64,000 nt of DNA from Ostreibacterium oceani (lineage in GTDB: Bacteria > Pseudomonadota > Gammaproteobacteria > Cardiobacteriales > Ostreibacteriaceae): positions 62,001-126,000 of the forward strand of contig NZ_WHNW01000001.1 in assembly GCF_009362845.1 (NCBI RefSeq), written 5' to 3'. Positions 1 through 64,000 of the stretch are shown in pieces. The number at the start of each line of letters is the position of its first letter. Positions within the stretch are counted from its first letter, which is position 1. The notes under the pieces are model-generated. The model did not search any database and was not told where the DNA came from. It was given only the letters and a program-made list of their open reading frames with translations. The translations under genes were made by a program, and so were the position numbers.

Positions 1-1
1 C

Positions 2-1612
2 CCTGTTTCGGTGATTTCAGGCCAACCCCCAGTGGAAAAGGACTCGCTGCATTACTTTTTTGATTTGCCTAAGATGACACCTTTTTTGAAAAACTGGCTA
101 GACACCGCCAATATTCAGCCCGAAATTCGCAATAAAATGCAAGAATGGTTTGATGCGGGTTTAAACGCGTGGGATATTTCGCGTGACGCGCCTTATTGGG
201 GCTTTAAAATTCCAGAGACAGCGGATAAGTATTTTTACGTATGGCTGGATGCGCCGATTGGTTATATGGCGAGTTTACAACACTATTGTCACCAACACCA
301 AATTGATTTTGATGCTTACTTTAATGAAAACAGTCGCGCTGAAATGTATCATTTTATCGGGAAAGATATTGCGTATTTTCACACGCTATTTTGGCCTGCA
401 ACATTAAAGGGCAGTGGTTATCGCGTGCCGACGGGTGTTTTTTGTCACGGTTTTTTAACCGTCAATGGCGAAAAAATGTCAAAATCACGGGGTACTTTTA
501 TTAAAGCCTCAACTTATCTCGACCACTTGCGTCCTGAATATTTGCGCTATTATTTTGCGGCAAAACTATCCGCTAGCGTCGAGGATATTGATTTAAACCT
601 AACTGACTTTAAGCAAAAAAATAACAGTGATATTGTCGGCAAGTTGGTTAATCTCGCCAGTCGCTGCGCGGGCTTTATTAATAAACGTTTTGACCATACT
701 TTGGCTAATGCACTGGATACGCCCGCCTTGTTTAACGAAGCCGCAGAACGCATCGCAAACGACATCGCACAGGATTTTGAGGCGCGTGAATACGCGCGTG
801 CTATGCGCCAGATTATGGCATTGGCGGATAAAGCCAATGAATACATCGACAGTGCAAAACCCTGGGTGTTAATCAAAGACCCGACTCAACACGATAAAGT
901 CCATGCGATTTGTACAACAGGAATTAACTTGTTTTATCAGCTTATTGTTGCGTTAAAGCCTGTAATGCCACAATTGGCAGCCGATACCGAAGCGTTTTTA
1001 AATATTCCATCTAGCCAGTGGAAATCGGCGGGTACGGCACTGTTGGGGCATGCCATTAACCCATTCAAGCCACTTGCTGAGCGTATTGATGACAGCGCGA
1101 TTGACGCAGTGATTGATGGATCCAAAAGCGACCTAGATGCGAATAACCCTAATAACGTGAGTAAGGTGAATGACGTGAGTAATGTGAGTAATGTGAGTAA
1201 TGTGAGTAATGTGAGTAACGTAAATAACGCGGACACTAAAAAATCAGGTGAGCAAACCGTAGAAACCGTGACACAAGAACAACCCACTATCGACATCCAA
1301 GACTTTACCAAACTGGATTTACGTGTGGCACGCGTGGTTAACTGTGAGGCCGTTGAAGGTGCTGATAAATTACTTAAATTTCAGCTTGATGTCGGTGAAC
1401 TAGGTGAACGTCAAGTTTTTTCAGGCATTAAAGCCTATTACCCAAATCCGTCGGATTTGATTGGGGAACAAGTGGTTTTGGTTGCCAATCTCGCACCACG
1501 AAAAATGCGATTTGGGCTTTCTGAAGGGATGATATTATCCTCTGAAAATGCCAGTGGGTTGTGTTTAGTGCCAGCGGGATTATCAGCAACGCCAGGCGAC
1601 AAAATAAAATAA
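2..1612 (+). CDS. metG: Methionine--tRNA ligase, C-terminal part (5' end outside window)
   Basis: Charges tRNA-Met with methionine in the cytoplasm. The reading frame is open from base 2, and its first codons already match the catalytic core of bacterial MetRS, so the GTG at 11 is not the true start. Visible landmarks are KMSKS (about bases 473-490), the YFYVWLDAPIGY block, the anticodon-binding helical domain, and a C-terminal Trbp111-like tRNA-binding domain starting at DFTKLDLRVARV. Between the last two is a linker of repeated VSN triplets encoded by five 9-bp copies (1175-1219). Homologues also join these domains with a variable linker, but the repeat expansion is unusual. The assignment is secure; the N-terminal third is missing. 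Confidence 0.97.
   Translation, partial: PVSVISGQPPVEKDSLHYFFDLPKMTPFLKNWLDTANIQPEIRNKMQEWFDAGLNAWDISRDAPYWGFKIPETADKYFYVWLDAPIGYMASLQHYCHQHQIDFDAYFNENSRAEMYHFIGKDIAYFHTLFWPATLKGSGYRVPTGVFCHGFLTVNGEKMSKSRGTFIKASTYLDHLRPEYLRYYFAAKLSASVEDIDLNLTDFKQKNNSDIVGKLVNLASRCAGFINKRFDHTLANALDTPALFNEAAERIANDIAQDFEAREYARAMRQIMALADKANEYIDSAKPWVLIKDPTQHDKVHAICTTGINLFYQLIVALKPVMPQLAADTEAFLNIPSSQWKSAGTALLGHAINPFKPLAERIDDSAIDAVIDGSKSDLDANNPNNVSKVNDVSNVSNVSNVSNVSNVNNADTKKSGEQTVETVTQEQPTIDIQDFTKLDLRVARVVNCEAVEGADKLLKFQLDVGELGERQVFSGIKAYYPNPSDLIGEQVVLVANLAPRKMRFGLSEGMILSSENASGLCLVPAGLSATPGDKIK
1175..1219 (+). repeat. In-frame 9-bp tandem repeat inside metG
   Basis: Five consecutive copies of GTGAGTAAT (the last ends in C) encode Val-Ser-Asn units in the linker ahead of the tRNA-binding domain. 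Degenerate copies precede it from about 1157. The unit is a multiple of three, so copy changes keep the frame. Confidence 0.95.
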
Positions 1613-1691
1613 CACGACTGATAATAAACAAGGCACAATTAAATAGATTGCCGATATTTGATATAGTACCAAACGCTCAAGGGACAACACG

Positions 1692-2561
1692 ATGACGACA
1701 ATAAATAACAGCAACCATCCGTTAACACAAATAGAAGCACACCGCGTCTGCGAGGGCGAGCAACGGGTTTACGAACACCGTGCCACCACGTTAAATTGTA
1801 CGATGCGTTTTGCGATTTATTTGCCGCAATCATCCATGGCGCCCGTTGAGAAAAAACTACCTGTTTTGTTTTATTTATCGGGGCTGACGTGTAGCGAGCA
1901 AAATGTGATTCAAAAAGCAGGGTTTCAGCGTTTTGCCGATCAACACCAAATCATGGTCGTCTGTCCAGACACATCGCCGCGAGGTGATGGGGTGGCCGAT
2001 GATGAGCGCTATTGGCTAGGCCAAGGCGCAGGCTTTTATGTAAATGCCACGCAAGCCCCGTGGTCAACGCACTATCGCATGTATGACTATATAACAGACG
2101 AACTACCTACACTTATCCATCAATATTTCCCAACCACGGGTCAACAAAGTATCACAGGGCACTCGATGGGTGGTTATGGCGCGTTATTGATTGGCTTGAA
2201 AAATCCACAGAATTACCAATCAATTTCGGCTTTTTCTCCTATTGTGTCTCCTGCCAATAGCGAATGGGGGCAAGATACACTACCCGCGTATTTTGGGCAT
2301 GATGAGAATGACTGGCAAGCGGTTGACCCTTGCGCCCTAGTGAAAACGAGCCAAGCGCATCGCCCGATACTGATTGACCAAGGCGATGCTGACAATTTTT
2401 TATCAAACAACTTAAAAACGCATTTATTTGAAGCAGCTGTTCGTGATGTGACATCGCCCGTGAGTATTCATTTGCGCCCAGGGTATGATCATAGCTATTA
2501 TTTTGTACAGTCGTTTATTGATACACATTTTGCTTTCCATGCCAGTTATTTGCATAGTTAA
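1692..2561 (+). CDS. fghA: S-formylglutathione hydrolase (esterase D family)
   Basis: Hydrolyses S-formylglutathione to formate and glutathione, the last step of glutathione-dependent formaldehyde detoxification. The 289-aa length fits the family (about 280). It has an alpha/beta-hydrolase fold: SGLTCSEQN oxyanion-side motif near residue 63, the nucleophile elbow GHSMGG with Ser158, the acid region QGDADNF and the histidine region GYDHSYYF. The usual partner, S-(hydroxymethyl)glutathione dehydrogenase, is not adjacent. It lies 79 bp after metG and 68 bp before lpdA on the same strand; the second gap holds a 17-bp direct duplication. Family assignment is firm; physiological substrate is inferred. 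Confidence 0.93.
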   Translation: MTTINNSNHPLTQIEAHRVCEGEQRVYEHRATTLNCTMRFAIYLPQSSMAPVEKKLPVLFYLSGLTCSEQNVIQKAGFQRFADQHQIMVVCPDTSPRGDGVADDERYWLGQGAGFYVNATQAPWSTHYRMYDYITDELPTLIHQYFPTTGQQSITGHSMGGYGALLIGLKNPQNYQSISAFSPIVSPANSEWGQDTLPAYFGHDENDWQAVDPCALVKTSQAHRPILIDQGDADNFLSNNLKTHLFEAAVRDVTSPVSIHLRPGYDHSYYFVQSFIDTHFAFHASYLHS

Positions 2562-2629
2562 ATCAGGTCGTTGTGACAGACAGGTCGTTGTGACAGACCA
2601 AAGCCAACCCAATAACATAGGATAAGACG

Positions 2630-4450
2630 ATGAATAAAACGGTTTTAGCGCCAGACTTAGGAAGCGATGAAGGGTTTCCCGTGGTTGAAATATTAGCAAA
2701 AGTAGGCGACAAACTCGCAAAAGATGACCCGATTTTACTGCTAGAGTCAGACAAAGCATCGATGGAAATAGGCGCAACCGAGGCAGGAACCCTCACCGAA
2801 ATTTGCTTGTCCGTTAATGATACGGTGAAATCACACCAATGCGTTGCGAAAATGACGGTAGATGGCGGTACTGATAGCGATGCCAATAAAGATGCGAATA
2901 AAAAAACAGCAACGCAGACCAATTCGTCAGCGGCAGATGAACCATCAAAGTCACCATCAAAGCCACAATCAAAGCCACAATCAAAGCCACAATCAAAGCC
3001 ACAATCAAAGCCACAGACAAGCCCGCAATCAAAAACAAATACAACAGATGCTGATATTCAGTGCGATTTGGTCGTGTTGGGGTCTGGCCCTGGCGGTTAT
3101 TCGGCGGCTTTTCGGGCAGCAGATTTGGGGCTATCAACTGTGTTGATTGAAAAATACCCTAATCTTGGCGGTGTATGTCTCAATGTTGGTTGTATTCCGT
3201 CGAAAGCCTTGCTACATACGGCGCATATTAGCGAAGAGGCCATGGCATTAAGCCAGCACGGTATTCATTTTGAAGCACCGACGATTAAACTGGATGCGAT
3301 TCGTGCTGACAAAGACAAGGTGGTAAATAAACTAAATCAAGGCATTGCAGGCATGGCTAAAATGCGCAAGGTTCAGGTGGTGCAAGGGGTTGGTACCTTT
3401 GTTGATGAAAATTTGCTTGAAGTCATTCACGAGGGCAGCGCCAAGACGGTTGCTTTTGACAAAGCCATCATTGCCTGTGGCTCAGCGCCGATTCAACTGC
3501 CATTTATGCCTGATGATCCGAGAATTATTGATTCGACGGGCGCGTTGGAATTACCCTTTATTCCGAAACACATGTTGGTGATTGGCGGTGGCGTGATTGG
3601 ACTGGAAATGGCGACCGTTTATTCGGCATTGGGCGCGAAAATATCGGTGGTTGAACTGTCTGATAGCCTGATGCCAGGCGCTGACGCTGATCTCACCAAA
3701 GTCTGGCTCAAAGCCAACGAATCGCGTTTCGAAGACGTGTTATTAAACACCAAAGTAACTGCTGCAACGGCTAAAAAAGCAGGCATAGAAATTACCTTTA
3801 GCGGCGAAACGTCAGGTAAAAAAACCTACGATTTGGTCTTGGTAGCAGTAGGGCGTAGCCCGAATGGCCGTAAAATTGAAGCAGATAATGCAGGCATTAC
3901 CGTTGATGAGCGTGGGTTTATCCCTGTCGATTCTCAAATGCGCACCAACGTGCCGCATATCTTTGCGATTGGTGATGTCGTTGGTCAGCCGATGTTAGCG
4001 CATAAAGCGGTGCATGAAGGGCATGTGGCTGCTGAGGTTGCGGCAGGGCACAAAACCCACTTTGATGCCTGTGTTATTCCTTCGGTTGCCTATACTTTCC
4101 CCGAAATTGCCTTTGCTGGCGTGACTGAGACAGAGGCCAACGCCAAAAAATTGGCGTATAAAACCAGCGTATTTCCTTGGCAAGCCTCGGGCAAAGCGAT
4201 TGCCTGTCATACCGATACTGGCTTTACTAAGCTGCTCTTTGATCCAGAGACTAACCGTATCATTGGTGGTAGTGTGGTTGGGCTGAATGCGGGTGATTTG
4301 ATTGCTGAAATTTGCCTTGCCATTGAAATGGGTGCCGATGCCAATGATATCGGTAAAACTATCCACCCACACCCCACGCTGTCAGAGTCGGTCGGTATGG
4401 CAGCCGAACATTTTCATGGGCACTGTACGGATTTACCACCCAAAAAATAA
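2630..4450 (+). CDS. lpdA: Dihydrolipoyl dehydrogenase with N-terminal lipoyl domain (E3)
   Basis: Reoxidises dihydrolipoamide using FAD and NAD+ in 2-oxoacid dehydrogenase complexes. Residues 1-80 form a biotinyl/lipoyl domain with the modified lysine in ESDKASME (Lys42). A Ser/Lys/Pro/Gln-rich linker follows at about 100-140. The E3 body starts at GSGPGGYSAA and has the redox-active pair in GGVCLNVGCIP (Cys183, Cys188), a second nucleotide-binding motif GGGVIGLEM and the C-terminal HPHPTLSE catalytic motif. At 606 aa it is about 130 aa longer than plain E3, as known for E3 proteins fused to a lipoyl domain, for example in Neisseria. No E1 or E2 gene is nearby, so the partner complex lies elsewhere. 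Confidence 0.95.
   Translation: MNKTVLAPDLGSDEGFPVVEILAKVGDKLAKDDPILLLESDKASMEIGATEAGTLTEICLSVNDTVKSHQCVAKMTVDGGTDSDANKDANKKTATQTNSSAADEPSKSPSKPQSKPQSKPQSKPQSKPQTSPQSKTNTTDADIQCDLVVLGSGPGGYSAAFRAADLGLSTVLIEKYPNLGGVCLNVGCIPSKALLHTAHISEEAMALSQHGIHFEAPTIKLDAIRADKDKVVNKLNQGIAGMAKMRKVQVVQGVGTFVDENLLEVIHEGSAKTVAFDKAIIACGSAPIQLPFMPDDPRIIDSTGALELPFIPKHMLVIGGGVIGLEMATVYSALGAKISVVELSDSLMPGADADLTKVWLKANESRFEDVLLNTKVTAATAKKAGIEITFSGETSGKKTYDLVLVAVGRSPNGRKIEADNAGITVDERGFIPVDSQMRTNVPHIFAIGDVVGQPMLAHKAVHEGHVAAEVAAGHKTHFDACVIPSVAYTFPEIAFAGVTETEANAKKLAYKTSVFPWQASGKAIACHTDTGFTKLLFDPETNRIIGGSVVGLNAGDLIAEICLAIEMGADANDIGKTIHPHPTLSESVGMAAEHFHGHCTDLPPKK
2957..3016 (+). repeat. In-frame 12-bp tandem repeat in the lpdA linker
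   Basis: Five copies of TCAAAGCCACAA (last base differs in the final copy) encode Ser-Lys-Pro-Gln units of the flexible linker between lipoyl and E3 domains. Related imperfect units flank it. Confidence 0.95.
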
Positions 4451-4474
4451 CCCGAACCCAGTTTACAACGCGCG

Positions 4475-4521
4475 AAAACCCCTTTAAAAGTGCCTTTGCA
4501 AGCACGTTTAAAGGAGTTTTA
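4475..4521. terminator. Bidirectional rho-independent terminator between lpdA and fdx
   Basis: A long imperfect hairpin (arms about 4475-4494 and 4501-4521; AAAACCCCTTTAAA against TTTAAAGGAGTTTT, with TGC/GCA closing the loop) sits between the convergent 3' ends of lpdA (+) and fdx (-). A-rich 5' and T-rich 3' flanks let it work on both strands. Confidence 0.8.
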
Positions 4522-4540
4522 AAGAGAGATATACGTATTT

Positions 4541-4879
4541 CTAATGATTTTCAGAGACCAAATTAATGGTATATTGCGGGATTTCTACCACGAGATCTGC
4601 TTCGCTGACAATGGCTTGGCAAGACAGGCGAGAATCTGGGTCTAGCCCCCAGGCTTTATCTAGGTAATCATCTTCGAGTTCAGTCGCCTCGTCTAATGAA
4701 TCATACCCTTCGCGAACATGGACATGACAGGTAGTACAGGCGCACGATTTTTCACAAGCATGTTCGATATCGATATCGTGTTTTAGCGCGTTGTCTAAAA
4801 TGCTTACCCCTATGTCAGCATCGATGGTCATGCCACTGGGACAGAATTCTGGGTGGGGTAAAAAAGTAATTTTTGGCAT
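4541..4879 (-). CDS. fdx: ISC-type [2Fe-2S] ferredoxin
   Basis: Electron carrier of the ISC iron-sulfur assembly pathway. The 112-aa protein has the adrenodoxin-like motif HACEKSCACTTCHV plus a downstream LSCQA cysteine, and the stretch DDYLDKAWGLDPDSRLSCQA is nearly the same as in enterobacterial Fdx. I start at ATG 4879, preceded by AAGGA at good spacing, rather than at the upstream start 4909, which would add ten non-homologous residues. It is the last gene of the isc operon, 113 bp after hscA; the gap holds CAATT/CAATG pentamer repeats. No iscX follows. Confidence 0.95.
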   Translation of the reverse strand: MPKITFLPHPEFCPSGMTIDADIGVSILDNALKHDIDIEHACEKSCACTTCHVHVREGYDSLDEATELEDDYLDKAWGLDPDSRLSCQAIVSEADLVVEIPQYTINLVSENH

Positions 4880-4992
4880 AGTGGATTCCTTTTTAAATAA
4901 TAAAGTCAATAAAATAGATTCAATTCAATTCAATTCAATGCAATGCAATAAGCTATGGGTGGTCAATAGACATCAATGGTCAATAGGGCGCC

Positions 4993-6825
4993 CTAGGACG
5001 AAAATTCATCAACATCATGCCCCTTCATCACTTTGGAAATCGCATGATTCATGCGCCTTTCAATAAAGCTATCGGCGGCTTTTTCAACCGCGTTGATGGC
5101 GTGTTTAATGGCGCTGGCGTCTTGCCCTGTCATGGCTTTTTCTAGTGCATCGATACTGAGGACGATTGGCTCGGCCTCGATGGGGCTTAATAAGTCACCG
5201 TCTGACTTAAGCGCTTCACGAATGGCCTCAAGTACACGTTCTGCTTCGACCTTTTGTTCATTAAGGCGGCGGAAATGTGAATCAGATTCGGCGTGATTCA
5301 TAGACGCCAGTAGCATATCGGTAATAGCGTCATCGGTCAGACCATAACTCGGTGTGACGTTGATAACAGATTCTGCGCCCGTGGTTTGTTCGGTTGCCGA
5401 AACTGTCAGTAGTCCGTCTGCATCCATTGAAAACGTAATGCGTATGCGTGCGGCTCCAGCAGCCATTGGAGGGATGCCTGTTAGCTGAAAATTTGCCAAA
5501 GAACGGCATTCGGAGACTTGGTCGCGCTCACCTTGTACGACATGGATGCGCATGGCTGTTTGTCCATTTTTATACGTGGTAAAATCTTGGGCGCGGGTAA
5601 TGGGAATAGGGGTGTTTCGCGGCACAATGACTTCAACCAACTCGCCTGCGGTTTCAATGCCCAAGGATAGTGGCGTGACATCGAGCAATAAGCTGTCGTT
5701 TTTACGGTTGCCAGATAGATTCTCGGCGGCAATACCAGCGCCAATGGCGACGACTTTATCAGGGTCAACATCGGTCAATACGTCAAGGTCAAAGAGTGCT
5801 TTGAGTTTTTCTTGGACCAGTTTAATGCGCGTTGAACCACCAACACAGACGACATGGTCAATCGCCTCAATCGTCAGACCAGCATCGCGAATGGCTTGTT
5901 GGGTTTGTTGTAGCGTTTGCTGAATCCAAGGCTCAATTAATGCGTCAAACTGTTGGCGGGTTAGCGTGACGGTTTGTTGTGCGAGGGTAATGTCGACTTG
6001 GTTGGTTTCGGCGAGTTTTTCTTTGGCGGCTTTGGCTTTGGCTTTTAGTACGGAATACGGTAGTGTCGTGGTGTCCGTTTGGATTAGCCAATCAACGATG
6101 GCACGGTCGAAATCATCGCCGCCTAACAAAATATCGCCGAGTGTGGCTTTGACTTCAAAAATCCCTTCGGTGAGACTCAAGACCGAGACATCAAACGTGC
6201 CGCCACCCAAGTCATAGACGAGCACGTTACCTCTGGCGGATTTATCCAGCCCATAGGCGAGTGCCGCAGCCGTTGGTTCGTTGATTAAGCGAAGGACATT
6301 AAGCCCAGCCAAAGTAGCCGCGTCTTTGGTTGCCTTGCGACGGGTTTCGTCAAAATACGCAGGGACGGTGATGACCGCGCCTTCTACGGTTCGCGCGAAT
6401 GCTGCTTCTGCTCGTGCTTTGAGTGCGCTTAAAATTTCTGCAGAGACGTCAATCGGGGTGAGCTCGCCACCAATGGTTTTGATAGCGGGGATGGTGGCTG
6501 TATCCACGATAGGAAATGTCTGCGCCAAACCTTCGGCGGCGATTTCAGCGCAACTATAGCCAATAATGCGTTTGGCAGAATGGATTTTGTCAAACTGTGC
6601 ATCGGTTGCCAGTGCTTCATAACCAACCAACCGTTTGCCCGCTTGGTTGATAGCGACAACAGAAGGGAGCATGGCGCGACCATACGCATCGTCTAAGGTT
6701 TCAGTCATGCCGCTTCGAGTGGCGGCGACTAAGGAATTCGTCGTGCCTAAGTCAATGCCGATGACCAGCTTTGACTCGTGTGGTTTGGTGGTTTGTCCAG
6801 GTTCTGAAATGTTTAATAAACTCAT
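4993..6825 (-). CDS. hscA: Fe-S biogenesis Hsp70-type chaperone HscA
   Basis: ATP-dependent chaperone that, with HscB, promotes transfer of nascent iron-sulfur clusters from IscU to apoproteins. The 610-aa length is typical. The nucleotide-binding domain starts with [13 protein letters not shown]; the phosphate-2 motif [13 protein letters not shown] is clear, and [14 protein letters not shown] marks the linker to the substrate-binding domain, followed by a helical lid. Its ATG overlaps the hscB stop by 4 bp (ATGA), implying translational coupling. Its known client IscU is not encoded in this operon (see findings). Confidence 0.96.
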
Positions 6826-7433
6826 AGGGCTGACTCGTTACGTGGCGGGTTTGCAGCAGATTCGGCGGCGGATTTAGTGGCGGATTTAGCGGTGGATTCG
6901 GCTGCAAATTTATTGGGTTGGTTGGATTTTTCGGCAATTTCGGCGAGCAGTTTTTGGTAGTAGCGCATACTGATGACCGTTTGCGCAGCGCGGTCTAGCG
7001 CGTGGACCAACAAAGCCTCGTTAAAGGTTTGGCACAAGGTGTCAAACGTACCTTTGAATTCTGCTTGCAAATTGGGTAAGTCTTTTGTCTCGGCTTGGTC
7101 GATTTTTTCTCTGAGTGTGAGCTGCGTCATGAGCAGGGTTTTGTCACGGTTGGTGTTATGTTCTAGATCAATTGAATGCCCGTGTATTTCAAGCAGTGCA
7201 ATGGCGCGTTTAACAGGATCTGATAGCGTTTTGTAAGCATCGATGAGGTTGGCGCTGAATTGGGTAGCGAGCTGGCGCTCTTTGGCGGTTTTGTGCGCAA
7301 AATTATCGGGGTGAAACTGTTGTTGCAGCCGTAGATAATGGGCTGATAGTCGCGCTTCATCAATATAAAAAGTCGCGGTTATACCCAGCAAGGTAAAAGG
7401 GTTGTCTAATTGGCTAAATGAATGCGTTGTCAT
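6822..7433 (-). CDS. hscB: Fe-S biogenesis J-domain co-chaperone HscB
   Basis: Stimulates the HscA ATPase and delivers IscU to it. The N-terminal J domain carries the essential HPD tripeptide (residues 41-43, in [12 protein letters not shown]) and is followed by the three-helix C-terminal domain ending near [11 protein letters not shown]. At 203 aa it is about 30 residues longer than E. coli HscB, because a low-complexity Ala/Ser/Lys tail ([14 protein letters not shown]...) made of an imperfect repeat has been added at the C terminus. It overlaps hscA by 4 bp. Assignment is firm; the tail is probably disordered and dispensable. Confidence 0.93.
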
Positions 7434-7776
7434 AGGTTTTTTATTGTGTTAAGTGCTGTTTATTTAGCGTGTGGCGTGGTTGACCATTTTACGACCATTT
7501 TACGCCAAAAAATGTATATTTGATAGCAATGCAATACGATAATAACTCGATACGAACTCGATACGAATTCGATGAGAACACGATGCGGCAATGTGCCCAG
7601 TTTTTGTGTTTGATATATCACCACTGATGTATCAACGCCCAATCTATACGCAATTGCCTATCGATACTGCCTATTGATACTGCCCATCGATGCCGCTTAT
7701 CGACTAGCTATCTATGCTTATGTCAGTTACCATCCGGCGTTTGATGTCATCTAAGCGATAGTAGCGGCTGCTTGGG
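7434..7776. other. 343-bp gap in the isc operon where no scaffold gene is found
   Basis: Gap between iscA and hscB. It holds degenerate repeats such as CGATACGAA (about 7548-7575) and GATACTGCC-type units (about 7660-7695). No convincing coding sequence: the only small open frame (7460-7642, minus) has no IscU-like cysteine motifs and looks random. Confidence 0.7.
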
Positions 7777-8199
7777 TTAGATGGTAAAACTCTCGCCGCA
7801 ACCGCATTCGCCGTTGGCATTTGGATTGATAAACTTAAAGCCTTCATTTAGCCCCTCTTTACGGTAATCGACTGCCACACCGTTTAGGTAAATGAGGGCT
7901 TTTTGACTAATCACTATCGTTAAGTCATCGTGAGTTTTTGCGATATCATCGGGGTTAAGCGAATCAACAAATTCAATGACATAAGCCATGCCTGAACAGC
8001 CCGCTGTTTGAATCCCCAAACGTACACCAATACCCTTGCCGCGCGCAGCTAAATACGTTTTCATGCGGCTTTTTGCTGCATCGCTTAGGGTTATATTAAT
8101 CTGCGCGGGAATCTGCGCGGGTTGCTCTGGCTTTGCCGCGACTGCTTCTGTTGCTGTTGTCATCGGGTTGGCGGTATTCATATCACGAGTCACTGCCAT
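7777..8199 (-). CDS. iscA: Iron-sulfur cluster assembly A-type carrier IscA
   Basis: Carries iron or [Fe-S] clusters to target apoproteins. The A-type signature is complete: GIQTAGCSGMAYVIEF (first Cys) and NANGECGCGESF (paired Cys) near the C terminus, so it is not the scaffold IscU. The core of about 107 aa is preceded by about 33 extra residues rich in Ala, Thr and Gln; in-frame ATGs at residues 7 and 13 could shorten this. It starts 4 bp after the iscS stop, where iscU would normally sit. Confidence 0.94.
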   Translation of the reverse strand: MAVTRDMNTANPMTTATEAVAAKPEQPAQIPAQINITLSDAAKSRMKTYLAARGKGIGVRLGIQTAGCSGMAYVIEFVDSLNPDDIAKTHDDLTIVISQKALIYLNGVAVDYRKEGLNEGFKFINPNANGECGCGESFTI

Positions 8200-8203
8200 T
8201 GCC

Positions 8204-9412
8204 TTAGTGGTGGCTCCACTGCACGCTATTTAAGTCAATCCCATTTTGATGCATTTCCCACAGCGGTGATAATGCACGTAGCTTATCAACAGCTGCACGA
8301 ATGAGTTCAATGGCACGATCAATGTCTGCTTCTGTTGTCATACGACCAAAACTAAACCGGATAGAGCTAGATGCTAATTCATCGGCGACACCAAGGGCGC
8401 GTAAGACGTACGATGGCTCAAGACTGGCTGAGGTACAAGCTGAACCGCTTGAGACTGCTAATTCATTGATTGACATCATCAGTGACTCGCCTTCAATAAA
8501 GGAAAAGCTGATATTAAGAATATTATCCAATTTGTTTGCGTCTTGGCCATTTAGGTAGACTTCTGGGATGTCTTTGACACCATCCCATAGACGATTGGCG
8601 AGTGTTTTGACATGCGCACGGTCTTTGTCGAGGTCTAGTTTGGCGACACGAAAGGCTTCTCCCATGCCAACAATTTGGTGGGTCGGTAACGTGCCTGAAC
8701 GAAAACCCCGTTCGTGCCCACCGCCATGCATTTGTGCTTCTAGGCGAATACGTGGTTTGCGACGGACATATAACGCACCGATACCTTTGGGGCCGTAGAT
8801 TTTGTGTGCGGTCAAACTCATTAAGTCAATATTGCTGGCTTCGACATCGATAGGCATTTTACCCGCAGACTGAGCGCCATCGACGTGAAAAATGATTTTA
8901 TTCTCACGCGTAAATGCGCCAATAGCATCGATATCGTTGATGGTGCCTGTTTCATTGTTAGCCTGCATGATAGACACAACGGTGGTGTCCTCTCTGACGG
9001 CTGCTTTGATTTCATCTAGGGTGATGATGCCTTGTGGATTTGGGTCGATGTAAGTGACTTCAAACCCTTCGCGTTCGAGTTGGCGGCAAGTATCTAATAC
9101 CGCTTTATGCTCGGTTTTGGCGGTGATAATGTGTTTGCCGCGACGTTGGTTAAAGTGGGCTGCGCCTTTGATGGCGAGGTTATCAGACTCAGTGGCGCCT
9201 GATGTCCAGATGATTTCTTTGGGGTTGGCGTTGATTAGGTCTGCCACATTTTTACGGGCTGCCTCGACTGCGTCTTCTGCGCTCCAGCCAAATTGATGCG
9301 AGCGTGAAGCAGGATTACCAAAGTTACCATCAATGGTTAGGTATTTTTTCATTTCTTCAGCCACACGCTCGTCAACAGGTGTGGTTGCAGCGTAGTCTAG
9401 ATAGATGCCCAT
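8204..9412 (-). CDS. iscS: Cysteine desulfurase IscS
   Basis: PLP enzyme that takes sulfur from L-cysteine as a persulfide for Fe-S clusters and tRNA thiolation. The 402-aa length matches IscS. The Schiff-base lysine lies in [10 protein letters not shown] (Lys204), and the mobile catalytic-cysteine loop is [10 protein letters not shown] (Cys326), the form typical of IscS rather than SufS. The C terminus ends in the IscS-like SVQWSHH. First gene of the operon; the regulator iscR, often immediately upstream, is absent. Confidence 0.97.
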
Positions 9413-9457
9413 AGTGTGATTACCCCTTTTATAAAATTGTTTCTTTAATTACTGAGT

Positions 9458-9486
9458 ATTTTAGTAGGTTTTTAGGTTTCATGCAA
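9458..9486 (-). promoter_or_regulatory. Candidate sigma-70 promoter of the isc operon
   Basis: On the minus strand TTGCAT (9481-9486) and TAAAAT (9458-9463) are separated by exactly 17 bp, about 45 bp before the iscS ATG. The -10 is a good match, the -35 only partial. No IscR box was recognised. Confidence 0.45.
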
Positions 9487-9561
9487 TAGATGTGCCTAAA
9501 AATCGTAAATAAAACGCTGAGTGAAATACGTGGGGTGTTGGTTCGTTAGGGTGTTGGTTCG

Positions 9562-11562
9562 TTAGGCGGGCAGCCCCTCAGCCGTCGCTGTCACAGTTGC
9601 TTCAAAAAAGACATCGCCATCGATGCTATTATTGACGCGATTCTCGTCAATGTGATAGGTCGTTGTTAACGAAATAGCGCCAGCGGCTTTAGCAGATGCT
9701 TCGGCATTTTGCCCTGCGTGTTGTTGAGCAAAGGTAATGGCTTGTTCATAGTCTTCAAAGTCTTTGATAATGTCGAAGGCATGGACACGATAAACCCCTT
9801 GCTGTGCCTCGGTAATCGTAATGCTGACGGTTTGCTTAACATTGGTGGCAACCGCACCAATCGCGTTTGATACCGCGGCATGTTCAGGCATAATCAAACT
9901 GCTATGGATGCGTTGTGACACTTGTGGATAAAAGCTCGCGACAGGGCCGCCAACGGCAACCAGATGGTAGTCGCGTGCAAAGTTTAAATCGAATAAGCTC
10001 TCGGCTTTGTTTTTGCCCCAAAGCAATTCACCGATTAATTCAGCCAGTGCCTCCGTCGGGAGGTCTTTGATTTGGTATTCGCCCTCATCTAGTGCAACCG
10101 TAATTAGTGTGTTGGCAATACAGTCAATCACACGGTCAGTAATGGCTTGGCAAGCGCTTTGAATGTCATCAGCTTCCCAAGTGCCTAGCCCATAAACACG
10201 ACGCATTTGTTTAATCCAGATTTTTGCGCCAATCTCAGCGCCTTCGACAGACCAGTGTGACATTTTTCCTAATACGTGGGCGGCGTCTGATGGGGTAAAG
10301 CCGCTGTAAAGCACCATGCCTTTACGTTGCAAACGCGCGACAGCACGGGCTAAGTGATTATCACTGACGACCAGCGATTCAATTTCTAATGGTCCTTTTT
10401 GCAAGGTTTCCCATGCGCGCATTTCTTCATCATCGAGCTGTTCTTGTAATAGCGCGTTGGTATAGAGCGGGACGGCAAAGCGATTACTACGGGTGCTTGG
10501 TGCGAGTTTGTTTTGTGCGGTGAGTTGCGCAATGACTTCTGGGTGTTTGTCGCATAGTAAGCTCATTGGCATGACGCGACGGGGGCCAATCGCAATTTTA
10601 CCGCTGCTACCGCCAAATTTAACTTCGCTATCACCGCCAAGGCCGACAGCATGGACGGCAATGGCATTGACCATGGGTGACCAGTTGCCGACTTTAGCGC
10701 CGTGGGCGTTGATTTTAGGTTGGCCGTCACGAATGATGGCAATGTCTGTTGTCGTGCCGCCCATGTCGGCAACGATGAGGTTTTTTTTGCCTGACAATAG
10801 CGCGGCACCCATCACGGACGCGGCTGGTCCAGATAATATCGTCTCAACGGGTTTTTTTTGCGCCGTTTTCGCATTAATGAGCGTGCCATCTCCTTTGACA
10901 ATCATCAGCGGGGCGTTAATGCCAAAATCTATTTTAATCGCCTCGACGGACGTGATGAGCTCTTTGGTAAAGCTAATGAGTCGTGCGTTCAGTACGGAGG
11001 TCAGCGCACGTCTAGGCGCATCGAGTGCCCGGGATAACTCATAACCACAAGTAACTGGTTTGTCACAAATCGATTGAATCATTTCTTGCAAGGCTTTTTC
11101 GTGTTCGGTGTTGCGTACTGAAAACATCGAAGAAATAGCGATGGCAGACACATGCGCGTGGTTTTTTTCGATGATACGCCGCGCGCTATCTAAATCAAGC
11201 GGCGCAGTGGGTTTGCCTGCAGCAGAATGACCGCCTTGGATAATATGGACGTGACTTTGCCCAATGATTTCAGGGATTTTGACGCGTGCTAACTGTTTGT
11301 CAGAATAGCCAGCAAACAGCCCCAAAACGGGGTTTCCCTGTTCTTCGACAACGGCATTGGTGGCTAATGTGGTGGATAGAGAGACGAGTTTGATTTCAGT
11401 TAAGTACTCGGTAGGTAGTTGTTTGATTGCTTGGCGAATGCCGTCTGCTAAACAGTGCCGTGTGGTTAATGATTTAGCGGTGGCGATAACCTGTTTATCG
11501 TCAGAAAGTAAAACGGCATCAGTATAAGTGCCGCCAGTATCAATACCGAGAGAATAAGCCAT
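9562..11562 (-). CDS. Hydantoinase/oxoprolinase family protein (HyuA-like), orphan
   Basis: ASKHA-fold protein related to subunit A of ATP-dependent hydantoinases, 5-oxoprolinases and acetone carboxylases. The N-terminal hydantoinase/oxoprolinase domain opens with LGIDTGGTYTDAVLL, and the second phosphate-binding motif VADMGGTTTDIAII lies near residue 270. The 666-aa length fits HyuA. The subunit-B gene that normally accompanies it is not adjacent (iscS downstream, purH upstream), so the substrate cannot be inferred. A start at 11562 is supported by AGGAGG-like sequence just before the ATG. A role in ring-opening of a small amide is family knowledge only. Confidence 0.8.
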   Translation of the reverse strand: MAYSLGIDTGGTYTDAVLLSDDKQVIATAKSLTTRHCLADGIRQAIKQLPTEYLTEIKLVSLSTTLATNAVVEEQGNPVLGLFAGYSDKQLARVKIPEIIGQSHVHIIQGGHSAAGKPTAPLDLDSARRIIEKNHAHVSAIAISSMFSVRNTEHEKALQEMIQSICDKPVTCGYELSRALDAPRRALTSVLNARLISFTKELITSVEAIKIDFGINAPLMIVKGDGTLINAKTAQKKPVETILSGPAASVMGAALLSGKKNLIVADMGGTTTDIAIIRDGQPKINAHGAKVGNWSPMVNAIAVHAVGLGGDSEVKFGGSSGKIAIGPRRVMPMSLLCDKHPEVIAQLTAQNKLAPSTRSNRFAVPLYTNALLQEQLDDEEMRAWETLQKGPLEIESLVVSDNHLARAVARLQRKGMVLYSGFTPSDAAHVLGKMSHWSVEGAEIGAKIWIKQMRRVYGLGTWEADDIQSACQAITDRVIDCIANTLITVALDEGEYQIKDLPTEALAELIGELLWGKNKAESLFDLNFARDYHLVAVGGPVASFYPQVSQRIHSSLIMPEHAAVSNAIGAVATNVKQTVSITITEAQQGVYRVHAFDIIKDFEDYEQAITFAQQHAGQNAEASAKAAGAISLTTTYHIDENRVNNSIDGDVFFEATVTATAEGLPA

Positions 11563-11667
11563 AGGAGGTGCTCCAAGTGTTGGTTGAGTTGACTATTTTG
11601 CGGGTTTAAGTAGAGTATTTAGCTAGGCTGGTTAGATTGGTTAGGTTAATCAAGTTAATCAGGTTAA

Positions 11668-13254
11668 TCAGTGTTTAAAATGTCTCACGCCAGTAAAAAT
11701 CATCGCGATATCATGGGTGTTTGCTGCCTCGATGACTTCATCATCACGCATGCCACCACCGGGTTGGATGACTGCCGTTGCGCCGTGCTTTGCTGCATTT
11801 TCAAGCCCGTCTCGGAAGGGGAAGAATGCATCACTTGCCATGACCGCACCTTGTAGGCTAAGGTTTTGTTCTTGGGCTTTGATGCTCGCAATTAACGAAG
11901 AGTGGACGCGACTCGTTTGCCCACAGCCAATACCAACTGTCATTTTATCTTTGGCAAAGACGATGGCGTTTGATTTGACGTGTTTGACCGCTTTCCATGC
12001 AAACATAAGGTCATGCAGTTCATTTGGTGTTGGTTCGCGGTTAGTCACGACGCGAAAGTCAACGTCACTTAAGGGTAAGTTATCCGCGCTTTGTATTAAT
12101 AAACCACCTGAGATGCGATGTAGTAACTGGATGTCTTTCGGTTGTTCATAATGCTCACCTAGCGCTAACACACGAATATTGGGTTTTTCAGATAAAACGT
12201 CAAGCGCTTCGCGGCTGACCAAAGGGGCGATGAGGACTTCGACGAACTGGCGTTTGATAATTGTCTTTGCGGTCGTGAGATCCAATGGTCGATTAAACGC
12301 AATAATGCCACCAAATGCGGACGTTGGGTCACAGCGATAAGCGCTTTCGTAAGCATCTAATAGCGTGTCGCCTTCGGCGATGCCACACGGATTAGCGTGT
12401 TTGACAATCACACAAGTTAACTCATCATACTCATAAGCAGCTGCTACTGCCGCATCGGCATCAGCGAGATTGTTATAAGATAGCGGTTTGCCTTGGAGCA
12501 ATTGGGCATTGGCAATGCCAGCTTCGTGAGAACCGAGAGGAACATACAGCGAGGCATTTTGATGGGGGTTTTCACCGTAGCGTAGCACTTGTTTTTGCTG
12601 AAACGCTTCAATATGTAGGGTCGGTGTGTCTATGTTGTTTTCTGATTTATGATGCGCGTGACTATTTTGTCGGCTTAAATAATTGGCGATTTGGGCATCG
12701 TACTGGGCCGTATGCGCGTAAACTTTGCTTGCCAATTGTTTGCGGGTGGTTAATGAAACGCTGTTGTCGTTGGCTTGCATTTCTTGGAGGATAGCGCTGT
12801 AGTCCGAAGGATCAGTAATGACAGTGACGCGCTCATGATTTTTGGCGCCAGCACGCAACATGGCAGGGCCGCCAATATCAATATTTTCTACGGCGGTTGC
12901 ATAATCGCAGTTGGGTTCGGCGATGGTGGCGGCGAAAGGGTATAAGTTAACAACGAGCATATCGGTAGGCAAGATGCCGTGCTGTGCCATGACGGTATCG
13001 TCTTGGTTAAGGCGGCCGAGCAAACTGCCGTGGACCTTGGGGTGCAGCGTTTTAACGCGTCCGCCCATGATTTCTGGGAATTGTGTATAGTCTTCGATCG
13101 CCGTGACGGGGATTGCATGCGAGGAAAGGAGCTTGGCTGTTCCGCCTGTGGACAATATTTCAACGCCCATCTGCTGTAAAGCCTTGGCAAATTCAACTAA
13201 GTTACTTTTGTCAGAAACGCTAAGAATAGCGCGTTTTATTGTGATTTTTTCCAT
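11668..13254 (-). CDS. purH: Bifunctional AICAR formyltransferase / IMP cyclohydrolase
   Basis: Catalyses the last two steps of purine synthesis: AICAR to FAICAR to IMP. The N-terminal MGS-like domain (about residues 1-140) begins AILSVSDKSNLVEFA and has STGGTAKLL. The AICAR transformylase part has LRYGENPHQ, KHANPCG, and the C-terminal AVIQPGGGMRDDEVI motif. I take ATG 13254 (528 aa, E. coli-like N terminus), preceded by GGGG; an in-frame ATG at 13266 adds four residues but has no ribosome-binding site. The AT-poor gap downstream holds TTAATCAGG-like repeats. Confidence 0.96.
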   Translation of the reverse strand: MEKITIKRAILSVSDKSNLVEFAKALQQMGVEILSTGGTAKLLSSHAIPVTAIEDYTQFPEIMGGRVKTLHPKVHGSLLGRLNQDDTVMAQHGILPTDMLVVNLYPFAATIAEPNCDYATAVENIDIGGPAMLRAGAKNHERVTVITDPSDYSAILQEMQANDNSVSLTTRKQLASKVYAHTAQYDAQIANYLSRQNSHAHHKSENNIDTPTLHIEAFQQKQVLRYGENPHQNASLYVPLGSHEAGIANAQLLQGKPLSYNNLADADAAVAAAYEYDELTCVIVKHANPCGIAEGDTLLDAYESAYRCDPTSAFGGIIAFNRPLDLTTAKTIIKRQFVEVLIAPLVSREALDVLSEKPNIRVLALGEHYEQPKDIQLLHRISGGLLIQSADNLPLSDVDFRVVTNREPTPNELHDLMFAWKAVKHVKSNAIVFAKDKMTVGIGCGQTSRVHSSLIASIKAQEQNLSLQGAVMASDAFFPFRDGLENAAKHGATAVIQPGGGMRDDEVIEAANTHDIAMIFTGVRHFKH

Positions 13255-13266
13255 GTTTTGCCCCAT

Positions 13267-13788
13267 GTTTGTCAGTCACTAATTAGCGTTAAATGTGGTC
13301 GCATTAAGCGTCGTGTATTCATCTGCTGTGATACCATCTACTGCGATAATAATTGGCTACGGCATTCTACTACGGCATTCTACTACGGTTTTTTCAGTTA
13401 GGATGGCGCTTTGGTGCTGGTTAGTGCCTACCGCATTGCTCAGCCGCAGTGCCTGCCGCATTGCCTAGCCCTTGTTGGTTGATATCATACCATGCCTTTT
13501 TATCTATATTCCAACGCTATCTGCTAAATTTGTGGATTTATGGCCTTAGCGGTTCTCTTAACAAATCGATATTGTGTTAATTTAACGAATACTTGTTATT
13601 ATTTTTTATCCGTTTTGTTGAGGATTATCGAGTGCATTTCAAAGCACTAAATAATTAAATGCAGTAATGGATAAAAAAGCACTCAATCGTCAGTCGCTTT
13701 TTTGATAAACTATAGCGATGACGATAGGTATGGAAATAAATACGCTTTTTGCCCCGATTTTTTGCATCAGGCCGCCAAGCAATAACCA
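13267..13788. other. Divergent purH/lptD intergenic region
   Basis: About 520 bp between divergent genes. It contains two exact 13-bp copies of GGCATTCTACTAC (13361-13386) and an AT-rich stretch near 13550-13640 that could carry promoters for both sides. No PurR-like box or convincing promoter was recognised, and no small gene is supported. Confidence 0.6.
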
Positions 13789-15996
13789 ATGCACATGAAG
13801 AAAACTTGGATTTTATGGTTTTTTACCCCCTTGTTTGCCCCTGGGTTTGGCGTGGCTTTAGAGTGCCCGGTGGATACGCTGGCGCCGTATACCTGGGGGA
13901 ATAATCGTGCTGATGAGCGCATTAATGTATCCGCAGACACCTCAGAAGTCTCGGATATCCTAGCAAGCTTTAGTGGTGATGTGGCGGCCAGCCGTGGCCA
14001 AGAAATTTTTCGAGCCAATGAAATTCACTACGATAGACAACATGAGGTTATTCATTCTCCGCAACTCATTTACGGCAATCCTGAGTTTGCCATTTCTGCG
14101 GGGGAATCGTCCTACCAAATGGGCAACGAACAAGGCGTTTTTCAGGATTTAGCGTATTACTTGCCCAAACGTCAAGCACTGGGTAGCGCCAAGACACTTA
14201 AAGCCGATAGAAAAAAACAAACGGAGGCATTAACCGAAGCGACTTATACGACCTGTCCACGATTATCGCCCAACTGGAGCATCAAAGCCCGAGAGCTTGA
14301 GCTCAATCATGTTACGGGTGTTGCAAAGGCGAGGCATGCCACTTTTCGTGTCAAGGACACACCGATTTTTTATTTGCCTTATGTGAGTTTTCCGTTAAAT
14401 GACGAACGAAAGACTGGCTTTTTAGTGCCAGAAGCCAGTCTTTCTGAAAATAGAGGGGTTGATTTGACACTGCCTTTTTACATTAATATTGCGGCCAACC
14501 AAGATGCGACCTTGTTCCCACGATTAATGTCAAAACGTGGCTTTATGTTAGGCGGTGAATATCGTTATTTGCTGGCAAAGCTATCGGGTACTGTTAGCGC
14601 AAACTATTTGCCCGATGACCAAAAAACCAATCAAAAACGCTGGTCGTTTAAATCGGCGCATGACTACCGACCCAATGATCGGATTGCCATCAGTGCATTG
14701 TTGCAGCGGGTTTCGGATGATACCTATTTAAATGACTTTGAAAACACGTTAGATTTGACTAACGAGAGTTTTCTGGATAGTCGCTTGTCAGGTAGCTATC
14801 AGTTTACACCCAATTATCGTTTTTCGGGGCGTGTTGAATCCTATCAGGTGGTTAATAACGCCTACACAACAGCAGACAAGCCGTATGATATATTGCCTAG
14901 GTTGCAGGGCAACGGACGTTGGTTTGTTGGTGATGGTTGGATTTTTAATGCAGATACCGAATTAACCAATTTTGATAAGGCGGATACCATATCTGGCGTG
15001 CGGGTTGACCAAAGCTTATCTGCGGAGTATTTTTATCAAAATGCCTTTGCGTTTATTAATCCTAAGCTGGGTTACCGATTTACGTATTATAATTTACGCA
15101 ATGAAAGCGCGGATCAGCCGACACGCATCACCCGTTCTATTCCAACGTTTAGCCTAGACAGTGGTTTGTTTTTTGAGCGTCAAACCAGTTGGTTTGGGCG
15201 CAGTGCAACCCAAACACTAGAGCCGCGGTTGTTTTATTTACGCACCCCTTATGTCAACCAATCTGCGATTCCTGATTTTGATACCGCGGCAATAGACATC
15301 TCTTATGATGCCTTATTTTTGACGAATCGGTTTAATGGCAAAGACCGAATTGGCGATGCCAATCAATTAACGACAGCCATTAGCACGGCGTATCTTGATA
15401 ACCAATCGGGTCGAGAGCTGGCACGCTTGTCCGTCGGACAAATTCAATATTTCCAAAACCGAAAAGTTTCGTTATTAGACAGTGTTGCCAGTGCGTCTCG
15501 GTCGAGTGTCATTGGCGAAGGCAGTTTGTCGCTTAATTCACGGTTAAAATTACGTGGGTTGATTTATCATAATGTCGATACGGAACAAACCGAAAAATCC
15601 ATGTTAGGGTTGACTTATGCCTCAGGAGAAGGCAATGTGGTGAGCCTAAGCCACCTCTATGATATTGATAGTTATGAGCAGTTTGACTTTAGCGGCGCGT
15701 GGCGTTTGAGCGACCAGTGGCGTGGTTTTTGGCGATGGAATTATTCTTTACAGTATAAAAAACCCATTGATATGTTAGCGGGTATTGAATATGCGGATTG
15801 TTGTTGGGCTGTGCGCTTGCTGGCACGGCAACAACGTGATAACTTGGGGCGTGAATTAAGTGACAGTACTTCTGAGGATTTAGAGACCACGATGTATCTT
15901 GAGTTTGTGTTACGTGGGCTGGGTAATGTGGGTAATGATACGACGCGATTGCTACAGGATGTGATTCCTGGTTATCGGAAAATTAACTATGAATAA
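13789..15996 (+). CDS. lptD: LPS-assembly protein LptD (outer-membrane translocon)
   Basis: Outer-membrane beta-barrel that, with the plug lipoprotein LptE, inserts LPS into the outer leaflet. A short signal peptide (KKTWILWFFTPLFAPGFGVA) is followed by an OstA/LptA-like jellyroll domain (about 45-160) and the large barrel. Paired cysteines (CPV near residue 25, TCPR near 155, CCW near 665) fit the inter-domain disulfides of the family. At 735 aa it is shorter than E. coli LptD (784). Start ATG 13789 or 13795; neither has a strong Shine-Dalgarno. Its partner lptE is encoded at 44.4-45.0 kb. It overlaps surA by 8 bp. Confidence 0.94.
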   Translation: MHMKKTWILWFFTPLFAPGFGVALECPVDTLAPYTWGNNRADERINVSADTSEVSDILASFSGDVAASRGQEIFRANEIHYDRQHEVIHSPQLIYGNPEFAISAGESSYQMGNEQGVFQDLAYYLPKRQALGSAKTLKADRKKQTEALTEATYTTCPRLSPNWSIKARELELNHVTGVAKARHATFRVKDTPIFYLPYVSFPLNDERKTGFLVPEASLSENRGVDLTLPFYINIAANQDATLFPRLMSKRGFMLGGEYRYLLAKLSGTVSANYLPDDQKTNQKRWSFKSAHDYRPNDRIAISALLQRVSDDTYLNDFENTLDLTNESFLDSRLSGSYQFTPNYRFSGRVESYQVVNNAYTTADKPYDILPRLQGNGRWFVGDGWIFNADTELTNFDKADTISGVRVDQSLSAEYFYQNAFAFINPKLGYRFTYYNLRNESADQPTRITRSIPTFSLDSGLFFERQTSWFGRSATQTLEPRLFYLRTPYVNQSAIPDFDTAAIDISYDALFLTNRFNGKDRIGDANQLTTAISTAYLDNQSGRELARLSVGQIQYFQNRKVSLLDSVASASRSSVIGEGSLSLNSRLKLRGLIYHNVDTEQTEKSMLGLTYASGEGNVVSLSHLYDIDSYEQFDFSGAWRLSDQWRGFWRWNYSLQYKKPIDMLAGIEYADCCWAVRLLARQQRDNLGRELSDSTSEDLETTMYLEFVLRGLGNVGNDTTRLLQDVIPGYRKINYE

Positions 15997-17482
15997 AAAA
16001 TGTAATGATATGATAAAAAAAAATAAAAAAGCAAACATAATGCGACGACAGGCATGCCTGCAATGGATAACGGCGGTCATGGCAAGCGGGATGCTATCTG
16101 TGCTATCTGTACTATTGGCACCAAGCTTTGCTCAGGCGCAGACCTTAGACACCCTAGAGTTTGGTCCGCAAAACGAGTCCAAGGGTGAGCGCTTAGATGA
16201 AATTATCGCAGTCGTTGAGCGTGATGTCATTACCGCACGCGAGCTGACACATATTCCCGCCGAACAAAGAGCCAATGCGCTACAACAGCTCATTATCGAA
16301 AAACTCTTGTTGCAACAAGCTGCATCTGCCAATATTGCCGTGGGTGATACCGCTATTAATATCGCGATGGAGGAATTGGCGCAGTCTCAGGATAAAACAC
16401 TGGCGCAGCTGCAGTCATCGTTATCAGCGGTCGAATATGCTGCGCTACGCGATAGTGTCAAAAAAGAACTGATGATTTCACGACTGCAACAACAAGTGGT
16501 TAATAGCTTAGTCCAGATATCGGATAGAGAAATTGCCGATGTCATGGAAAATCAACTGCGTACCGTAGGCGACCGGGTTAATTTGGTGGATGTGTTGGTA
16601 CAAGTCCCCGAATCGGCCGACCCTGCGGTATTGCGTGCTGCCCAAGAAAAAACGGCAGTGATTAGACGCCGCCTAGCAACCGAACCGCCAGAGCAAGTCG
16701 CCGCAGATTACGATGATGTGTTTTATAATCCGTTGGGCTGGGTCGAGCTGGGTGTCATTCCACCGAATTTTGCCGAGGTGTTGGTTGACCAGCCGATTGG
16801 TGAATTTTCACAACCGATTGTTGATCGCGATGGGATTCATTTGCTAAAAGTGTTGGCAAGAGAAACCGCCAATAACACGACGAATACGCGCCAACGCAAT
16901 AATGACGGGAATAACGAAGTTAATAACGACCAAGCTGGGACAGCCTCAGGTAATGCCACAACGAGCGATACAGGTAGCGATACAAGTGGCGCTAAAAGTG
17001 GCGCTAAAAGTGGCAATAAAGGTGGCAATAAAGGTGATGTCGCAAGGCAAGAAACATTGGTTTCGCATATCCTGATTCGAGATAATAATAACCCCGAGGC
17101 AAAATCCCAGATTGACGCCATTTATGAGCGCTTGCAAGCGGGCGAAACATTTGCCGCGCTGGCAAAAACGGCCTCACAAGACGTTGCCTCAGCAGTTAAA
17201 GGCGGCGATTTGGGCTGGGTGGCGGCTGGTCAAATGGTGCCTGAATTTGAACGCGCGATGCAGGCGACCGACATCGGTGAAATCACGGCGCCGATTAAAA
17301 CACCATTTGGCTATCACATTATTCAAGTCAATGACCGCCGCTTGTTAACTGAAAATAATCGCGCGCTACTTGAGCAGCAGGCGAGACAAACAATTTTCCG
17401 ACGCAAAGCGGCACAAGAGTGGGAGCTATGGCTGTCTCGGCTACGAGATGAGGCGTATGTTGATATTCGCATTGAGCAATAA
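15989..17482 (+). CDS. surA: Periplasmic chaperone / peptidyl-prolyl isomerase SurA
   Basis: Escorts outer-membrane proteins such as LptD and BamA substrates across the periplasm. A long basic N region and hydrophobic segment end at a signal cleavage site FAQAQ (about residue 50). Then come the SurA N-terminal chaperone domain (LDEIIAVVERDVITARE), a degenerate first parvulin domain (about 200-290), a low-complexity Asn/Gly/Ser linker with four 12-bp repeats, and a well-conserved second parvulin domain (SHILIR...GGDLGWV...FGYHIIQV). At 497 aa it exceeds E. coli SurA (428), mostly through the linker. GGAA before ATG 15989 supports this start; the 8-bp overlap with lptD implies coupling. Confidence 0.93.
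   Translation: MNKKCNDMIKKNKKANIMRRQACLQWITAVMASGMLSVLSVLLAPSFAQAQTLDTLEFGPQNESKGERLDEIIAVVERDVITARELTHIPAEQRANALQQLIIEKLLLQQAASANIAVGDTAINIAMEELAQSQDKTLAQLQSSLSAVEYAALRDSVKKELMISRLQQQVVNSLVQISDREIADVMENQLRTVGDRVNLVDVLVQVPESADPAVLRAAQEKTAVIRRRLATEPPEQVAADYDDVFYNPLGWVELGVIPPNFAEVLVDQPIGEFSQPIVDRDGIHLLKVLARETANNTTNTRQRNNDGNNEVNNDQAGTASGNATTSDTGSDTSGAKSGAKSGNKGGNKGDVARQETLVSHILIRDNNNPEAKSQIDAIYERLQAGETFAALAKTASQDVASAVKGGDLGWVAAGQMVPEFERAMQATDIGEITAPIKTPFGYHIIQVNDRRLLTENNRALLEQQARQTIFRRKAAQEWELWLSRLRDEAYVDIRIEQ
16985..17032 (+). repeat. In-frame 12-bp tandem repeat in the surA linker
   Basis: Four copies of a 12-bp unit, two AGTGGCGCTAAA and two with GCAATAAA endings, encode Ser/Gly-Gly-Ala/Asn-Lys between the two parvulin domains. 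Confidence 0.9.
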
Positions 17483-17649
17483 TGTATATTGAGCAATAAC
17501 TATTCTGCATAACCATGAGCGGCTTTTCGGTATTTGTAGTTACCCTCGATTGTGCTCGATTGTGCGCAATTGAGCGCAATTGCGCGTAGTTTGCTGTGAT
17601 GCATGCTGTTAGTTTGGATGCGGACTGTGAGATGTGGTCGTTACCGCCG

Positions 17650-17700
17650 CATAACTTATCAGGGCGCATAACTTATCAGGGAGCATAACTTATCAGGGAG
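17650..17700 (+). repeat. 17-bp tandem repeat carrying the pdxA ribosome-binding site
   Basis: Three back-to-back copies of CATAACTTATCAGGGAG (the first ends GCG) run directly into the pdxA start. The last GGGAG lies 4-5 bases before ATG 17705, so the Shine-Dalgarno is itself part of the repeat and is present in near-duplicate. Confidence 0.9.
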
Positions 17701-17704
17701 CAAT

Positions 17705-18793
17705 ATGACTGAACCTGCCTTTATTTTAACAACGGGTGAGCCCGCAGGGATTGGTCCTGATCTTTGTGTACAATTGGCGTTGGAGCTGGCCAATGACAAT
17801 ATTGTGTTGTGCGGCGACATTGATTTGTTGCGTGAACGGGCGGTGGCGTTGGGCGTTGATGTTGAGTTTTGTCTGTTTGACGATAGCCAACAACGCCGCA
17901 AAGTTAGTAACAAAACTAACCAGGCGATTGCAGTCAAGCATATTGCACTGGCGACACCTGTTGTGCCAGGTCAATTAGATTGTCGCAATGCCCACTATGT
18001 CCTCGCAATGTTAACGGAGGCGGTCACCGGTTGCCAGCGAGGTGACTATGCAGGCATCATCACCGCACCTATCCACAAAGGCATCATCTGTGACGCAGGT
18101 GTTGCGTTTTCTGGGCATACCGAGTTTTTTGCCGAAAAATTACAAGTGCCTTGCCCTGTGATGCTATTGGCGAGCGCGAATTTAAAAGTCGCACTAGTGA
18201 CGACCCATTTGCCGCTTCGTGATGTGGCGAGTGCAATTACCCCAGCCCGCCTACGACAGACGTTAAAAATTATCGCCGAGGATGGGCAGCGTTACTTGAC
18301 AAACGGCCGCGCACTGTCGATTGGTGTTTGTGGTCTAAACCCACACGCAGGCGAATCAGGGCATTTGGGAAATGAGGAAATAACGGTGATTAACCCCGTG
18401 CTGGCATCGCTTCGCGCCTCAGGAGTTAATGTGTCTGATGCGATGCCTGCTGATACGATTTTTGCGCCGCATCATGTCAGTCAGTTTGATGTGATTGTTG
18501 CCATGTATCATGATCAGGGGCTTGCTGTGATTAAATCGCATGATTTCGGTGGTTGTGTCAATATCACGCTGGGGTTGCCCATTATTCGTACATCGGTTGA
18601 TCATGGCACGGCGCTGGATTTGGCGGGGGCGGGCAAAGCTAACCCCAATAGCCTGCGCTGCGCCATCGCAATGGCGAAACAGATGGTAACAAACGCACAA
18701 AAAGATAAGGCAAGAAACACAACAGATAACACAACAACTAACGCCAGTCTCAGTTATCCACCCGACAATCAACCGACAAAAGAGAAAGACTAA
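17705..18793 (+). CDS. pdxA: 4-hydroxythreonine-4-phosphate dehydrogenase PdxA
   Basis: NAD-dependent oxidation of 4-phosphohydroxy-L-threonine in DXP-dependent pyridoxal phosphate synthesis. TTGEPAGIGPDL at the N terminus, the metal/substrate motifs TAPIHKG, FSGHTEFFAE and MYHDQGLAVIK, and the closing RTSVDHGTALDLAG are all present. At 362 aa it has about 30 extra C-terminal residues of low complexity. The ribosome-binding site GGGAG lies in a tandem repeat. The stop overlaps the ksgA start by one base. The lptD-surA-pdxA-ksgA order is the usual gammaproteobacterial one. Confidence 0.95.
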   Translation: MTEPAFILTTGEPAGIGPDLCVQLALELANDNIVLCGDIDLLRERAVALGVDVEFCLFDDSQQRRKVSNKTNQAIAVKHIALATPVVPGQLDCRNAHYVLAMLTEAVTGCQRGDYAGIITAPIHKGIICDAGVAFSGHTEFFAEKLQVPCPVMLLASANLKVALVTTHLPLRDVASAITPARLRQTLKIIAEDGQRYLTNGRALSIGVCGLNPHAGESGHLGNEEITVINPVLASLRASGVNVSDAMPADTIFAPHHVSQFDVIVAMYHDQGLAVIKSHDFGGCVNITLGLPIIRTSVDHGTALDLAGAGKANPNSLRCAIAMAKQMVTNAQKDKARNTTDNTTTNASLSYPPDNQPTKEKD

Positions 18794-19596
18794 TGTCTAA
18801 ACCACGCCGACAAAAAAGCCCCGTTACGGCCAAAAAACAATTAGGGCAGCATTTCTTAACGGATGAATCGATTATTAGGCGAATCGTTCAAGCAATTGCC
18901 CCGAATCCCCACGCCGCATTCTTAGAAATTGGTCCAGGTTTGGGGGCAATTACATTGCCCATGTTGTCTGAGTGTAAGCGGCTAACCGTCATTGAGTTGG
19001 ATACCCGTGTTATTCCCCTATTGCGTGCTAACGCAGCATTGATTGGCACGCTGGAGATTATTGAAGCGGATGTGTTGACCGTTGATTTCAATGCACTGCT
19101 AGGCGATAAGCCGTGGCATGTGTTTGGTAACTTGCCTTACAATATTTCTACGCCGATTTTGTTTGCGCTGTGTCCTGTGCAGTCGATTGTGGATATGGTG
19201 TTTATGCTGCAAAAAGAAGTCGTTGAACGTATGGATGCGCAAACGGGCGAGCCTGCTTATGGACGGTTATCGGTGATGTTGCAACAGTATTTTGATGTGG
19301 CGTATTTGTTTGATGTGCCAGCTACGGCGTTTAGCCCGCCACCTAAAGTCACTTCGGCAATGGTAAGCTTAAAACGCTTGCCGCAGCCGCGCTGGCAAGT
19401 AAATGACAATCAGGTATTTTCTGCCGTAGTCAAACAAGCTTTTTCTATGCGCCGAAAAACCCTACGTAATGCGCTAAAACCAATCATGGATGCAGAGACG
19501 CTAGCAGCACTCGGGGTGGATGCGGATTTGCGTGCAGAAAAAATTGACGGCGCGATATTTGCGAAAATCGCCAATGCGTTGAGCGTTAAGAGTTAA
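18793..19596 (+). CDS. rsmA: 16S rRNA (adenine1518/1519-N6)-dimethyltransferase
   Basis: Dimethylates two adjacent adenines in helix 45 of 16S rRNA late in 30S assembly (also called KsgA). It begins KKQLGQHFLTDESI, has the SAM-binding motif LEIGPGLGAIT and the catalytic NLPYNISTP motif, and ends in the FSMRRKTLRNAL region. The 267-aa length is normal. Its start codon shares a base with the pdxA stop (TAATG). The apaG and apaH genes that commonly follow are missing; a TRAP operon with its own promoter begins 310 bp downstream. Confidence 0.97.
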   Translation: MSKPRRQKSPVTAKKQLGQHFLTDESIIRRIVQAIAPNPHAAFLEIGPGLGAITLPMLSECKRLTVIELDTRVIPLLRANAALIGTLEIIEADVLTVDFNALLGDKPWHVFGNLPYNISTPILFALCPVQSIVDMVFMLQKEVVERMDAQTGEPAYGRLSVMLQQYFDVAYLFDVPATAFSPPPKVTSAMVSLKRLPQPRWQVNDNQVFSAVVKQAFSMRRKTLRNALKPIMDAETLAALGVDADLRAEKIDGAIFAKIANALSVKS

Positions 19597-19906
19597 TGCA
19601 CTAGCGATGTAGACTTTAATAGGAAAATAAGAATGCCTGATTATTTTTTTCTATACTTTTAGTATGTTAATTTAAATCCATGGTAGCTGTTACAGAGTGT
19701 CGTTTTTTATCGGAAGTTTTGCTACGTATTGGGATTGACAGGCTGAGAACTGTGTCTTATACTCTGTATGAATAAAATTTATTACGTATCCTTTGTTGCT
19801 CTCATTAGCTTCAGTGCCTAGGCTCATATAAATACAAGTCGTTTGCAGCGCAAAGCCTCAATAGCTTTTTAAATAATTAAATTTTAATTTCTTAATTAGA
19901 GGATTA
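19597..19906. other. ksgA/TRAP intergenic region and leader
   Basis: About 310 AT-rich bases. The first half shows nothing recognisable and may mark the boundary between the core operon and inserted genes. A strong promoter sits at 19735-19763, leaving a transcribed leader of about 135 bases before the first TRAP gene. No riboswitch was identified in it. Confidence 0.6.
19735..19763 (+). promoter_or_regulatory. Near-consensus sigma-70 promoter of the TRAP/dehydrogenase operon
   Basis: TTGACA (19735-19740), a 17-bp spacer, then TATACT (19758-19763). The -35 is perfect, the -10 differs at one base and the spacer is optimal. It is the best-matching promoter I see in the window together with that of hupB. 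Such strength suggests control by a repressor; I do not recognise an operator or a linked regulator gene. Confidence 0.8.
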
Positions 19907-20398
19907 ATGGACAACTTTTTTCGCTACACTTTGACTGCGTTGATGGGCATAGTGGCTTTAGCGCAATTCAGTCAAGTGATAACGCGCTATGTGTTAGAGG
20001 TTCCTGTAATGGGCATGGAAGAGCTCATTATGTATCCGATTCTTTGGCTTTATATGTTAGGTGCGGTTAATGCGTCCAGAGAAAACACACATATTCGCGC
20101 TAATGTGCTGGATGTATTTATTAAAAGCCCACGAAAACAAAACATCTTAGCGATTATATCTGATGTAATTAGCATTATTGTGTTGTTATGGCTGATTTAT
20201 TGGGCATGGGATTTCACTCAATACATTTTACGTATTTGGAAAGAAAGTCCCACACTTTATCTGCCCACTTTTTATGCCGATATATCATTATTACTGTGCT
20301 TGTTACTAATGACCCTATTTACATTGCTGCATATCGCTCGAAGTGTTCGTAATATTCGACGTAATGCATCCCCTGAGGAGATAAAGCTATATGATTGA
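19907..20398 (+). CDS. TRAP transporter small permease (DctQ family)
   Basis: Small membrane subunit of a tripartite ATP-independent periplasmic transporter, which imports an organic acid driven by a sodium or proton gradient. The 163-aa protein has four predicted transmembrane segments and the DctQ-type stretch QVITRYVLEVPVMGMEELIMYPILW near residues 25-50. It overlaps the large permease by 8 bp. Ribosome-binding AGAGG lies a few bases before ATG 19907. First gene of the accessory operon. Confidence 0.92.
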   Translation: MDNFFRYTLTALMGIVALAQFSQVITRYVLEVPVMGMEELIMYPILWLYMLGAVNASRENTHIRANVLDVFIKSPRKQNILAIISDVISIIVLLWLIYWAWDFTQYILRIWKESPTLYLPTFYADISLLLCLLLMTLFTLLHIARSVRNIRRNASPEEIKLYD

Positions 20399-21689
20399 AG
20401 TCGCATTAATGTCAATAGGCGTATTAGTGATTCTCCTGACTTTAGGGGTGCCATTACCGTATTGCTTTGGCGCTGCACTAATGGTGATGAGCCTTGTTGG
20501 CGGCGTTACCATGAAGGGCAATATGTTATGGGGAATGCAACAGCTAGCTAATCCAGTGTTGTTGGCGATACCACTATTTGTATTGGCGGGAACGATTATG
20601 AGTCGCAGTGGGATTGCGGCCAGTTTGCTGAACTTTGTTAATATATTTGTCGGTCATGTGCGTGGAGGCCTAGGCGTCGTAGCAACGGTGAGTTGCGCCA
20701 TTATTGGCGCTATTTCGGGCTCCGGACTGACTGGAGTCGCTGCGGTTGGACCATTGCTCATTCCTGAAATGGAAAGACAAGGGTATCCTCGGGCATACGC
20801 TACTGCATTGATTGCCAATTCTTCGGTATTAGGGCTTTTGATTCCGCCTAGTGTCACGATGATTGTATTTGGTTGGGTAACGGATACTTCTATATTAGCG
20901 AGCTTCTTGGCTACTTTAGGGCCGGGGTTAGCAATTATGTTTAGCTTTAGCGTGATAAATCTGATAATGGCGCGAAAATTCGATTTAAAGTTAGATGAAA
21001 AACCGAAATTTAAAGTGCTCATGGCAGAAAGTAGTGTGCGTTTTAAACATGCATTGCCAGCTATACTGATGCCAGTGATTATTTTAGGCGGCATATACGG
21101 CGGTGTGATGACGCCGACAGAAGCTGCTGCTGTTGCCGTTATTTATTCAATTCCAGTCGGTTTTTGGATTTATAAGGGTCTTACATGGCAAAATCTATTA
21201 GAATCGGGCAAAGAATCTAGTACGGCAGTAGGCGCGATTTTAATCATGATTTTGTTTAGTATGATTCTCAGTCAGATGTTAGTATTAGAGAGTATTCCGC
21301 AGTCATTGGTTGATGTTATTTTTGGTATAACAGAAAATAAAATACTGTTGCTTTTGTTGATTAATTTGCTGTTATTTTTAGTCGGCATGATTGTCAATGA
21401 TATTACTGCTATTATCTTAATTGCGCCTTTACTTATGCCCTTAATGAAGGCGTTGGGGATTGATCCCATACATTTTGCTGCAATAATGGGTGTGACTACT
21501 GCTATGGGTGGGGTTACACCACCTTATGCGTCTATTCTTTATTTGGGTGCAAGGATTGGCAATGTGCCAGTGACACAAGTGATTCGCCCAGCAATGGTTT
21601 TATTGGTTTTTGGCTATATGCCGATAGCTTTATTAACGTCTTTTTGGCCCGATTTGGCGTTATTTTTACCACGTTTGTTTGGTTATTGA
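20391..21689 (+). CDS. TRAP transporter large permease (DctM family)
   Basis: Main translocation subunit, 432 aa, with about 12 hydrophobic segments. Family landmarks include ISGSGLTGVAAVGPLLIPEM near residue 110, the IPPSVTMIVFG region, GGIYGGVMTPTEAAAVAV in the middle, and MGGVTPPYASILY near the C terminus. Overlaps the small permease by 8 bp and is followed 33 bp later by the binding protein. Substrate cannot be read from this subunit. Confidence 0.95.
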   Translation: MIEVALMSIGVLVILLTLGVPLPYCFGAALMVMSLVGGVTMKGNMLWGMQQLANPVLLAIPLFVLAGTIMSRSGIAASLLNFVNIFVGHVRGGLGVVATVSCAIIGAISGSGLTGVAAVGPLLIPEMERQGYPRAYATALIANSSVLGLLIPPSVTMIVFGWVTDTSILASFLATLGPGLAIMFSFSVINLIMARKFDLKLDEKPKFKVLMAESSVRFKHALPAILMPVIILGGIYGGVMTPTEAAAVAVIYSIPVGFWIYKGLTWQNLLESGKESSTAVGAILIMILFSMILSQMLVLESIPQSLVDVIFGITENKILLLLLINLLLFLVGMIVNDITAIILIAPLLMPLMKALGIDPIHFAAIMGVTTAMGGVTPPYASILYLGARIGNVPVTQVIRPAMVLLVFGYMPIALLTSFWPDLALFLPRLFGY

Positions 21690-21722
21690 CTTTGATTTTT
21701 TAAAACGATAGAGGAAAACATT

Positions 21723-22718
21723 ATGAAAACTATTAAGTTACCCGTATTAATATTATCTACTAGTATGATTTTTGCTTCATTGGCGCAAGCTGTTGAGTTA
21801 AAGATTAGCCACGTACGTCCGCAAGATGCTATTGTGGATCAAGATGCAAAAGCATTAGGTGCAGCACTCAGCGAAGCGACCGCAGGTGATGTTACCTTGA
21901 AAATTTTTGCTGCCAGTTCCTTGGGTGATTACACGACGGTACAGGAGCGTATTTCAATTGGTGCCGTTGATATGGCAATTCAACCCGCAGCGACAGCCTC
22001 TGATCGACGAATGACTATTAGCTCTTTTCCCTCTTTGGCGGAAAACTGGAATCATGCTAAAGAGATATATGGTCCAGGTGGTATCATTGCCGAGACAATG
22101 AAAGAACTTTATGCAGAACAAGGGATTACAATGCTAGCGGTATACCCTGTTTATTTTGGCGGCATTGCTTTGAATCGTGAGGCTGTAAATGCTGGCGACC
22201 CAACTGCCGCTAAAGGTATAAAAGTACGCGTTCCAGGCATAAAAAGTTTTCAGATGTTAGCGGATAAAACCGGGTATATTGCTTCACCAATCCCTTTTTC
22301 AGAAGCCTTCACAGCAGTACAAACGGGTGTAGTAGATGGCGTGATTGGCTCTGGCGCCGAGGGTTATTACGCATCATTCCGTGACGTCACAAAAACGTAT
22401 ATTCCTGCCAACACGCATTTTGAAGCTTGGTATTTGATCGTAAATACAGAGACTTTTGAAGGATTAGACAAAGAAGACCAAGCAGCTTTCTTGAAAGTGG
22501 CTGAGGAATTTAGCGCCAAGCGTTGGGAAAAAGCAGAAAAAGATCAGTCTGAATTTGAACAAAAACTGGTTGCAAACGGTGCCGAGTTAGTCTCGTTAAG
22601 TGATGATGAATTAGCCGCTATTGCCAGCAAAGTACGCCAAGACGTATGGCCTGAAATTCTAGAAGATGTAGGTAAAGAGTGGGGTCAGGCTATTTTAGAT
22701 AAGGTAAGCGCAGAGTAA
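21723..22718 (+). CDS. TRAP transporter periplasmic solute-binding protein (DctP family)
   Basis: Extracytoplasmic receptor that sets the specificity of the transporter. A Sec signal peptide ends at LAQA (about residue 23). The mature domain has the DctP-type regions LKISHVRPQDA, the ligand-contact segment GIKVRVPGIKSF, where an arginine normally binds the substrate carboxylate (R in KVRVPG), and FTAVQTGVVDGVIGSGAEGYYASFRDV. The ligand is therefore expected to be a carboxylate; with the dehydrogenase genes downstream I infer an amino-acid-like or opine-like acid. AGAGGA precedes ATG 21723. Confidence 0.92.
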   Translation: MKTIKLPVLILSTSMIFASLAQAVELKISHVRPQDAIVDQDAKALGAALSEATAGDVTLKIFAASSLGDYTTVQERISIGAVDMAIQPAATASDRRMTISSFPSLAENWNHAKEIYGPGGIIAETMKELYAEQGITMLAVYPVYFGGIALNREAVNAGDPTAAKGIKVRVPGIKSFQMLADKTGYIASPIPFSEAFTAVQTGVVDGVIGSGAEGYYASFRDVTKTYIPANTHFEAWYLIVNTETFEGLDKEDQAAFLKVAEEFSAKRWEKAEKDQSEFEQKLVANGAELVSLSDDELAAIASKVRQDVWPEILEDVGKEWGQAILDKVSAE

Positions 22719-22733
22719 TTTTATTGTCCGTTT

Positions 22734-22769
22734 ATATCCTCTTTCATTTATAGAGTTGAAAGAGGATAT
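22734..22769 (+). terminator. Strong hairpin between binding protein and dehydrogenase genes
   Basis: Perfect 13-bp arms (22734-22746 and 22757-22769; ATATCCTCTTTCA paired with its complement) around a 10-base loop, followed by TCATTTTATT. It may be a partial terminator or an RNA-stabilising stem that lets the binding-protein message outnumber the downstream catabolic genes, a known arrangement in transporter operons. Confidence 0.65.
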
Positions 22770-22793
22770 TCATTTTATTCTGGGGAGTCTATT

Positions 22794-23906
22794 ATGGACA
22801 CACAATATGCCATCATCGGTGGAGGTGTTGTCGGTGTCGCCATCGCTTATGGATTGCAACGTCTAGGTTGTCAGACAACGGTGCTAGATGAGGGCGATTG
22901 CGCTTTGCGGGCTTCTCGTGGTAATTTTGGACTAGTATGGGTGCAGAGTAAAGGTATTGACGCACCACATTATGCGCGCTGGTCTCAGTATTCTGCGGGT
23001 ATTTGGTCGCAGTTAGCAACAGACTTAGAAGCGCAAACTGGTATTAATCTCGATTTGCAACAAAATGGCGGTTATGATATCCACCTCACTGAAGAGAGTT
23101 TAGAGCAACGGTTAAAATCTTATAATACCTTGCGGGAACAATTAGACGGAGATTATCCATTTGAGGTTCTTGAGCCGGCGCAACTAAGGCAAGAAGAGCC
23201 TGAAATTGGTCCTAAGGTAGTAGGAGCAATCCTGCATCACCAAGATGGGCATGTGAACCCTTTAAAGTTACTAAAGGCGTTGCATCTGGCGCATCGTATT
23301 CAAGGTGGCAAGCTGTGCAATGATGATAAAGTCAACAAAGTCGTCGCTAAGAATCGTGGCTACGAACTAATCACGCGAAATGGCAACAGTATTCATGCGG
23401 ATAAGGTGGTGGTTTGTGCGGGTTTAGGCAGTAATCGTTTTGCCGAACAGCTAGGCTTTTTGACTCGTGTTTATCCATTGCGCGGTCAAAATTTGGTGAC
23501 CGAAAAACAACCATTATTTATTAACCGGCCTAGTATGACCATTCGTCAGACAAATGAAGGGAGTATTCAGTTAGGTGACTCCAAGGAAGATGTAGGTTTT
23601 GATGATGGTGAGAGCATGGAAATTATTGCGAAAATCGCTAAAAATGCCGTTGCTACTTATCCGCGTTTGGGTCAGGTCAATATGATACGAAATTGGGGTG
23701 CATTGCGTATTATGACGAAAGACGGTCTGCCTGTTTATGCGGAATCTCCGAGTCATTCTGGTTGTTATTTGGTGACTTGCCACAGCGGTATAACGCTAGC
23801 AGCCGCACACTCTAAGGCAATACCTTTGTGGCTGGAGGGTCTCGATAATGCCCCAAATTTGGAGAAATTTAATGAGCAACGATTTTCTAGAGCGTCTGAA
23901 CACTGA
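22794..23906 (+). CDS. FAD-dependent amine/amino-acid oxidoreductase (DAO family; catalytic subunit of a three-part dehydrogenase)
   Basis: DAO-fold flavoprotein of 370 aa. The N-terminal FAD motif is AIIGGGVVGVAIAYGL, followed by the RASRGNFGLVWVQSKG flavin-contact segment; the C-terminal substrate/FAD segment is GCYLVTCHSGITLAAA. It resembles the small flavin subunit of hydroxyproline dehydrogenase (LhpB), opine oxidase (OoxB/NoxB) and sarcosine-oxidase-beta-like enzymes, which oxidise a C-N bond to an imine. The next two genes encode the other expected subunits. GGGGAG precedes ATG 22794. Exact substrate unknown; no epimerase or hydroxyproline-pathway gene is nearby. Confidence 0.85.
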   Translation: MDTQYAIIGGGVVGVAIAYGLQRLGCQTTVLDEGDCALRASRGNFGLVWVQSKGIDAPHYARWSQYSAGIWSQLATDLEAQTGINLDLQQNGGYDIHLTEESLEQRLKSYNTLREQLDGDYPFEVLEPAQLRQEEPEIGPKVVGAILHHQDGHVNPLKLLKALHLAHRIQGGKLCNDDKVNKVVAKNRGYELITRNGNSIHADKVVVCAGLGSNRFAEQLGFLTRVYPLRGQNLVTEKQPLFINRPSMTIRQTNEGSIQLGDSKEDVGFDDGESMEIIAKIAKNAVATYPRLGQVNMIRNWGALRIMTKDGLPVYAESPSHSGCYLVTCHSGITLAAAHSKAIPLWLEGLDNAPNLEKFNEQRFSRASEH

Positions 23907-24183
23907 GGCGGATAGCAAAAATAAACAGTCGGTTACGATTTATTGGCAAGGGCAGGCAATACCAGCCAAAACAGACGACAGTATTGCTAGTGCCTTATTA
24001 GCAGCAGGTATAAATAGTAACCGAAACAGCCCAGTCTCAGGTCAGCCAAGAGGTCCTTTTTGTATGATGGGAAGTTGCTTTGAGTGTTTGGTGTTATTGA
24101 ATGGGTGTGTAGTGCAGGCCTGTATGATGCCTGTAGCGGATCAAATGGCGGTCAATCCACCCGTTAAGCAGGGTAGCCTATGA
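23872..24183 (+). CDS. (2Fe-2S)-binding subunit of the amine dehydrogenase
   Basis: Small protein of 103 aa with a ferredoxin-type fold domain and cysteines arranged as GPFCMMGSCFECLVLLNG (Cys64, Cys69, Cys72) plus VQACM (Cys84). This matches the gamma or SoxA-N-like subunit of opine oxidase and hydroxyproline dehydrogenase systems, which passes electrons between flavins. I start at ATG 23872, with GGAG eight bases upstream, within the end of the previous gene (35-bp overlap); a start at 23848 would add eight residues without support. It overlaps the next gene by 4 bp (ATGA), so the three subunits are translationally coupled. Confidence 0.88.
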   Translation: MSNDFLERLNTEADSKNKQSVTIYWQGQAIPAKTDDSIASALLAAGINSNRNSPVSGQPRGPFCMMGSCFECLVLLNGCVVQACMMPVADQMAVNPPVKQGSL

Positions 24184-25577
24184 ATGACATTACTGTTGCT
24201 ATTATTGGTGGCGGCCCAGCGGGTTTAAGTGCTGCACGAGTATTAGCAGAAAACCAAGTCTCTTGTTTATTACTAGACGAGCAAGCCAGTTTGGGTGGGC
24301 AAATATATCGGGGCATCGAACACGTCAGTCAGCAATATGCTGGGCGTGCAGAAAAACTCGGTGCGGACTATTTACACGGCCTTGCGTTAACACAAGGATT
24401 GCCTGAGAAGCATTTGCAACGCGTTTTAAATGCTAAAGTCTGGAGTGTAAACACATCTGGCCAAATTGTGTATTCTGTTGGCGCACAATCGTATCAAGTG
24501 AAAGCGAAGTATGTGGTATTGGCTACGGGTGCACAGGAAAGACCTTTTGCGTTTCCGGGCTGGACGCTGCCTGGAGTGATGACGGCTGGTGCAGCACAAA
24601 TTCTTCTTAAGGCACACGGCGTAGCGGTAAAAAATTCAGTTTTAATTGGGAATGGCCCTCTATTATACTTGTTAGCGAGCCAATTATTAGCATTCGGCCA
24701 CCCTCCGCAAGCGATTGTTGAGACGCAGGCTAAAAATGCTTGGAAAAACGCCTTGCCTCATTTACCCAACGCGATGCTATATGGCAGTTCTTATCTTTGG
24801 AAGGGCATTAAAATGCTTGCTTTAATCAAGAAAGCAGGAATCCAGCATTACACCAAGGCTTGTGATATTCATGCGATTGGGGTCGAATCATTGCAGCAGA
24901 TACGCTTTCAACAAGGCGGTAAAACGCATACCTTAAATACGCAGAATGCTTTGATTCATCAGGGGGTAATTCCTAATACGCAAATAAGTCGCGCTTTGAA
25001 TTTGCAGCATTTTTGGAGTGAGCAGCAGCAGACTTGGTTGCCTGTTACACATCAAAGCGGTGAAAGTAGTCTAGAGAATATCTATATCGCTGGTGATGGC
25101 GCAAGTATTGGTGGAGCGACTGTTGCGCGTTTTTCGGGTGAACAGGTAGCTTTGCAGCTACTTAAAAAAATGGGTGTATTTACGCAAACGCAATATAATT
25201 CCAGAGCAAGGCCATTAAACAAACAGTTGCGAGTTGAGCTTGCTGTACGCCCGTTTTTGGATTATCGTTATGCACCTGACAATCGCACTATGTTGAATAA
25301 TAGTTCGACATTGGTATGTCGATGTGAAGAAGTCAGTGTAGGGCAATTACGCGAGCACGCCCGCCAAGGTTGTTTAGGCTTAAATCAAACTAAGACCTTT
25401 AGCCGTTGTGGTATGGGGCCTTGCCAAGGGAGACAGTGTGGTGTAAATGCGGCTTTAGTGTTAGCAGATGAGCGCAAACTGTCGCCCGATAAAATTGATT
25501 ATTATCGCATACGGCCGGTCATTAAACCTGTAACACTAGCCGAAGTGGCTAGCTTAGCGAAAGAAGAAACAAATTAA
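24180..25577 (+). CDS. FAD/NAD(P)-binding oxidoreductase with C-terminal BFD-like [2Fe-2S] domain
   Basis: Large subunit (465 aa) of the dehydrogenase, related to OoxA/NoxA, LhpE and HcnB. It has a dinucleotide motif IIGGGPAGLSAARVL, a second one around SVLIGNGPLLYLLA, and the C-terminal bacterioferritin-associated-ferredoxin-like domain with cysteines at CRCEE (380, 382) and SRCGMGPCQGRQC (410, 415, 420). In homologues this subunit accepts electrons from the DAO subunit and hands them to the respiratory chain or another acceptor. Four-base overlap with the iron-sulfur subunit; 16 bp to the RidA gene. Confidence 0.87.
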   Translation: MNDITVAIIGGGPAGLSAARVLAENQVSCLLLDEQASLGGQIYRGIEHVSQQYAGRAEKLGADYLHGLALTQGLPEKHLQRVLNAKVWSVNTSGQIVYSVGAQSYQVKAKYVVLATGAQERPFAFPGWTLPGVMTAGAAQILLKAHGVAVKNSVLIGNGPLLYLLASQLLAFGHPPQAIVETQAKNAWKNALPHLPNAMLYGSSYLWKGIKMLALIKKAGIQHYTKACDIHAIGVESLQQIRFQQGGKTHTLNTQNALIHQGVIPNTQISRALNLQHFWSEQQQTWLPVTHQSGESSLENIYIAGDGASIGGATVARFSGEQVALQLLKKMGVFTQTQYNSRARPLNKQLRVELAVRPFLDYRYAPDNRTMLNNSSTLVCRCEEVSVGQLREHARQGCLGLNQTKTFSRCGMGPCQGRQCGVNAALVLADERKLSPDKIDYYRIRPVIKPVTLAEVASLAKEETN

Positions 25578-25593
25578 AAGGAGCTGAATAAAT

Positions 25594-25938
25594 ATGAGTA
25601 TTGAACGTTTGCATACTGGTCAAAGAATGAGCAAGATTGTCCGCCATAATGGTGTGGTTTACTTGTGTGGTCAGGTCGGTGAAGGTGTGAGTATTACCGA
25701 ACAAACTGAGAGCTGTTTGGCTCGAGTTGATGCGCTGCTAAAAGAGGCTGGAAGTAGTCGGGAGCATATTTTGCAAGCAATTGTTTGGTTGAGTGATATG
25801 CAGTATTTTGCCGAGATGAATAGCGTCTGGGATGCGTGGGTACCATCAGAGCATGCCCCAGCTCGCGCCTGTGGCGAAGCAAAACTAGCGAGACCTGAGC
25901 TGTTGGTCGAAGTGATTGTCACAGCAGCGGTTGCTTGA
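25594..25938 (+). CDS. RidA (YjgF/YER057c/UK114) family enamine/imine deaminase
   Basis: RidA-type proteins hydrolyse reactive enamine/imine products of amino-acid oxidation to keto acids and ammonia. The 114-aa length is typical, and CGQVGE, the mid-protein helix ([11 protein letters not shown]) and the C-terminal [22 protein letters not shown] with its conserved arginine are visible. Being last in the dehydrogenase operon, it most likely clears the imine made by the upstream enzyme, which supports an amine or amino-acid substrate. AAAGGAG precedes ATG 25594. A 17-bp palindrome (GATTATC ATT GATAATC) covers its stop. Confidence 0.9.
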
Positions 25939-25953
25939 TTATCATTGATAATC
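25937..25953. terminator. Short palindrome at the end of the dehydrogenase operon
   Basis: GATTATC-ATT-GATAATC, 7-bp arms overlapping the stop of the RidA gene. No proper T-run follows, so it is at best a weak terminator. Confidence 0.35.
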
Positions 25954-25972
25954 GTATTTGATGTATTTGAGA

Positions 25973-26443
25973 ATGAAAAAACACCATTATAAGGCGCAAA
26001 TTGAGTGGACGGGAAACGAGGGCGATGGCACGCTGAATTACCGCGCTTATAATAGAAACCATCAAATCCAAATTGATGGCAAAACCCCCGCAATAGCAGG
26101 CTCGGCGGACCCTGCTTTTTTAGGCGATAAATCAAGGTATAACCCAGAGGACTTGTTTTTATCGTCGATATCGGCTTGTCATATGCTATGGTATTTGCAC
26201 TTATGCTCGGTGCATCATATTGTCGTTACGGAATATGTAGACTACGCCACAGGGGTGATGGCAGAAACAGACGATGGCAGCGGACGATTTACCGAAGTCA
26301 CGCTACACCCACACGTAGTGATCACAGACGCTAGCCACATACCCAAAGCAAACGAACTGCACGAGACCGCGAATAAAATGTGTTTTATTGCAAATTCGTG
26401 TAATTTCAACATAGGGCATGAGCCCAATACGCGGGCACAGTAA
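25973..26443 (+). CDS. OsmC family protein
   Basis: Homodimeric OsmC/Ohr-fold protein of 156 aa; relatives reduce organic hydroperoxides using a cysteine pair. It has the family region LFLSSISACHMLWYLHLC with the first conserved cysteine, and a second cysteine in NKMCFIANSCNFNI near the end, fitting the YhfA/OsmC-like subgroup. I choose ATG 25973 because homology begins at once (MKKHHYKAQIEWTG); the upstream TTG/ATG have no Shine-Dalgarno. It sits 34 bp after the RidA gene on the same strand. The last 40 bases reappear in decayed form at 27918-27960. Confidence 0.85.
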   Translation: MKKHHYKAQIEWTGNEGDGTLNYRAYNRNHQIQIDGKTPAIAGSADPAFLGDKSRYNPEDLFLSSISACHMLWYLHLCSVHHIVVTEYVDYATGVMAETDDGSGRFTEVTLHPHVVITDASHIPKANELHETANKMCFIANSCNFNIGHEPNTRAQ

Positions 26444-26511
26444 CGCCGACTTTAATGCGCGTTGGGTTGTTTTAAGCCGGCTGCTGCTGGGTGACGCAGT
26501 GTATCATGCCA
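26400..26511. repeat. Parental copy of the osmC/deiminase 3'-end duplication
   Basis: Two blocks here, 26400-26443 (end of osmC) and 26470-26511 (end of the deiminase gene), are repeated in the same order and orientation at 27918-28008. The second block includes 25 identical bases (26475-26499). Confidence 0.85.
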
Positions 26512-27635
26512 CCGTTTTCGTAGAGGTCTCTAACATCAATGCCAACTACGCTTCTGTTAGGATACAGTGATTGAATGATGTCATTGGCAATGGTGTCATT
26601 TGGGTCTTGATAATTAGGTACTAAAACCACCGTGTTGGCGATGTAATAATTGACATATGAGCCTTTATAGCCAAGGTCGCTGCCACTTGATTTTTTTACT
26701 GTGTTTTTGGTTAATGGCACAGTAACAAAATTGTATGGCTTTTCCTGTTTATTTTTTGCACCATACAGCGTTTTAATGTCCTTGGCGGTCACATCAAATT
26801 CAAGTAAATCATGTTTATTCATGGTGACGATGGTGCTTGCATTGCCAAAACGGGCAAAACCATCAATGTGCTGATCGGTTAAATCCAGACCTGCTTGTCC
26901 GTCTAGCCAGATAAAGTGACTTGCGCCTAAATATTCGGTAAAAATGGCCTCAATCTGTGCTTGGCTCATGCCAGGATTTCGGTTGTCGTTGATAATCGAA
27001 CTTTTACATGCCATTAAGGTGCCATGTCCATCAATTTCAACACTGCCACCTTCGTTAATTAAGGTTTTGTTTAGGTCTATTAACGGTATGCCTTGTGCTT
27101 GTGCAATCTTTTTAGGAATGGCATTGCAATTGGTAAAGCCAATTGGCTGATTTGATTCTTCATCGCTTTTTTGTCCCCAGCCATTAAATCCCCAATCTTG
27201 AATGACCAAATTGCCATGCATATCGCGGGCATAAATTGGTCCATTATCTCTTACCCAAACATCATCCGTTTTAAAGCGGTAGAAATCGACATGCGTTAAA
27301 TCAATGTTGTTTTTATTGAGTAAGTCGATAATACGTTTTTCTTCCTTTTCATTGTAAGCAATAATATGCACATTTTCGCTGCCGGCCAATGCCTGAGTCA
27401 TTGCCACCCAAGTAGCATCTAAGCGATTACGGTAGGGCACACCATATTGGTAGTGGTGCGGCCATTGCAACCAAGTCCCTTCGTGTAATTCACTTTCGTC
27501 TGGCATGGTATAGCGAATTTGAGTTTGCATGTTGTTTTTTTTAAGTGTCGTTTGTGAAGCGGCAAATACAGTAGAGATATAACTCATCAAAGGTAGTGCT
27601 GCCACTGTGGTTTTAAGTAATTGTCTTTTACGCAT
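26472..27635 (-). CDS. Agmatine deiminase / peptidylarginine-deiminase family, with signal peptide
   Basis: Guanidine-modifying enzyme of the PAD_porph family; agmatine deiminases release ammonia to give N-carbamoylputrescine. Family landmarks are MPDESELHEGTWLQWPH, the catalytic region DVWVRDNGPIYARD, EGGSVEIDGHGTLM, HIDGFARF and the terminal MIHCVTQQQPA with nucleophile Cys380. Unlike cytoplasmic AguA, this protein has a leader (MRKRQLLKTTVAALPLM...STVFAA, about 26 aa), so I infer export to the periplasm. The next in-frame ATG (residue 36) would give a cytoplasmic form. No putrescine-pathway partner (aguB, ornithine transporter) is adjacent. A decayed second copy of its 3' end lies at 27967-28008. 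Confidence 0.88.
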   Translation of the reverse strand: MRKRQLLKTTVAALPLMSYISTVFAASQTTLKKNNMQTQIRYTMPDESELHEGTWLQWPHHYQYGVPYRNRLDATWVAMTQALAGSENVHIIAYNEKEEKRIIDLLNKNNIDLTHVDFYRFKTDDVWVRDNGPIYARDMHGNLVIQDWGFNGWGQKSDEESNQPIGFTNCNAIPKKIAQAQGIPLIDLNKTLINEGGSVEIDGHGTLMACKSSIINDNRNPGMSQAQIEAIFTEYLGASHFIWLDGQAGLDLTDQHIDGFARFGNASTIVTMNKHDLLEFDVTAKDIKTLYGAKNKQEKPYNFVTVPLTKNTVKKSSGSDLGYKGSYVNYYIANTVVLVPNYQDPNDTIANDIIQSLYPNRSVVGIDVRDLYENGGMIHCVTQQQPA

Positions 27636-27781
27636 GTTTTAACAATCATGTTACGTGGTAAATACCGTTGTCTCATGTTGAGTCAAAACGGTTAGCAGTG
27701 CCTTTAAAAAGCGTTAGCAGCACGATGTAATTTTACATCCTAACGACTAACAGTCAAGGCGCGGATGTCCTTTATCATTGC

Positions 27782-27895
27782 CTTAAGCGTATGCCGAGGA
27801 CTATCTTCTATTCAAATTCCAAGTGTCACATTTTTCCTTATAATTGGGTATAATTATAATCGGCGCAATCGGTGGGTGTCCGATATTTAGTCACA
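27782..27895 (+). repeat. Dispersed ~100-bp repeat, copy A
   Basis: Starts at TTAAGCGTATGCC and includes the invariant CTATTCAAATTCCAAGTGTC, AATTGGGTATAATTA and TCGGTGGGTGTCCGATATTTA. Closely similar to copy B (28476-28573) with a 9-bp partial duplication (CGCAATCGG) as the main difference. Lies about 150 bp upstream of the deiminase gene. Confidence 0.85.
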
Positions 27896-27917
27896 CGACA
27901 TTTAGTCACAAACTCGA

Positions 27918-28008
27918 GTAATTTCAACATAGGGCATGAACTCAATACGCGTGCAGAATAGTGGGTGTTATAGCCGGCTGCTGCTGGGTGACGCAGCATT
28001 TTATGCCA
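27918..28008. pseudogene. Fossil second copy of osmC and deiminase 3' ends
   Basis: Bases 27918-27960 match the last 44 bases of osmC with a few substitutions, and 27967-28008 match the 3' end of the deiminase gene. Read on the minus strand the second block still encodes CVTQQQPA, the catalytic-cysteine tail. The spacer between the two blocks is shortened. This is what remains of a duplicated or replaced deiminase gene. Confidence 0.8.
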
Positions 28009-28018
28009 TTAAAATTGA

Positions 28019-28375
28019 TTAGATACGAGTTTTGGGTGCAGCTTCGTGACCTGAATCACCAGAATTAGGTTCTCCTTTTGGCTCAATCAGTAACACTTTC
28101 ACTTCGTTTTCAGCTCTCGGGCGATGAACAACCCCTTTGGGGACGACGAACAACTCACCAGCCTTGACCGTGTGGGATGGGCCGCCTTCAATATCTATTT
28201 GCATCTCACCTTCTAGCACGTAGAAAAAGTCGTCTGTGGTGTCGTGTTTATGAAATGGGTATTCTCCAATAAACTTGACTACCATAACATCATTGTCGTT
28301 GTAATCGGAGACCACATGTGGATCCCAGTGTGTCGAGAAACACGCCAATTTTTCCGCGAGATTTATTGATTTCAT
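28019..28375 (-). CDS. Small cupin-domain protein
   Basis: Single-domain cupin of 118 aa. The metal-binding motif 1 is seen as YPFHKHDTTDDFFYVLEGEMQI (His, His, Asp/Glu) and motif 2 as ELFVVPKGVVHRP. Such proteins may be dioxygenases, isomerases or sensors; the sequence does not say which. Start at ATG 28375 with AGGA in the preceding AATAGGATAAC; the longer frame to 28420 lacks a ribosome-binding site. Repeat copy B lies about 100 bp upstream. It ends only 11 bp from the deiminase fossil. Confidence 0.85.
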   Translation of the reverse strand: MKSINLAEKLACFSTHWDPHVVSDYNDNDVMVVKFIGEYPFHKHDTTDDFFYVLEGEMQIDIEGGPSHTVKAGELFVVPKGVVHRPRAENEVKVLLIEPKGEPNSGDSGHEAAPKTRI

Positions 28376-28420
28376 TGTTGTTATCCTATTGCTATTAAAG
28401 TGTACTGTAGAGTTTGTCAA

Positions 28421-28766
28421 AATTTTAACTGAAATTTTATATAAGAAGTTCTATGTGGAATTATAGGCTGATTTTTAAGCGTATGCCTAGGGCAATATTC
28501 TATTCAAATTCCAAGTGTCCTATATTTACGGCAATTGGGTATAATTACAATCGGTGGGTGTCCGATATTTACGGCACGTCTGTCAGTTATTGTCTGTTTT
28601 TCGGGTCTCGTGGCATTACCGCTAACGGTTTGCAGCTTGGCGAAATGGCGGAAATCGAAGCACAAAAGTTTAGTTTTGCACAAATATTCAATCGAAGAAC
28701 TGCCGTTGAATTTAGCACTAAACCCGCTATTTTGTCAAACTGCTGTTGTGCGTTCGGCTTTTTGTT
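28421..28766. other. Intergenic region with repeat copy B
   Basis: Contains repeat copy B and, to its right, about 190 bp (28575-28765) of foreign-looking sequence immediately downstream of the alkX-like gene. Small open frames here (28453-28770, 28535-28813) have no recognisable content and run through the repeat, so I do not call genes. Confidence 0.65.
28476..28580 (+). repeat. Dispersed ~100-bp repeat, copy B
   Basis: Same orientation as copy A and most of its length identical, including TATTCAAATTCCAAGTGTC and GGTGGGTGTCCGATATTTA. About 100 bp upstream of the cupin gene and on the opposite side of the AlkX island from copy C. Confidence 0.85.
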
Positions 28767-29960
28767 TTAGGTTAATAATTGTCTTATTTTATCTGTCAGT
28801 TTTGATGGACTAACTTTTGTCAATTTAATATGTTCACAACCATTAAAAGTCGCAAATGATTTTATAATTTTTACAAATGGTTTTTTCCATAATTCAATGT
28901 CAATGTTTGTGTTTTCAATATGCAAATGTATGATTTCAAATTCTTTTTCTTTTCGGTGAGCTTTGCAATCCACTCGTCCGATAAATGTGTCGCCAAATAA
29001 GATAGGTAAACAAAAATAGCCGTATTGCCTTTTTTCTTTTGGTGTATAGCATTCAATTTTATAATCAAAGTCAAAAAATTGCTTTACTCGGTCTCGATGA
29101 ATAATTGAATTGTCAAATGGCGATAAAATACGAATGCTTGAATTGGTTTTGTTTAAGGGTTTTTCAAGTAAATTTTTATTCACAAAAACAGAAGGCATAT
29201 TTTCAATATTTACTTGTTGTATTGTTCCTTCTTGAAGCATCGATTTTAATACTTTATCAACATTTTTTCGTATTAATTCTCCTGTTTTAAGGTGTGTGAT
29301 TTGCTTTACGGTTGTAAATCCGTACGCATTTAAATAAGTTTTTACTAAATATTCTGCAAATTCAAGGTCAGTTGGTAAGGTTGTGTTAATTGATTTTGGT
29401 AAAACATTTTCAGTGAGGTCGTACGTTTTTTGCATTCCGTTTCTGCTCGAAATCATTAAATCGCCTTGTAGAAAAAGTCTTTCCAGTGCTATTTTTGTAG
29501 GTTTCCAGCTCCACCAACTTCCTGCTTTTTTTGTCTCATTTTCAAAATCTCTTGCTTTTTTTGGACCTTCTCCACGAATAGTGTCCAATACATATTTCAT
29601 CACTTTTGCGTCTGCATTGTAATAATGCGTTTTGCTTTGTTTCACTTCTAACATTTGAGGTAATACAAAACGAAAATTTTTCATTGGAAGATATGATGCA
29701 GCGTGAAACCAATATTCAAACACTTTTCGTTCTTCAACTAACTCATCTAAATATTCCGTTGTATAATCGGGAATTCTTGTCCAAAGTGTGTGATGATGGG
29801 CTCTTTCAATAATTGACAAAGTATCAATTTGTAAATATCCGAGATGTTCTAATGCTTTAAGAACTGCATCTTTACCTTTTCCAAAAGGATATGGCTTTGT
29901 TAATCCTTGACTTTCTAATGTCAAAAAACGAAGTTGTCGTAAAGTCAATTCTTCCGTCAT
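28767..29960 (-). CDS. AlkX/YcaQ-type DNA glycosylase (HTH_42 winged-helix family)
   Basis: Protein of 397 aa of the family formerly called winged helix DNA-binding domain-containing protein. YcaQ/AlkX members unhook interstrand DNA crosslinks by removing N7-alkylated purines. The Gln-Phi-Asp catalytic motif is visible as LQIDTLSIIERAHHHTLWTR (Gln44, Asp46), and the tandem winged-helix part follows. Codon use is clearly more A/T-rich (many AAA, TTT, AAT) than in neighbouring core genes, and its sequence style suggests a Bacteroidetes-like donor; that is inference. It starts 5 bp after the GyrI-like gene, as a two-gene operon. Confidence 0.82.
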   Translation of the reverse strand: MTEELTLRQLRFLTLESQGLTKPYPFGKGKDAVLKALEHLGYLQIDTLSIIERAHHHTLWTRIPDYTTEYLDELVEERKVFEYWFHAASYLPMKNFRFVLPQMLEVKQSKTHYYNADAKVMKYVLDTIRGEGPKKARDFENETKKAGSWWSWKPTKIALERLFLQGDLMISSRNGMQKTYDLTENVLPKSINTTLPTDLEFAEYLVKTYLNAYGFTTVKQITHLKTGELIRKNVDKVLKSMLQEGTIQQVNIENMPSVFVNKNLLEKPLNKTNSSIRILSPFDNSIIHRDRVKQFFDFDYKIECYTPKEKRQYGYFCLPILFGDTFIGRVDCKAHRKEKEFEIIHLHIENTNIDIELWKKPFVKIIKSFATFNGCEHIKLTKVSPSKLTDKIRQLLT

Positions 29961-29965
29961 AAATT

Positions 29966-30403
29966 TTAATCAATAATTGAAATATAGGTTTCAATTTCTG
30001 CGTTGTCTCCGTCAAAATACTTTTGTCCGTGAACTGTTACATCTGCACGGTAAGCTCTTTTTAGTTCAGTATCCTGCCAAATTTCTGTCCAAGTTTTCAA
30101 TATAGCTTCGGGCATTTTTCCTTTTGAAGTGTATTTTACATTTGAACCAATTGAAACGTTTCGTCCCACTAAATCATCTGGAATATTGTCCAATGTTGTT
30201 ACAGGAAAGCCAATGATTAAGGTATATTTTCCTGTATAATCACTTTCGTAGTCTGTATAAACAGCATAAAATTCGTCACTTACTTTGTTGGGTATTTTGT
30301 CAGTGATGTTTTCTCCCCAAAACCTGCCCCAAAGCGTTTCAATGTCAACCATTGATTCGTTTGTCGTTTCAGTTGAGATGCCTATAATTTTGAAATCGTT
30401 CAT
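29966..30403 (-). CDS. GyrI-like / effector-binding domain protein
   Basis: A 145-aa stand-alone GyrI-like domain, the small-molecule binding fold also found in AraC/MerR-type regulators. Features are the start FKIIGISTETTNES, the helix containing LWGRFWGENITDKIPNK, YAVYTDYESDYTGKYTLIIG, and the C-terminal TWTEIWQDTELKRAYRADV. No DNA-binding domain. It shares the A/T-rich base use of the glycosylase gene it precedes by 5 bp. Some GyrI-like proteins hydrolyse or sequester DNA-damaging cyclopropyl compounds, which would make sense with a crosslink glycosylase; this is suggestive only. Confidence 0.82.
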   Translation of the reverse strand: MNDFKIIGISTETTNESMVDIETLWGRFWGENITDKIPNKVSDEFYAVYTDYESDYTGKYTLIIGFPVTTLDNIPDDLVGRNVSIGSNVKYTSKGKMPEAILKTWTEIWQDTELKRAYRADVTVHGQKYFDGDNAEIETYISIID

Positions 30404-30462
30404 ATTTTTTTCGTTGGTTTGTTTTTGCAGAATGTTCGTTTAAGCTGACGCACAACATCCGA

Positions 30463-30482
30463 ATAAACGAACATTCGTTTAT
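30463..30482. promoter_or_regulatory. ATAAACGAA-CA-TTCGTTTAT inverted repeat upstream of gyrI-like gene
   Basis: Nine-base perfect arms with a 2-base centre, extended outwards by CCG/CGG with one unpaired A. It lies about 60 bp before the GyrI-like start. It could be an operator or a recombination-site hairpin; related single motifs occur on both sides. Confidence 0.4.
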
Positions 30483-30581
30483 CGGGGCTATAGGTTATGC
30501 TAAAAATTCGTTTATTCGTCATATTAAATGAGATATGGGCGCAAAGCAATCCTTGTTATTTAGTTTTCGTTAATAGTTGGC

Positions 30582-30676
30582 GCTGTAAAAATATTGGACA
30601 AACAATATAGAATAGACAAAATAGAACACTTGAAATTTAAATAAAATACAGCCCTCGGTATATCGTTCCAAATTAG
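30582..30676 (-). repeat. Dispersed ~100-bp repeat, copy C (inverted, diverged)
   Basis: Read on the minus strand it aligns with copy B: ATACCGAGGGCTGTATTTTA, TTCAAGTGTTCTAT and TTTGTCCAATATTTTTAC match the corresponding B blocks with substitutions and a small deletion. Opposite orientation to A and B, so B and C bracket the GyrI/AlkX genes as an inverted pair. Confidence 0.65.
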
Positions 30677-30789
30677 CATCGAACTTTCCCTGAACGCTTT
30701 AATTGAGTTTGTATGTTCTAATTTGGTTGCAATAAATTTTTGGCTATCCAAGATATACGCTATATGCCAGTATGAAAATCAATGCATTA

Positions 30790-31602
30790 TCAGCGAGTAG
30801 CGCGTAAGTAAATCACATAATAGACAAAGGCGACAAAGAATCCGCCGCCAACAATATTGCCGGCTGTGACGGGGATGAGGTTTTGTAGCATGTCGTTAAG
30901 GCCAATCAGGGGTTCGCTTTGTCCGGTAAAGCGCTGTAGTAACATCGCCATTGGGATGAAAAATAGATTGGCAATACTGTGTTCGAACCCAGCGGCCACA
31001 AACGCGGCAATAGGCAGGACGATGGCGGCTATTTTATCAATTACGCTGCGCCCGGCCATTGCCATCCAAATCGCCATGCAGACTAAAACATTACATAAGA
31101 TACCTTTAAAAAAGGCGCTGCTCATTGATAGATTAATCTTTGCCTGTGCGATGTCAATATAGGTTTTTGCAACCGCGCCACCATTGGCATTGCCTTGCTC
31201 GGCGAAAAGTAACAGCAGCGCCAATCCTAACGCGCCAATGCCATTTCCAAGAAATACGATGCCCCAGTTTCGTAGTAATTGGGCCGTGGTGATTTTTTTA
31301 TCCGCCCACGCCATGACTAATAAATTATTGCCGGTAAATAATTCCGCGCCGGCGATAACCACTAAAATCAAACCGAGCGAAAATACCAAACCGCCAAACC
31401 ACTGCGTTACGGCAAAGGATAAGCTGGCATCGGCTTTCACCAATACAAAGCTCATCGCACCAAGGCCAATAAACGCGCCTGCTAATAATGCCAGCATGAA
31501 TAGCGGCAGCCACGCAAGGTTTGCTTTCGTTACGCCAATGGATTCGACGCGCGCGGCTATTTCTTGTGGCGAGTAGGCATTAAAGTCAAATACGCTTTTC
31601 AT
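30790..31602 (-). CDS. Formate/nitrite transporter (FNT) family channel
   Basis: Pentameric inner-membrane channel for small monovalent anions. The 270-aa protein has six transmembrane segments and both FNT signatures: GAELFTGNNLLVMAW in the middle and AAGFEHSIANLFFIPMAM with the central histidine in the second half, followed by GNIVGGGFFVAFVYYVIYLR. FocA (formate), NirC (nitrite) and FdhC all fit; no formate-lyase, nitrite-reductase or formate-dehydrogenase gene is adjacent, so I do not assign one. Base use returns to that of the core genome, so this gene probably lies outside the foreign island. Confidence 0.9.
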   Translation of the reverse strand: MKSVFDFNAYSPQEIAARVESIGVTKANLAWLPLFMLALLAGAFIGLGAMSFVLVKADASLSFAVTQWFGGLVFSLGLILVVIAGAELFTGNNLLVMAWADKKITTAQLLRNWGIVFLGNGIGALGLALLLLFAEQGNANGGAVAKTYIDIAQAKINLSMSSAFFKGILCNVLVCMAIWMAMAGRSVIDKIAAIVLPIAAFVAAGFEHSIANLFFIPMAMLLQRFTGQSEPLIGLNDMLQNLIPVTAGNIVGGGFFVAFVYYVIYLRATR

Positions 31603-31842
31603 GGTTTGTCGGTTTGCTGCTGGTTTGGTTGATAGTCGTTGGTTTTGATTGTATACGTCACTTTAGCATAAATGACGCCTCAGATACATAGGTTAGGTAG
31701 TAGCTTAGGTAATAGGCTAGGTAGTAGGCTAGATATATAGCAAAGCGAATAGGGAGATGAGCGTAGAGATGAACGGGTGTTATGCGATGATATTTGCGAT
31801 GATTTTCTGGGGTTCGTTGGGTATTGATTGGGCATGTGATAG

Positions 31843-31894
31843 GGTGTTGATTGGGTGTTGATTGGGTGTTGATTAGGTGTTGATTAGGTGTTCT
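31843..31894 (+). repeat. 11-bp tandem array upstream of tig
   Basis: Four copies of GGTGTTGATTG/A (31843-31886) and a partial fifth, just upstream of the tig promoter. Confidence 0.9.
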
Positions 31895-31939
31895 GTGGAT
31901 ATTCGGTGGGGAATTCGGTGGGAATTCGGTGGGAATTCA

Positions 31940-31968
31940 TTGGCATTTTGCATTGATTAAGATACAAT
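31940..31968 (+). promoter_or_regulatory. Sigma-70 promoter for tig
   Basis: TTGGCA (31940-31945), 17-bp spacer, TACAAT (31963-31968): five of six matches in each box with optimal spacing. It leaves a leader of about 145 bases before the tig start. Confidence 0.7.
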
Positions 31969-32121
31969 AATTCCCCTCGATTAGCTGGGCGTGGTTAAGC
32001 CCTAGGTTAGTGCTAAGTTAGGCGTTTAGGCTAGGTTTTTCGCTCAGTGTTTAATTGATGCCCCGCGAAGGGGTTTTGCGTGGTGTTAATCCACAATGGT
32101 ATAATCAAATTAGGTAAAAAC

Positions 32122-33432
32122 ATGCAAGTTAAAGTCGATATTCTAGAAGGTCTACAACGTAAAATCACGGTGGAAATCCCAGCAGATCAGGTCAATGACC
32201 AAGTGATGACTAAGCTGAAAAAAGTACAAAAAACTACCAAGATGGATGGTTTTAGAAAAGGCAAAGTGCCGATGAAAGTCGTTGAACAAAAATACAGCGC
32301 TGCCGTGCGCCAAGAAGTCTTGGGCGATCTGATTGAAAAGACTTATGGCGAGGCCATTAAGCAGGAAAAATTAACCCCTGCCGCGCACCCGTCAATTCAA
32401 CCAATTTCAGGGTTTGCGGCCAATGAGGCGTTTGTTTACGAAGCGCAAATTGAAGTCATTCCTGAGTTTGATGTCAAAGGACTTGATAGCTTGACGGTGA
32501 GAAAACCCATTGCCAAAGTCCTTGCCAAAGACGTCAAAGCCATGATTGATACACTACGCAAACAATCAGCAGACTGGCAAACCAGCGACGAACCTGCCGC
32601 CGAAGGCGACCGCGTGCTTATCAACTTTACTGGAACGATTGATGGCGAAGCGTTTGATGGTGGCAGTGCCGAAGATGTGCCTGTTGTCTTGGGCGCTAAG
32701 CAGATGTTGCCTGAGTTTGAGTCTGCGTTAGCAGGCAAAAAAACAGGGGATGATGTAGAGGCAACCGTCAATTTCCCAGCCGATTATCACGGCGAAGCGG
32801 TTGCGGGTAAAACAGCGCAATTTGCCATTCAAATCAAACAAGTTGAAACACCAAAACTACCGCGTGTTGATGAGCAATTTATCCGTCAATTTGGCATCGA
32901 AGAGCCAACCAAGGAAAACTTTGAAAACGTAGTCCGCGAAAATATGGAGCGTGAGTTAGAGACGGGCATTCGTCGGCAGATTAATCAGCAGGTCATGCAG
33001 CATTTAGTGGATGCGAATGATATTGTGGTGCCTGCTAGCATGATTGAAAATGAAAAGCAACGCATGGTACAAGAGACCAAGCTAGCCGAGCAAGTCAGTG
33101 ACGAAGCACAGCGCAATAAAATCATAGAAGAGCAATTTGCAGCGCCTTCACGTCGTCGTGTTTTGTTAGGTCTGGTGATGGGGAAACTGTTTGAAGAAAA
33201 AGCCATTAGACCCGATGCCGAACGGGTTGAAGCGACTGTTGAGCGGCTGGCGGCAACGTATGAAAACCCGCAGCAGTTCCGCGATTACTTCCATAATAAC
33301 GCGCAAGCGGCGGAAAAAATTTACGCACAAGTCATGGAAGAGCAGCTCATCGATGAAATTTTGGCCAATGCCGAGATAGTCGAAGAAAAAAAGAGCTTCG
33401 ATGAAGTGATGAAGGGCGAAAACGCCGCGTAA
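32122..33432 (+). CDS. tig: Trigger factor (ribosome-associated chaperone and prolyl isomerase)
   Basis: Binds nascent chains at the ribosome exit tunnel. N-terminal ribosome-binding domain with the signature FRKGKVPMKVVEQKY (near residue 45), FKBP-type prolyl isomerase domain (GDRVLINFTGTIDGEAFDGG, about 150-240) and a helical C-terminal chaperone domain. With ATG 32122 the protein is 436 aa, the usual length (E. coli 432), starting MQVKVDILEGLQRK; an upstream in-frame start at 32080 would add 14 unrelated residues. AGGT lies at a proper distance. First gene of the tig-clpP-clpX-lon-hupB cluster. Confidence 0.97.
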   Translation: MQVKVDILEGLQRKITVEIPADQVNDQVMTKLKKVQKTTKMDGFRKGKVPMKVVEQKYSAAVRQEVLGDLIEKTYGEAIKQEKLTPAAHPSIQPISGFAANEAFVYEAQIEVIPEFDVKGLDSLTVRKPIAKVLAKDVKAMIDTLRKQSADWQTSDEPAAEGDRVLINFTGTIDGEAFDGGSAEDVPVVLGAKQMLPEFESALAGKKTGDDVEATVNFPADYHGEAVAGKTAQFAIQIKQVETPKLPRVDEQFIRQFGIEEPTKENFENVVRENMERELETGIRRQINQQVMQHLVDANDIVVPASMIENEKQRMVQETKLAEQVSDEAQRNKIIEEQFAAPSRRRVLLGLVMGKLFEEKAIRPDAERVEATVERLAATYENPQQFRDYFHNNAQAAEKIYAQVMEEQLIDEILANAEIVEEKKSFDEVMKGENAA

Positions 33433-33631
33433 TTGACTGTTTTCAGGTGGTAGCAGTAGGCGATAGATAGGCGATAAGCCACTGATCGCGCTGTCGCCAT
33501 GTGACTACTATGTTGCTGCTATGTTGGCGCATGAACTGACTTACGACATGGTATGGCACGGCACAGGCTTGGGCGTTATTGCGTATGCTTTTTCTCGTTA
33601 ATTTTTACCCATGAACAAAACTGAGGGGACA

Positions 33632-34240
33632 ATGAATCTAATGAATACCCAAGCATTTATGCCAATACCGATGGTGGTAGAGCAAACGGGGCGTAGCGAA
33701 CGCGCTTATGATATTTATTCGCGTTTACTGAAAGAGCGGATTGTTTTTTTGGTCGGGCCTGTCACAGACGAAACGGCTAATTTGGTTGTTGCACAGTTGC
33801 TTTTTTTAGAAGCAGAAAACCCAGAAAAAGAAATCGCACTATACATTAATTCACCAGGTGGATCGGTGTCTGCGGGGCTTGCAATCTATGACACCATGCA
33901 GTTTATTAAACCCGATGTATCAACGATGGTAATTGGCCAAGCGGCGTCAATGGGGGCATTTTTACTCAATGCAGGCACGCCGGGTAAGCGCTATGCTTTG
34001 CCGAATTCTCGTGTCATGATTCATCAGCCCTTAGGCGGATATCAGGGGCAAGCAACCGATATTGATATTCACGCCAAAGAAATACTCAAAATTCGCGATA
34101 ATCTAAATAAAATCATGGCAAAACATAGTGGTCAATCGATAAAAACCATTGCCAAAGACACCGACCGCGATAATTACATGAACGCAGACGAGGCAAAAAA
34201 ATATGGCTTGATTGATCGCGTTGTCACCCAGAGAAGTTAG
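33632..34240 (+). CDS. clpP: ATP-dependent Clp protease proteolytic subunit
   Basis: Serine peptidase that forms the double-heptamer degradation chamber used by ClpX and ClpA. The catalytic Ser is in [10 protein letters not shown] (residue 106) and His in VMIHQPLGG (residue 131); the motif [16 protein letters not shown] is clear. I choose ATG 33632, preceded by GAGGGG at ideal spacing, giving 202 aa; the ATG at 33611 adds seven residues and lacks a Shine-Dalgarno. A hairpin (34236-34252) covers the stop. 182 bp before clpX. Confidence 0.97.
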
Positions 34241-34252
34241 CGTGCCGCTAAC
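34236..34252. other. Hairpin at the clpP stop codon
   Basis: GTTAGCG-TGC-CGCTAAC, perfect 7-bp arms. There is no T-run after it, so it is more likely an mRNA-end stabiliser than a terminator. Confidence 0.4.
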
Positions 34253-34422
34253 TGACGCTGGCACCTGTTGCGGTAAATAAGCAAAACAGTTGAGTAAAAC
34301 AATTGAGTAAAACAATTGAAATAGTGAGCGGTCAAAACAATCAAAAGCCATTGGCGTCGAGCAGCTAAAACTGTCCGATAACTGTGCAATAACCGTGCGA
34401 TAAGCATTGATAAAGTAGGTTT

Positions 34423-35664
34423 ATGAGTAAAAAAGAAAAAGAATTAGTCTGTTCATTTTGTGGGCGTAATCGAATAGACGGTGGTGGCTTGTTGACAGGT
34501 GACCAAGCGGGTGTGGCTATTTGTCGTATTTGTTTGTCAGAGGGGATGGCGGTATTTTCTGATGCGGAGTTAGATGATGAAATCGAAGCCCAAATGGCAG
34601 AGGATTTTGCGTTTGCAGAGGAATCTTTTTTATTGGCCAAGCCACAACAAATCACCGCGCACCTAGACGACTATGTGATTGGTCAGGACGCGGTAAAAAA
34701 AATCTTAGCGGTCGCCGTTTATAATCACTATAAACGCTTGCTGCATGGGGATAAAAGCACGGTTGAAATCGGCAAGTCCAATATTTTGTTAGTTGGGCCC
34801 ACTGGCTCAGGTAAAACTTTGCTGGCGGAAACGCTAGCCAAAACACTGAGAGTGCCGTTTGCCGTGGCTGATGCCACCACCTTAACCGAGGCAGGTTATG
34901 TCGGTGAAGATGTTGAAAATATCATTCAGCGATTATTGCAACACGCCGATTACGATGTGGAAAAAGCCCAGCGCGGCATTATCTATATCGATGAGGTTGA
35001 TAAAATCGCCCGTAAATCTGAAAATATGTCGATTACACGGGATGTGTCGGGTGAGGGTGTGCAGCAAGCGCTACTCAAGATTATTGAAGGCACAGTCGCC
35101 TCAGTGCCTCCACAAGGCGGTCGCAAGCATCCTAACCAAGAAATGATTCAGGTCGATACCTCCAATATTTTATTTATTTGTGGTGGTGCGTTTGCAGGCA
35201 TTGACCGCATTATTCAAGACCGTGTTGAAAAAGGGAGTATTGGTTTTTCGGCCAATATCAAGCGCCCTGACACGACTTTGGATAAGAATACGTTGTTACA
35301 ATGCGTAGATACCGACGATTTGGTGCGTTTTGGCTTAATCCCTGAGTTTGTGGGGCGATTGCCGATGCGTGCGATTTTAAATCCCCTTGATGAAGCCACG
35401 TTGGTCACTATCCTGACAAAACCCAAAAATGCCCTGACTAAGCAGTTTGAATATTTATTTGCGCTGGATGATTGCAAGCTCTCTTTTACAAAAGGCGCGC
35501 TCAGGGCAATTGCCAAGCAAGCCATCTTAGAGAATACGGGCGCGCGTGGATTACGATCTATTATTGAAAAAATCTTGCTGGATGTGATGTATGATTTGCC
35601 TGTCGATAAGATGGCGCAATTCACCGTTGATGAAAAATTTGTCAAAAAACAATTGTACGGTTAG
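34423..35664 (+). CDS. clpX: ATP-dependent Clp protease ATP-binding subunit ClpX
   Basis: AAA+ unfoldase that feeds tagged proteins to ClpP. Zinc-binding domain with four cysteines (CSFCGRNR ... CRIC, residues about 10-40), Walker [15 protein letters not shown], Walker [14 protein letters not shown], the pore motif GYVGEDVEN and a C-terminal [20 protein letters not shown]. Length 413 aa against 424 in E. coli. The zinc finger contains a Gly-rich insertion ([15 protein letters not shown]) instead of the usual KLIAGP-type segment, a mild variation in the region that recognises adaptors. Confidence 0.97.
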
Positions 35665-35818
35665 GTGTCGCCTGTTGGTGTAGCTGCCTTGTCGTAACTT
35701 GGTTGCCCTTGTTACCTTCCTTGTTGCCCTCCTTGTTGCCCCTTGGTAGCTGGTTAACTGGTTAGCTGGTTAGCCCCTTGTCGCTACTGCACCACGCTAT
35801 TGCATGTGCCACGCTACT

Positions 35819-35880
35819 GAGTCGCACTATTGAGCCGCACTATTGAGCCGCACTATTGAGCCGCACTATTGAGCCACATT
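35819..35880 (+). repeat. 13-bp tandem array between clpX and lon
   Basis: GAGTCGCACTATT followed by three exact copies of GAGCCGCACTATT (35832-35870) and a broken fifth unit. Confidence 0.92.
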
Positions 35881-35959
35881 AGTGCATTATATTATACTGC
35901 TACACTATTGCGCGGCAGGTTGGCTTGTGGATTGCTTTGTGGATTGCTCTGTGGATTGT

Positions 35960-35988
35960 TTGATTATCTTGTAACGGGCGGTTAAAAT
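35960..35988 (+). promoter_or_regulatory. Candidate sigma-70 promoter of lon
   Basis: TTGATT (35960-35965), 17-bp spacer, TAAAAT (35983-35988). Reasonable vegetative match. No clear sigma-32 heat-shock box was recognised, although lon is heat-induced in relatives. Confidence 0.5.
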
Positions 35989-36064
35989 GTCAACTCGTCG
36001 CCTTGATTTTGTCTAGCCCACCCCAATATACAGATTAACGATTAATATTTAAACAGGTATTCTC

Positions 36065-38446
36065 ATGAAATATAATGTCTTACCCTTGCGCGATGTGGTT
36101 ATTTACCCAGGCGTGGTTGCGCCGCTTTTTGTGGGGCGAGAAAAATCAATTCAGTCGATAGAGGCGGCTGCTCACGAAAAGATGCAAATCGTGTTGGTGA
36201 CACAAAAGTCCGCCGAGGTTGAGCAACCCAAGCCAGACGATGTCTATCAGATTGCCACCTTGGCAGATATTATCCAGATCATGAAGCTACCCGATGGCAC
36301 GGTTAAATTGTTGGTCGAAGGGCGTTCACGCGTTGAAGTCGATGCCTTTTTGGACGATGACTTGATGCAATGTGAAGCCACTGAGTTGGCCGAAAACAAC
36401 CACATCAGTGAAGCAGAAGCAAAGTCTATTCGAAAAATTTTATTGGGTTTATTTGAGCGCTATATCAAAACCCAGCAAAAAGAATCAAATGAATTGGTGA
36501 AATTAATTAATGACATTGATGACACGGGGTTATTTTGCGATGCAATTGCCTCGCATTTGCAAATAAAAGTCAGCGATCGGGTGGATTTGTTGCTTAAAAC
36601 GGATATTCAGGATCGTGCCGCAACACTGGCGACGCTGATTGAGCAAGAGCTCGGTGTTTGGGCATTGGAAAAATCCATACGCAACCGCGTCAAAGAGCAA
36701 ATGGACAAAAATCAAAAAGAATACTACCTCAATGAGCAGGCCAAAGCGATTCAAAAAGAGCTAGAAATCTTGGATGAAACCAAAAGCGATTTTGGACAGG
36801 TAGAGGCAGACATTCGCGCGGCAAAAATGCCCGAAGTGGTCGAGAAAAAATGCCTAGATGAGCTTGATAAACTAAAACGCATGCCGCCAATGTCCTCAGA
36901 AGCCACTGTGTTGCGAAACTATCTAGAAAACATGGTTGACTTCCCGTGGTCAAAATCAACGGCGCTACACGACAATTTGGCGCAAGCGCAAGACATCCTT
37001 GATGCGTCGCATTTTGGTTTGACCAAGGTGAAAGAGCGGATTGTGGAGTATCTTGCCGTGCAGCAGCGCAAAAAAAAGCCCTCGGGCAGTATTTTGTGTT
37101 TGGTTGGGCCACCAGGCGTGGGTAAAACCTCAATTGGTAAGAGTATCGCTGAGGCGGTCAATCGACAGTATATCCGTGTCGCATTAGGCGGTGTGCGTGA
37201 CGAGGCTGAGATTCGTGGGCATCGCCGAACCTACATTGGCGCGATGCCAGGCAAAATAGTACAAAATATCACCAAGGCAGGTGTCAATAACCCGTTGTTT
37301 TTGCTCGATGAGGTCGATAAGATGGGGATGGATCATCGGGGTGACCCAGCTTCTGCCATGCTAGAAGTGCTGGACCCTGAGCAAAATCATACGTTTAACG
37401 ATCACTATATGGAAGTTGATATTGATTTATCTAATGTGATGTTTTTGGCCACCGCAAACAGCACCAATATTTCAGGTCCCTTACTCGACCGTATGGAGTT
37501 GATTCGTATCCCTGGCTATACCGAGGGTGAGAAATTTTCGATTGCTAAGCAGTATTTGTTACCCAGAAATATTGAGCGTAGTGGTCTAAAAGCAAATGAA
37601 ATCAGCATGACAGATAAAGCGTTGAGTTTGATTGTTTCGGATTATACGCGTGAAGCAGGCGTGCGTCAGTTAGACCGTGAAATCGCCAAAGTATGCCGCA
37701 AAGTGGTGACCAAAATTGCGTTGAGCGATTGTGATAAATGCGCCATCAGCCAGAATAATTTGGCTGACTTTTTAGGGGTGGCGAAATACAAACGCGATAC
37801 GGCCGCGCAAACGGCGAGTATCGGTCGTATTAGTGGCTTGGCATGGACATCTGTTGGTGGTGAGTTGCTAAATATCGAAGTCGCTGTCCTGCCAGGAAAA
37901 GGCAAGGTGGCGCTGACAGGCAAGCTAGGCGAAGTGATGCAAGAGTCCGTACAGGCCGCGATGACGGTTGTTAAATCGCATGTCGCGGATTTGGGTGTGT
38001 CGGCTAAGTTTTTCCAAGAGCATGACTTTCATATCCACTTACCTGAGGCGGCTACGCCCAAAGACGGACCAAGCGCTGGCGTGGCGATTGCCACGGCGTT
38101 ACTATCAGCGGTGATGCAAGTGCCGATTAGTCATACGATTGCGATGACAGGTGAGGTGACTTTGCAAGGCAATGTGCTTGAAATCGGGGGATTAAAAGAA
38201 AAATTATTCGCCGCGGCGCGTGAAAATATTGAGCGTGTTTTCATCCCAGAAGCCAATGCGAAGGATTTGGCGGAAATACCCGCTGAAATCCTATCTGCGC
38301 TAAATATTAAGCCCGTTAGCAAAATCGAGAGCGTTTTTGCAGAGGTTTTTTCTAATCAGCTGAATAAAAAGAGCAAAAAAGAAAGCCCCATGCCGTTGGT
38401 CGAAAAATACATGCAAACAAACCAAGCTTCAGAGTCCACGCATTGA
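36065..38446 (+). CDS. lon: ATP-dependent protease Lon
   Basis: Cytoplasmic AAA+ serine protease degrading misfolded and short-lived regulatory proteins. N-terminal substrate-binding domain (LPLRDVVIYPGVVAPLFVGRE), coiled-coil helical part, Walker A GPPGVGKTSIGKS, Walker B NPLFLLDEVDKMG, and a C-terminal peptidase domain with the catalytic Ser in KDGPSAGVAIATALLS and Lys in GGLKEKLFAAARE. Length 793 aa against 784 in E. coli; the C-terminal tail (KKSKKESPMPLVEKYMQ) is slightly long. Lies upstream of hupB as in most gammaproteobacteria. Confidence 0.98.
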   Translation: MKYNVLPLRDVVIYPGVVAPLFVGREKSIQSIEAAAHEKMQIVLVTQKSAEVEQPKPDDVYQIATLADIIQIMKLPDGTVKLLVEGRSRVEVDAFLDDDLMQCEATELAENNHISEAEAKSIRKILLGLFERYIKTQQKESNELVKLINDIDDTGLFCDAIASHLQIKVSDRVDLLLKTDIQDRAATLATLIEQELGVWALEKSIRNRVKEQMDKNQKEYYLNEQAKAIQKELEILDETKSDFGQVEADIRAAKMPEVVEKKCLDELDKLKRMPPMSSEATVLRNYLENMVDFPWSKSTALHDNLAQAQDILDASHFGLTKVKERIVEYLAVQQRKKKPSGSILCLVGPPGVGKTSIGKSIAEAVNRQYIRVALGGVRDEAEIRGHRRTYIGAMPGKIVQNITKAGVNNPLFLLDEVDKMGMDHRGDPASAMLEVLDPEQNHTFNDHYMEVDIDLSNVMFLATANSTNISGPLLDRMELIRIPGYTEGEKFSIAKQYLLPRNIERSGLKANEISMTDKALSLIVSDYTREAGVRQLDREIAKVCRKVVTKIALSDCDKCAISQNNLADFLGVAKYKRDTAAQTASIGRISGLAWTSVGGELLNIEVAVLPGKGKVALTGKLGEVMQESVQAAMTVVKSHVADLGVSAKFFQEHDFHIHLPEAATPKDGPSAGVAIATALLSAVMQVPISHTIAMTGEVTLQGNVLEIGGLKEKLFAAARENIERVFIPEANAKDLAEIPAEILSALNIKPVSKIESVFAEVFSNQLNKKSKKESPMPLVEKYMQTNQASESTH

Positions 38447-38466
38447 CAAATTAACTTAAAAATACA

Positions 38467-38495
38467 TTGACAGATTTTAGGGTTTTAGGTATAAA
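38467..38495 (+). promoter_or_regulatory. Near-consensus sigma-70 promoter of hupB
   Basis: TTGACA (38467-38472), 17-bp spacer, TATAAA (38490-38495), starting 20 bp after the lon stop and about 65 bp before the hupB ATG. Strong, as expected for an abundant DNA-binding protein. Confidence 0.82.
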
Positions 38496-38559
38496 TTTAG
38501 CCTGTTATTCCGCACTGGATATAACGTTTCAATAAACAACAATTAAAGGTAGCATAAGG

Positions 38560-38832
38560 ATGAATAAAACAGAATTAGTCGACTCAGTCGCAAAATCAGC
38601 AGATATTTCAAAAGCAGCCGCTAACAGAGCCGTGGATGCGGTCGTTGAATCAGTCACTAAAGCCCTTAAAAAAGGGGATAAGGTTACATTGATTGGTTTT
38701 GGTACCTTTGAGGTTCGTAAGCGTGCCGCGCGTACTGGTCGTAACCCACGTACGGGTGAAGAGCTCAAAATCAAAGCCTCTAAAGTACCAGCATTCAAAG
38801 CAGGTAAACAACTTAAAGACGCTGTTAAGTAA
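38560..38832 (+). CDS. hupB: DNA-binding protein HU
   Basis: Small histone-like nucleoid protein that bends DNA. The 90-aa length is exact for HU. It starts [20 protein letters not shown], has the core [20 protein letters not shown] and the DNA-contacting beta-arm motif [23 protein letters not shown] with the intercalating proline. Position after lon points to the HU-beta type. AAGGT before the ATG is the ribosome-binding site. Flanked by its own promoter and terminator. Confidence 0.98.
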
Positions 38833-38881
38833 TTTTCGCTAAGTAATTTCCGTTAGGTAATTACTTAGTTGTTATGGCAGA

Positions 38882-38918
38882 GGGTGCTTGCGGTTACTAG
38901 CAAGCACCCTTGGTTTAT
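38882..38918 (+). terminator. Rho-independent terminator of hupB
   Basis: Perfect 10-bp stem GGGTGCTTGC / GCAAGCACCC (38882-38891 and 38900-38909) with an 8-base loop, followed by TTGGTTT. Confidence 0.8.
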
Positions 38919-39217
38919 ATGGTGGTTTGTATAGTTGGCTTATATGCTTGGCTGATAAGCCACTTACAAGCTGATTACAAGCTAACTGCACGCTAACTGC
39001 ACACTGATGCTTGTCAGATTGGCGCAGTGAGGCGCCCTGCTTGTTGCTAGGTCTTATTGCATAGGTTTTATTGCATAGGTCTTATTGACTTACTGCCTTA
39101 GTGCCTAGCATACGGGTCACCATGATGGCGGATCATATAGTCAGCGATAATAACTGGCTGTAATCGTTTGCCATCAGTTTACCATCAGTTTGCCATAATA
39201 GGTGTCTAGCACTTATT
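38919..39217. other. Intergenic region upstream of tRNA-Asp
   Basis: About 300 bp holding imperfect tandem repeats: GCTAACTGCAC-type (38982-39004), CATAGGTTTTATTG/CATAGGTCTTATTG (about 39060-39088) and CATCAGTTTACCATCAGTTTGCCAT (39170-39196). No gene seen. A tRNA promoter is expected here but no clean match was found. Confidence 0.6.
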
Positions 39218-39294
39218 GGAGCGGTAGTTCAGCTGGTTAGAATACCTGCCTGTCACGCAGGGGGTCGCGGGTTCGAATCCCGTCCGTTCCGCCA
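39218..39294 (+). tRNA. tRNA-Asp (anticodon GTC)
   Basis: 77 bases folding as a complete cloverleaf: acceptor GGAGCGG pairs with CCGTTCC (one G-U), D arm GTTC-AGC...GAAT, anticodon stem CCTGC/GCAGG with loop CTGTCAC (anticodon GTC), T arm GCGGG-TTCGAAT-CCCGT. The 3' CCA is encoded. Followed six bases later by a clear terminator. Confidence 0.97.
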
Positions 39295-39300
39295 ATACCA

Positions 39301-39341
39301 AAAACCCACATAGTCATTGATGATTATGTGGGTTTTATTTT
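39301..39341 (+). terminator. Rho-independent terminator after tRNA-Asp
   Basis: AAAACCCACATA (39301-39312) pairs perfectly with TATGTGGGTTTT (39325-39336), extended by weak pairs towards the loop and followed by ATTTT. Confidence 0.85.
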
Positions 39342-39437
39342 GCCTGTCTGTTTACTGTGTCTGTTTGCTATATGCGCCTACCAGTTAGGTTTAACGGTCT
39401 CGCCTGCCTATTTGACCTAACAGAGTTTACTAAACGA

Positions 39438-40901
39438 CTACGCAGTTAATGTTTTTATTGCATGTATGAATGAGTCAAGTTCTTTGGCATAACTTGCATC
39501 ATCGAGCAGGGTGTGCCCAAGGAGTAGGTGCTGGCAATCTTGAAAACGATATACGCTTATGCCCAGTTCATGCTGTTTGAAATGCTCACTTAACTGCCTT
39601 GAATCTAAATCAGAAAACCGATCATCTAAACGTAAACTGATATTCATGCCGCTGATAGAATCCGTAATTGAGAAGTAACCTTTTGCATAGCGCTGCAAAT
39701 AATCGCACGCGCGCTTGCGGCGGAAATTGTACACGGCACGGCAATGGGCTAGATGTGTGCTGAGATAACCATACTGCATAAAAAGCCCCAGTTGTTGCTG
39801 CTGCAAATAACTGGCTTGCAATCCGAGTGTATTCATTGCCGAAACAATAGGTGAAATGAGTGCAGGCGGTACGACGAGCCAGCCCATTCGAAGCGCCGGC
39901 ATGAGTAGTTTGCTCATGGTGCCGATATGAATAATATGCGCAGCGCGGGAGGTCGCCAAAATAGACGGCGGTGGGTGATGGTTATAGCTGTATTCGGCGG
40001 CATAATCATCTTCAATGAGCCAGCTTTGCCACGCTTGCGTTGCTTGGACGAGCGCCTGCCTTCGCGCTGGTGTCATTGTAATGCCAGTTGGAAATTGAAT
40101 TGCGGCACTGGTGATGACTATTTTTGGCTGTTGTTTTTTATGTCTTATATTCACAGGTACTTGCATTCCCTGATTATCTAATGGCGAGGTGATTATGTCT
40201 AATCCAGCTTGTTTTAGCGCAGAGACTGTTCCAGTCCAGCAAGGTGATTCTACTAGGGCGATATCTCCGCTATTGCAAAGCAACGTGGCAAGCAAGCTTT
40301 GTGCGCCTTGGCTGCCAGTTGTGATGATGACTTGCTGCGGTTGCACATTCGTAATGCCGCGGTATTGTGCAAGAAACGTGCATAACTGTTGCTTAAGTAA
40401 TGGTAAGCCGCCATCACGGTGATACCATTTCGGGCTGCTGTTTAATGCCATCGCTGCGACGCGTTGCCATTGTTTAAGTGGAAATAAACGAAAATCAGGC
40501 ATGCTCGGTGTCAGTGGAAATTCTCTCGTTTGACTTCGGTTTGGATAGTTGCGGCTGTTCGCGATGCGTTGTCCGCGTGTCGATAACGCTATTTTTGGTG
40601 GTGTCGCATGTGATTTTTTCGACTGGTCGGGGGGAGGTGATTGCGTACTTGGTACGCAAACCCGCGTCCCCCCTTTACCAAACCCGGCGACGATGGCGTC
40701 AAGTTTTAGCATGTCATAGGCTTCGACCACTACGCCACGGGAAATGTTCAGTGTTGCGGCCAGCTGCCGTGTGGCTGGAAGGCGCTCATGATACGTCAGT
40801 TGTCCTTGCATTATTTGTTGATGCAACAATTGATATAGCTGACGCGCTAATGCAATGGTGCCGTTTGGTTGTAGTTGCAGCTGTGCTATGTCGATTGGCA
40901 T
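39438..40901 (-). CDS. MocR-type transcriptional regulator (GntR winged helix fused to aminotransferase-like domain)
   Basis: PLP-responsive regulator of 487 aa. The N-terminal winged helix (YERLPATRQLAATLNISRGVVVEAYDML, about 35-65) is joined by a Ser/Pro/Lys-rich linker (about 90-135) to a class I aminotransferase-fold domain with the PLP lysine in HIGTMSKLLMPALRMGW. Family members such as PdxR, GabR and TauR control vitamin B6 or amino-acid genes. It is divergent from a LysE exporter and an FMN-binding PNPOx-like gene, its likely targets. Candidate operator repeats fill the 137-bp gap. Confidence 0.93.
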   Translation of the reverse strand: MPIDIAQLQLQPNGTIALARQLYQLLHQQIMQGQLTYHERLPATRQLAATLNISRGVVVEAYDMLKLDAIVAGFGKGGTRVCVPSTQSPPPDQSKKSHATPPKIALSTRGQRIANSRNYPNRSQTREFPLTPSMPDFRLFPLKQWQRVAAMALNSSPKWYHRDGGLPLLKQQLCTFLAQYRGITNVQPQQVIITTGSQGAQSLLATLLCNSGDIALVESPCWTGTVSALKQAGLDIITSPLDNQGMQVPVNIRHKKQQPKIVITSAAIQFPTGITMTPARRQALVQATQAWQSWLIEDDYAAEYSYNHHPPPSILATSRAAHIIHIGTMSKLLMPALRMGWLVVPPALISPIVSAMNTLGLQASYLQQQQLGLFMQYGYLSTHLAHCRAVYNFRRKRACDYLQRYAKGYFSITDSISGMNISLRLDDRFSDLDSRQLSEHFKQHELGISVYRFQDCQHLLLGHTLLDDASYAKELDSFIHAIKTLTA

Positions 40902-40947
40902 TATGGTCTATTTGTTGTTCGTTTATGGTTCTTTATATTAAACCATA
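40902..40947. promoter_or_regulatory. Candidate MocR operator between the divergent genes
   Basis: TATGGT occurs twice as a direct repeat 22 bp apart (40902-40907, 40924-40929), and the second copy forms an inverted repeat with AACCATA (TATGGTT at 40924-40930, AACCATA at 40941-40947, 10-bp spacer). Direct plus inverted half-sites are typical of MocR-family operators, and the site lies directly at the regulator start, suggesting autoregulation. Confidence 0.5.
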
Positions 40948-41038
40948 ATAAGTTATCATGAGTAAACAAATTGCGTACTTGTAGAGGCGAACTTATTACC
41001 TTGCAAGGTCAGCAGTATTTAATCTAACGAGGTGATGT

Positions 41039-41650
41039 ATGACAGCAACGTATTTTGTATCCTGGCTTTTAGTAATGGCGCCGTTAGTGATGAGTCCAGG
41101 ACCTGCCAACTTGGTATTTGCCGCAAGTGGTGCAAAATTTGGTGTGCGCAACTCTGTTGCTTTACTGGTAGGGGTTGATTTAACTTTTGTGCTGTATTCG
41201 ATTATTTTTGGATTTGGGCTGGGGTATTTTTTACAAGAAAATGCGTTCATTTACAGCGCGGTTAAAATTATCGGTGTGGGATATTTGTTATACCTAACTT
41301 ACAAGTTCGTGAAATCACCGATGATTCATCATCAAACGGCAAATGGTGATAAAACACAGGATCGCTATACTTTTATGGATGGTGTGATTGTGAACCTAAC
41401 GAACCCTAAAGCTTGGGCGATGTTAATAACTATGTTTGCGGTGTTTGTTGACGGCAGCTTTGATGAGACGCTGCAAATCTGGCTTTTAGTTGCCTGGTTA
41501 TTCGTGTTAAACGTGTTGACGCATTTTTTGTGGATCTACATGGGCAGTCAGCTGGTAAAACTGTTAGGCGATGCGCGATATGAATTTTTAATTAGAGTAC
41601 TTTTTGGTGTGTGTATGCTGGCGGTGGTCGTTTGGTTATTGCTCGAATAA
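41039..41650 (+). CDS. LysE family translocator (amino-acid exporter)
   Basis: Inner-membrane exporter of 203 aa with six hydrophobic segments. The LysE/RhtB hallmark is present: VMSPGPANLVFAASGAKFGVRNSVALLVGVDLTF at residues 17-50, and NLTNPKAWAMLITMF near residue 120. Family members export lysine, threonine, homoserine, leucine or cysteine; which applies here cannot be told. GAGGTG precedes ATG 41039. Divergently arranged with the MocR regulator. Confidence 0.92.
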   Translation: MTATYFVSWLLVMAPLVMSPGPANLVFAASGAKFGVRNSVALLVGVDLTFVLYSIIFGFGLGYFLQENAFIYSAVKIIGVGYLLYLTYKFVKSPMIHHQTANGDKTQDRYTFMDGVIVNLTNPKAWAMLITMFAVFVDGSFDETLQIWLLVAWLFVLNVLTHFLWIYMGSQLVKLLGDARYEFLIRVLFGVCMLAVVVWLLLE

Positions 41651-41707
41651 CTGCGCCAAGGGGATTTGTAAAATAGACAAGATAATTATTTATAGCAGGT
41701 GAAACAA

Positions 41708-42361
41708 ATGAAAAATTCCAGCATAGCGGTCAGACAAGCAAGACAACGTGCGCACTATGACCAAGAAACACTGTATGACATCATTGATGCGGCGTTGATG
41801 GCAGTGGTCAGCGTCACCATTGACGCAAAGCCCATTGCCATACCAATGGTGATTGCGCGCATAGATAATGCGATTTATTTACATGGCTCGAATCAGTCGC
41901 GCCTCATGAAGCATTTAGCGTCCGGTGCGCCGGTGTGTATCTGCATCGCGCACCTTGATGGATTGGTAGTGGCGCGCTCTGGTATGCATTGTTCAGCGAA
42001 TTATCGTTCGGCGGTGATTCATGGCCAAGGCACTGTCATTGCCGATGAAGACAAAGCGCAATTGCTTTATGACATTGTCGAGCGCATTATTCCTAATTCA
42101 CGCCATGATTTTCGCGAGCATTTAGCGAAAGAGGTAAAAGCGACTACTTTGATTGCCATTGAGCTTGATCAATTTGCCTGCAAAATACGCACGGGCAGAC
42201 CAAAGGACGATGACGCGGATCTAAATTTGCCCTATTGGGCGGGCGTCATTCCAGTAGAGCAGAACTTTGGAGCGCCAATTGATGCGCCAGATTTGCCAGA
42301 GAGCATTGAAACCCCAGCGTATGCCATAAATTATCGGCGCCATACTAGCCATAATGTTTAG
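41708..42361 (+). CDS. Pyridoxamine 5'-phosphate oxidase-like FMN-binding protein
   Basis: Split-barrel flavoprotein-type protein of 217 aa. Regions RAHYDQETLYDIIDAALMAVVSVTI, YLHGSNQSRLMKHLASGAPVCICIAHLDGLVVARS and AKEVKATTLIAIELDQFACKIRTGRPKDD fit the PNPOx-like/NimA-related group, not true PdxH. I use ATG 41708 with AGGTGA upstream; a GTG at 41699 is in frame but less likely. It lies 57 bp after the LysE gene, probably in one transcript. Function is not known; a flavin-dependent reduction is inferred from the fold. Confidence 0.83.
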   Translation: MKNSSIAVRQARQRAHYDQETLYDIIDAALMAVVSVTIDAKPIAIPMVIARIDNAIYLHGSNQSRLMKHLASGAPVCICIAHLDGLVVARSGMHCSANYRSAVIHGQGTVIADEDKAQLLYDIVERIIPNSRHDFREHLAKEVKATTLIAIELDQFACKIRTGRPKDDDADLNLPYWAGVIPVEQNFGAPIDAPDLPESIETPAYAINYRRHTSHNV

Positions 42362-42404
42362 TGAACCAATTTAGTCGCCGATTACTGACTTGCCCGTTGA
42401 GTGA

Positions 42405-43634
42405 TTAATCAAACCAATGCTGGGTTTTTTTACAGATGGCGACGAGGAGCAGCATCAACGGAACTTCGATTAATACCCCGACGACGGTGGCAAGTGCTGC
42501 GCCCGAAGATAACCCGAATAACATGACAGCGGTGGCGATGGCGACCTCAAAGTGGTTTGAGGCGCCAATCATCGCGGCAGGGGCGGCGTCTTGGTATGAA
42601 AGTTTGAGCCATTTGGCTAGGGCATAGCCAATGGCAAAAATAACCAGTGTCTGTAGCGTTAGCGGGACGGCAATCCACAGAATAGTCAGCGGGTTTGCTA
42701 AAATTTGCTCGCCTTTAAAGCTAAACAATAGCACCAAAGTAATCAATAAGGCAGTAATCGTAATGGGCGTGAGTACGCGTAAAAATCGTTGGTTAAACCA
42801 CGCTTCGCCACGACTTGCGATGAGCCATTTGCGTGACGCATAGCCTGCCGCGAGGGGCAATGCAACATAGACCATAACCGATAACAATAGGGCTTGCCAA
42901 GGAATCGGTAGTTGTCCAACGCCTAATAAAAAACCGCCCAATGTGCCGTAAAGTACCAACATCAGTAGTGAGTTAATGGCGACCATAACCAACGTCAGCG
43001 CGTCGTTGCCACGGGCTAAATACCCCCAGACTAAGACCATCGCCGTACACGGCGCAATCCCTAGTAAAATACAGCCAGCAAAATAACTACGCCACAATGG
43101 GATTTCTAGCATTTTAACGCCTTCGTGGAGTACAACAGTGCCGACACCGTGCGTTGCCCCCACGGGTAAGTCGAGCCCAAATGGCATTTTTACCAAATCC
43201 ATCGCCGTATCGCCGATAAAGCCATAAAATAAAAAACCTAAGAAAAATAGGGCAATGCCATACATCGTAAACGGCTTGATGCACCAATTGATGAATAAGG
43301 TCAGCAATACGGGGCGGTGGCTTTTCCCTGCTTTGACAACCGCATCAAAATCGATTTTGACCATGATGGGGTACATCATAAAAAACAGGCAAATGGCAAT
43401 CGGAATAGAAATCACGGGGGCGCCATTGACATGAATCGCCATGCTATCCAATTGGGTTGCTAAATTTGGCGCGATTTTACCGAGTGCAATACCGATGATG
43501 ATACAGCTACCGACCCAAACGCTTAGGTAGCGTTCAAACAGGCTTTTCATTTGTCGATTGTTGTCTGAGGGATTGTCTGTCGCATGGTTTGTTGCGTTGT
43601 TTGGTGCATTGTTTGAGGTGCTGTTTTTGTTCAT
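42405..43634 (-). CDS. ACR3-family arsenite efflux transporter
   Basis: Exports As(III) from the cytoplasm. The 409-aa protein has ten hydrophobic segments; landmarks are [19 protein letters not shown] near the N terminus, the conserved cysteine in [21 protein letters not shown], and [21 protein letters not shown] near the C terminus. An extra N-terminal leader ([20 protein letters not shown]...) of Asn/Thr/Ala repeats has been added; the in-frame ATG at residue 28 (MKSLFERY) is a plausible alternative start. It follows the ArsR-type repressor on the same strand, separated by a 13-bp repeat array. No arsenate reductase is present here. Confidence 0.93.
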
Positions 43635-43653
43635 TTTTATGGCTCTCGTTATC

Positions 43654-43705
43654 GGCTTTCGTTATTGGTTTTCGTTATTGGTTTTCGTTATTGGTTTTCG
43701 TTATT
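43654..43705 (+). repeat. 13-bp tandem array between arsR and acr3
   Basis: GGCTTTCGTTATT followed by three exact copies of GGTTTTCGTTATT, filling most of the 73-bp gap between the two ars genes. Confidence 0.93.
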
Positions 43706-43707
43706 GG

Positions 43708-44085
43708 CTAATGCGTTGATAATTTACATAGTTTTTGGTCGGCGGCACTGGCGACGATAATCGCTGCCAATCGTGTGGTATCTGCTTGGCAAGTCGCATC
43801 GGATTGAAAGGTTTGAATTAGCGTGGGTTGTAGTGCTTGTACCAGGGGATTGTCGGTATTTAAGCGATAATATACCCAGCGCCCCTGTTTGTTCCGCCGC
43901 ACCCAATCCGCCGCAATTAATAGCGCCATATGGCGGGTTATTGTTGCGTTGGCAAAGCCGAGTAATTCACTGAGATGACAGGCACATAGCTCGTCGTAGG
44001 TGCATAATGCTGCGATAATTCGCAAGCGACTGAGGTCGGATAGGGCTTTGAATTGTTGAGACATTTTATTCATGATTTTATTCAT
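43708..44085 (-). CDS. ArsR/SmtB family metalloid-responsive repressor
   Basis: Winged-helix repressor of 125 aa (118 if started at the third ATG, 44064). The recognition region is ELCACHLSELLGFANATITRHMALL; Cys34 and Cys36 match the CxC sensor of classical ArsR (ELCVCDL type). The beta-wing GRWVYYRLN and further C-terminal cysteines follow. Directly upstream of the ACR3 pump, so arsenite-induced release of repression is the expected mode. Three Met codons within eight residues leave the exact start open. Confidence 0.92.
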   Translation of the reverse strand: MNKIMNKMSQQFKALSDLSRLRIIAALCTYDELCACHLSELLGFANATITRHMALLIAADWVRRNKQGRWVYYRLNTDNPLVQALQPTLIQTFQSDATCQADTTRLAAIIVASAADQKLCKLSTH

Positions 44086-44134
44086 GGTTAGTGGTGCGGC
44101 TTAGTGTTTTTTGCATTTTAATTTTTTATAGTTT

Positions 44135-44160
44135 AATAGTTAGCTAATTAACTAACTATT
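44135..44160. promoter_or_regulatory. Candidate ArsR operator
   Basis: AATAGTTAG (44135-44143) and its exact complement CTAACTATT (44152-44160) are separated by 8 bp, 50-75 bp upstream of arsR in an AT-rich promoter-like region. Symmetry and position suit a dimeric repressor. Confidence 0.6.
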
Positions 44161-44181
44161 AGTTTACGGTGAGTGTTGCCG

Positions 44182-44237
44182 CTTGTCAATACAAAGTGTC
44201 AATACAAGGCGCCGATACAAGGTGCCGATGCAAGGTG
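44182..44237 (+). repeat. Degenerate 13-bp tandem array upstream of arsR
   Basis: About four units of period 13 (GTGTCAATACAAG, GCGCCGATACAAG, GTGCCGATGCAAG) in the arsR/lptE gap. A GTGATTGGGGGC repeat follows at about 44298-44322. Confidence 0.85.
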
Positions 44238-44377
44238 CTGGTTATCGGTATCGGATTATTTGCCTTGAAGTCGTTGCGGGGTAGGCTACTAGGTTAACGT
44301 GATTGGGGGCGTGATTGGGGGCCTGATTGGTATAGGGGCTGGATGAAACAGAGGTTGAATGAGGCAGGGCTAGCGAT

Positions 44378-44998
44378 TTAAAAAGCAGTTAAATAGTGCA
44401 TGATGCGGTAGGCTAAATCGCGCTCAGCGCTGTCTTGGGTGATTTTGGATTGTTCTTCGCCTGCAAGGACTTTGCGGTCGTCTAATTGTACATGGCGTGT
44501 CGAGCTGAGTTGACGCTGCCCGAGCTGAACGCCACTTTGCAAATCGGTTACGGTTACCGTGGTGGTATAGATGCGTTCGTACTCTTTGAGGGAGGCATCG
44601 CTAGACAAGGCAATTTGTCTAGATTGGGTTGTAACGGGTGTGATGTTGACCGCAATGCTGGCGTCATCGATATTGGCGACGGTTTTGCCGCCATTGACGT
44701 TGATTAATCGCTCTAGTTGCCTAGATAATCCGTTGTTTTTCAGTGTGTCAATCGGGTTGACGTAGGTGCTGTCAAATCGCGTTGAAAGCTGTGTGGCGGT
44801 TCCTTTGAGCTGAAAGCCACAGCCGAGGTTGCCTAACATCAACAGACACGACAGACACAACAAAATCCATTGCATGTAGCCGCGTGGCTGTGGCTTTGTT
44901 AATAAGCTTGGTACCATTTGCGGCTGTCCCATTTGCGGTTGTCTCATTAGCGGTCGTGTCGTTTGCGTCTGTGTCGTTTGCGCCCATTTTTTTATCAT
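44378..44998 (-). CDS. lptE: LPS-assembly lipoprotein LptE
   Basis: Outer-membrane lipoprotein that plugs the LptD barrel. Lipobox LMLGNLGC at residues 52-59, then [21 protein letters not shown] and the family pattern of strands with [12 protein letters not shown] at the end. As annotated the lipoprotein signal is preceded by 41 residues of Gln/Thr/Pro repeats ([10 protein letters not shown]); ATG at residue 42 (44875) would give an ideal 18-residue signal peptide but has no ribosome-binding site, whereas 44998 has AAGGC and a 4-bp overlap with leuS. The leuS-lptE order is conserved; holA, usually next, is missing. Confidence 0.85.
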
Positions 44999-47592
44999 GG
45001 ATTTGCCTTAACGACGATATTGACTAATTTTTTCGGCACGACAATAACCTTGACAATCGTTTGGTCGGCAATAAATTTTTGGACATTTTCATTCGTGATG
45101 GCGAGGTCTTCGATGGTTTCGCGGGCGGCATCAACGCTTGCATGGATTTTGCCACGCATTTTCCCGTTAACTTGCACAACGAATTCGATTTCGCTTTGCA
45201 CTAGGGCGCTGTCATCGACTTGGGGCCAAGGGGTGTCGAGTATGTCGCCGTTAAAACCGAGTGCAGGCCACAAGGCGTGAGCAATATGCGGTGTAATAGG
45301 GGCGAGCAAACGCAGCAAAATATGATAAGCCTCGCAACGCAATGTATTAGATTCATTGTCTGTGCCGTCAAGGTCAGAAACCGCGTTGTAAATTTTCATA
45401 CAGGCTGATACGACTGTATTGAATTGCTGCTTTTCAAAATCGGCGTTGGCTTGTTGCAAGGTTTGATGGATTAAGCGCCGCGCGTTTTGCAGTTTGGTAT
45501 TGCCATACTGTGCTAAAGGGAAGGCTGACTGCGCGGATTGGATATGGGTTTGGTGCTTTTCGGCGTAATGCCACACTTTTTTTAAAAACTTGTGCGCGCC
45601 TTCTACGCCTGAATCAGACCATTCTAGCGACTGCTCTGGCGGTGCGGCAAAGGCAATAAACAAACGCACGGTGTCAGCGCCGTATTGCTCAATGAGTTGT
45701 TGTGGGTCGGCACCATTGTTTTTGGATTTTGACATTTTTTCGGTCTTGCCGATGGTGACGGGAAGTCCATCCGTTTTACAGATGGCGGCGGTGGCTTTGC
45801 CTTTGCTATCGTGCTGAATGTCTAGATTGTCGGGGTTGAAATAGGTTTTGGAACCATCGCTGTTGTCGCGGTAGTAAGTCGGTGCAACCACCATCCCTTG
45901 TGTCAATAGATTTTTAAACGGCTCATCGCTGCTGACTAAGCCCTCGTCACGTAGGAGTTTGTGGAAAAATCGTGCGTATAACAAGTGCAGAATTGCGTGC
46001 TCAATCCCACCAATATATTGATCGACAGGCAACCAATAATTGGCGCGTTCATCGAGCATGGCGTGGTGATTGTCTGGGCAAGTGTAGCGGGCATAATACC
46101 AAGATGATTCCATAAAAGTATCAAAGGTGTCGGTCTCGCGGGTAACGGCTTCGCCAGTGGCTGAGTTTGTCGTGTGTAAAAACTCAGGCATGTGCTTTAG
46201 TGGTGAACCACTGGCGCTGACCGTGACTGACTCAGGTAATCTAACGGGTAAGTCACTGTCAGGCACGGGCTCAGTGTCGCCCGCTTGGTTGAGATAAAAT
46301 GGAATCGGTGCGCCCCAGTAGCGCTGGCGAGAAACGCCCCAATCGCGTAAACGATAGTTGGTTTTTTTGCTGGCAAGGCCTTTGCTGATGAGTGTATCGG
46401 CAATGCGCGCAAACGCCGTGTCAAAATCGAGCCCACTGAATTCGCCTGAGTTAATGGTCGTGCCAACGTGGGTGTAGGCAGATTGCCAGTCAAAATCTGC
46501 TGGGGCTTGGATCACTGGATTAATGGGTAATTGGTATTTTTGTGCAAATTCAAAGTCGCGTTGGTCGTGCGCAGGTACCGCCATCACGGCCCCTGTGCCA
46601 TAAGACATTAAGACAAAGTTGGCGACCATAATGGGGATTTTTTCTTGTGTCAATGGGTGTGTTGCGTATAAACCCGTTGCCATGCCGAGTTTTTCCATGG
46701 TCTCCATATCGGCTTCGGCGGTTGAGGTTTGGGATATTTTGCGACAAAACTCAGCCAGCGTTGGGTCTTGTTCGCACTGGGCTTTGGCTAGCGGGTGATT
46801 GTATGCAATTGCCATATAAGTCACCCCATACAGGGTGTCGGGTCGGGTGGTGAATACCCGTAGTGTTTCGGTGCGGTCTGCGACGGCAAAATCGACTTCT
46901 AACCCAACCGATTGACCAATCCAATTGCGCTGCATGATTTTGACCTTTTCAGGCCACTCAAGGTCGGCATTATCCAAGCTGTGTAATAATTCATCCGCAT
47001 AATCAGTGATTTTAATAAACCATTGTGGGATTTCTTTTTTCTCAACGAGCGCGCCCGAACGCCAGCCACGGCCGTCGATGACTTGTTCGTTGGCGAGTAC
47101 CGTTTGATCGACAGGATCCCAGTTTACCTCGGATAATTTTTTGTAAACCAGTCCTTTTTCATACAAGCGGGTAAAAAACCATTGCTCCCAATGATAATAA
47201 CTGGGGTCGCAGGTGGCTATTTCGCGTGACCAATCATACCCAAAACCCAGTGTTTTGAGTTGTTGTTTCATATACGCGATATTGTCATAAGTCCATTGGG
47301 CGGGCGGCATGTTGTTTTTTATTGCGGCGCCTTCGGCAGGCAAACCAAAGGCATCCCAACCCATAGGCTGGAGTACGTTTTTGCCTTGCATTCGTTGATA
47401 GCGACTAATAATGTCACCTAGTGTGTAGTTGCGTACGTGGCCAATGTGCAGCTTGCCACTGGGGTAGGGGAACATACACAGGCAGTAGAATTTTTCTTTG
47501 TTGGGGTCTTCGGTGACTTTGAAACGGTCATTGTCTGCCCAGTCTTGCTGTGCTTGTTTTTCGATAGTAGCAAAGTGGTAGTTTTTTTCCAT
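44995..47592 (-). CDS. leuS: Leucine--tRNA ligase
   Basis: Class I synthetase charging tRNA-Leu. 865 aa (E. coli 860). HIGH motif is [17 protein letters not shown]; the CP1 editing domain spans about 220-415 ([29 protein letters not shown]); the catalytic loop is [10 protein letters not shown]; the anticodon-binding and C-terminal domains end in [16 protein letters not shown]. No anomalies. Upstream gene is lnt (104 bp gap); it overlaps lptE by 4 bp. Confidence 0.98.
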
Positions 47593-47696
47593 AGGGATTA
47601 TAGGATTATCAATAGGTTATGGTTAGGTAATGAATGGTTTTCTGTGCAAGGTCTATGCTCTGCTCTGGTTATGCATCGGGCTGATTGCGCATCGGG

Positions 47697-49310
47697 CTAG
47701 TTACGCATCGCTCTAGTTACGCAGTGCATGATACCAATTATCATCAGGCTATACAATACTAACCCTAGGCGATCACCAAACCGACTGTATGGCGTAACGG
47801 CGTGGCTGGGTGTAAACTCACCAACGACCATGCCGCTGTCAAAGGCAGGTGTAGTCTGGGTGATTTGCCCATCGGCATCAATGATGGCGCTGATGCCATT
47901 GTTGGTGGCGCGAAGCATGGGTTTTTGATTTTCGATAGCACGCATACGCGCGATATTGAGGTGTTGTGGTTGTGCTTTTGAACGGCCAAACCAGCCGTCA
48001 TTGGACAAGTTGACGAGGGCTTGTGCTTGGCGAGCGTTTTGACGGATTTTATCGCCAAAGACAGCCTCAAAGCAAATGCTAGGCGCCAGCTCAATCCCCG
48101 CGACAGTAAACGCTGGCTGTACCGTTTCGCCCCGCGAAAAATCAGACATGGGGATGGTGACATAGTCTCTGAAAAAGTCAAAAAAACCGCGCATGGGCAG
48201 ATATTCACCAAAGGCCAATAAATGGGATTTGTAATAAAATTGATTGGTGTCAGCGATTGACTGTGCTGGTGCTTGAGTCGGTGCGAGTGTCTGAGTTGGT
48301 GCGGGTATTTGTTTGGCAGTTTGTGCAAAAATAGCATTATAAATGGTGATAAATTCATCGGTGGTATGCGGAACACCGCTAATAAAGTCAAATTGATAAT
48401 CGGTTTGCATTAATTGGATGCGTTCACGCACATAGGGCACTTGTTCGTAGAAATACGGAATGGCCGTCTCGGGCCAAACGACTAAATCAATGGCATCCGC
48501 GTGTTTTTCTAGTGCCGCTTGGGTCAGTCTGTCGTATTGGATAAGGCTTTGATCCATTGTTTCGGGGTCAAATTTCGTGATAACATCCATATTGCCTTGA
48601 ATCAAAGCGGCAGTGATTGGCGTTGGTGCTGGCTGGCCGATGACTGAACTAGCTGGTGGACGACTGACTAAGGCGATAGCAACCAGAACTGTCATCAGGT
48701 AAATGCCGATGGCAATGGTTTTGAGATTGTTTCTGATTTGTAGTTGGCATAGGGTGACAGTCATTAAAAGTAAAAAACTCACAAAAAATACGCCACCTAC
48801 GCGCGATAAGTAAGCCAGCGGTGTTTCAATGGTAGTATAGCCTAGCGATAACCACGGAAATCCAATAAAAAAAACACTGCGAACCCATTCTAATCCAGCA
48901 AAAACAGGGGCAATTAAGCACAGTCGATGATTGATTGATTTGGCGAGTTTGACGACCAAAAAACTGCCCAGCGCATAGTAGAGTGATAAATACAAAATAA
49001 CGCAAGCATTGGCAAATACTGCAAAATATAGCGGCGCACCGCCAAAAGCATCCATACTAATATAAATCCAATTTAGCCCATATCCGAATAGCCCTAAGCC
49101 AAAACAATAACCAAAAACAAGCGCAGATTTTGGCGATAAACGAACCAATAACCCACTAAAAATAGCCAGCACACTGAGCGCCGTGATTGTTGGCAGCCAC
49201 GTTAAGGCGATGTCATGCCTTGCATCAAAAGTCAGCGCCAAAATAAACCCCAACAATACGGCGATAACGTAGCGCCATTTGCTGTGGGTTAGCCGTGTGA
49301 TGCCTTGCAT
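47697..49310 (-). CDS. lnt: Apolipoprotein N-acyltransferase
   Basis: Inner-membrane enzyme that N-acylates the lipoprotein cysteine, the last step of lipoprotein maturation. About eight hydrophobic segments are followed by a nitrilase-like periplasmic domain with the catalytic triad: Glu281 (VVWPETAIPYF), Lys361 (YYKSHLLAFGEYLP) and Cys413 (SICFEAVFGD). Between them is an inserted Pro/Thr/Gln-rich loop (IPAPTQTLAPTQAPAQS, about 335-351). 537 aa against 512 in E. coli. It follows corC, as in most gammaproteobacteria. Confidence 0.96.
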   Translation of the reverse strand: MQGITRLTHSKWRYVIAVLLGFILALTFDARHDIALTWLPTITALSVLAIFSGLLVRLSPKSALVFGYCFGLGLFGYGLNWIYISMDAFGGAPLYFAVFANACVILYLSLYYALGSFLVVKLAKSINHRLCLIAPVFAGLEWVRSVFFIGFPWLSLGYTTIETPLAYLSRVGGVFFVSFLLLMTVTLCQLQIRNNLKTIAIGIYLMTVLVAIALVSRPPASSVIGQPAPTPITAALIQGNMDVITKFDPETMDQSLIQYDRLTQAALEKHADAIDLVVWPETAIPYFYEQVPYVRERIQLMQTDYQFDFISGVPHTTDEFITIYNAIFAQTAKQIPAPTQTLAPTQAPAQSIADTNQFYYKSHLLAFGEYLPMRGFFDFFRDYVTIPMSDFSRGETVQPAFTVAGIELAPSICFEAVFGDKIRQNARQAQALVNLSNDGWFGRSKAQPQHLNIARMRAIENQKPMLRATNNGISAIIDADGQITQTTPAFDSGMVVGEFTPSHAVTPYSRFGDRLGLVLYSLMIIGIMHCVTRAMRN

Positions 49311-49493
49311 AGCGTTTTGGGGTAAAGTTTGTTGGTGTAAGGCTTGTTGGTGTAAAGTACCAAGGACATGTTGCCCCGTGTCGTTGCCGTTTTTTCCATC
49401 GTTTTTGCGATGACCTTTGCCATGGTTTTTGCCGCCATTTTTGCAACGGTTTTTGCGATGGTTTTTGCGAAACCCAATCGGCAGAAAACAGGA

Positions 49494-50390
49494 TTATTTG
49501 GCATCAGTGTCTGGGTCGTTCAGTGGCGGGTTGTTCAGTAGTGGATTGTCAGGCGGTGGGTTATCTAGCGGCGGCTTGACAACCAGCGCTAAAATACGCC
49601 GTTCATCGGCCTCTTTGACGATAAAGTCAAAACCAGCGAGGCAGATTCGTTCGCCTTGGTTCGGCACATAGCCAAATTGGCTAAGGATTTGTCCGCCAAT
49701 GGTATCCGTCTGGTCGGCATCGAATTGGCTGGCGAAAAAATCATTGAAATCATCAACCTCGGTGAGTGCGTTGACCCAATAGCTGGTGTTATCCAGTTTT
49801 TTAATTTGCTCACCCACACTCAAATCATACTCATCATCAATGTCACCGACAATTTCTTCGAGGACATCTTCGATAGTGACTAAGCCTGAAACATCACCGT
49901 ATTCATTGGTTACGATGACCATATGCACCCGCTGAAAACGAAATTCACGTAGCAAAATGTCTAGCGGCTTGGACTCTGGGATGAGCTTGACTGGGCGCAT
50001 AATTTGCTGGATGTCAAATGAAATGCCCTGCTGGTACACGTAATTGAGTAGGTCTTTGGCAAGTAAAATGCCGATGATTTCGTCATTGTGCTCAATAGGA
50101 AAGCGTGAGTGTCCACTGACCATCACTGCATCGATGATTTGGTCAAAGGTTAGCTCAGGGGAGACGGTGACCATCTGAGATTTTGGAATCATCACATCGC
50201 GTACCCGTTGCTCTGAAACGGATAATACACCTGCCATCATGGCGGCTTCTTCGTGGTCGATGATATTGTTGTCTTGTGCTTCTTGGAGGTATTCTCGCAA
50301 GTCCGCTTTGCTGTTTTGTTTCGTCAGCCATTGGCTGAGTTTTTGTAAAAAGTTACGTTGCGTCCTCGACGGAGGCTGGTCATCATTCAT
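49494..50390 (-). CDS. corC: CBS-domain protein CorC (HlyC/CorC family)
   Basis: Cytoplasmic partner associated with magnesium/cobalt efflux and, by its genomic link, with lnt. Two CBS domains (VRDVMIPKSQMV ... ILLAKDLLNYV; IMRPVKLIPESKPLDILLREF ... GLVTIEDVLEEIVGDIDDEYD) are followed by the CorC/HlyC C-terminal domain. 298 aa, with the last 25 residues a low-complexity Asn/Pro tail (LDNPPPDNPLLNN). The 183-bp gap to lnt contains TTTTTGCGATGG-like repeats. Confidence 0.95.
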   Translation of the reverse strand: MNDDQPPSRTQRNFLQKLSQWLTKQNSKADLREYLQEAQDNNIIDHEEAAMMAGVLSVSEQRVRDVMIPKSQMVTVSPELTFDQIIDAVMVSGHSRFPIEHNDEIIGILLAKDLLNYVYQQGISFDIQQIMRPVKLIPESKPLDILLREFRFQRVHMVIVTNEYGDVSGLVTIEDVLEEIVGDIDDEYDLSVGEQIKKLDNTSYWVNALTEVDDFNDFFASQFDADQTDTIGGQILSQFGYVPNQGERICLAGFDFIVKEADERRILALVVKPPLDNPPPDNPLLNNPPLNDPDTDAK

Positions 50391-50490
50391 TATTGGGTTG
50401 CTCAGTTGTTAAACACAGCGATATATTTTAAACGGTTTTTCGCTATTTGCCTATAACATCTCGCACTATTTGCGCAAAAAATATCCATGC

Positions 50491-52281
50491 TTAGTCGCTT
50501 GGCGATTTTTGTGTGGCGTTTTCTTGGTCTCTTAGCATGGTGAGCATGTCAAAATAATAATCAAATAATGCCTGCTGATGCAAGACACCAAGGAGTACGG
50601 GGTTGTTCTCGCCGTCTACGATAGGGAGAAAAGGGGCATTGGTTTTTTTCATGGCTTGCAGGGCTTGCCAGACAGAAGTCGTTGGGTACAGATGGTTATC
50701 CGCAGGGTTGGTGGCTGCGACGAGATCTGTATCGTCTGGATGGTCTAGCTGGAATAATTTTAAATCCAAAAAATGCAATTCGCCAAGCAGATTATTATCC
50801 TCATCAATTACAAAAGCCGTCTCTGCGTTGTTATCCGCCATTTGCGTTTCTGCTTGTTTGAGTGAGGTGGCTTGGTCAATGCTGAGTTGGTCGTGCGAAA
50901 TCAATGAATAAATGCTGTGGGTTTCTGCATAGCGTTGGTCGCGTCCAGCGTCGACGTCAAATCCTCGTGATTTTAACAGGACATCAAAATAAGAACTAGT
51001 CCCCATAAAACGAAACGATACGATATTGGCGATAACGACCGCTATCATCACGACGCTAATGATGTGGAAATTGCCTGTTAATTCGATGGTAATGACGATC
51101 ATGGTAATGGGGGCACCCAGCACTGAGCTAAGCATCGCTGCCATGGTCGTTAGAATGAGTATTTGTGGGTCTTGAATTTGATAAGGCGAATAAGTGTTAA
51201 CTAGTGTAACCAACAGCCCACCAAGGGCAAGCCCGATAAAAATCGCACCGCCAAATATACCGCCAGGCACACCAAAACCAATAGCGGCAACGGTTGCGAT
51301 AAATTTGAGCACAAACAGCACCAATAAAATGCTGACTAAAGTTAGTTCGGCTTGGATGATTTGTTGTTGCGCACTGGTGTTTACCCCGGCAATTTGTGGG
51401 TAAAACGCAATAATTAGCGCCGTAATGCTCGCGGCAATCAAGAGCTGCCGGACATGGGAAATCTGTCGTTGGTGACAAAATCGCTGTACGTGCAGAATCG
51501 AGCGAATCAGAAAAATGCCAACCAGTGCGGCCACTGCCCCCGCGATGGCGGCGAATAAGTAATGGCTGGGGATAGGGGTAAATGCCGCTCCCATATCAAA
51601 AACAATAGTCCGTTCAAAAAAATAGTGACTAATGGTATAAGCCGTTACGGCGGCAATCGTAATGGGTGCAAAAGCACGTACGGAAAAAAAACGAAAAAGG
51701 ACTTCGTGTACAAATAAAACCGCTGCTAACGGCGCATGAAATAGTGCCGCAATTGCCGCCGCTGCCCCTGCACCCAAGCTAATATGCACAAATTGTGGGT
51801 GTATCCATTTGACTTTATGCGCCCAATAACCAATCCCTGCGCCTAATTGCACGCTAGGGACATAGTGCCCAACGGAAAACCCCAGCCCGATAGAGAAAAT
51901 TGACGCGACTGCACCCAAGACACAGGCCGAGGCATTGATTTTCCCTTGATTGGTGTGAATGCCCGTAATTAAATCGGCTGGATTGTGTTGGCGTTTTTCA
52001 GGGATTCGGTTAATCAGTAAATAAATAAACGGAACCGCTAAAAAAGGACCAGTGGCATAAATCAACGATTGATTGATACTAATCCACTGGGGTAGTTGCT
52101 GAGATAACTGCTGAGATAGGTGCTCAGTCAACGCCTGCCAATACACGGATAAGTGAATAAAGGCAAATTCGTAGCCTGCCGTGATAATGGCAATCACGGC
52201 CCCTAGCAATACCGAAAAAACAATAATGCCTAGGCTGTTTTGCAGCGTAGAAAATGACGGTAAGCGGTTAGTGGTTGACAT
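50491..52281 (-). CDS. Divergent ClC-family chloride channel/transporter with CBS domains
   Basis: Membrane protein of 596 aa with a ClC-type hydrophobic domain and a C-terminal CBS pair (about 450-575). The fold is recognisable from SLGAGAAAAIAALFHAPLAAVLFVHEVL and GFGVPGGIFGGAIFIG. The anion-filter motifs are altered: the GREGP motif carrying the gating glutamate reads GHYVP (residues 138-142), the GSGIP site reads RQHNP, and GIFAP reads GIFGG. This suggests a changed ion or mechanism (channel-like rather than 2:1 exchange). 100 bp upstream of corC on the same strand. Confidence 0.85.
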   Translation of the reverse strand: MSTTNRLPSFSTLQNSLGIIVFSVLLGAVIAIITAGYEFAFIHLSVYWQALTEHLSQQLSQQLPQWISINQSLIYATGPFLAVPFIYLLINRIPEKRQHNPADLITGIHTNQGKINASACVLGAVASIFSIGLGFSVGHYVPSVQLGAGIGYWAHKVKWIHPQFVHISLGAGAAAAIAALFHAPLAAVLFVHEVLFRFFSVRAFAPITIAAVTAYTISHYFFERTIVFDMGAAFTPIPSHYLFAAIAGAVAALVGIFLIRSILHVQRFCHQRQISHVRQLLIAASITALIIAFYPQIAGVNTSAQQQIIQAELTLVSILLVLFVLKFIATVAAIGFGVPGGIFGGAIFIGLALGGLLVTLVNTYSPYQIQDPQILILTTMAAMLSSVLGAPITMIVITIELTGNFHIISVVMIAVVIANIVSFRFMGTSSYFDVLLKSRGFDVDAGRDQRYAETHSIYSLISHDQLSIDQATSLKQAETQMADNNAETAFVIDEDNNLLGELHFLDLKLFQLDHPDDTDLVAATNPADNHLYPTTSVWQALQAMKKTNAPFLPIVDGENNPVLLGVLHQQALFDYYFDMLTMLRDQENATQKSPSD

Positions 52282-52312
52282 TGGGTTATTGTATGCTAGA
52301 TAGGCATTAAGT

Positions 52313-52364
52313 CAAACCACTCAAGCAAACCACTCAAGCAAACCACTCAAGCAAACCACTCAAG
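52313..52364 (+). repeat. 13-bp tandem array upstream of the DMT transporter
   Basis: Four exact copies of CAAACCACTCAAG in the divergent gap between the ClC gene and the EamA transporter. Confidence 0.95.
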
Positions 52365-52512
52365 CATAGCCTGGTATGTGTTTTCTATCTGCGATGTCGA
52401 TACTTGATTATAACGCGTGGATAGTATTGGCGTTTGTCAATTAGGCTGTTACAATTGATTTTGGTCTAAGTTTTTATTATTTCCTTGTTGCACAGCCTGT
52501 GAGTGTGAGTGT

Positions 52513-53376
52513 ATGCCGATAAATCAGCCTTTGTTATTGTTAGCGATTGGTGCCGTCTTGTTTGGGTCGGGGGGGCTGTTGGTTGCTTTTATTGATCTCA
52601 GCTCATCGGCGATTGCGTTTTATCGTATGGCGGTTGCTGCATTGGTCTTTGCGTTACTCATGCGAATGCGAAACGAATCCTTTGCCATTAATGGGTTTGC
52701 GTTGCTGTTTGCGGGGCTTTCGGGCGTTTTTTTGGCGATTGACCTGATTTTGTGGCATGAGAGTATTAAAACCATCGGCCCAGGCATCGCAACGACCTTA
52801 AATAGCCTGCAAGTCTTTTTTATGGCGGCTTTTGGTTTGTTGCTCTATCAAGAAAAGCCCTCGATGCGGTTGTTAGTCGCATTGGTGTTGTGCTTTTTGG
52901 GGGTGGTGTTGCTGTGTGGTATCGAAATCCAACAAACGGATCAAGGCTTTTATGGCGTAATGGTCGGTGTGTTATCGGCGGTGGCGTTTGCTGTCTCTAT
53001 GTTATTTCTTAAAACCGTTGCCTTGCATCAAAAGCGTAGCTTGTACAATACGGTTTTTTATGCGTCGATGATGGGCGCGAGCTTTATCGCTGTTTATGGC
53101 GCGCTGAGTTTTGATGATTTTCGCATACCTAATGTCAGTACCTTGTTACTGGTTGTCTGTTATGGCGCGATTATTCATGTGATGGGGTGGTTTTTGATGG
53201 CAAAATCTATTCCGCAGCTACCGTTGGCTTTGGTTGGGATGGTGATGTGCTTGGAACCTGTGGTTGCTTTTGTTGCCGATGTGGCGTTGTTGCAAAAACA
53301 TATCGCCGCGATTCAGTACGTAGGTGCTGTGTTGGTTATTTTATCCATTGTGATGCATTCGCTTAAAAAACGATAA
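52513..53376 (+). CDS. EamA/DMT superfamily transporter
   Basis: Inner-membrane drug/metabolite transporter of 287 aa with ten hydrophobic segments in two EamA repeats. The first repeat includes IDLSSSAIAFYRMAVAALVFALLM and SIKTIGPGIATTLNSLQVFFMAAFG, the second MAKSIPQLPLALVGMVMCLEPVVAFVADVALL. Exporters of amino acids or other metabolites are common in this family; substrate unknown. Divergent from the ClC gene; 108 bp before the folate gene. Confidence 0.9.
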   Translation: MPINQPLLLLAIGAVLFGSGGLLVAFIDLSSSAIAFYRMAVAALVFALLMRMRNESFAINGFALLFAGLSGVFLAIDLILWHESIKTIGPGIATTLNSLQVFFMAAFGLLLYQEKPSMRLLVALVLCFLGVVLLCGIEIQQTDQGFYGVMVGVLSAVAFAVSMLFLKTVALHQKRSLYNTVFYASMMGASFIAVYGALSFDDFRIPNVSTLLLVVCYGAIIHVMGWFLMAKSIPQLPLALVGMVMCLEPVVAFVADVALLQKHIAAIQYVGAVLVILSIVMHSLKKR

Positions 53377-53484
53377 CCGTAAAACAATGATTACTTATGC
53401 GATAAGCCAAAATGCGATAAGCCAAAATAAATGACCAGCATCACTAAAAACAAATGATAAACGAATAAACAATGGGCTAACACA

Positions 53485-54078
53485 ATGGAAATACAGACAC
53501 AAAAAACCATACGCACCAATAAACGCCAAGCGAGAAACAATCTACCACCCGCCGAAAAAATCGCCGCGGCCGATAAGATTTGCGCGCAACTCATCAAGCT
53601 GCCTGCTTTTGTAGCAGCGCAACAGGTTGCGTGCTATCTGTCGATGCCAGAAGAGGTAACGGTAATGCCCGTAATAGACGCGTGTTGGGCGCTGGGTAAA
53701 AGCGTCTATTTGCCAGTGACGATGGCTTGGAAAACGCCGTTACAGTTTGTTAAATACGTGCCTGATATGCCACTGACAAAAGATGCCATCGGCATGGATA
53801 TACCTGATGCCAATCCTGCGGATTATGTGTTAGCAGACGACATCGATTTGATTGTCACGCCATTGGTAGCCTTTGACCAGTCTTGCAATCGGATTGGCAT
53901 GGGGGGTGGCTTTTATGACCGCACGTTTGCGTTTAAAAAGCGTGCGCCAATGGTCGCCCCTGTATTGGTTGGCGTGGCCTTTGACATACAGCGAACAACC
54001 CAGCCCATCGAGGTCAACGAATGGGATGTTAGCCCCGATTATATTATTAGTGAAAAAGCCGTTTATACGAGCGCTTAA
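53485..54078 (+). CDS. 5-formyltetrahydrofolate cyclo-ligase
   Basis: ATP-dependent conversion of 5-formyl-THF to 5,10-methenyl-THF (YgfA/FAU1/MTHFS). 197 aa. The basic N terminus TIRTNKRQARNNLPPAEK binds phosphate, and the family signature LIVTPLVAFDQSCNRIGMGGGFYDRTF is intact, followed by GVAFDIQ and WDVSPDYIISEKAVY. In many relatives it lies next to zapA and 6S RNA; neither is seen here. Upstream gap holds GCGATAAGCCAAAAT duplicated. Confidence 0.94.
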   Translation: MEIQTQKTIRTNKRQARNNLPPAEKIAAADKICAQLIKLPAFVAAQQVACYLSMPEEVTVMPVIDACWALGKSVYLPVTMAWKTPLQFVKYVPDMPLTKDAIGMDIPDANPADYVLADDIDLIVTPLVAFDQSCNRIGMGGGFYDRTFAFKKRAPMVAPVLVGVAFDIQRTTQPIEVNEWDVSPDYIISEKAVYTSA

Positions 54079-54217
54079 GTGGATGTTGCCTGAATGCGAG
54101 TTTGATGCGAGGTGACTCATCGAGCGAGAAGCTGAAAACAGCGCGTGGATTGCTTAGCACTTAGCGGTGTAAAATTATGTTATAATGTAGAAGATTAATA
54201 AGTAATGGCGCATAAAT

Positions 54218-54502
54218 ATGATTGAGTTTTTAATAGTAGTTTTAGTGATGTTGTTGATGATGGCTATGATGGGTGTCGGTGTGATGTTTAAACGCAAACC
54301 CATTAGTGGTAGCTGTGGCGGCTTAGGTAACGCGGGGATTGAGAAAGCCTGTGATTGTGACAAACCCTGCGATGAAAAATTAGCAGCGATGTCAGAGGCA
54401 AATGCATTACCTAATCAAGCGGCATCTAGTCAAGCGGCATCAAATCAAACAAATACACGACAAAAGATTATTGCTGCTCGCCCAATTGACCCGATAAACT
54501 AG
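54218..54502 (+). CDS. nqrM: Na+-translocating NADH:quinone reductase maturation factor NqrM
   Basis: Small membrane-anchored protein needed for insertion of iron into Na+-NQR (formerly DUF539). 94 aa: an N-terminal hydrophobic helix (2-22), then the family signature SGSCGGLGNAGIEKACDCDKPC with cysteines 33, 45, 47 and 51, and a Ser/Gln/Asn-rich tail. It implies that the organism has a sodium-pumping NQR, consistent with sodium-driven TRAP transport. The nqrABCDEF genes are not in this window. Confidence 0.93.
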   Translation: MIEFLIVVLVMLLMMAMMGVGVMFKRKPISGSCGGLGNAGIEKACDCDKPCDEKLAAMSEANALPNQAASSQAASNQTNTRQKIIAARPIDPIN

Positions 54503-54812
54503 GCGATAAGCTAGGATTCGGTTATTGGATACGTTATACTAGCCGCAGTAATAAAAATAATACGTAAATAAAATAAAAAGCGAGCGCGAGTAATCACTAA
54601 TATTTCCGCTAATGATCTGCTGAGTTATTTGTTTAATCATCTGGTTAATCTTCTGGTTGATTATCTGGTTAAGCATAGCGGAGCAGAGATACAGGGAGCA
54701 GGAATTACATTGTGCCGATACCAAACCAAAGCGCCTGCGCGATTGGTTTTTCTAGTCATCATTTGTAAGCTTTGTTAGAATACGAAACACTTTTTCTGTC
54801 GAGTCGGTACAA
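54503..54812. other. nqrM/bamA intergenic region
   Basis: 310 bp. TTAATCATCTGG/TTAATCTTCTGG/TTGATTATCTGG imperfect 12-bp repeats lie at about 54633-54670, and a terminator at 54723-54751. No sigma-E promoter for bamA was recognised. Confidence 0.65.
54723..54753 (+). terminator. Rho-independent terminator upstream of bamA
   Basis: AAACCAA-A-GCGC-CT-GCGC-GA-TTGGTTT stem (54723-54749) with extra T residues after it. It separates the folate/nqrM transcripts from bamA. Confidence 0.6.
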
Positions 54813-57089
54813 ATGAAAAAAACTTTGCTCTATGTGTGGTTATTACTGGGTTCTTTGGGGACAGCTGTTGCCGAGACGTTTACCGTTGAGGATGTCCGAG
54901 TGGATGGTCTGCAACGAATTACAGCCGGTAGCTTTTTTAATTATTTGCCCGTTCGTCAAGGTGATAGATTAGATGAAGCGGATTTTCCCCAAATTATTCG
55001 TCAGCTTTATCAAACTGATTTTTTTGACTATATTAATCTGTATAAAGAAGGCAATACGTTAATCGTTGAGGTTGAAGAGCGACCTGTCATCGGTGAAATT
55101 GAAATCGTGGGTAATAAAGAAATTAAAACCGATGATTTGCTCAATGGATTGTCAGGACTAGGCATTTCACCCGGAAATACCTTTGATGTTGCCAAATTAA
55201 AACAAGCAGAACGCGAATTACTTAATGTCTATCATGCGCGCTCAAAGTTTGATGTCATTATCGCAATGCAAGAAAACCCATTGCCAGATAATCGTGTGCA
55301 GCTTAATGTTGATATTCAAGAAGGCATCTCTGCACGCATCCAGCAAATCAATATTGTCGGGAATAAGGCATTTTCCGAAAAAGAAATTTTGAAAAAAATC
55401 GACCTCTCAACAACAAAATGGCATTCGTTGTTTACTAAAAATGATCGGTACTCAGGCGATAAATTACGGGGTGATATTGCTGAAATCGAAGCATTTTATT
55501 TAGACAGAGGATTTCTGGATTTTAAAATTAACTCGACGCAAGTTAGTTTAACCGATGATAAAAAAGGGGTTTATATCACCGTCAGCCTAGTAGAAGGTCT
55601 GCCATACCGCGTAAAATCTGTCGATTTTGTCGGTACCGACGCGATTGATAAAGCACAATTAAACGACATGATAGCGTTTGAAGTGGGTGACTATTACGCC
55701 AGAAAGGCGGTACGTGAAACCCAACAAAACATTAAAAATGCCCTAGGGGATAAAAGCTATGCCTTTTCAGCGGTGCAGATTATCCCTGATATCGATAGAG
55801 AAAATAACGAAGTTTCATTGACTTATGCAATTGATAAAGGTCGAAAAACAACCGTTCGCCGCATACAGTTTGCGGGCAATTACAAAACCAACGATGAAGT
55901 GTTGCGGCGCGAAATGCGCCAATTTGAATCGGCACCCTATAATCACACGAAAATAGCGCGTTCTTTAGAGCGAATCCAGCGCTTGCAAAATATTACTAGC
56001 GTGACCCGCAAAGAAGTCCCTGTGGCAGGGCAGCCTGACCAAGTGAATATTGTTTACGAAGTCACTGAAAGCCTACCGCGAACCATTACCGCGGGCGTTG
56101 GTTATGGATCGTCGTCAGGATTTTTGTTTAACTTGGGTTATGAGACAGCAAATTTCTTTGGCACGGGAAATACCTTTGCGTTTGATTTTAATAATTCAAC
56201 GGAGACACGCCAGTATAGCTTTACCTTCACCGACCCATACTATACGGAAAATGGTGTGAGCCGAACGTTTAACTTGTATTACCGCGAACAAGACGAAGAT
56301 GAAGCCGAAATCGGTGATTGGACTAGCGATAATTGGGGGGCGTTTTTGCGCTATGGTATCCCCATTAACGAGTATGAATCCTTTAGAATTGGCGGTGGGT
56401 ATCGTGGTATTGAAATAAAAACAGGCGATGAAGTGGCGCCTGAAATCCCGGATTATCTCGCTGAAAACGGCGAGCGTTATGATGAATTTGTGTTTGATTT
56501 TGCATGGACTAATGACACACGAGATAAAACGGTATTTTCTACCAGCGGTGCGGTTACTCGCTTGAATGCAGAAATTGTCGTGCCAGGCAGCGATGAGACG
56601 TATTACAAATTAGGTGCTAGAAACCGAACTTATTTTGGCATAAGTGATAATTTGTTATTGTCGGTGCGTGGTGATTTGAGCTACGGTGACGGCTACGGTA
56701 GCACCGAGGAGCTGCCCTTTTTCAGGAATTACTATGCAGGGGGGCTGACGACAATTCGTGGATTTGAGTCTAACTCTTTAGGTCCTAAGTGGAGCAATGA
56801 TGATGTGCGCGGTGGAAACCTACGCGTCACTGGTGGTGCAGAGGTTATCTTCCCGTGGTATTTGGGGCAAGATGCTGAGACAGTTCGCGTTGGTTCGTTT
56901 GTAGATTTTGGTAATGTCTATAGTGACGTAGATGATTTTGATGTGTCTGATTTTCGCTACTCTGCTGGGCTATTTTTGATATGGCGTTCACCTGTCGGCC
57001 CATTGAATTTAAGCTATGGCGTGCCGCTTAATGAAGAGGATGGGGATAAAATCGAAAATTTCCAATTTACCATTGGGGTGCCTTTGTAG
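54813..57089 (+). CDS. bamA: Outer-membrane protein assembly factor BamA
   Basis: Omp85 barrel that inserts outer-membrane proteins. Signal peptide ends at AVAE (residue 20). Five POTRA domains (about 20-420) start FTVEDVRVDGLQRI; the barrel follows, with the lid-lock motif TTIRGFESNSLGP (the VRGF-type motif, here IRGF) and the closing FQFTIGVPL with a non-aromatic terminal residue. Length 758 aa, a little shorter than E. coli (810). Its stop TAG overlaps the GTG start of skp. SurA and LptD/LptE elsewhere in the window belong to the same assembly pathway. Confidence 0.97.
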   Translation: MKKTLLYVWLLLGSLGTAVAETFTVEDVRVDGLQRITAGSFFNYLPVRQGDRLDEADFPQIIRQLYQTDFFDYINLYKEGNTLIVEVEERPVIGEIEIVGNKEIKTDDLLNGLSGLGISPGNTFDVAKLKQAERELLNVYHARSKFDVIIAMQENPLPDNRVQLNVDIQEGISARIQQINIVGNKAFSEKEILKKIDLSTTKWHSLFTKNDRYSGDKLRGDIAEIEAFYLDRGFLDFKINSTQVSLTDDKKGVYITVSLVEGLPYRVKSVDFVGTDAIDKAQLNDMIAFEVGDYYARKAVRETQQNIKNALGDKSYAFSAVQIIPDIDRENNEVSLTYAIDKGRKTTVRRIQFAGNYKTNDEVLRREMRQFESAPYNHTKIARSLERIQRLQNITSVTRKEVPVAGQPDQVNIVYEVTESLPRTITAGVGYGSSSGFLFNLGYETANFFGTGNTFAFDFNNSTETRQYSFTFTDPYYTENGVSRTFNLYYREQDEDEAEIGDWTSDNWGAFLRYGIPINEYESFRIGGGYRGIEIKTGDEVAPEIPDYLAENGERYDEFVFDFAWTNDTRDKTVFSTSGAVTRLNAEIVVPGSDETYYKLGARNRTYFGISDNLLLSVRGDLSYGDGYGSTEELPFFRNYYAGGLTTIRGFESNSLGPKWSNDDVRGGNLRVTGGAEVIFPWYLGQDAETVRVGSFVDFGNVYSDVDDFDVSDFRYSAGLFLIWRSPVGPLNLSYGVPLNEEDGDKIENFQFTIGVPL

Positions 57090-57733
57090 TGATTGCACTA
57101 TCTGCACTATTTGCGCTATCTGTTCGTCGGCTATTGATGGATTTTATGTCGCTGATTGCTCTGGTTGCCGTCGTTACCCTTGTCGTCCTAGCGACATTGA
57201 GCCAGCCCGTATTGGCGCAGACAGATACGGCCGATACGCCCAATACACCCGTAGTCACTAATCAACAAAACGCAGTGACAGCCAACGAAAATTTAAAAAT
57301 TGGGTTTGTTAATATTCGGCAGTTATTGGCGCAAGCACCACAGCTAGAGCAAATTCGCGTGAGTTTGGCACGAGAATTTGAGGCTGAAAACCAACAGCTG
57401 ATTCAATTACAATCAGACATTGCAACGCTAAACCAGCGTTACGACAGTATTGAGGCAGAACAGAGTAATGAGTTGTTGCGGTTGCAGCAGTTGATTGCGG
57501 AAAAACAGCGTGAACTTAATCGTGTCCGCCAGTTATTACAAGACGAGTATAGCTTGCGACGTAATGAAGCGCTCAATCAGTTACAAACGCTGATTGTGCA
57601 AATGGTCGCTAGAGTGTCACAAGATAAAAACCTAGATATTGTGCTGAATAATACTGGGGTTGTCTATGTGAGCAATCGAATTGATATCACACCAGACGTC
57701 ATGGCATACTTGTCGGAGCAATCGCTTGATTAA
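57089..57733 (+). CDS. skp: OmpH/Skp-type periplasmic chaperone
   Basis: Trimeric chaperone holding unfolded outer-membrane proteins. A hydrophobic leader with cleavage near VLAQ (residue 44), the start of the mature fold [17 protein letters not shown], a long coiled-coil (about 90-165, [19 protein letters not shown]...), and the closing [25 protein letters not shown] keep the GTG start that overlaps the bamA stop (GGGGTG upstream); an ATG at 57137 would give a more ordinary signal peptide. Overlaps lpxD by 8 bp. Confidence 0.92.
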
Positions 57734-58775
57734 ATTTGATGTCTCGCTAGGACAATTGGCTGTATTTTGTCAGGGTGAGGTCATCGGAGATGCAAGCCAA
57801 CGTGTCACTGGAGTTTGTTCTGTAGAAGCACCCATTGACAAACACCTCGCGTTTGTCAATCAGCCGCAGTTTTGTTCGCTAATCGATGGTGGCAACGGGT
57901 GTTATTATATTGTCAAGCCTGATTGGCAAGACAAAGTAAGCCACGGCATCTGTCACGACAACCCAATGCAAGCGTATCGATTAATTCTCGATGCCATACT
58001 GGCAACACAAAATACAGCGCCTGCTCACGGGTCAACGACTATAGCCACGGCACAAATAGCGGCAACGGCACAAATAGCAAGCGATGCCTCAATCGGTCAG
58101 GATTGTGTGATTGGTCACCATGTCGTGATAGAGTCTGGAGTGGTGATTGGCGACTATTGTCGGATAGGGCATCATTCGGTGATTACGTCAGGGTGCCAAC
58201 TAGGTGCGGATTGTGTGATTGAAAACCAAGTCACTATCACCGGTAAAACCCAAATGGGTCGTGCTTGTCAAATTGGGTCAGGGGCGGTGATAGGTAGTTC
58301 TGGATTTGGTTTTAGCTTTGAAGGCGGTCAGTGGCAACCGATAGCGCAAATTGGTCGTGTTAAAATCGGAGAACGGGTTTTTGTCGGCGCCAATAGCTGC
58401 ATTGATCGGGGGGCAATCCACGATACGATTATCGGCGATAATGTGATTATTGATAATTTAGTGCATATTGCCCATAATGTTGAGGTCGGTGATCATACGG
58501 CAATGGCGGCGTTTGTTGGCGTGGCAGGATCGACAAAAATTGGCAAATACTGTCTATTAGGCGGTAAAGTCGGGGTCGCGGGGCATATCCACATTGCCGA
58601 CGGTGTACAGATTAATGGCGGTAGCAATATACTGCAATCAATTGAAAAATCAGGGCGTTACTCTGGTGTTTTGCCGACACTGCCAGCGACTCGCTGGAAT
58701 CGTCTCGCCATTTACTTTACCAAACTAGATGAATTGACTAAGCGGATAAAATCGATGAGGAAAGAAAATGAATAG
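57726..58775 (+). CDS. lpxD: UDP-3-O-(3-hydroxyacyl)glucosamine N-acyltransferase
   Basis: Third step of lipid A synthesis. N-terminal uridine-binding domain followed by a left-handed beta-helix of hexapeptide repeats (about 100-300) containing [34 protein letters not shown] with the catalytic histidine, and a C-terminal helix. I propose TTG 57726 as start: it gives [12 protein letters not shown], where family homology begins, GGAG lies seven bases upstream, and it overlaps the skp stop region. A longer frame to 57681 adds 15 unrelated residues. Overlaps fabZ by 8 bp. Confidence 0.95.
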
Positions 58776-59235
58776 TGCAATTAATCATTGTGATGTATTA
58801 GAAATTATGGCGTATTTGCCGCACCGGTATCCTTTTTTAATGTTAGACAAGGTCGTGACTTTTGAAAAGGGTAAATCTTTGACCGCGATTAAAAATGTGA
58901 CCGTAAATGAGCCTTTTTTTACGGGGCACTTCCCACAAAAACCTGTGATGCCAGGCGTTATGATTTTAGAAGCCATGGCGCAAGCGACGGGCATACTTGG
59001 ATTTAAAAGCGAAAACATGACGCCTGAAGAAGCACAACAGTCGCTGTACTATTTTGTAGGAATTGATAAAGCCCGTTTTAAGCAAGTGGTTGTGCCAGGG
59101 GATCAGCTAGAAATTGAGGTGCTTTTTGAGCGTTCACGGCGTGGTATTTTTTCGTTCACAGGGACGGCGCGCGTTGATGGTAAAGTGGCCTGTGTCGCTG
59201 AAATTATGTGTACCCGTCGCCCCGTAGACGAATAA
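58768..59235 (+). CDS. fabZ: 3-hydroxyacyl-[acyl-carrier-protein] dehydratase FabZ
   Basis: Hot-dog-fold dehydratase of fatty acid elongation. 155 aa with the catalytic [11 protein letters not shown] (His) and [20 protein letters not shown] (Glu) motifs. Ribosome-binding AGGAAAG precedes the ATG inside lpxD. In most gammaproteobacteria lpxA and lpxB follow directly; here the operon ends and the next gene is convergent. Downstream are GTAGACGAATAAGCG repeats around the stop. Confidence 0.97.
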
Positions 59236-59379
59236 GCGGTAGACGAATAAGCGGTAAATGAATGCCAGTGGATGAATAAACCAACGCACGAACGAACAAC
59301 GGGCGAACAAACCGTTAATTAGCGTTATTTGCCTAGAGGCTGCCCAGTCGATTTCCGAGTCGGTTTTCGAGTCGCTTTT

Positions 59380-60144
59380 CTAGAGGCTGTGGCTATTTGT
59401 ATAATCACTGGTTTGGATAATCGCATCGCATAAGACATCAGTCCAGTGCTCAACCCCTGATGCGGTATTGATGTGGTCTTGGCGAAATTCAACGAGAAAA
59501 TTCGGCACCATTTGAGCGTCTGCATGCGCAGGCACGGTATAGCCTTTGTGAATGTAACCATCATAAGGCTCGTTATCACCGACTAAATAAGGCGTGTTGT
59601 TGCGTAAGTATTGCGTAATAGCCGTAGTCGGTTGCGCGTCGCGGTAAATAAAGCCAATATCCCACGGTCGTTGTAATTGTTCGACGACGAGCATAGGGGT
59701 AAAACTGTGAATATTGGCAAATTTTGTCTTGGGATTTTGGGTAAGCTTTTGACCAAGGACTTGCGCCACACAAAAATGAAAAGGCCAATAAATTTCGTTA
59801 ATTCGCCATAATCTGGCCTGCGTCGATAAGTGCGTATTGCCTGGTATAGCGACACCATCACTGGTTGCGGGGATGCAATCAGGGGCATTTAACGGGCGGT
59901 TACAGTCGATAACCAGTCGCGAATAATGACAGACAATGGCGGTGGCGTTGAGTTTTTTAGACAAGGCTAGTGTCGCTTCGTATGCCCCGATATCATAGGC
60001 GATATGCTGCTTGAAAAACTGCTCGGTTAGTCCAAGGCGGTCTAGTGTATCAGGGACATCGGCGCTAGCATGTTCGCAGACCAGCAACCAATCACTGGTG
60101 CCGTTTGGGTTAATAATGGAAACAGGTGAATTGATGTGCGTCAT
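59380..60144 (-). CDS. N-formylglutamate amidohydrolase family protein
   Basis: Zinc-dependent hydrolase family (HutG2-like). 254 aa. Visible are the start WLLVCEHASADVPDTL, KQHIAYDIGAYEATLALSKKL, the RLVIDCNRPLNAPDCIP segment and the C-terminal VPNFLVEFRQDHI, all typical of the group, with candidate zinc ligands His and Glu in CEHAS and further histidines. No histidine-utilisation genes are nearby, so degradation of formylglutamate is not established. It stands alone between fabZ and pqiC. Confidence 0.85.
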   Translation of the reverse strand: MTHINSPVSIINPNGTSDWLLVCEHASADVPDTLDRLGLTEQFFKQHIAYDIGAYEATLALSKKLNATAIVCHYSRLVIDCNRPLNAPDCIPATSDGVAIPGNTHLSTQARLWRINEIYWPFHFCVAQVLGQKLTQNPKTKFANIHSFTPMLVVEQLQRPWDIGFIYRDAQPTTAITQYLRNNTPYLVGDNEPYDGYIHKGYTVPAHADAQMVPNFLVEFRQDHINTASGVEHWTDVLCDAIIQTSDYTNSHSL

Positions 60145-60356
60145 AAAAACAGGAGGTTAAATAGTTAATTATTGTTATTATTATTGTTGTTGTGTACATA
60201 AAGGGTAGCAATCAACGCGTAGCAATCAATATAAATCCGAAAACCAATGGTTGCACCTTAGCTGTACTGTCGCAATACAATAGGAGGGTAGATTGTAGGA
60301 CATTTATCGCCTAGTTATCGCGTCTGTGTAGCCTCGATTACAGTCAATTAAGTCGA

Positions 60357-61046
60357 TTACAGATGCTTGGCGATATCGAGTGCAAGTGCCTCTAGTGCTT
60401 GATTATGCGCATCGACTAAAGCGACTGTACTGGTATCGGATAACGGAATATGGGTTGAAAAATTATAGCTATCGAGGTGCTTTGGTTTGACCAAACGATA
60501 CTTAGCCACTAACGTGAGTTGATTGCTGTTATTGATGGATGCTTCGCTGATTAATTGTTGGATATCCACTTCAACAATGGTATCAACCGAGATGCCTGGT
60601 GGTAATGGGTGAACTTCCACAGGCGACTGTTTTGTTGCTTCAATATTTCTAGCCAATATGGTTGGGATAGCATCTGAGAGTCGGTCTGCCCAAATGTCAG
60701 TAAGGGAAAGGTGTACTTTGCCGTTTTGTTGCATACGGACAATGCCTTTTTGGTTTAAATAATTGGGCAGTGTTACACGGCGAATAGATACATCGGGTTG
60801 CCCTGAAATATCACTGATATTGGCGGTAGGGCTATGGCTTAACACATAGTAAGTTTGAATAGGTGGCGCGCTAGCGCAGCCTGCAATGACGAGGCTGACA
60901 GCAATTGAAATGAGGCGCAATAGGCGCAATAGGTGCGTTTTAGCGATGATGCTTTTTTGCATTGAAGCTCGCATCAGGGTTGTTACACGATGGGTCATAT
61001 TGTTTGAATGGGTTTGTAAATGGGCGCTACGTTTATTGGTCACCAT
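60357..61046 (-). CDS. pqiC: PqiC-type outer-membrane lipoprotein (ABC-transport auxiliary family)
   Basis: Outer-membrane partner of the PqiB tunnel in phospholipid or hydrophobic-molecule transport. Lipobox AVSLVIAGCAS, then TYYVLSHSP and the DUF330/PqiC pattern VSIRRVTLPNYLNQKGIVRM ... IWADRLSDAIPTILARNIE. I start at ATG 61046, with GGAAAG six bases upstream and a 14-bp overlap with pqiB; the open frame extends to 61106, and ATGs nearer the lipobox (60974, 60962) would give a shorter signal. The long N region before the lipobox is unusual. Confidence 0.88.
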   Translation of the reverse strand: MVTNKRSAHLQTHSNNMTHRVTTLMRASMQKSIIAKTHLLRLLRLISIAVSLVIAGCASAPPIQTYYVLSHSPTANISDISGQPDVSIRRVTLPNYLNQKGIVRMQQNGKVHLSLTDIWADRLSDAIPTILARNIEATKQSPVEVHPLPPGISVDTIVEVDIQQLISEASINNSNQLTLVAKYRLVKPKHLDSYNFSTHIPLSDTSTVALVDAHNQALEALALDIAKHL

Positions 61047-62790
61047 GCTGTCTTTCCGTTGCTTGTTGTTGAGGTTGTTCGGATTGTTGGCGTCTGTTTT
61101 CACCAAATATCAAGGCATCAGGGCTGCGTGTCAGCATCTCTGATAAGATTTTTAATGAGGATAGTGTATCATTTAATTCACCCAATGTATCGGTTAGTCC
61201 ATGATAGAGCGGTGCGTCGGGTGAATAACCTGCAATGACAGATTCGGTCTGTTTCACTAGCGTCTCAATCGATTTGGTCAACTGTTGTATTGATTGATGC
61301 GAGGCTTGGGAAAGCTGCTGCCCATCTTTGAGTAGTGCATTAAATGCATCGAGCGTTGGTTGTAAGTTTAGTTGGGTTAACGTGGTGTCTGCGTTGTTAA
61401 GCAATTGATTGGCACTGGTCACCAACTCGTTGATAGGCATTTGATTGATTTTATCAACAAACGTTGCAATGCTGTCGGTGATCGTCTCTAGCGATTCGGG
61501 CTGCGTGGGTAAAATCGGATAGCCTGTTAGGTCGTCGACAGTAGCGAGTTGCAACGGTAGTGGGATGATATTGTCACTCATCGCGAGGGTGATGTTTTTG
61601 CTTCCAGTTAATAGGTTAGCCGTGACTAGGCGTGCATGCAAACCACTTTGAATTAGCTGATTGGTCAGTGAGGCGGCCGTCGTGCGATTACTGGTATCGT
61701 TGGCAGTGTTATGGCTTGTGTCATGGCTTGAATTAAGGACTGTGATACGATCTTCATAGATTTCATACAGAACAGGGGTGTAAGTTTTGCCGCTAATCGG
61801 ATCAAACATGAGCTGAATGGCTTTTACCTTGCCCACCGTAATACCGTTCATCAGCACCTGAGCATCGGTTGATAAGCCGCTAATATTGGATTCAAAATAG
61901 CTAACAAACAGTTGTTTTTTGCCAAACTGTTGCTCGTAAGCGATGGTTTTGTTGGGGTAGAGGAAGAATTCCGTATGGCTAGTCACCGCTTCGTCATTTA
62001 AGAGTAACTCAATGGGGGTTTCAAATGCAATGCCCCCAGCGACAAGGGCTTCGATGGATTCTAAGGCAACGTCGATACCATTGGCGCTCGTTTTGACGGA
62101 AATACCGCCTGCCGACCAAAATTTACTATTTTGTCGGATCAGCTGGTGGTGTGGTGCGTTAATAAATACGTCAACTTTGACCCATAAATAGTCGTCTGAG
62201 AAATAAACACGCTCGATATTACCCACTGGCATCCCTTTGTAATAGACGGCAGAGCCTGGGTAAAATGCGGTCGATTTTTCAGCCAATAGCGTCAGGCGAA
62301 GCCCAGGTTTGTCTTGTGTGGTGATAGGTGGATCGGATAGACCGACAAAATGGTATTGGTAGTCTTGGTTTTGGTCTTTTGCTGGGTCTATTGTGATATA
62401 AGCGCCAGAGAGCAGTGTGTTTAGCCCTGAAATTTTCGTTACTTCAATACGGGGTTTGACGATCCAGAATTGGCTGTCTTTGCGAATAAGGTTTTCGCTA
62501 CCTTTTTGTAGGCGGATATAGACAAGCACATTGTCAAGCGACTCGTCTAGTGTGATTTTTTCAACTTGACCTATGGTGACAGATTTGTATTTTAGTTTGG
62601 TGTTTTCGACGCTAATGCCCTCGGCATTGTCAAACTGAATGGTGATTAATGGCCCTTGGGAAGTAAAATGAGAAACCACGAGAAAAGCCGCCACGAGAAA
62701 GGCGATAAAAGGTATCCACCATACGTGATTGAATTTGTTTTCTGGTGTGCGGGTGGCCTCGGGTAACGGGGTATTGGTTTCGTTATTCAT
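61033..62790 (-). CDS. pqiB: MCE-family protein PqiB
   Basis: Inner-membrane-anchored protein that forms a periplasm-spanning tunnel of stacked MCE rings. One transmembrane helix (about 25-45, WWIPFIAFLVAAFLVVSHF) and three MCE domains beginning about GPLITIQFDNAEGISVENTKLKYKSVTIG (50), LRLTLLAEKSTAFYPGSAVYYKGMPVG (165) and KKQLFVSYFESNISGLSTDAQVLMNGITVGKV (295). A long C-terminal helical needle region follows. 585 aa (E. coli 546), partly through an Asn/Thr/Ser insert near 365 (SHDTSHNTANDTSNRT). Middle gene of pqiABC. Confidence 0.94.
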   Translation of the reverse strand: MNNETNTPLPEATRTPENKFNHVWWIPFIAFLVAAFLVVSHFTSQGPLITIQFDNAEGISVENTKLKYKSVTIGQVEKITLDESLDNVLVYIRLQKGSENLIRKDSQFWIVKPRIEVTKISGLNTLLSGAYITIDPAKDQNQDYQYHFVGLSDPPITTQDKPGLRLTLLAEKSTAFYPGSAVYYKGMPVGNIERVYFSDDYLWVKVDVFINAPHHQLIRQNSKFWSAGGISVKTSANGIDVALESIEALVAGGIAFETPIELLLNDEAVTSHTEFFLYPNKTIAYEQQFGKKQLFVSYFESNISGLSTDAQVLMNGITVGKVKAIQLMFDPISGKTYTPVLYEIYEDRITVLNSSHDTSHNTANDTSNRTTAASLTNQLIQSGLHARLVTANLLTGSKNITLAMSDNIIPLPLQLATVDDLTGYPILPTQPESLETITDSIATFVDKINQMPINELVTSANQLLNNADTTLTQLNLQPTLDAFNALLKDGQQLSQASHQSIQQLTKSIETLVKQTESVIAGYSPDAPLYHGLTDTLGELNDTLSSLKILSEMLTRSPDALIFGENRRQQSEQPQQQATERQHGDQ

Positions 62791-62823
62791 TAATGATGTT
62801 ATTATTTACGATTGTGATTGTGG

Positions 62824-63516
62824 TTAGGTATTATGGGGTCTTTGGTTGCTGTTTTTGGTTGCTATTTGGTCTTGTTGTAGATCCCAAATGAGTCTGGGGT
62901 CAAACTGAGAAACGGCAAGCATCGTCAACACCACAAGAGCGGTAAAAAAAACAATCCCAACGTTGGGCTCAATCTTGGCAAATAAACCCATTTGTATCAA
63001 GGCGCCAAGTAGGGCAACGACAAAGACATCAATCATCGACCAGCGCCCAATAATTTCGCTAAAATGATATAGCTTGGTTCGAAAGAGAATGTGGCGGCTG
63101 GATCTTATTTGGCAAGTGTAGCATAGATAAGCCATGCTGAGAATTTTAAACACTGGGGTGACAAAACTAGCGATAAAAACAATCAAGGCAATCAAGTAGG
63201 ATTCGCTTTGCCATAAATGCCAAATTCCCGATAAAATGGTATCACTTTGACTGCCTGTGATGGCCGTTGCCGCCATGATAGGAAAGACATTTGCAGGAAT
63301 AAAAACGATGATTGCCGTGATTAAATAAGCCCAAGTTTTACTGAGGCTTTGAGGGGTTCTTAGATGGACTTGGCGATGGCATAGGGGGCAGTGCGTGTCA
63401 TTCATGGATACTAACGTTGCACAAGTCAAACAGGTTTTTAAGCCCATTTTCGCAGCGCTCGTGGTGGCGTTATTTTGGCTAATAGGGCTAGGGCTAGTTG
63501 AGCTAGTTGGGCGCAT
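62824..63516 (-). CDS. pqiA: PqiA domain protein, second half
   Basis: Inner-membrane PqiA-type protein with a zinc-ribbon-like CLTCATLVSMNDTHCPLC motif followed by four hydrophobic segments, including IPANVFPIMAATAITG, FIASFVTPVFKILSMAYLCY and FSEIIGRWSMIDVFVVALLGALIQMG. It corresponds to the second PqiA domain of E. coli PqiA (one 417-aa protein); here the domains are separate overlapping genes. I take ATG 63516 (14-bp overlap with the upstream gene), giving 230 aa; the frame is open to 63618 and an ATG at 63447 is also possible. Confidence 0.86.
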   Translation of the reverse strand: MRPTSSTSPSPISQNNATTSAAKMGLKTCLTCATLVSMNDTHCPLCHRQVHLRTPQSLSKTWAYLITAIIVFIPANVFPIMAATAITGSQSDTILSGIWHLWQSESYLIALIVFIASFVTPVFKILSMAYLCYTCQIRSSRHILFRTKLYHFSEIIGRWSMIDVFVVALLGALIQMGLFAKIEPNVGIVFFTALVVLTMLAVSQFDPRLIWDLQQDQIATKNSNQRPHNT

Positions 63517-64000
63517 GGCGAGGTTGATTTTGGGCGTTATTTTTTGTGTATTGCGTGTTTTTGGCTGCACGCTGTTGTAAACGGATATGTTGCCAAATTC
63601 GTTTCTCAGGAAGTGCAAGGCTAATCAATGCATTAATAACGACTAATACGGAGAAAAGATAAAAGCCTTCGGCAAGCTGAATATTGGCAAAAGTAGCCAG
63701 CTTGACCAGTGTCACAAGCGTGGCGACTAAGTAGACTTCAATCATGCCCAGTGCCGACAGGCGAATAATCCAGCGAATTAAACCCACAGAAAAATAAGGC
63801 GGTCGATGATAGGCTAGCGGTAATATGGTGAATAATAATCCCACAAATCGCAACAATGGCAAGCCTACAATCAATAAACCGACCGTGAGTGCCAGCGCGA
63901 TATTCTGTGAATTGAGCATCGCAAGCGTTGAGCCTAACAGTGAAATTTGTTGTTGTTGCCCCGATAGCGTCAAACTTAGAAAAGGCAGGGTAATCGCTGG
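63503..64000 (-). CDS. pqiA: PqiA domain protein, first half (5' end outside window)
   Basis: The reading frame is open to the window edge. The visible part carries PqiA-type transmembrane segments: LPFLSLTLSGQQQQ, ALALTVGLLIVGLPLLRFVGLL and LSALGMIEVYLVATLVTLVKLATFANIQL, the last being the family GMVEVFLLG-like block. A basic tail follows (IWQHIRLQQRAAKN...). It overlaps the next PqiA-domain gene by 14 bp. The N terminus, including any cysteine motif, lies outside the window. Confidence 0.85.
   Translation of the reverse strand, partial: PAITLPFLSLTLSGQQQQISLLGSTLAMLNSQNIALALTVGLLIVGLPLLRFVGLLFTILPLAYHRPPYFSVGLIRWIIRLSALGMIEVYLVATLVTLVKLATFANIQLAEGFYLFSVLVVINALISLALPEKRIWQHIRLQQRAAKNTQYTKNNAQNQPRHAPN

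Follow-up and report, generated by a model that had tools for sequence, protein, structure and literature searches.

Fossil duplication of the osmC and deiminase 3' ends, and an attC-like repeat, in a locus of Ostreibacterium oceani

Homology-facilitated illegitimate recombination proceeds through one homologous and one illegitimate joint. It would yield the topology of the locus described here, for which transformation itself is only hypothetical. Tandem duplications of about 100-900 kb, induced by transformation and bordered by IS repeats, have been described in Streptococcus pneumoniae (PMC3784515). As portrayed in that account, these merodiploids resemble the present locus in having direct repeats at the duplication joint and one copy that is free to change; here, however, the duplication measures about 1.5 kb and its second copy is reduced to its ends (PMC3784515). 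In a report on Riemerella anatipestifer, a 140-base 3' segment of aph(3')-IVb is likened to attC, and integration is said to occur without flanking homology (PMC13148043). By description, that segment is like the repeat reported below, which is also a hairpin of about 140 bases 3' of an acquired gene, but here the hairpin follows an AlkZ-like gene in a gammaproteobacterial chromosome (PMC13148043). Neither the locus nor the hairpin family was found described in the open-licence literature on illegitimate recombination with tandem duplication, Bacteroidetes integrons and Riemerella cassettes. The fossil duplication is real and ordinary in kind; of greater interest is a side finding, an attC-like repeat in a gammaproteobacterium.

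Two direct units with shared ends

The window analyzed is a stretch of 64,000 nucleotides of the O. oceani genome, and all positions refer to it. Its relevant features, beginning at osmC, are as follows.

25973-26443, plus strand: intact osmC-family gene, the last 52 bases of which form the left part of block A
26391-26511: block A, made up of the osmC 3' end, intergenic bases and the deiminase 3' end
26472-27635, minus strand: PAD_porph / agmatine-deiminase-like gene, intact, 387 amino acids
27783-27889, plus strand: R1, right end of unit 1; left side truncated relative to R2 and R3
27890-27908: putative joint of the duplication, where R1 meets block B within a tandem 15-mer (27881-27895 / 27896-27910)
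27909-28008: block B, fossil copy of the 3' ends of osmC and the deiminase gene
28019-28420, minus strand: cupin gene (Cupin_2) filling unit 2; ORF as listed, the true start probably being an internal ATG
28475-28571, plus strand: R2, right end of unit 2, similar to R3 as far left as about 28457

An initial annotation had claimed that the 3' ends of osmC and of the deiminase gene recur in order and in the same orientation. Alignment bears this out, as does a self-BLAST of the 5.6 kb from 25400 to 31000, in which the block A/block B pair has an E value of 3e-14. The positions first proposed were correct to within about 9 bases, block B beginning at 27909 rather than 27918. Aligned globally over their whole length, the two blocks have 87 identities in 100 ungapped positions, with 13 mismatches and 21 gap columns; a single gap of about 21 columns separates the osmC-tail and deiminase-tail parts. 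Self-comparison of 25400-29000 matches the osmC tails (26391-26442 with 27909-27960) at 45 of 52 positions and the deiminase tails (26475-26511 with 27972-28008) at 33 of 37. The run of 25 identical bases is also present as claimed, at 26475-26499 and 27972-27996, its minus strand encoding CVTQQQPA. When the source genome (2.18 Mb, 36 contigs) was searched, each block matched only its second copy (E 3.3e-13) and no third copy was found. The two E values exclude a chance match, and with a divergence of 12-13% the pair is not an assembly duplicate. Among 369 genomes of the class, block B and R1 are present only in that of O. oceani; the other 368 lack them.

The osmC product matches Pfam OsmC (PF02566) at 57.2 bits, against a cut-off of 27.5, and the gene is native-like in GC3 (0.497). 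About half of the differences in the osmC tail, counted by eye, are synonymous, as expected if block A was kept under constraint while block B drifted. No function is evident for block B, which we take to be neutral relic DNA.

The initial annotation lacked a further direct repeat pair, R1 and R2, identical at 86 of 97 ungapped positions. The order along the chromosome is block A, deiminase, R1, block B, cupin, R2, with block B starting 20 bases from the end of R1. The locus is thereby divided into two direct units with shared ends and different genes inside, one running from the osmC and deiminase 3' ends through the deiminase to R1, the other from the same two ends through the cupin to R2. 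The two repeat pairs have diverged to the same degree, but both are short (100 and 97 aligned positions) and equality of age is therefore a loose statement.

R3, listed below, is a third copy, diverged and inverted; its alignment scores 65, whereas 1000 shuffles gave no more than 43 and 1224 stretches of the window no more than 33. R2 and R3 have in common about 18 bases on the left that R1 lacks; 7 of 1500 random pairs scored as high. No further strong copy of R1 or R2 was found in the genome, none was found in the plasmids searched, two exact R patterns had no match in viral contigs, and Rfam returned nothing up to an E value of 1 across 25400-31000. Folded as single sequences, R1 and R2 are unremarkable (z -0.8 and -1.2). 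An identity of R as a RAYT/REP element was rejected on the absence of a Y1_Tnp domain from the genome. An identity as a Bacteroidota repeat was likewise rejected: the matches, in 8 of 295 genomes of one Bacteroidota class, are only 19-24 bases long and were taken as chance.

Other tandem repeats were observed in the window. A 12-base repeat at 2917-3048, within a dihydrolipoamide-dehydrogenase-like gene (2630-4450), encodes an SKPQ-type linker, and a 13-base repeat (TGAGCCGCACTAT) lies at 35805-35908 between clpX-like and lon-like genes, named by eye from their translations.

Acquired genes between osmC and focA

The deiminase matches PF04371 over the full profile (9e-88; 295 bits against a cut-off of 25). 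Its score to the agmatine deiminase equivalog NCBIfam TIGR03380, 194.9 bits, falls below the cut-off of 381.8, so that the name "agmatine deiminase" is taken from PF04371 family membership and does not establish the substrate. Its relatives (80 kept of 117 confirmed) are 54-73% identical and nearly all Bacteroidota by title, the exceptions among the 80 being L039 (Crocosphaera) and L024 (titled "bacterium"). An 84-row tree places it as sister to an Ekhidna sequence (98/89), nested in Bacteroidota within a set of nine rows whose other members all belong to that phylum (98/94). Only two genomes of the 369 in the class, besides that of O. oceani, reach E 1e-100 for the deiminase, at 54-55% identity, and grouping the gene with these two was mildly rejected in a reduced tree of 30 of the 84 rows (p-AU 0.038). 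Judged by its sequence relationships, the deiminase is clearly a foreign gene of Bacteroidota type. Its GC3 lies within the range of 39 window genes, and by that measure it is not a recent arrival. No osmC-deiminase neighborhood was seen in six loci examined from other gammaproteobacteria. A gammaproteobacterial genome (G105) carries two adjacent deiminase-family genes (L116:4798-7050), 51% and 29% identical to that of the window; from these identities they were judged too unlike each other to represent the same duplication.

The cupin has 83% amino acid identity to a Sinorhizobium homologue, with similar matches in other Rhizobiales, in a tblastn search of the plasmid collection only. Beyond R2 lie the following.

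28610-28766, minus strand: attC-like hairpin repeat, Bacteroidota type, directly 3' of the AlkZ-like gene
28767-29960, minus strand: AlkZ-like DNA glycosylase gene (PF06224, 6e-68); GC 31%
29966-30403, minus strand: Cass2 / GyrI-like effector-binding gene (PF14526, 3e-20); GC 35%
about 30580-30682, minus strand: R3, diverged inverted copy of R

The GC3 values of the AlkZ-like gene (0.22, z -5.0) and of Cass2 (0.30, z -3.4) are below those of all 39 comparison genes. The relatives of both proteins on plasmids are distant, and a relative of the AlkZ-like protein occurs in only 2 of 16 genomes that have a deiminase relative, at 42-43% identity; with relatives so distant and scarce, the proteins do not show the source of the pair. 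R2 and R3 flank this A+T-rich pair in the manner of terminal inverted repeats. The osmC-focA interval is a pile of acquired genes: a Bacteroidota-type deiminase, a Rhizobiales-like cupin and the A+T-rich AlkZ-Cass2 pair.

A hairpin repeat that resembles attC

Plasmid sequences similar to the repeat that lies 3' of the AlkZ-like gene come from Flavobacterium (83% over 130 bases), Myroides, Empedobacter, Chryseobacterium, Haliscomenobacter and Riemerella. Of the 11 matching plasmid records, 10 are Bacteroidota by name; the remaining one, from Pararhizobium, matches over 29 bases. A plasmid of RCAD0416, a Riemerella strain named in PMC13148043, matches parts of 28389-28766 and 30404-30789 in the window. 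Within the O. oceani genome the repeat occurs once; 24 other genomes were searched, one of them titled "bacterium" only, and 6 gave matches. At 8 of 10 evaluable loci, as in the window, it lies no more than about 50 bases after a stop codon and in the same orientation (11 loci were examined, one of which is truncated by a contig end; the two exceptions are L103 and L105). At one of the eight (L020:4980-6257) the repeat lies about 15 bases past the stop codon of a deiminase-family gene from Ferruginibacter, related to that of the window. The other genes that precede the repeat are diverse, and include S41 peptidases, a copper oxidase, a histidine kinase and an FG-GAP protein.

Nine aligned copies, those of the window and 8 of the 11 matching loci (L103, with two partial matches, and the partial L120 and L123 were left out), share an 18-pair stem that was derived from the same alignment as the covariation test; 89.5% of its cells are paired and 10 pairs have changed on both sides, a result reached in 0 of 500 shuffles. 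Shifting the stem partner by one to three columns reduces the pairing to 40-55%. The ends of the repeat, CTAACG and CTGTTGTGCG, appear complementary by eye, and single-sequence folds of two hairpin candidates are modest (z -1.6 each). The second candidate, at 30435-30580 upstream of Cass2, has just a 40-base plasmid match. The repeat is like the attC sites of integrons in being a site of fixed orientation directly 3' of a gene and in forming a conserved imperfect hairpin. It is of Bacteroidota type and, on these sequence features, resembles an attC site.

Origin of the arrangement

We consider the locus best explained, with somewhat better than even confidence, by one tandem duplication followed by replacement of most of the second deiminase by the cupin. 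A Bacteroidota-derived deiminase gene would already have stood beside osmC when a segment running from the osmC 3' end through the deiminase to R, a unit of about 1518 bp (26391-27908), was duplicated in tandem. The joint of R1 and block B would be the duplication breakpoint, with block B the fossil left end of the second copy and R2 its surviving right end. Illegitimate recombination would then have put an alphaproteobacterial cupin gene in place of the second deiminase's body and upstream region, so that 37 bases of the deiminase 3' end were left. We infer a single event, its direction and the replacement step. The similar identities of A to B (87/100) and R1 to R2 (86/97), with their common order, point to one duplication, and the presence of deiminase 3' parts in both copies, in order and orientation, indicates that the deiminase was beside osmC beforehand. 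The interval between block B and R2 (28009-28474) holds no remnant of the deiminase body or upstream region (score 28, shuffle maximum 43); with the cupin in that place, this argues that the second copy was exchanged and not merely deleted. The initial annotation had offered a tandem duplication, mostly deleted, or a deiminase swapped in at the shared ends. The former fits best, except that the lost part was replaced by the cupin and the far end survives as R2. The latter agrees with the foreign character of the deiminase, but the deiminase 3' end is in both copies, and any gene swapped in would need to have been re-imported from a sibling lineage. Against a single duplication stands the want of the left extension of about 18 bases in R1, which calls for an extra deletion there or an altered unit 1; the 368 other genomes of the class showed no intermediate arrangement.

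A merger of two alleles, which we regard as possible but distinctly less probable, would give an identical topology. A sibling lineage would have carried osmC, the deiminase 3' end, the cupin and R after its own exchange of deiminase for cupin, and a fragment of either form would have been added by a homologous crossover, in R or in the block, and an illegitimate joint, the 12% divergence predating the joining. No exchange of cupin for deiminase within one duplicated chromosome is then necessary, and the differing left flanks of R1 and R2 are accounted for, as is the retention of frame and stop position in the osmC tail of block B; merodiploidy driven by transformation and involving repeats is documented in the S. 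pneumoniae account (PMC3784515). The merger requires an unseen sibling, however, and the half-synonymous osmC-tail differences are explained equally well by neutral decay of one copy. It is improbable that R is a mobile or target repeat at the borders of acquired genes, the two repeat pairs being separate and their arrangement a hot-spot coincidence. R does lie at the border of every acquired unit, with R3 an inverted third copy beyond AlkZ-Cass2, but there is no Y1 transposase domain and no convincing further R copy in the genome, R is absent from the 295 Bacteroidota-class genomes (apart from the 19-24-base matches), the 368 others of its own class and the plasmids, and equal divergence and abutting order are left unexplained. 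We hold it equally doubtful that the osmC-focA interval accepts genes of two phyla through a site-specific pathway that uses attC-like hairpins and needs no resident integron. This reading draws on the Ferruginibacter deiminase relative, whose stop codon is closely followed by the same hairpin; in this view the deiminase, cupin and AlkZ-Cass2 would be cassettes and the fossil a cassette-for-cassette exchange between shared ends. Retention of block B for a function, such as a transcription terminator copied to a new place, is very improbable indeed. A terminator-like hairpin does lie at 27979-27998 on the plus strand, but this is the wrong orientation for the minus-strand cupin, no plus-strand gene ends there, and such sites are common here (9 in 25900-31000, against a shuffled mean of 4.6). 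The terminator was rejected on its strand and on this near twofold excess across the region.

With duplication and replacement as the preferred explanation, the fossil would order the events in the locus: the Bacteroidota-type deiminase came to stand beside osmC, the duplication was next and the cupin later. The locus would be a compact example of tandem duplication freeing space for gene replacement. The occurrence in a gammaproteobacterium of a Bacteroidota attC-like hairpin, together with an A+T-rich gene pair, bears on how cassettes of this kind cross phyla, a question recently raised for the resistance genes of Riemerella.
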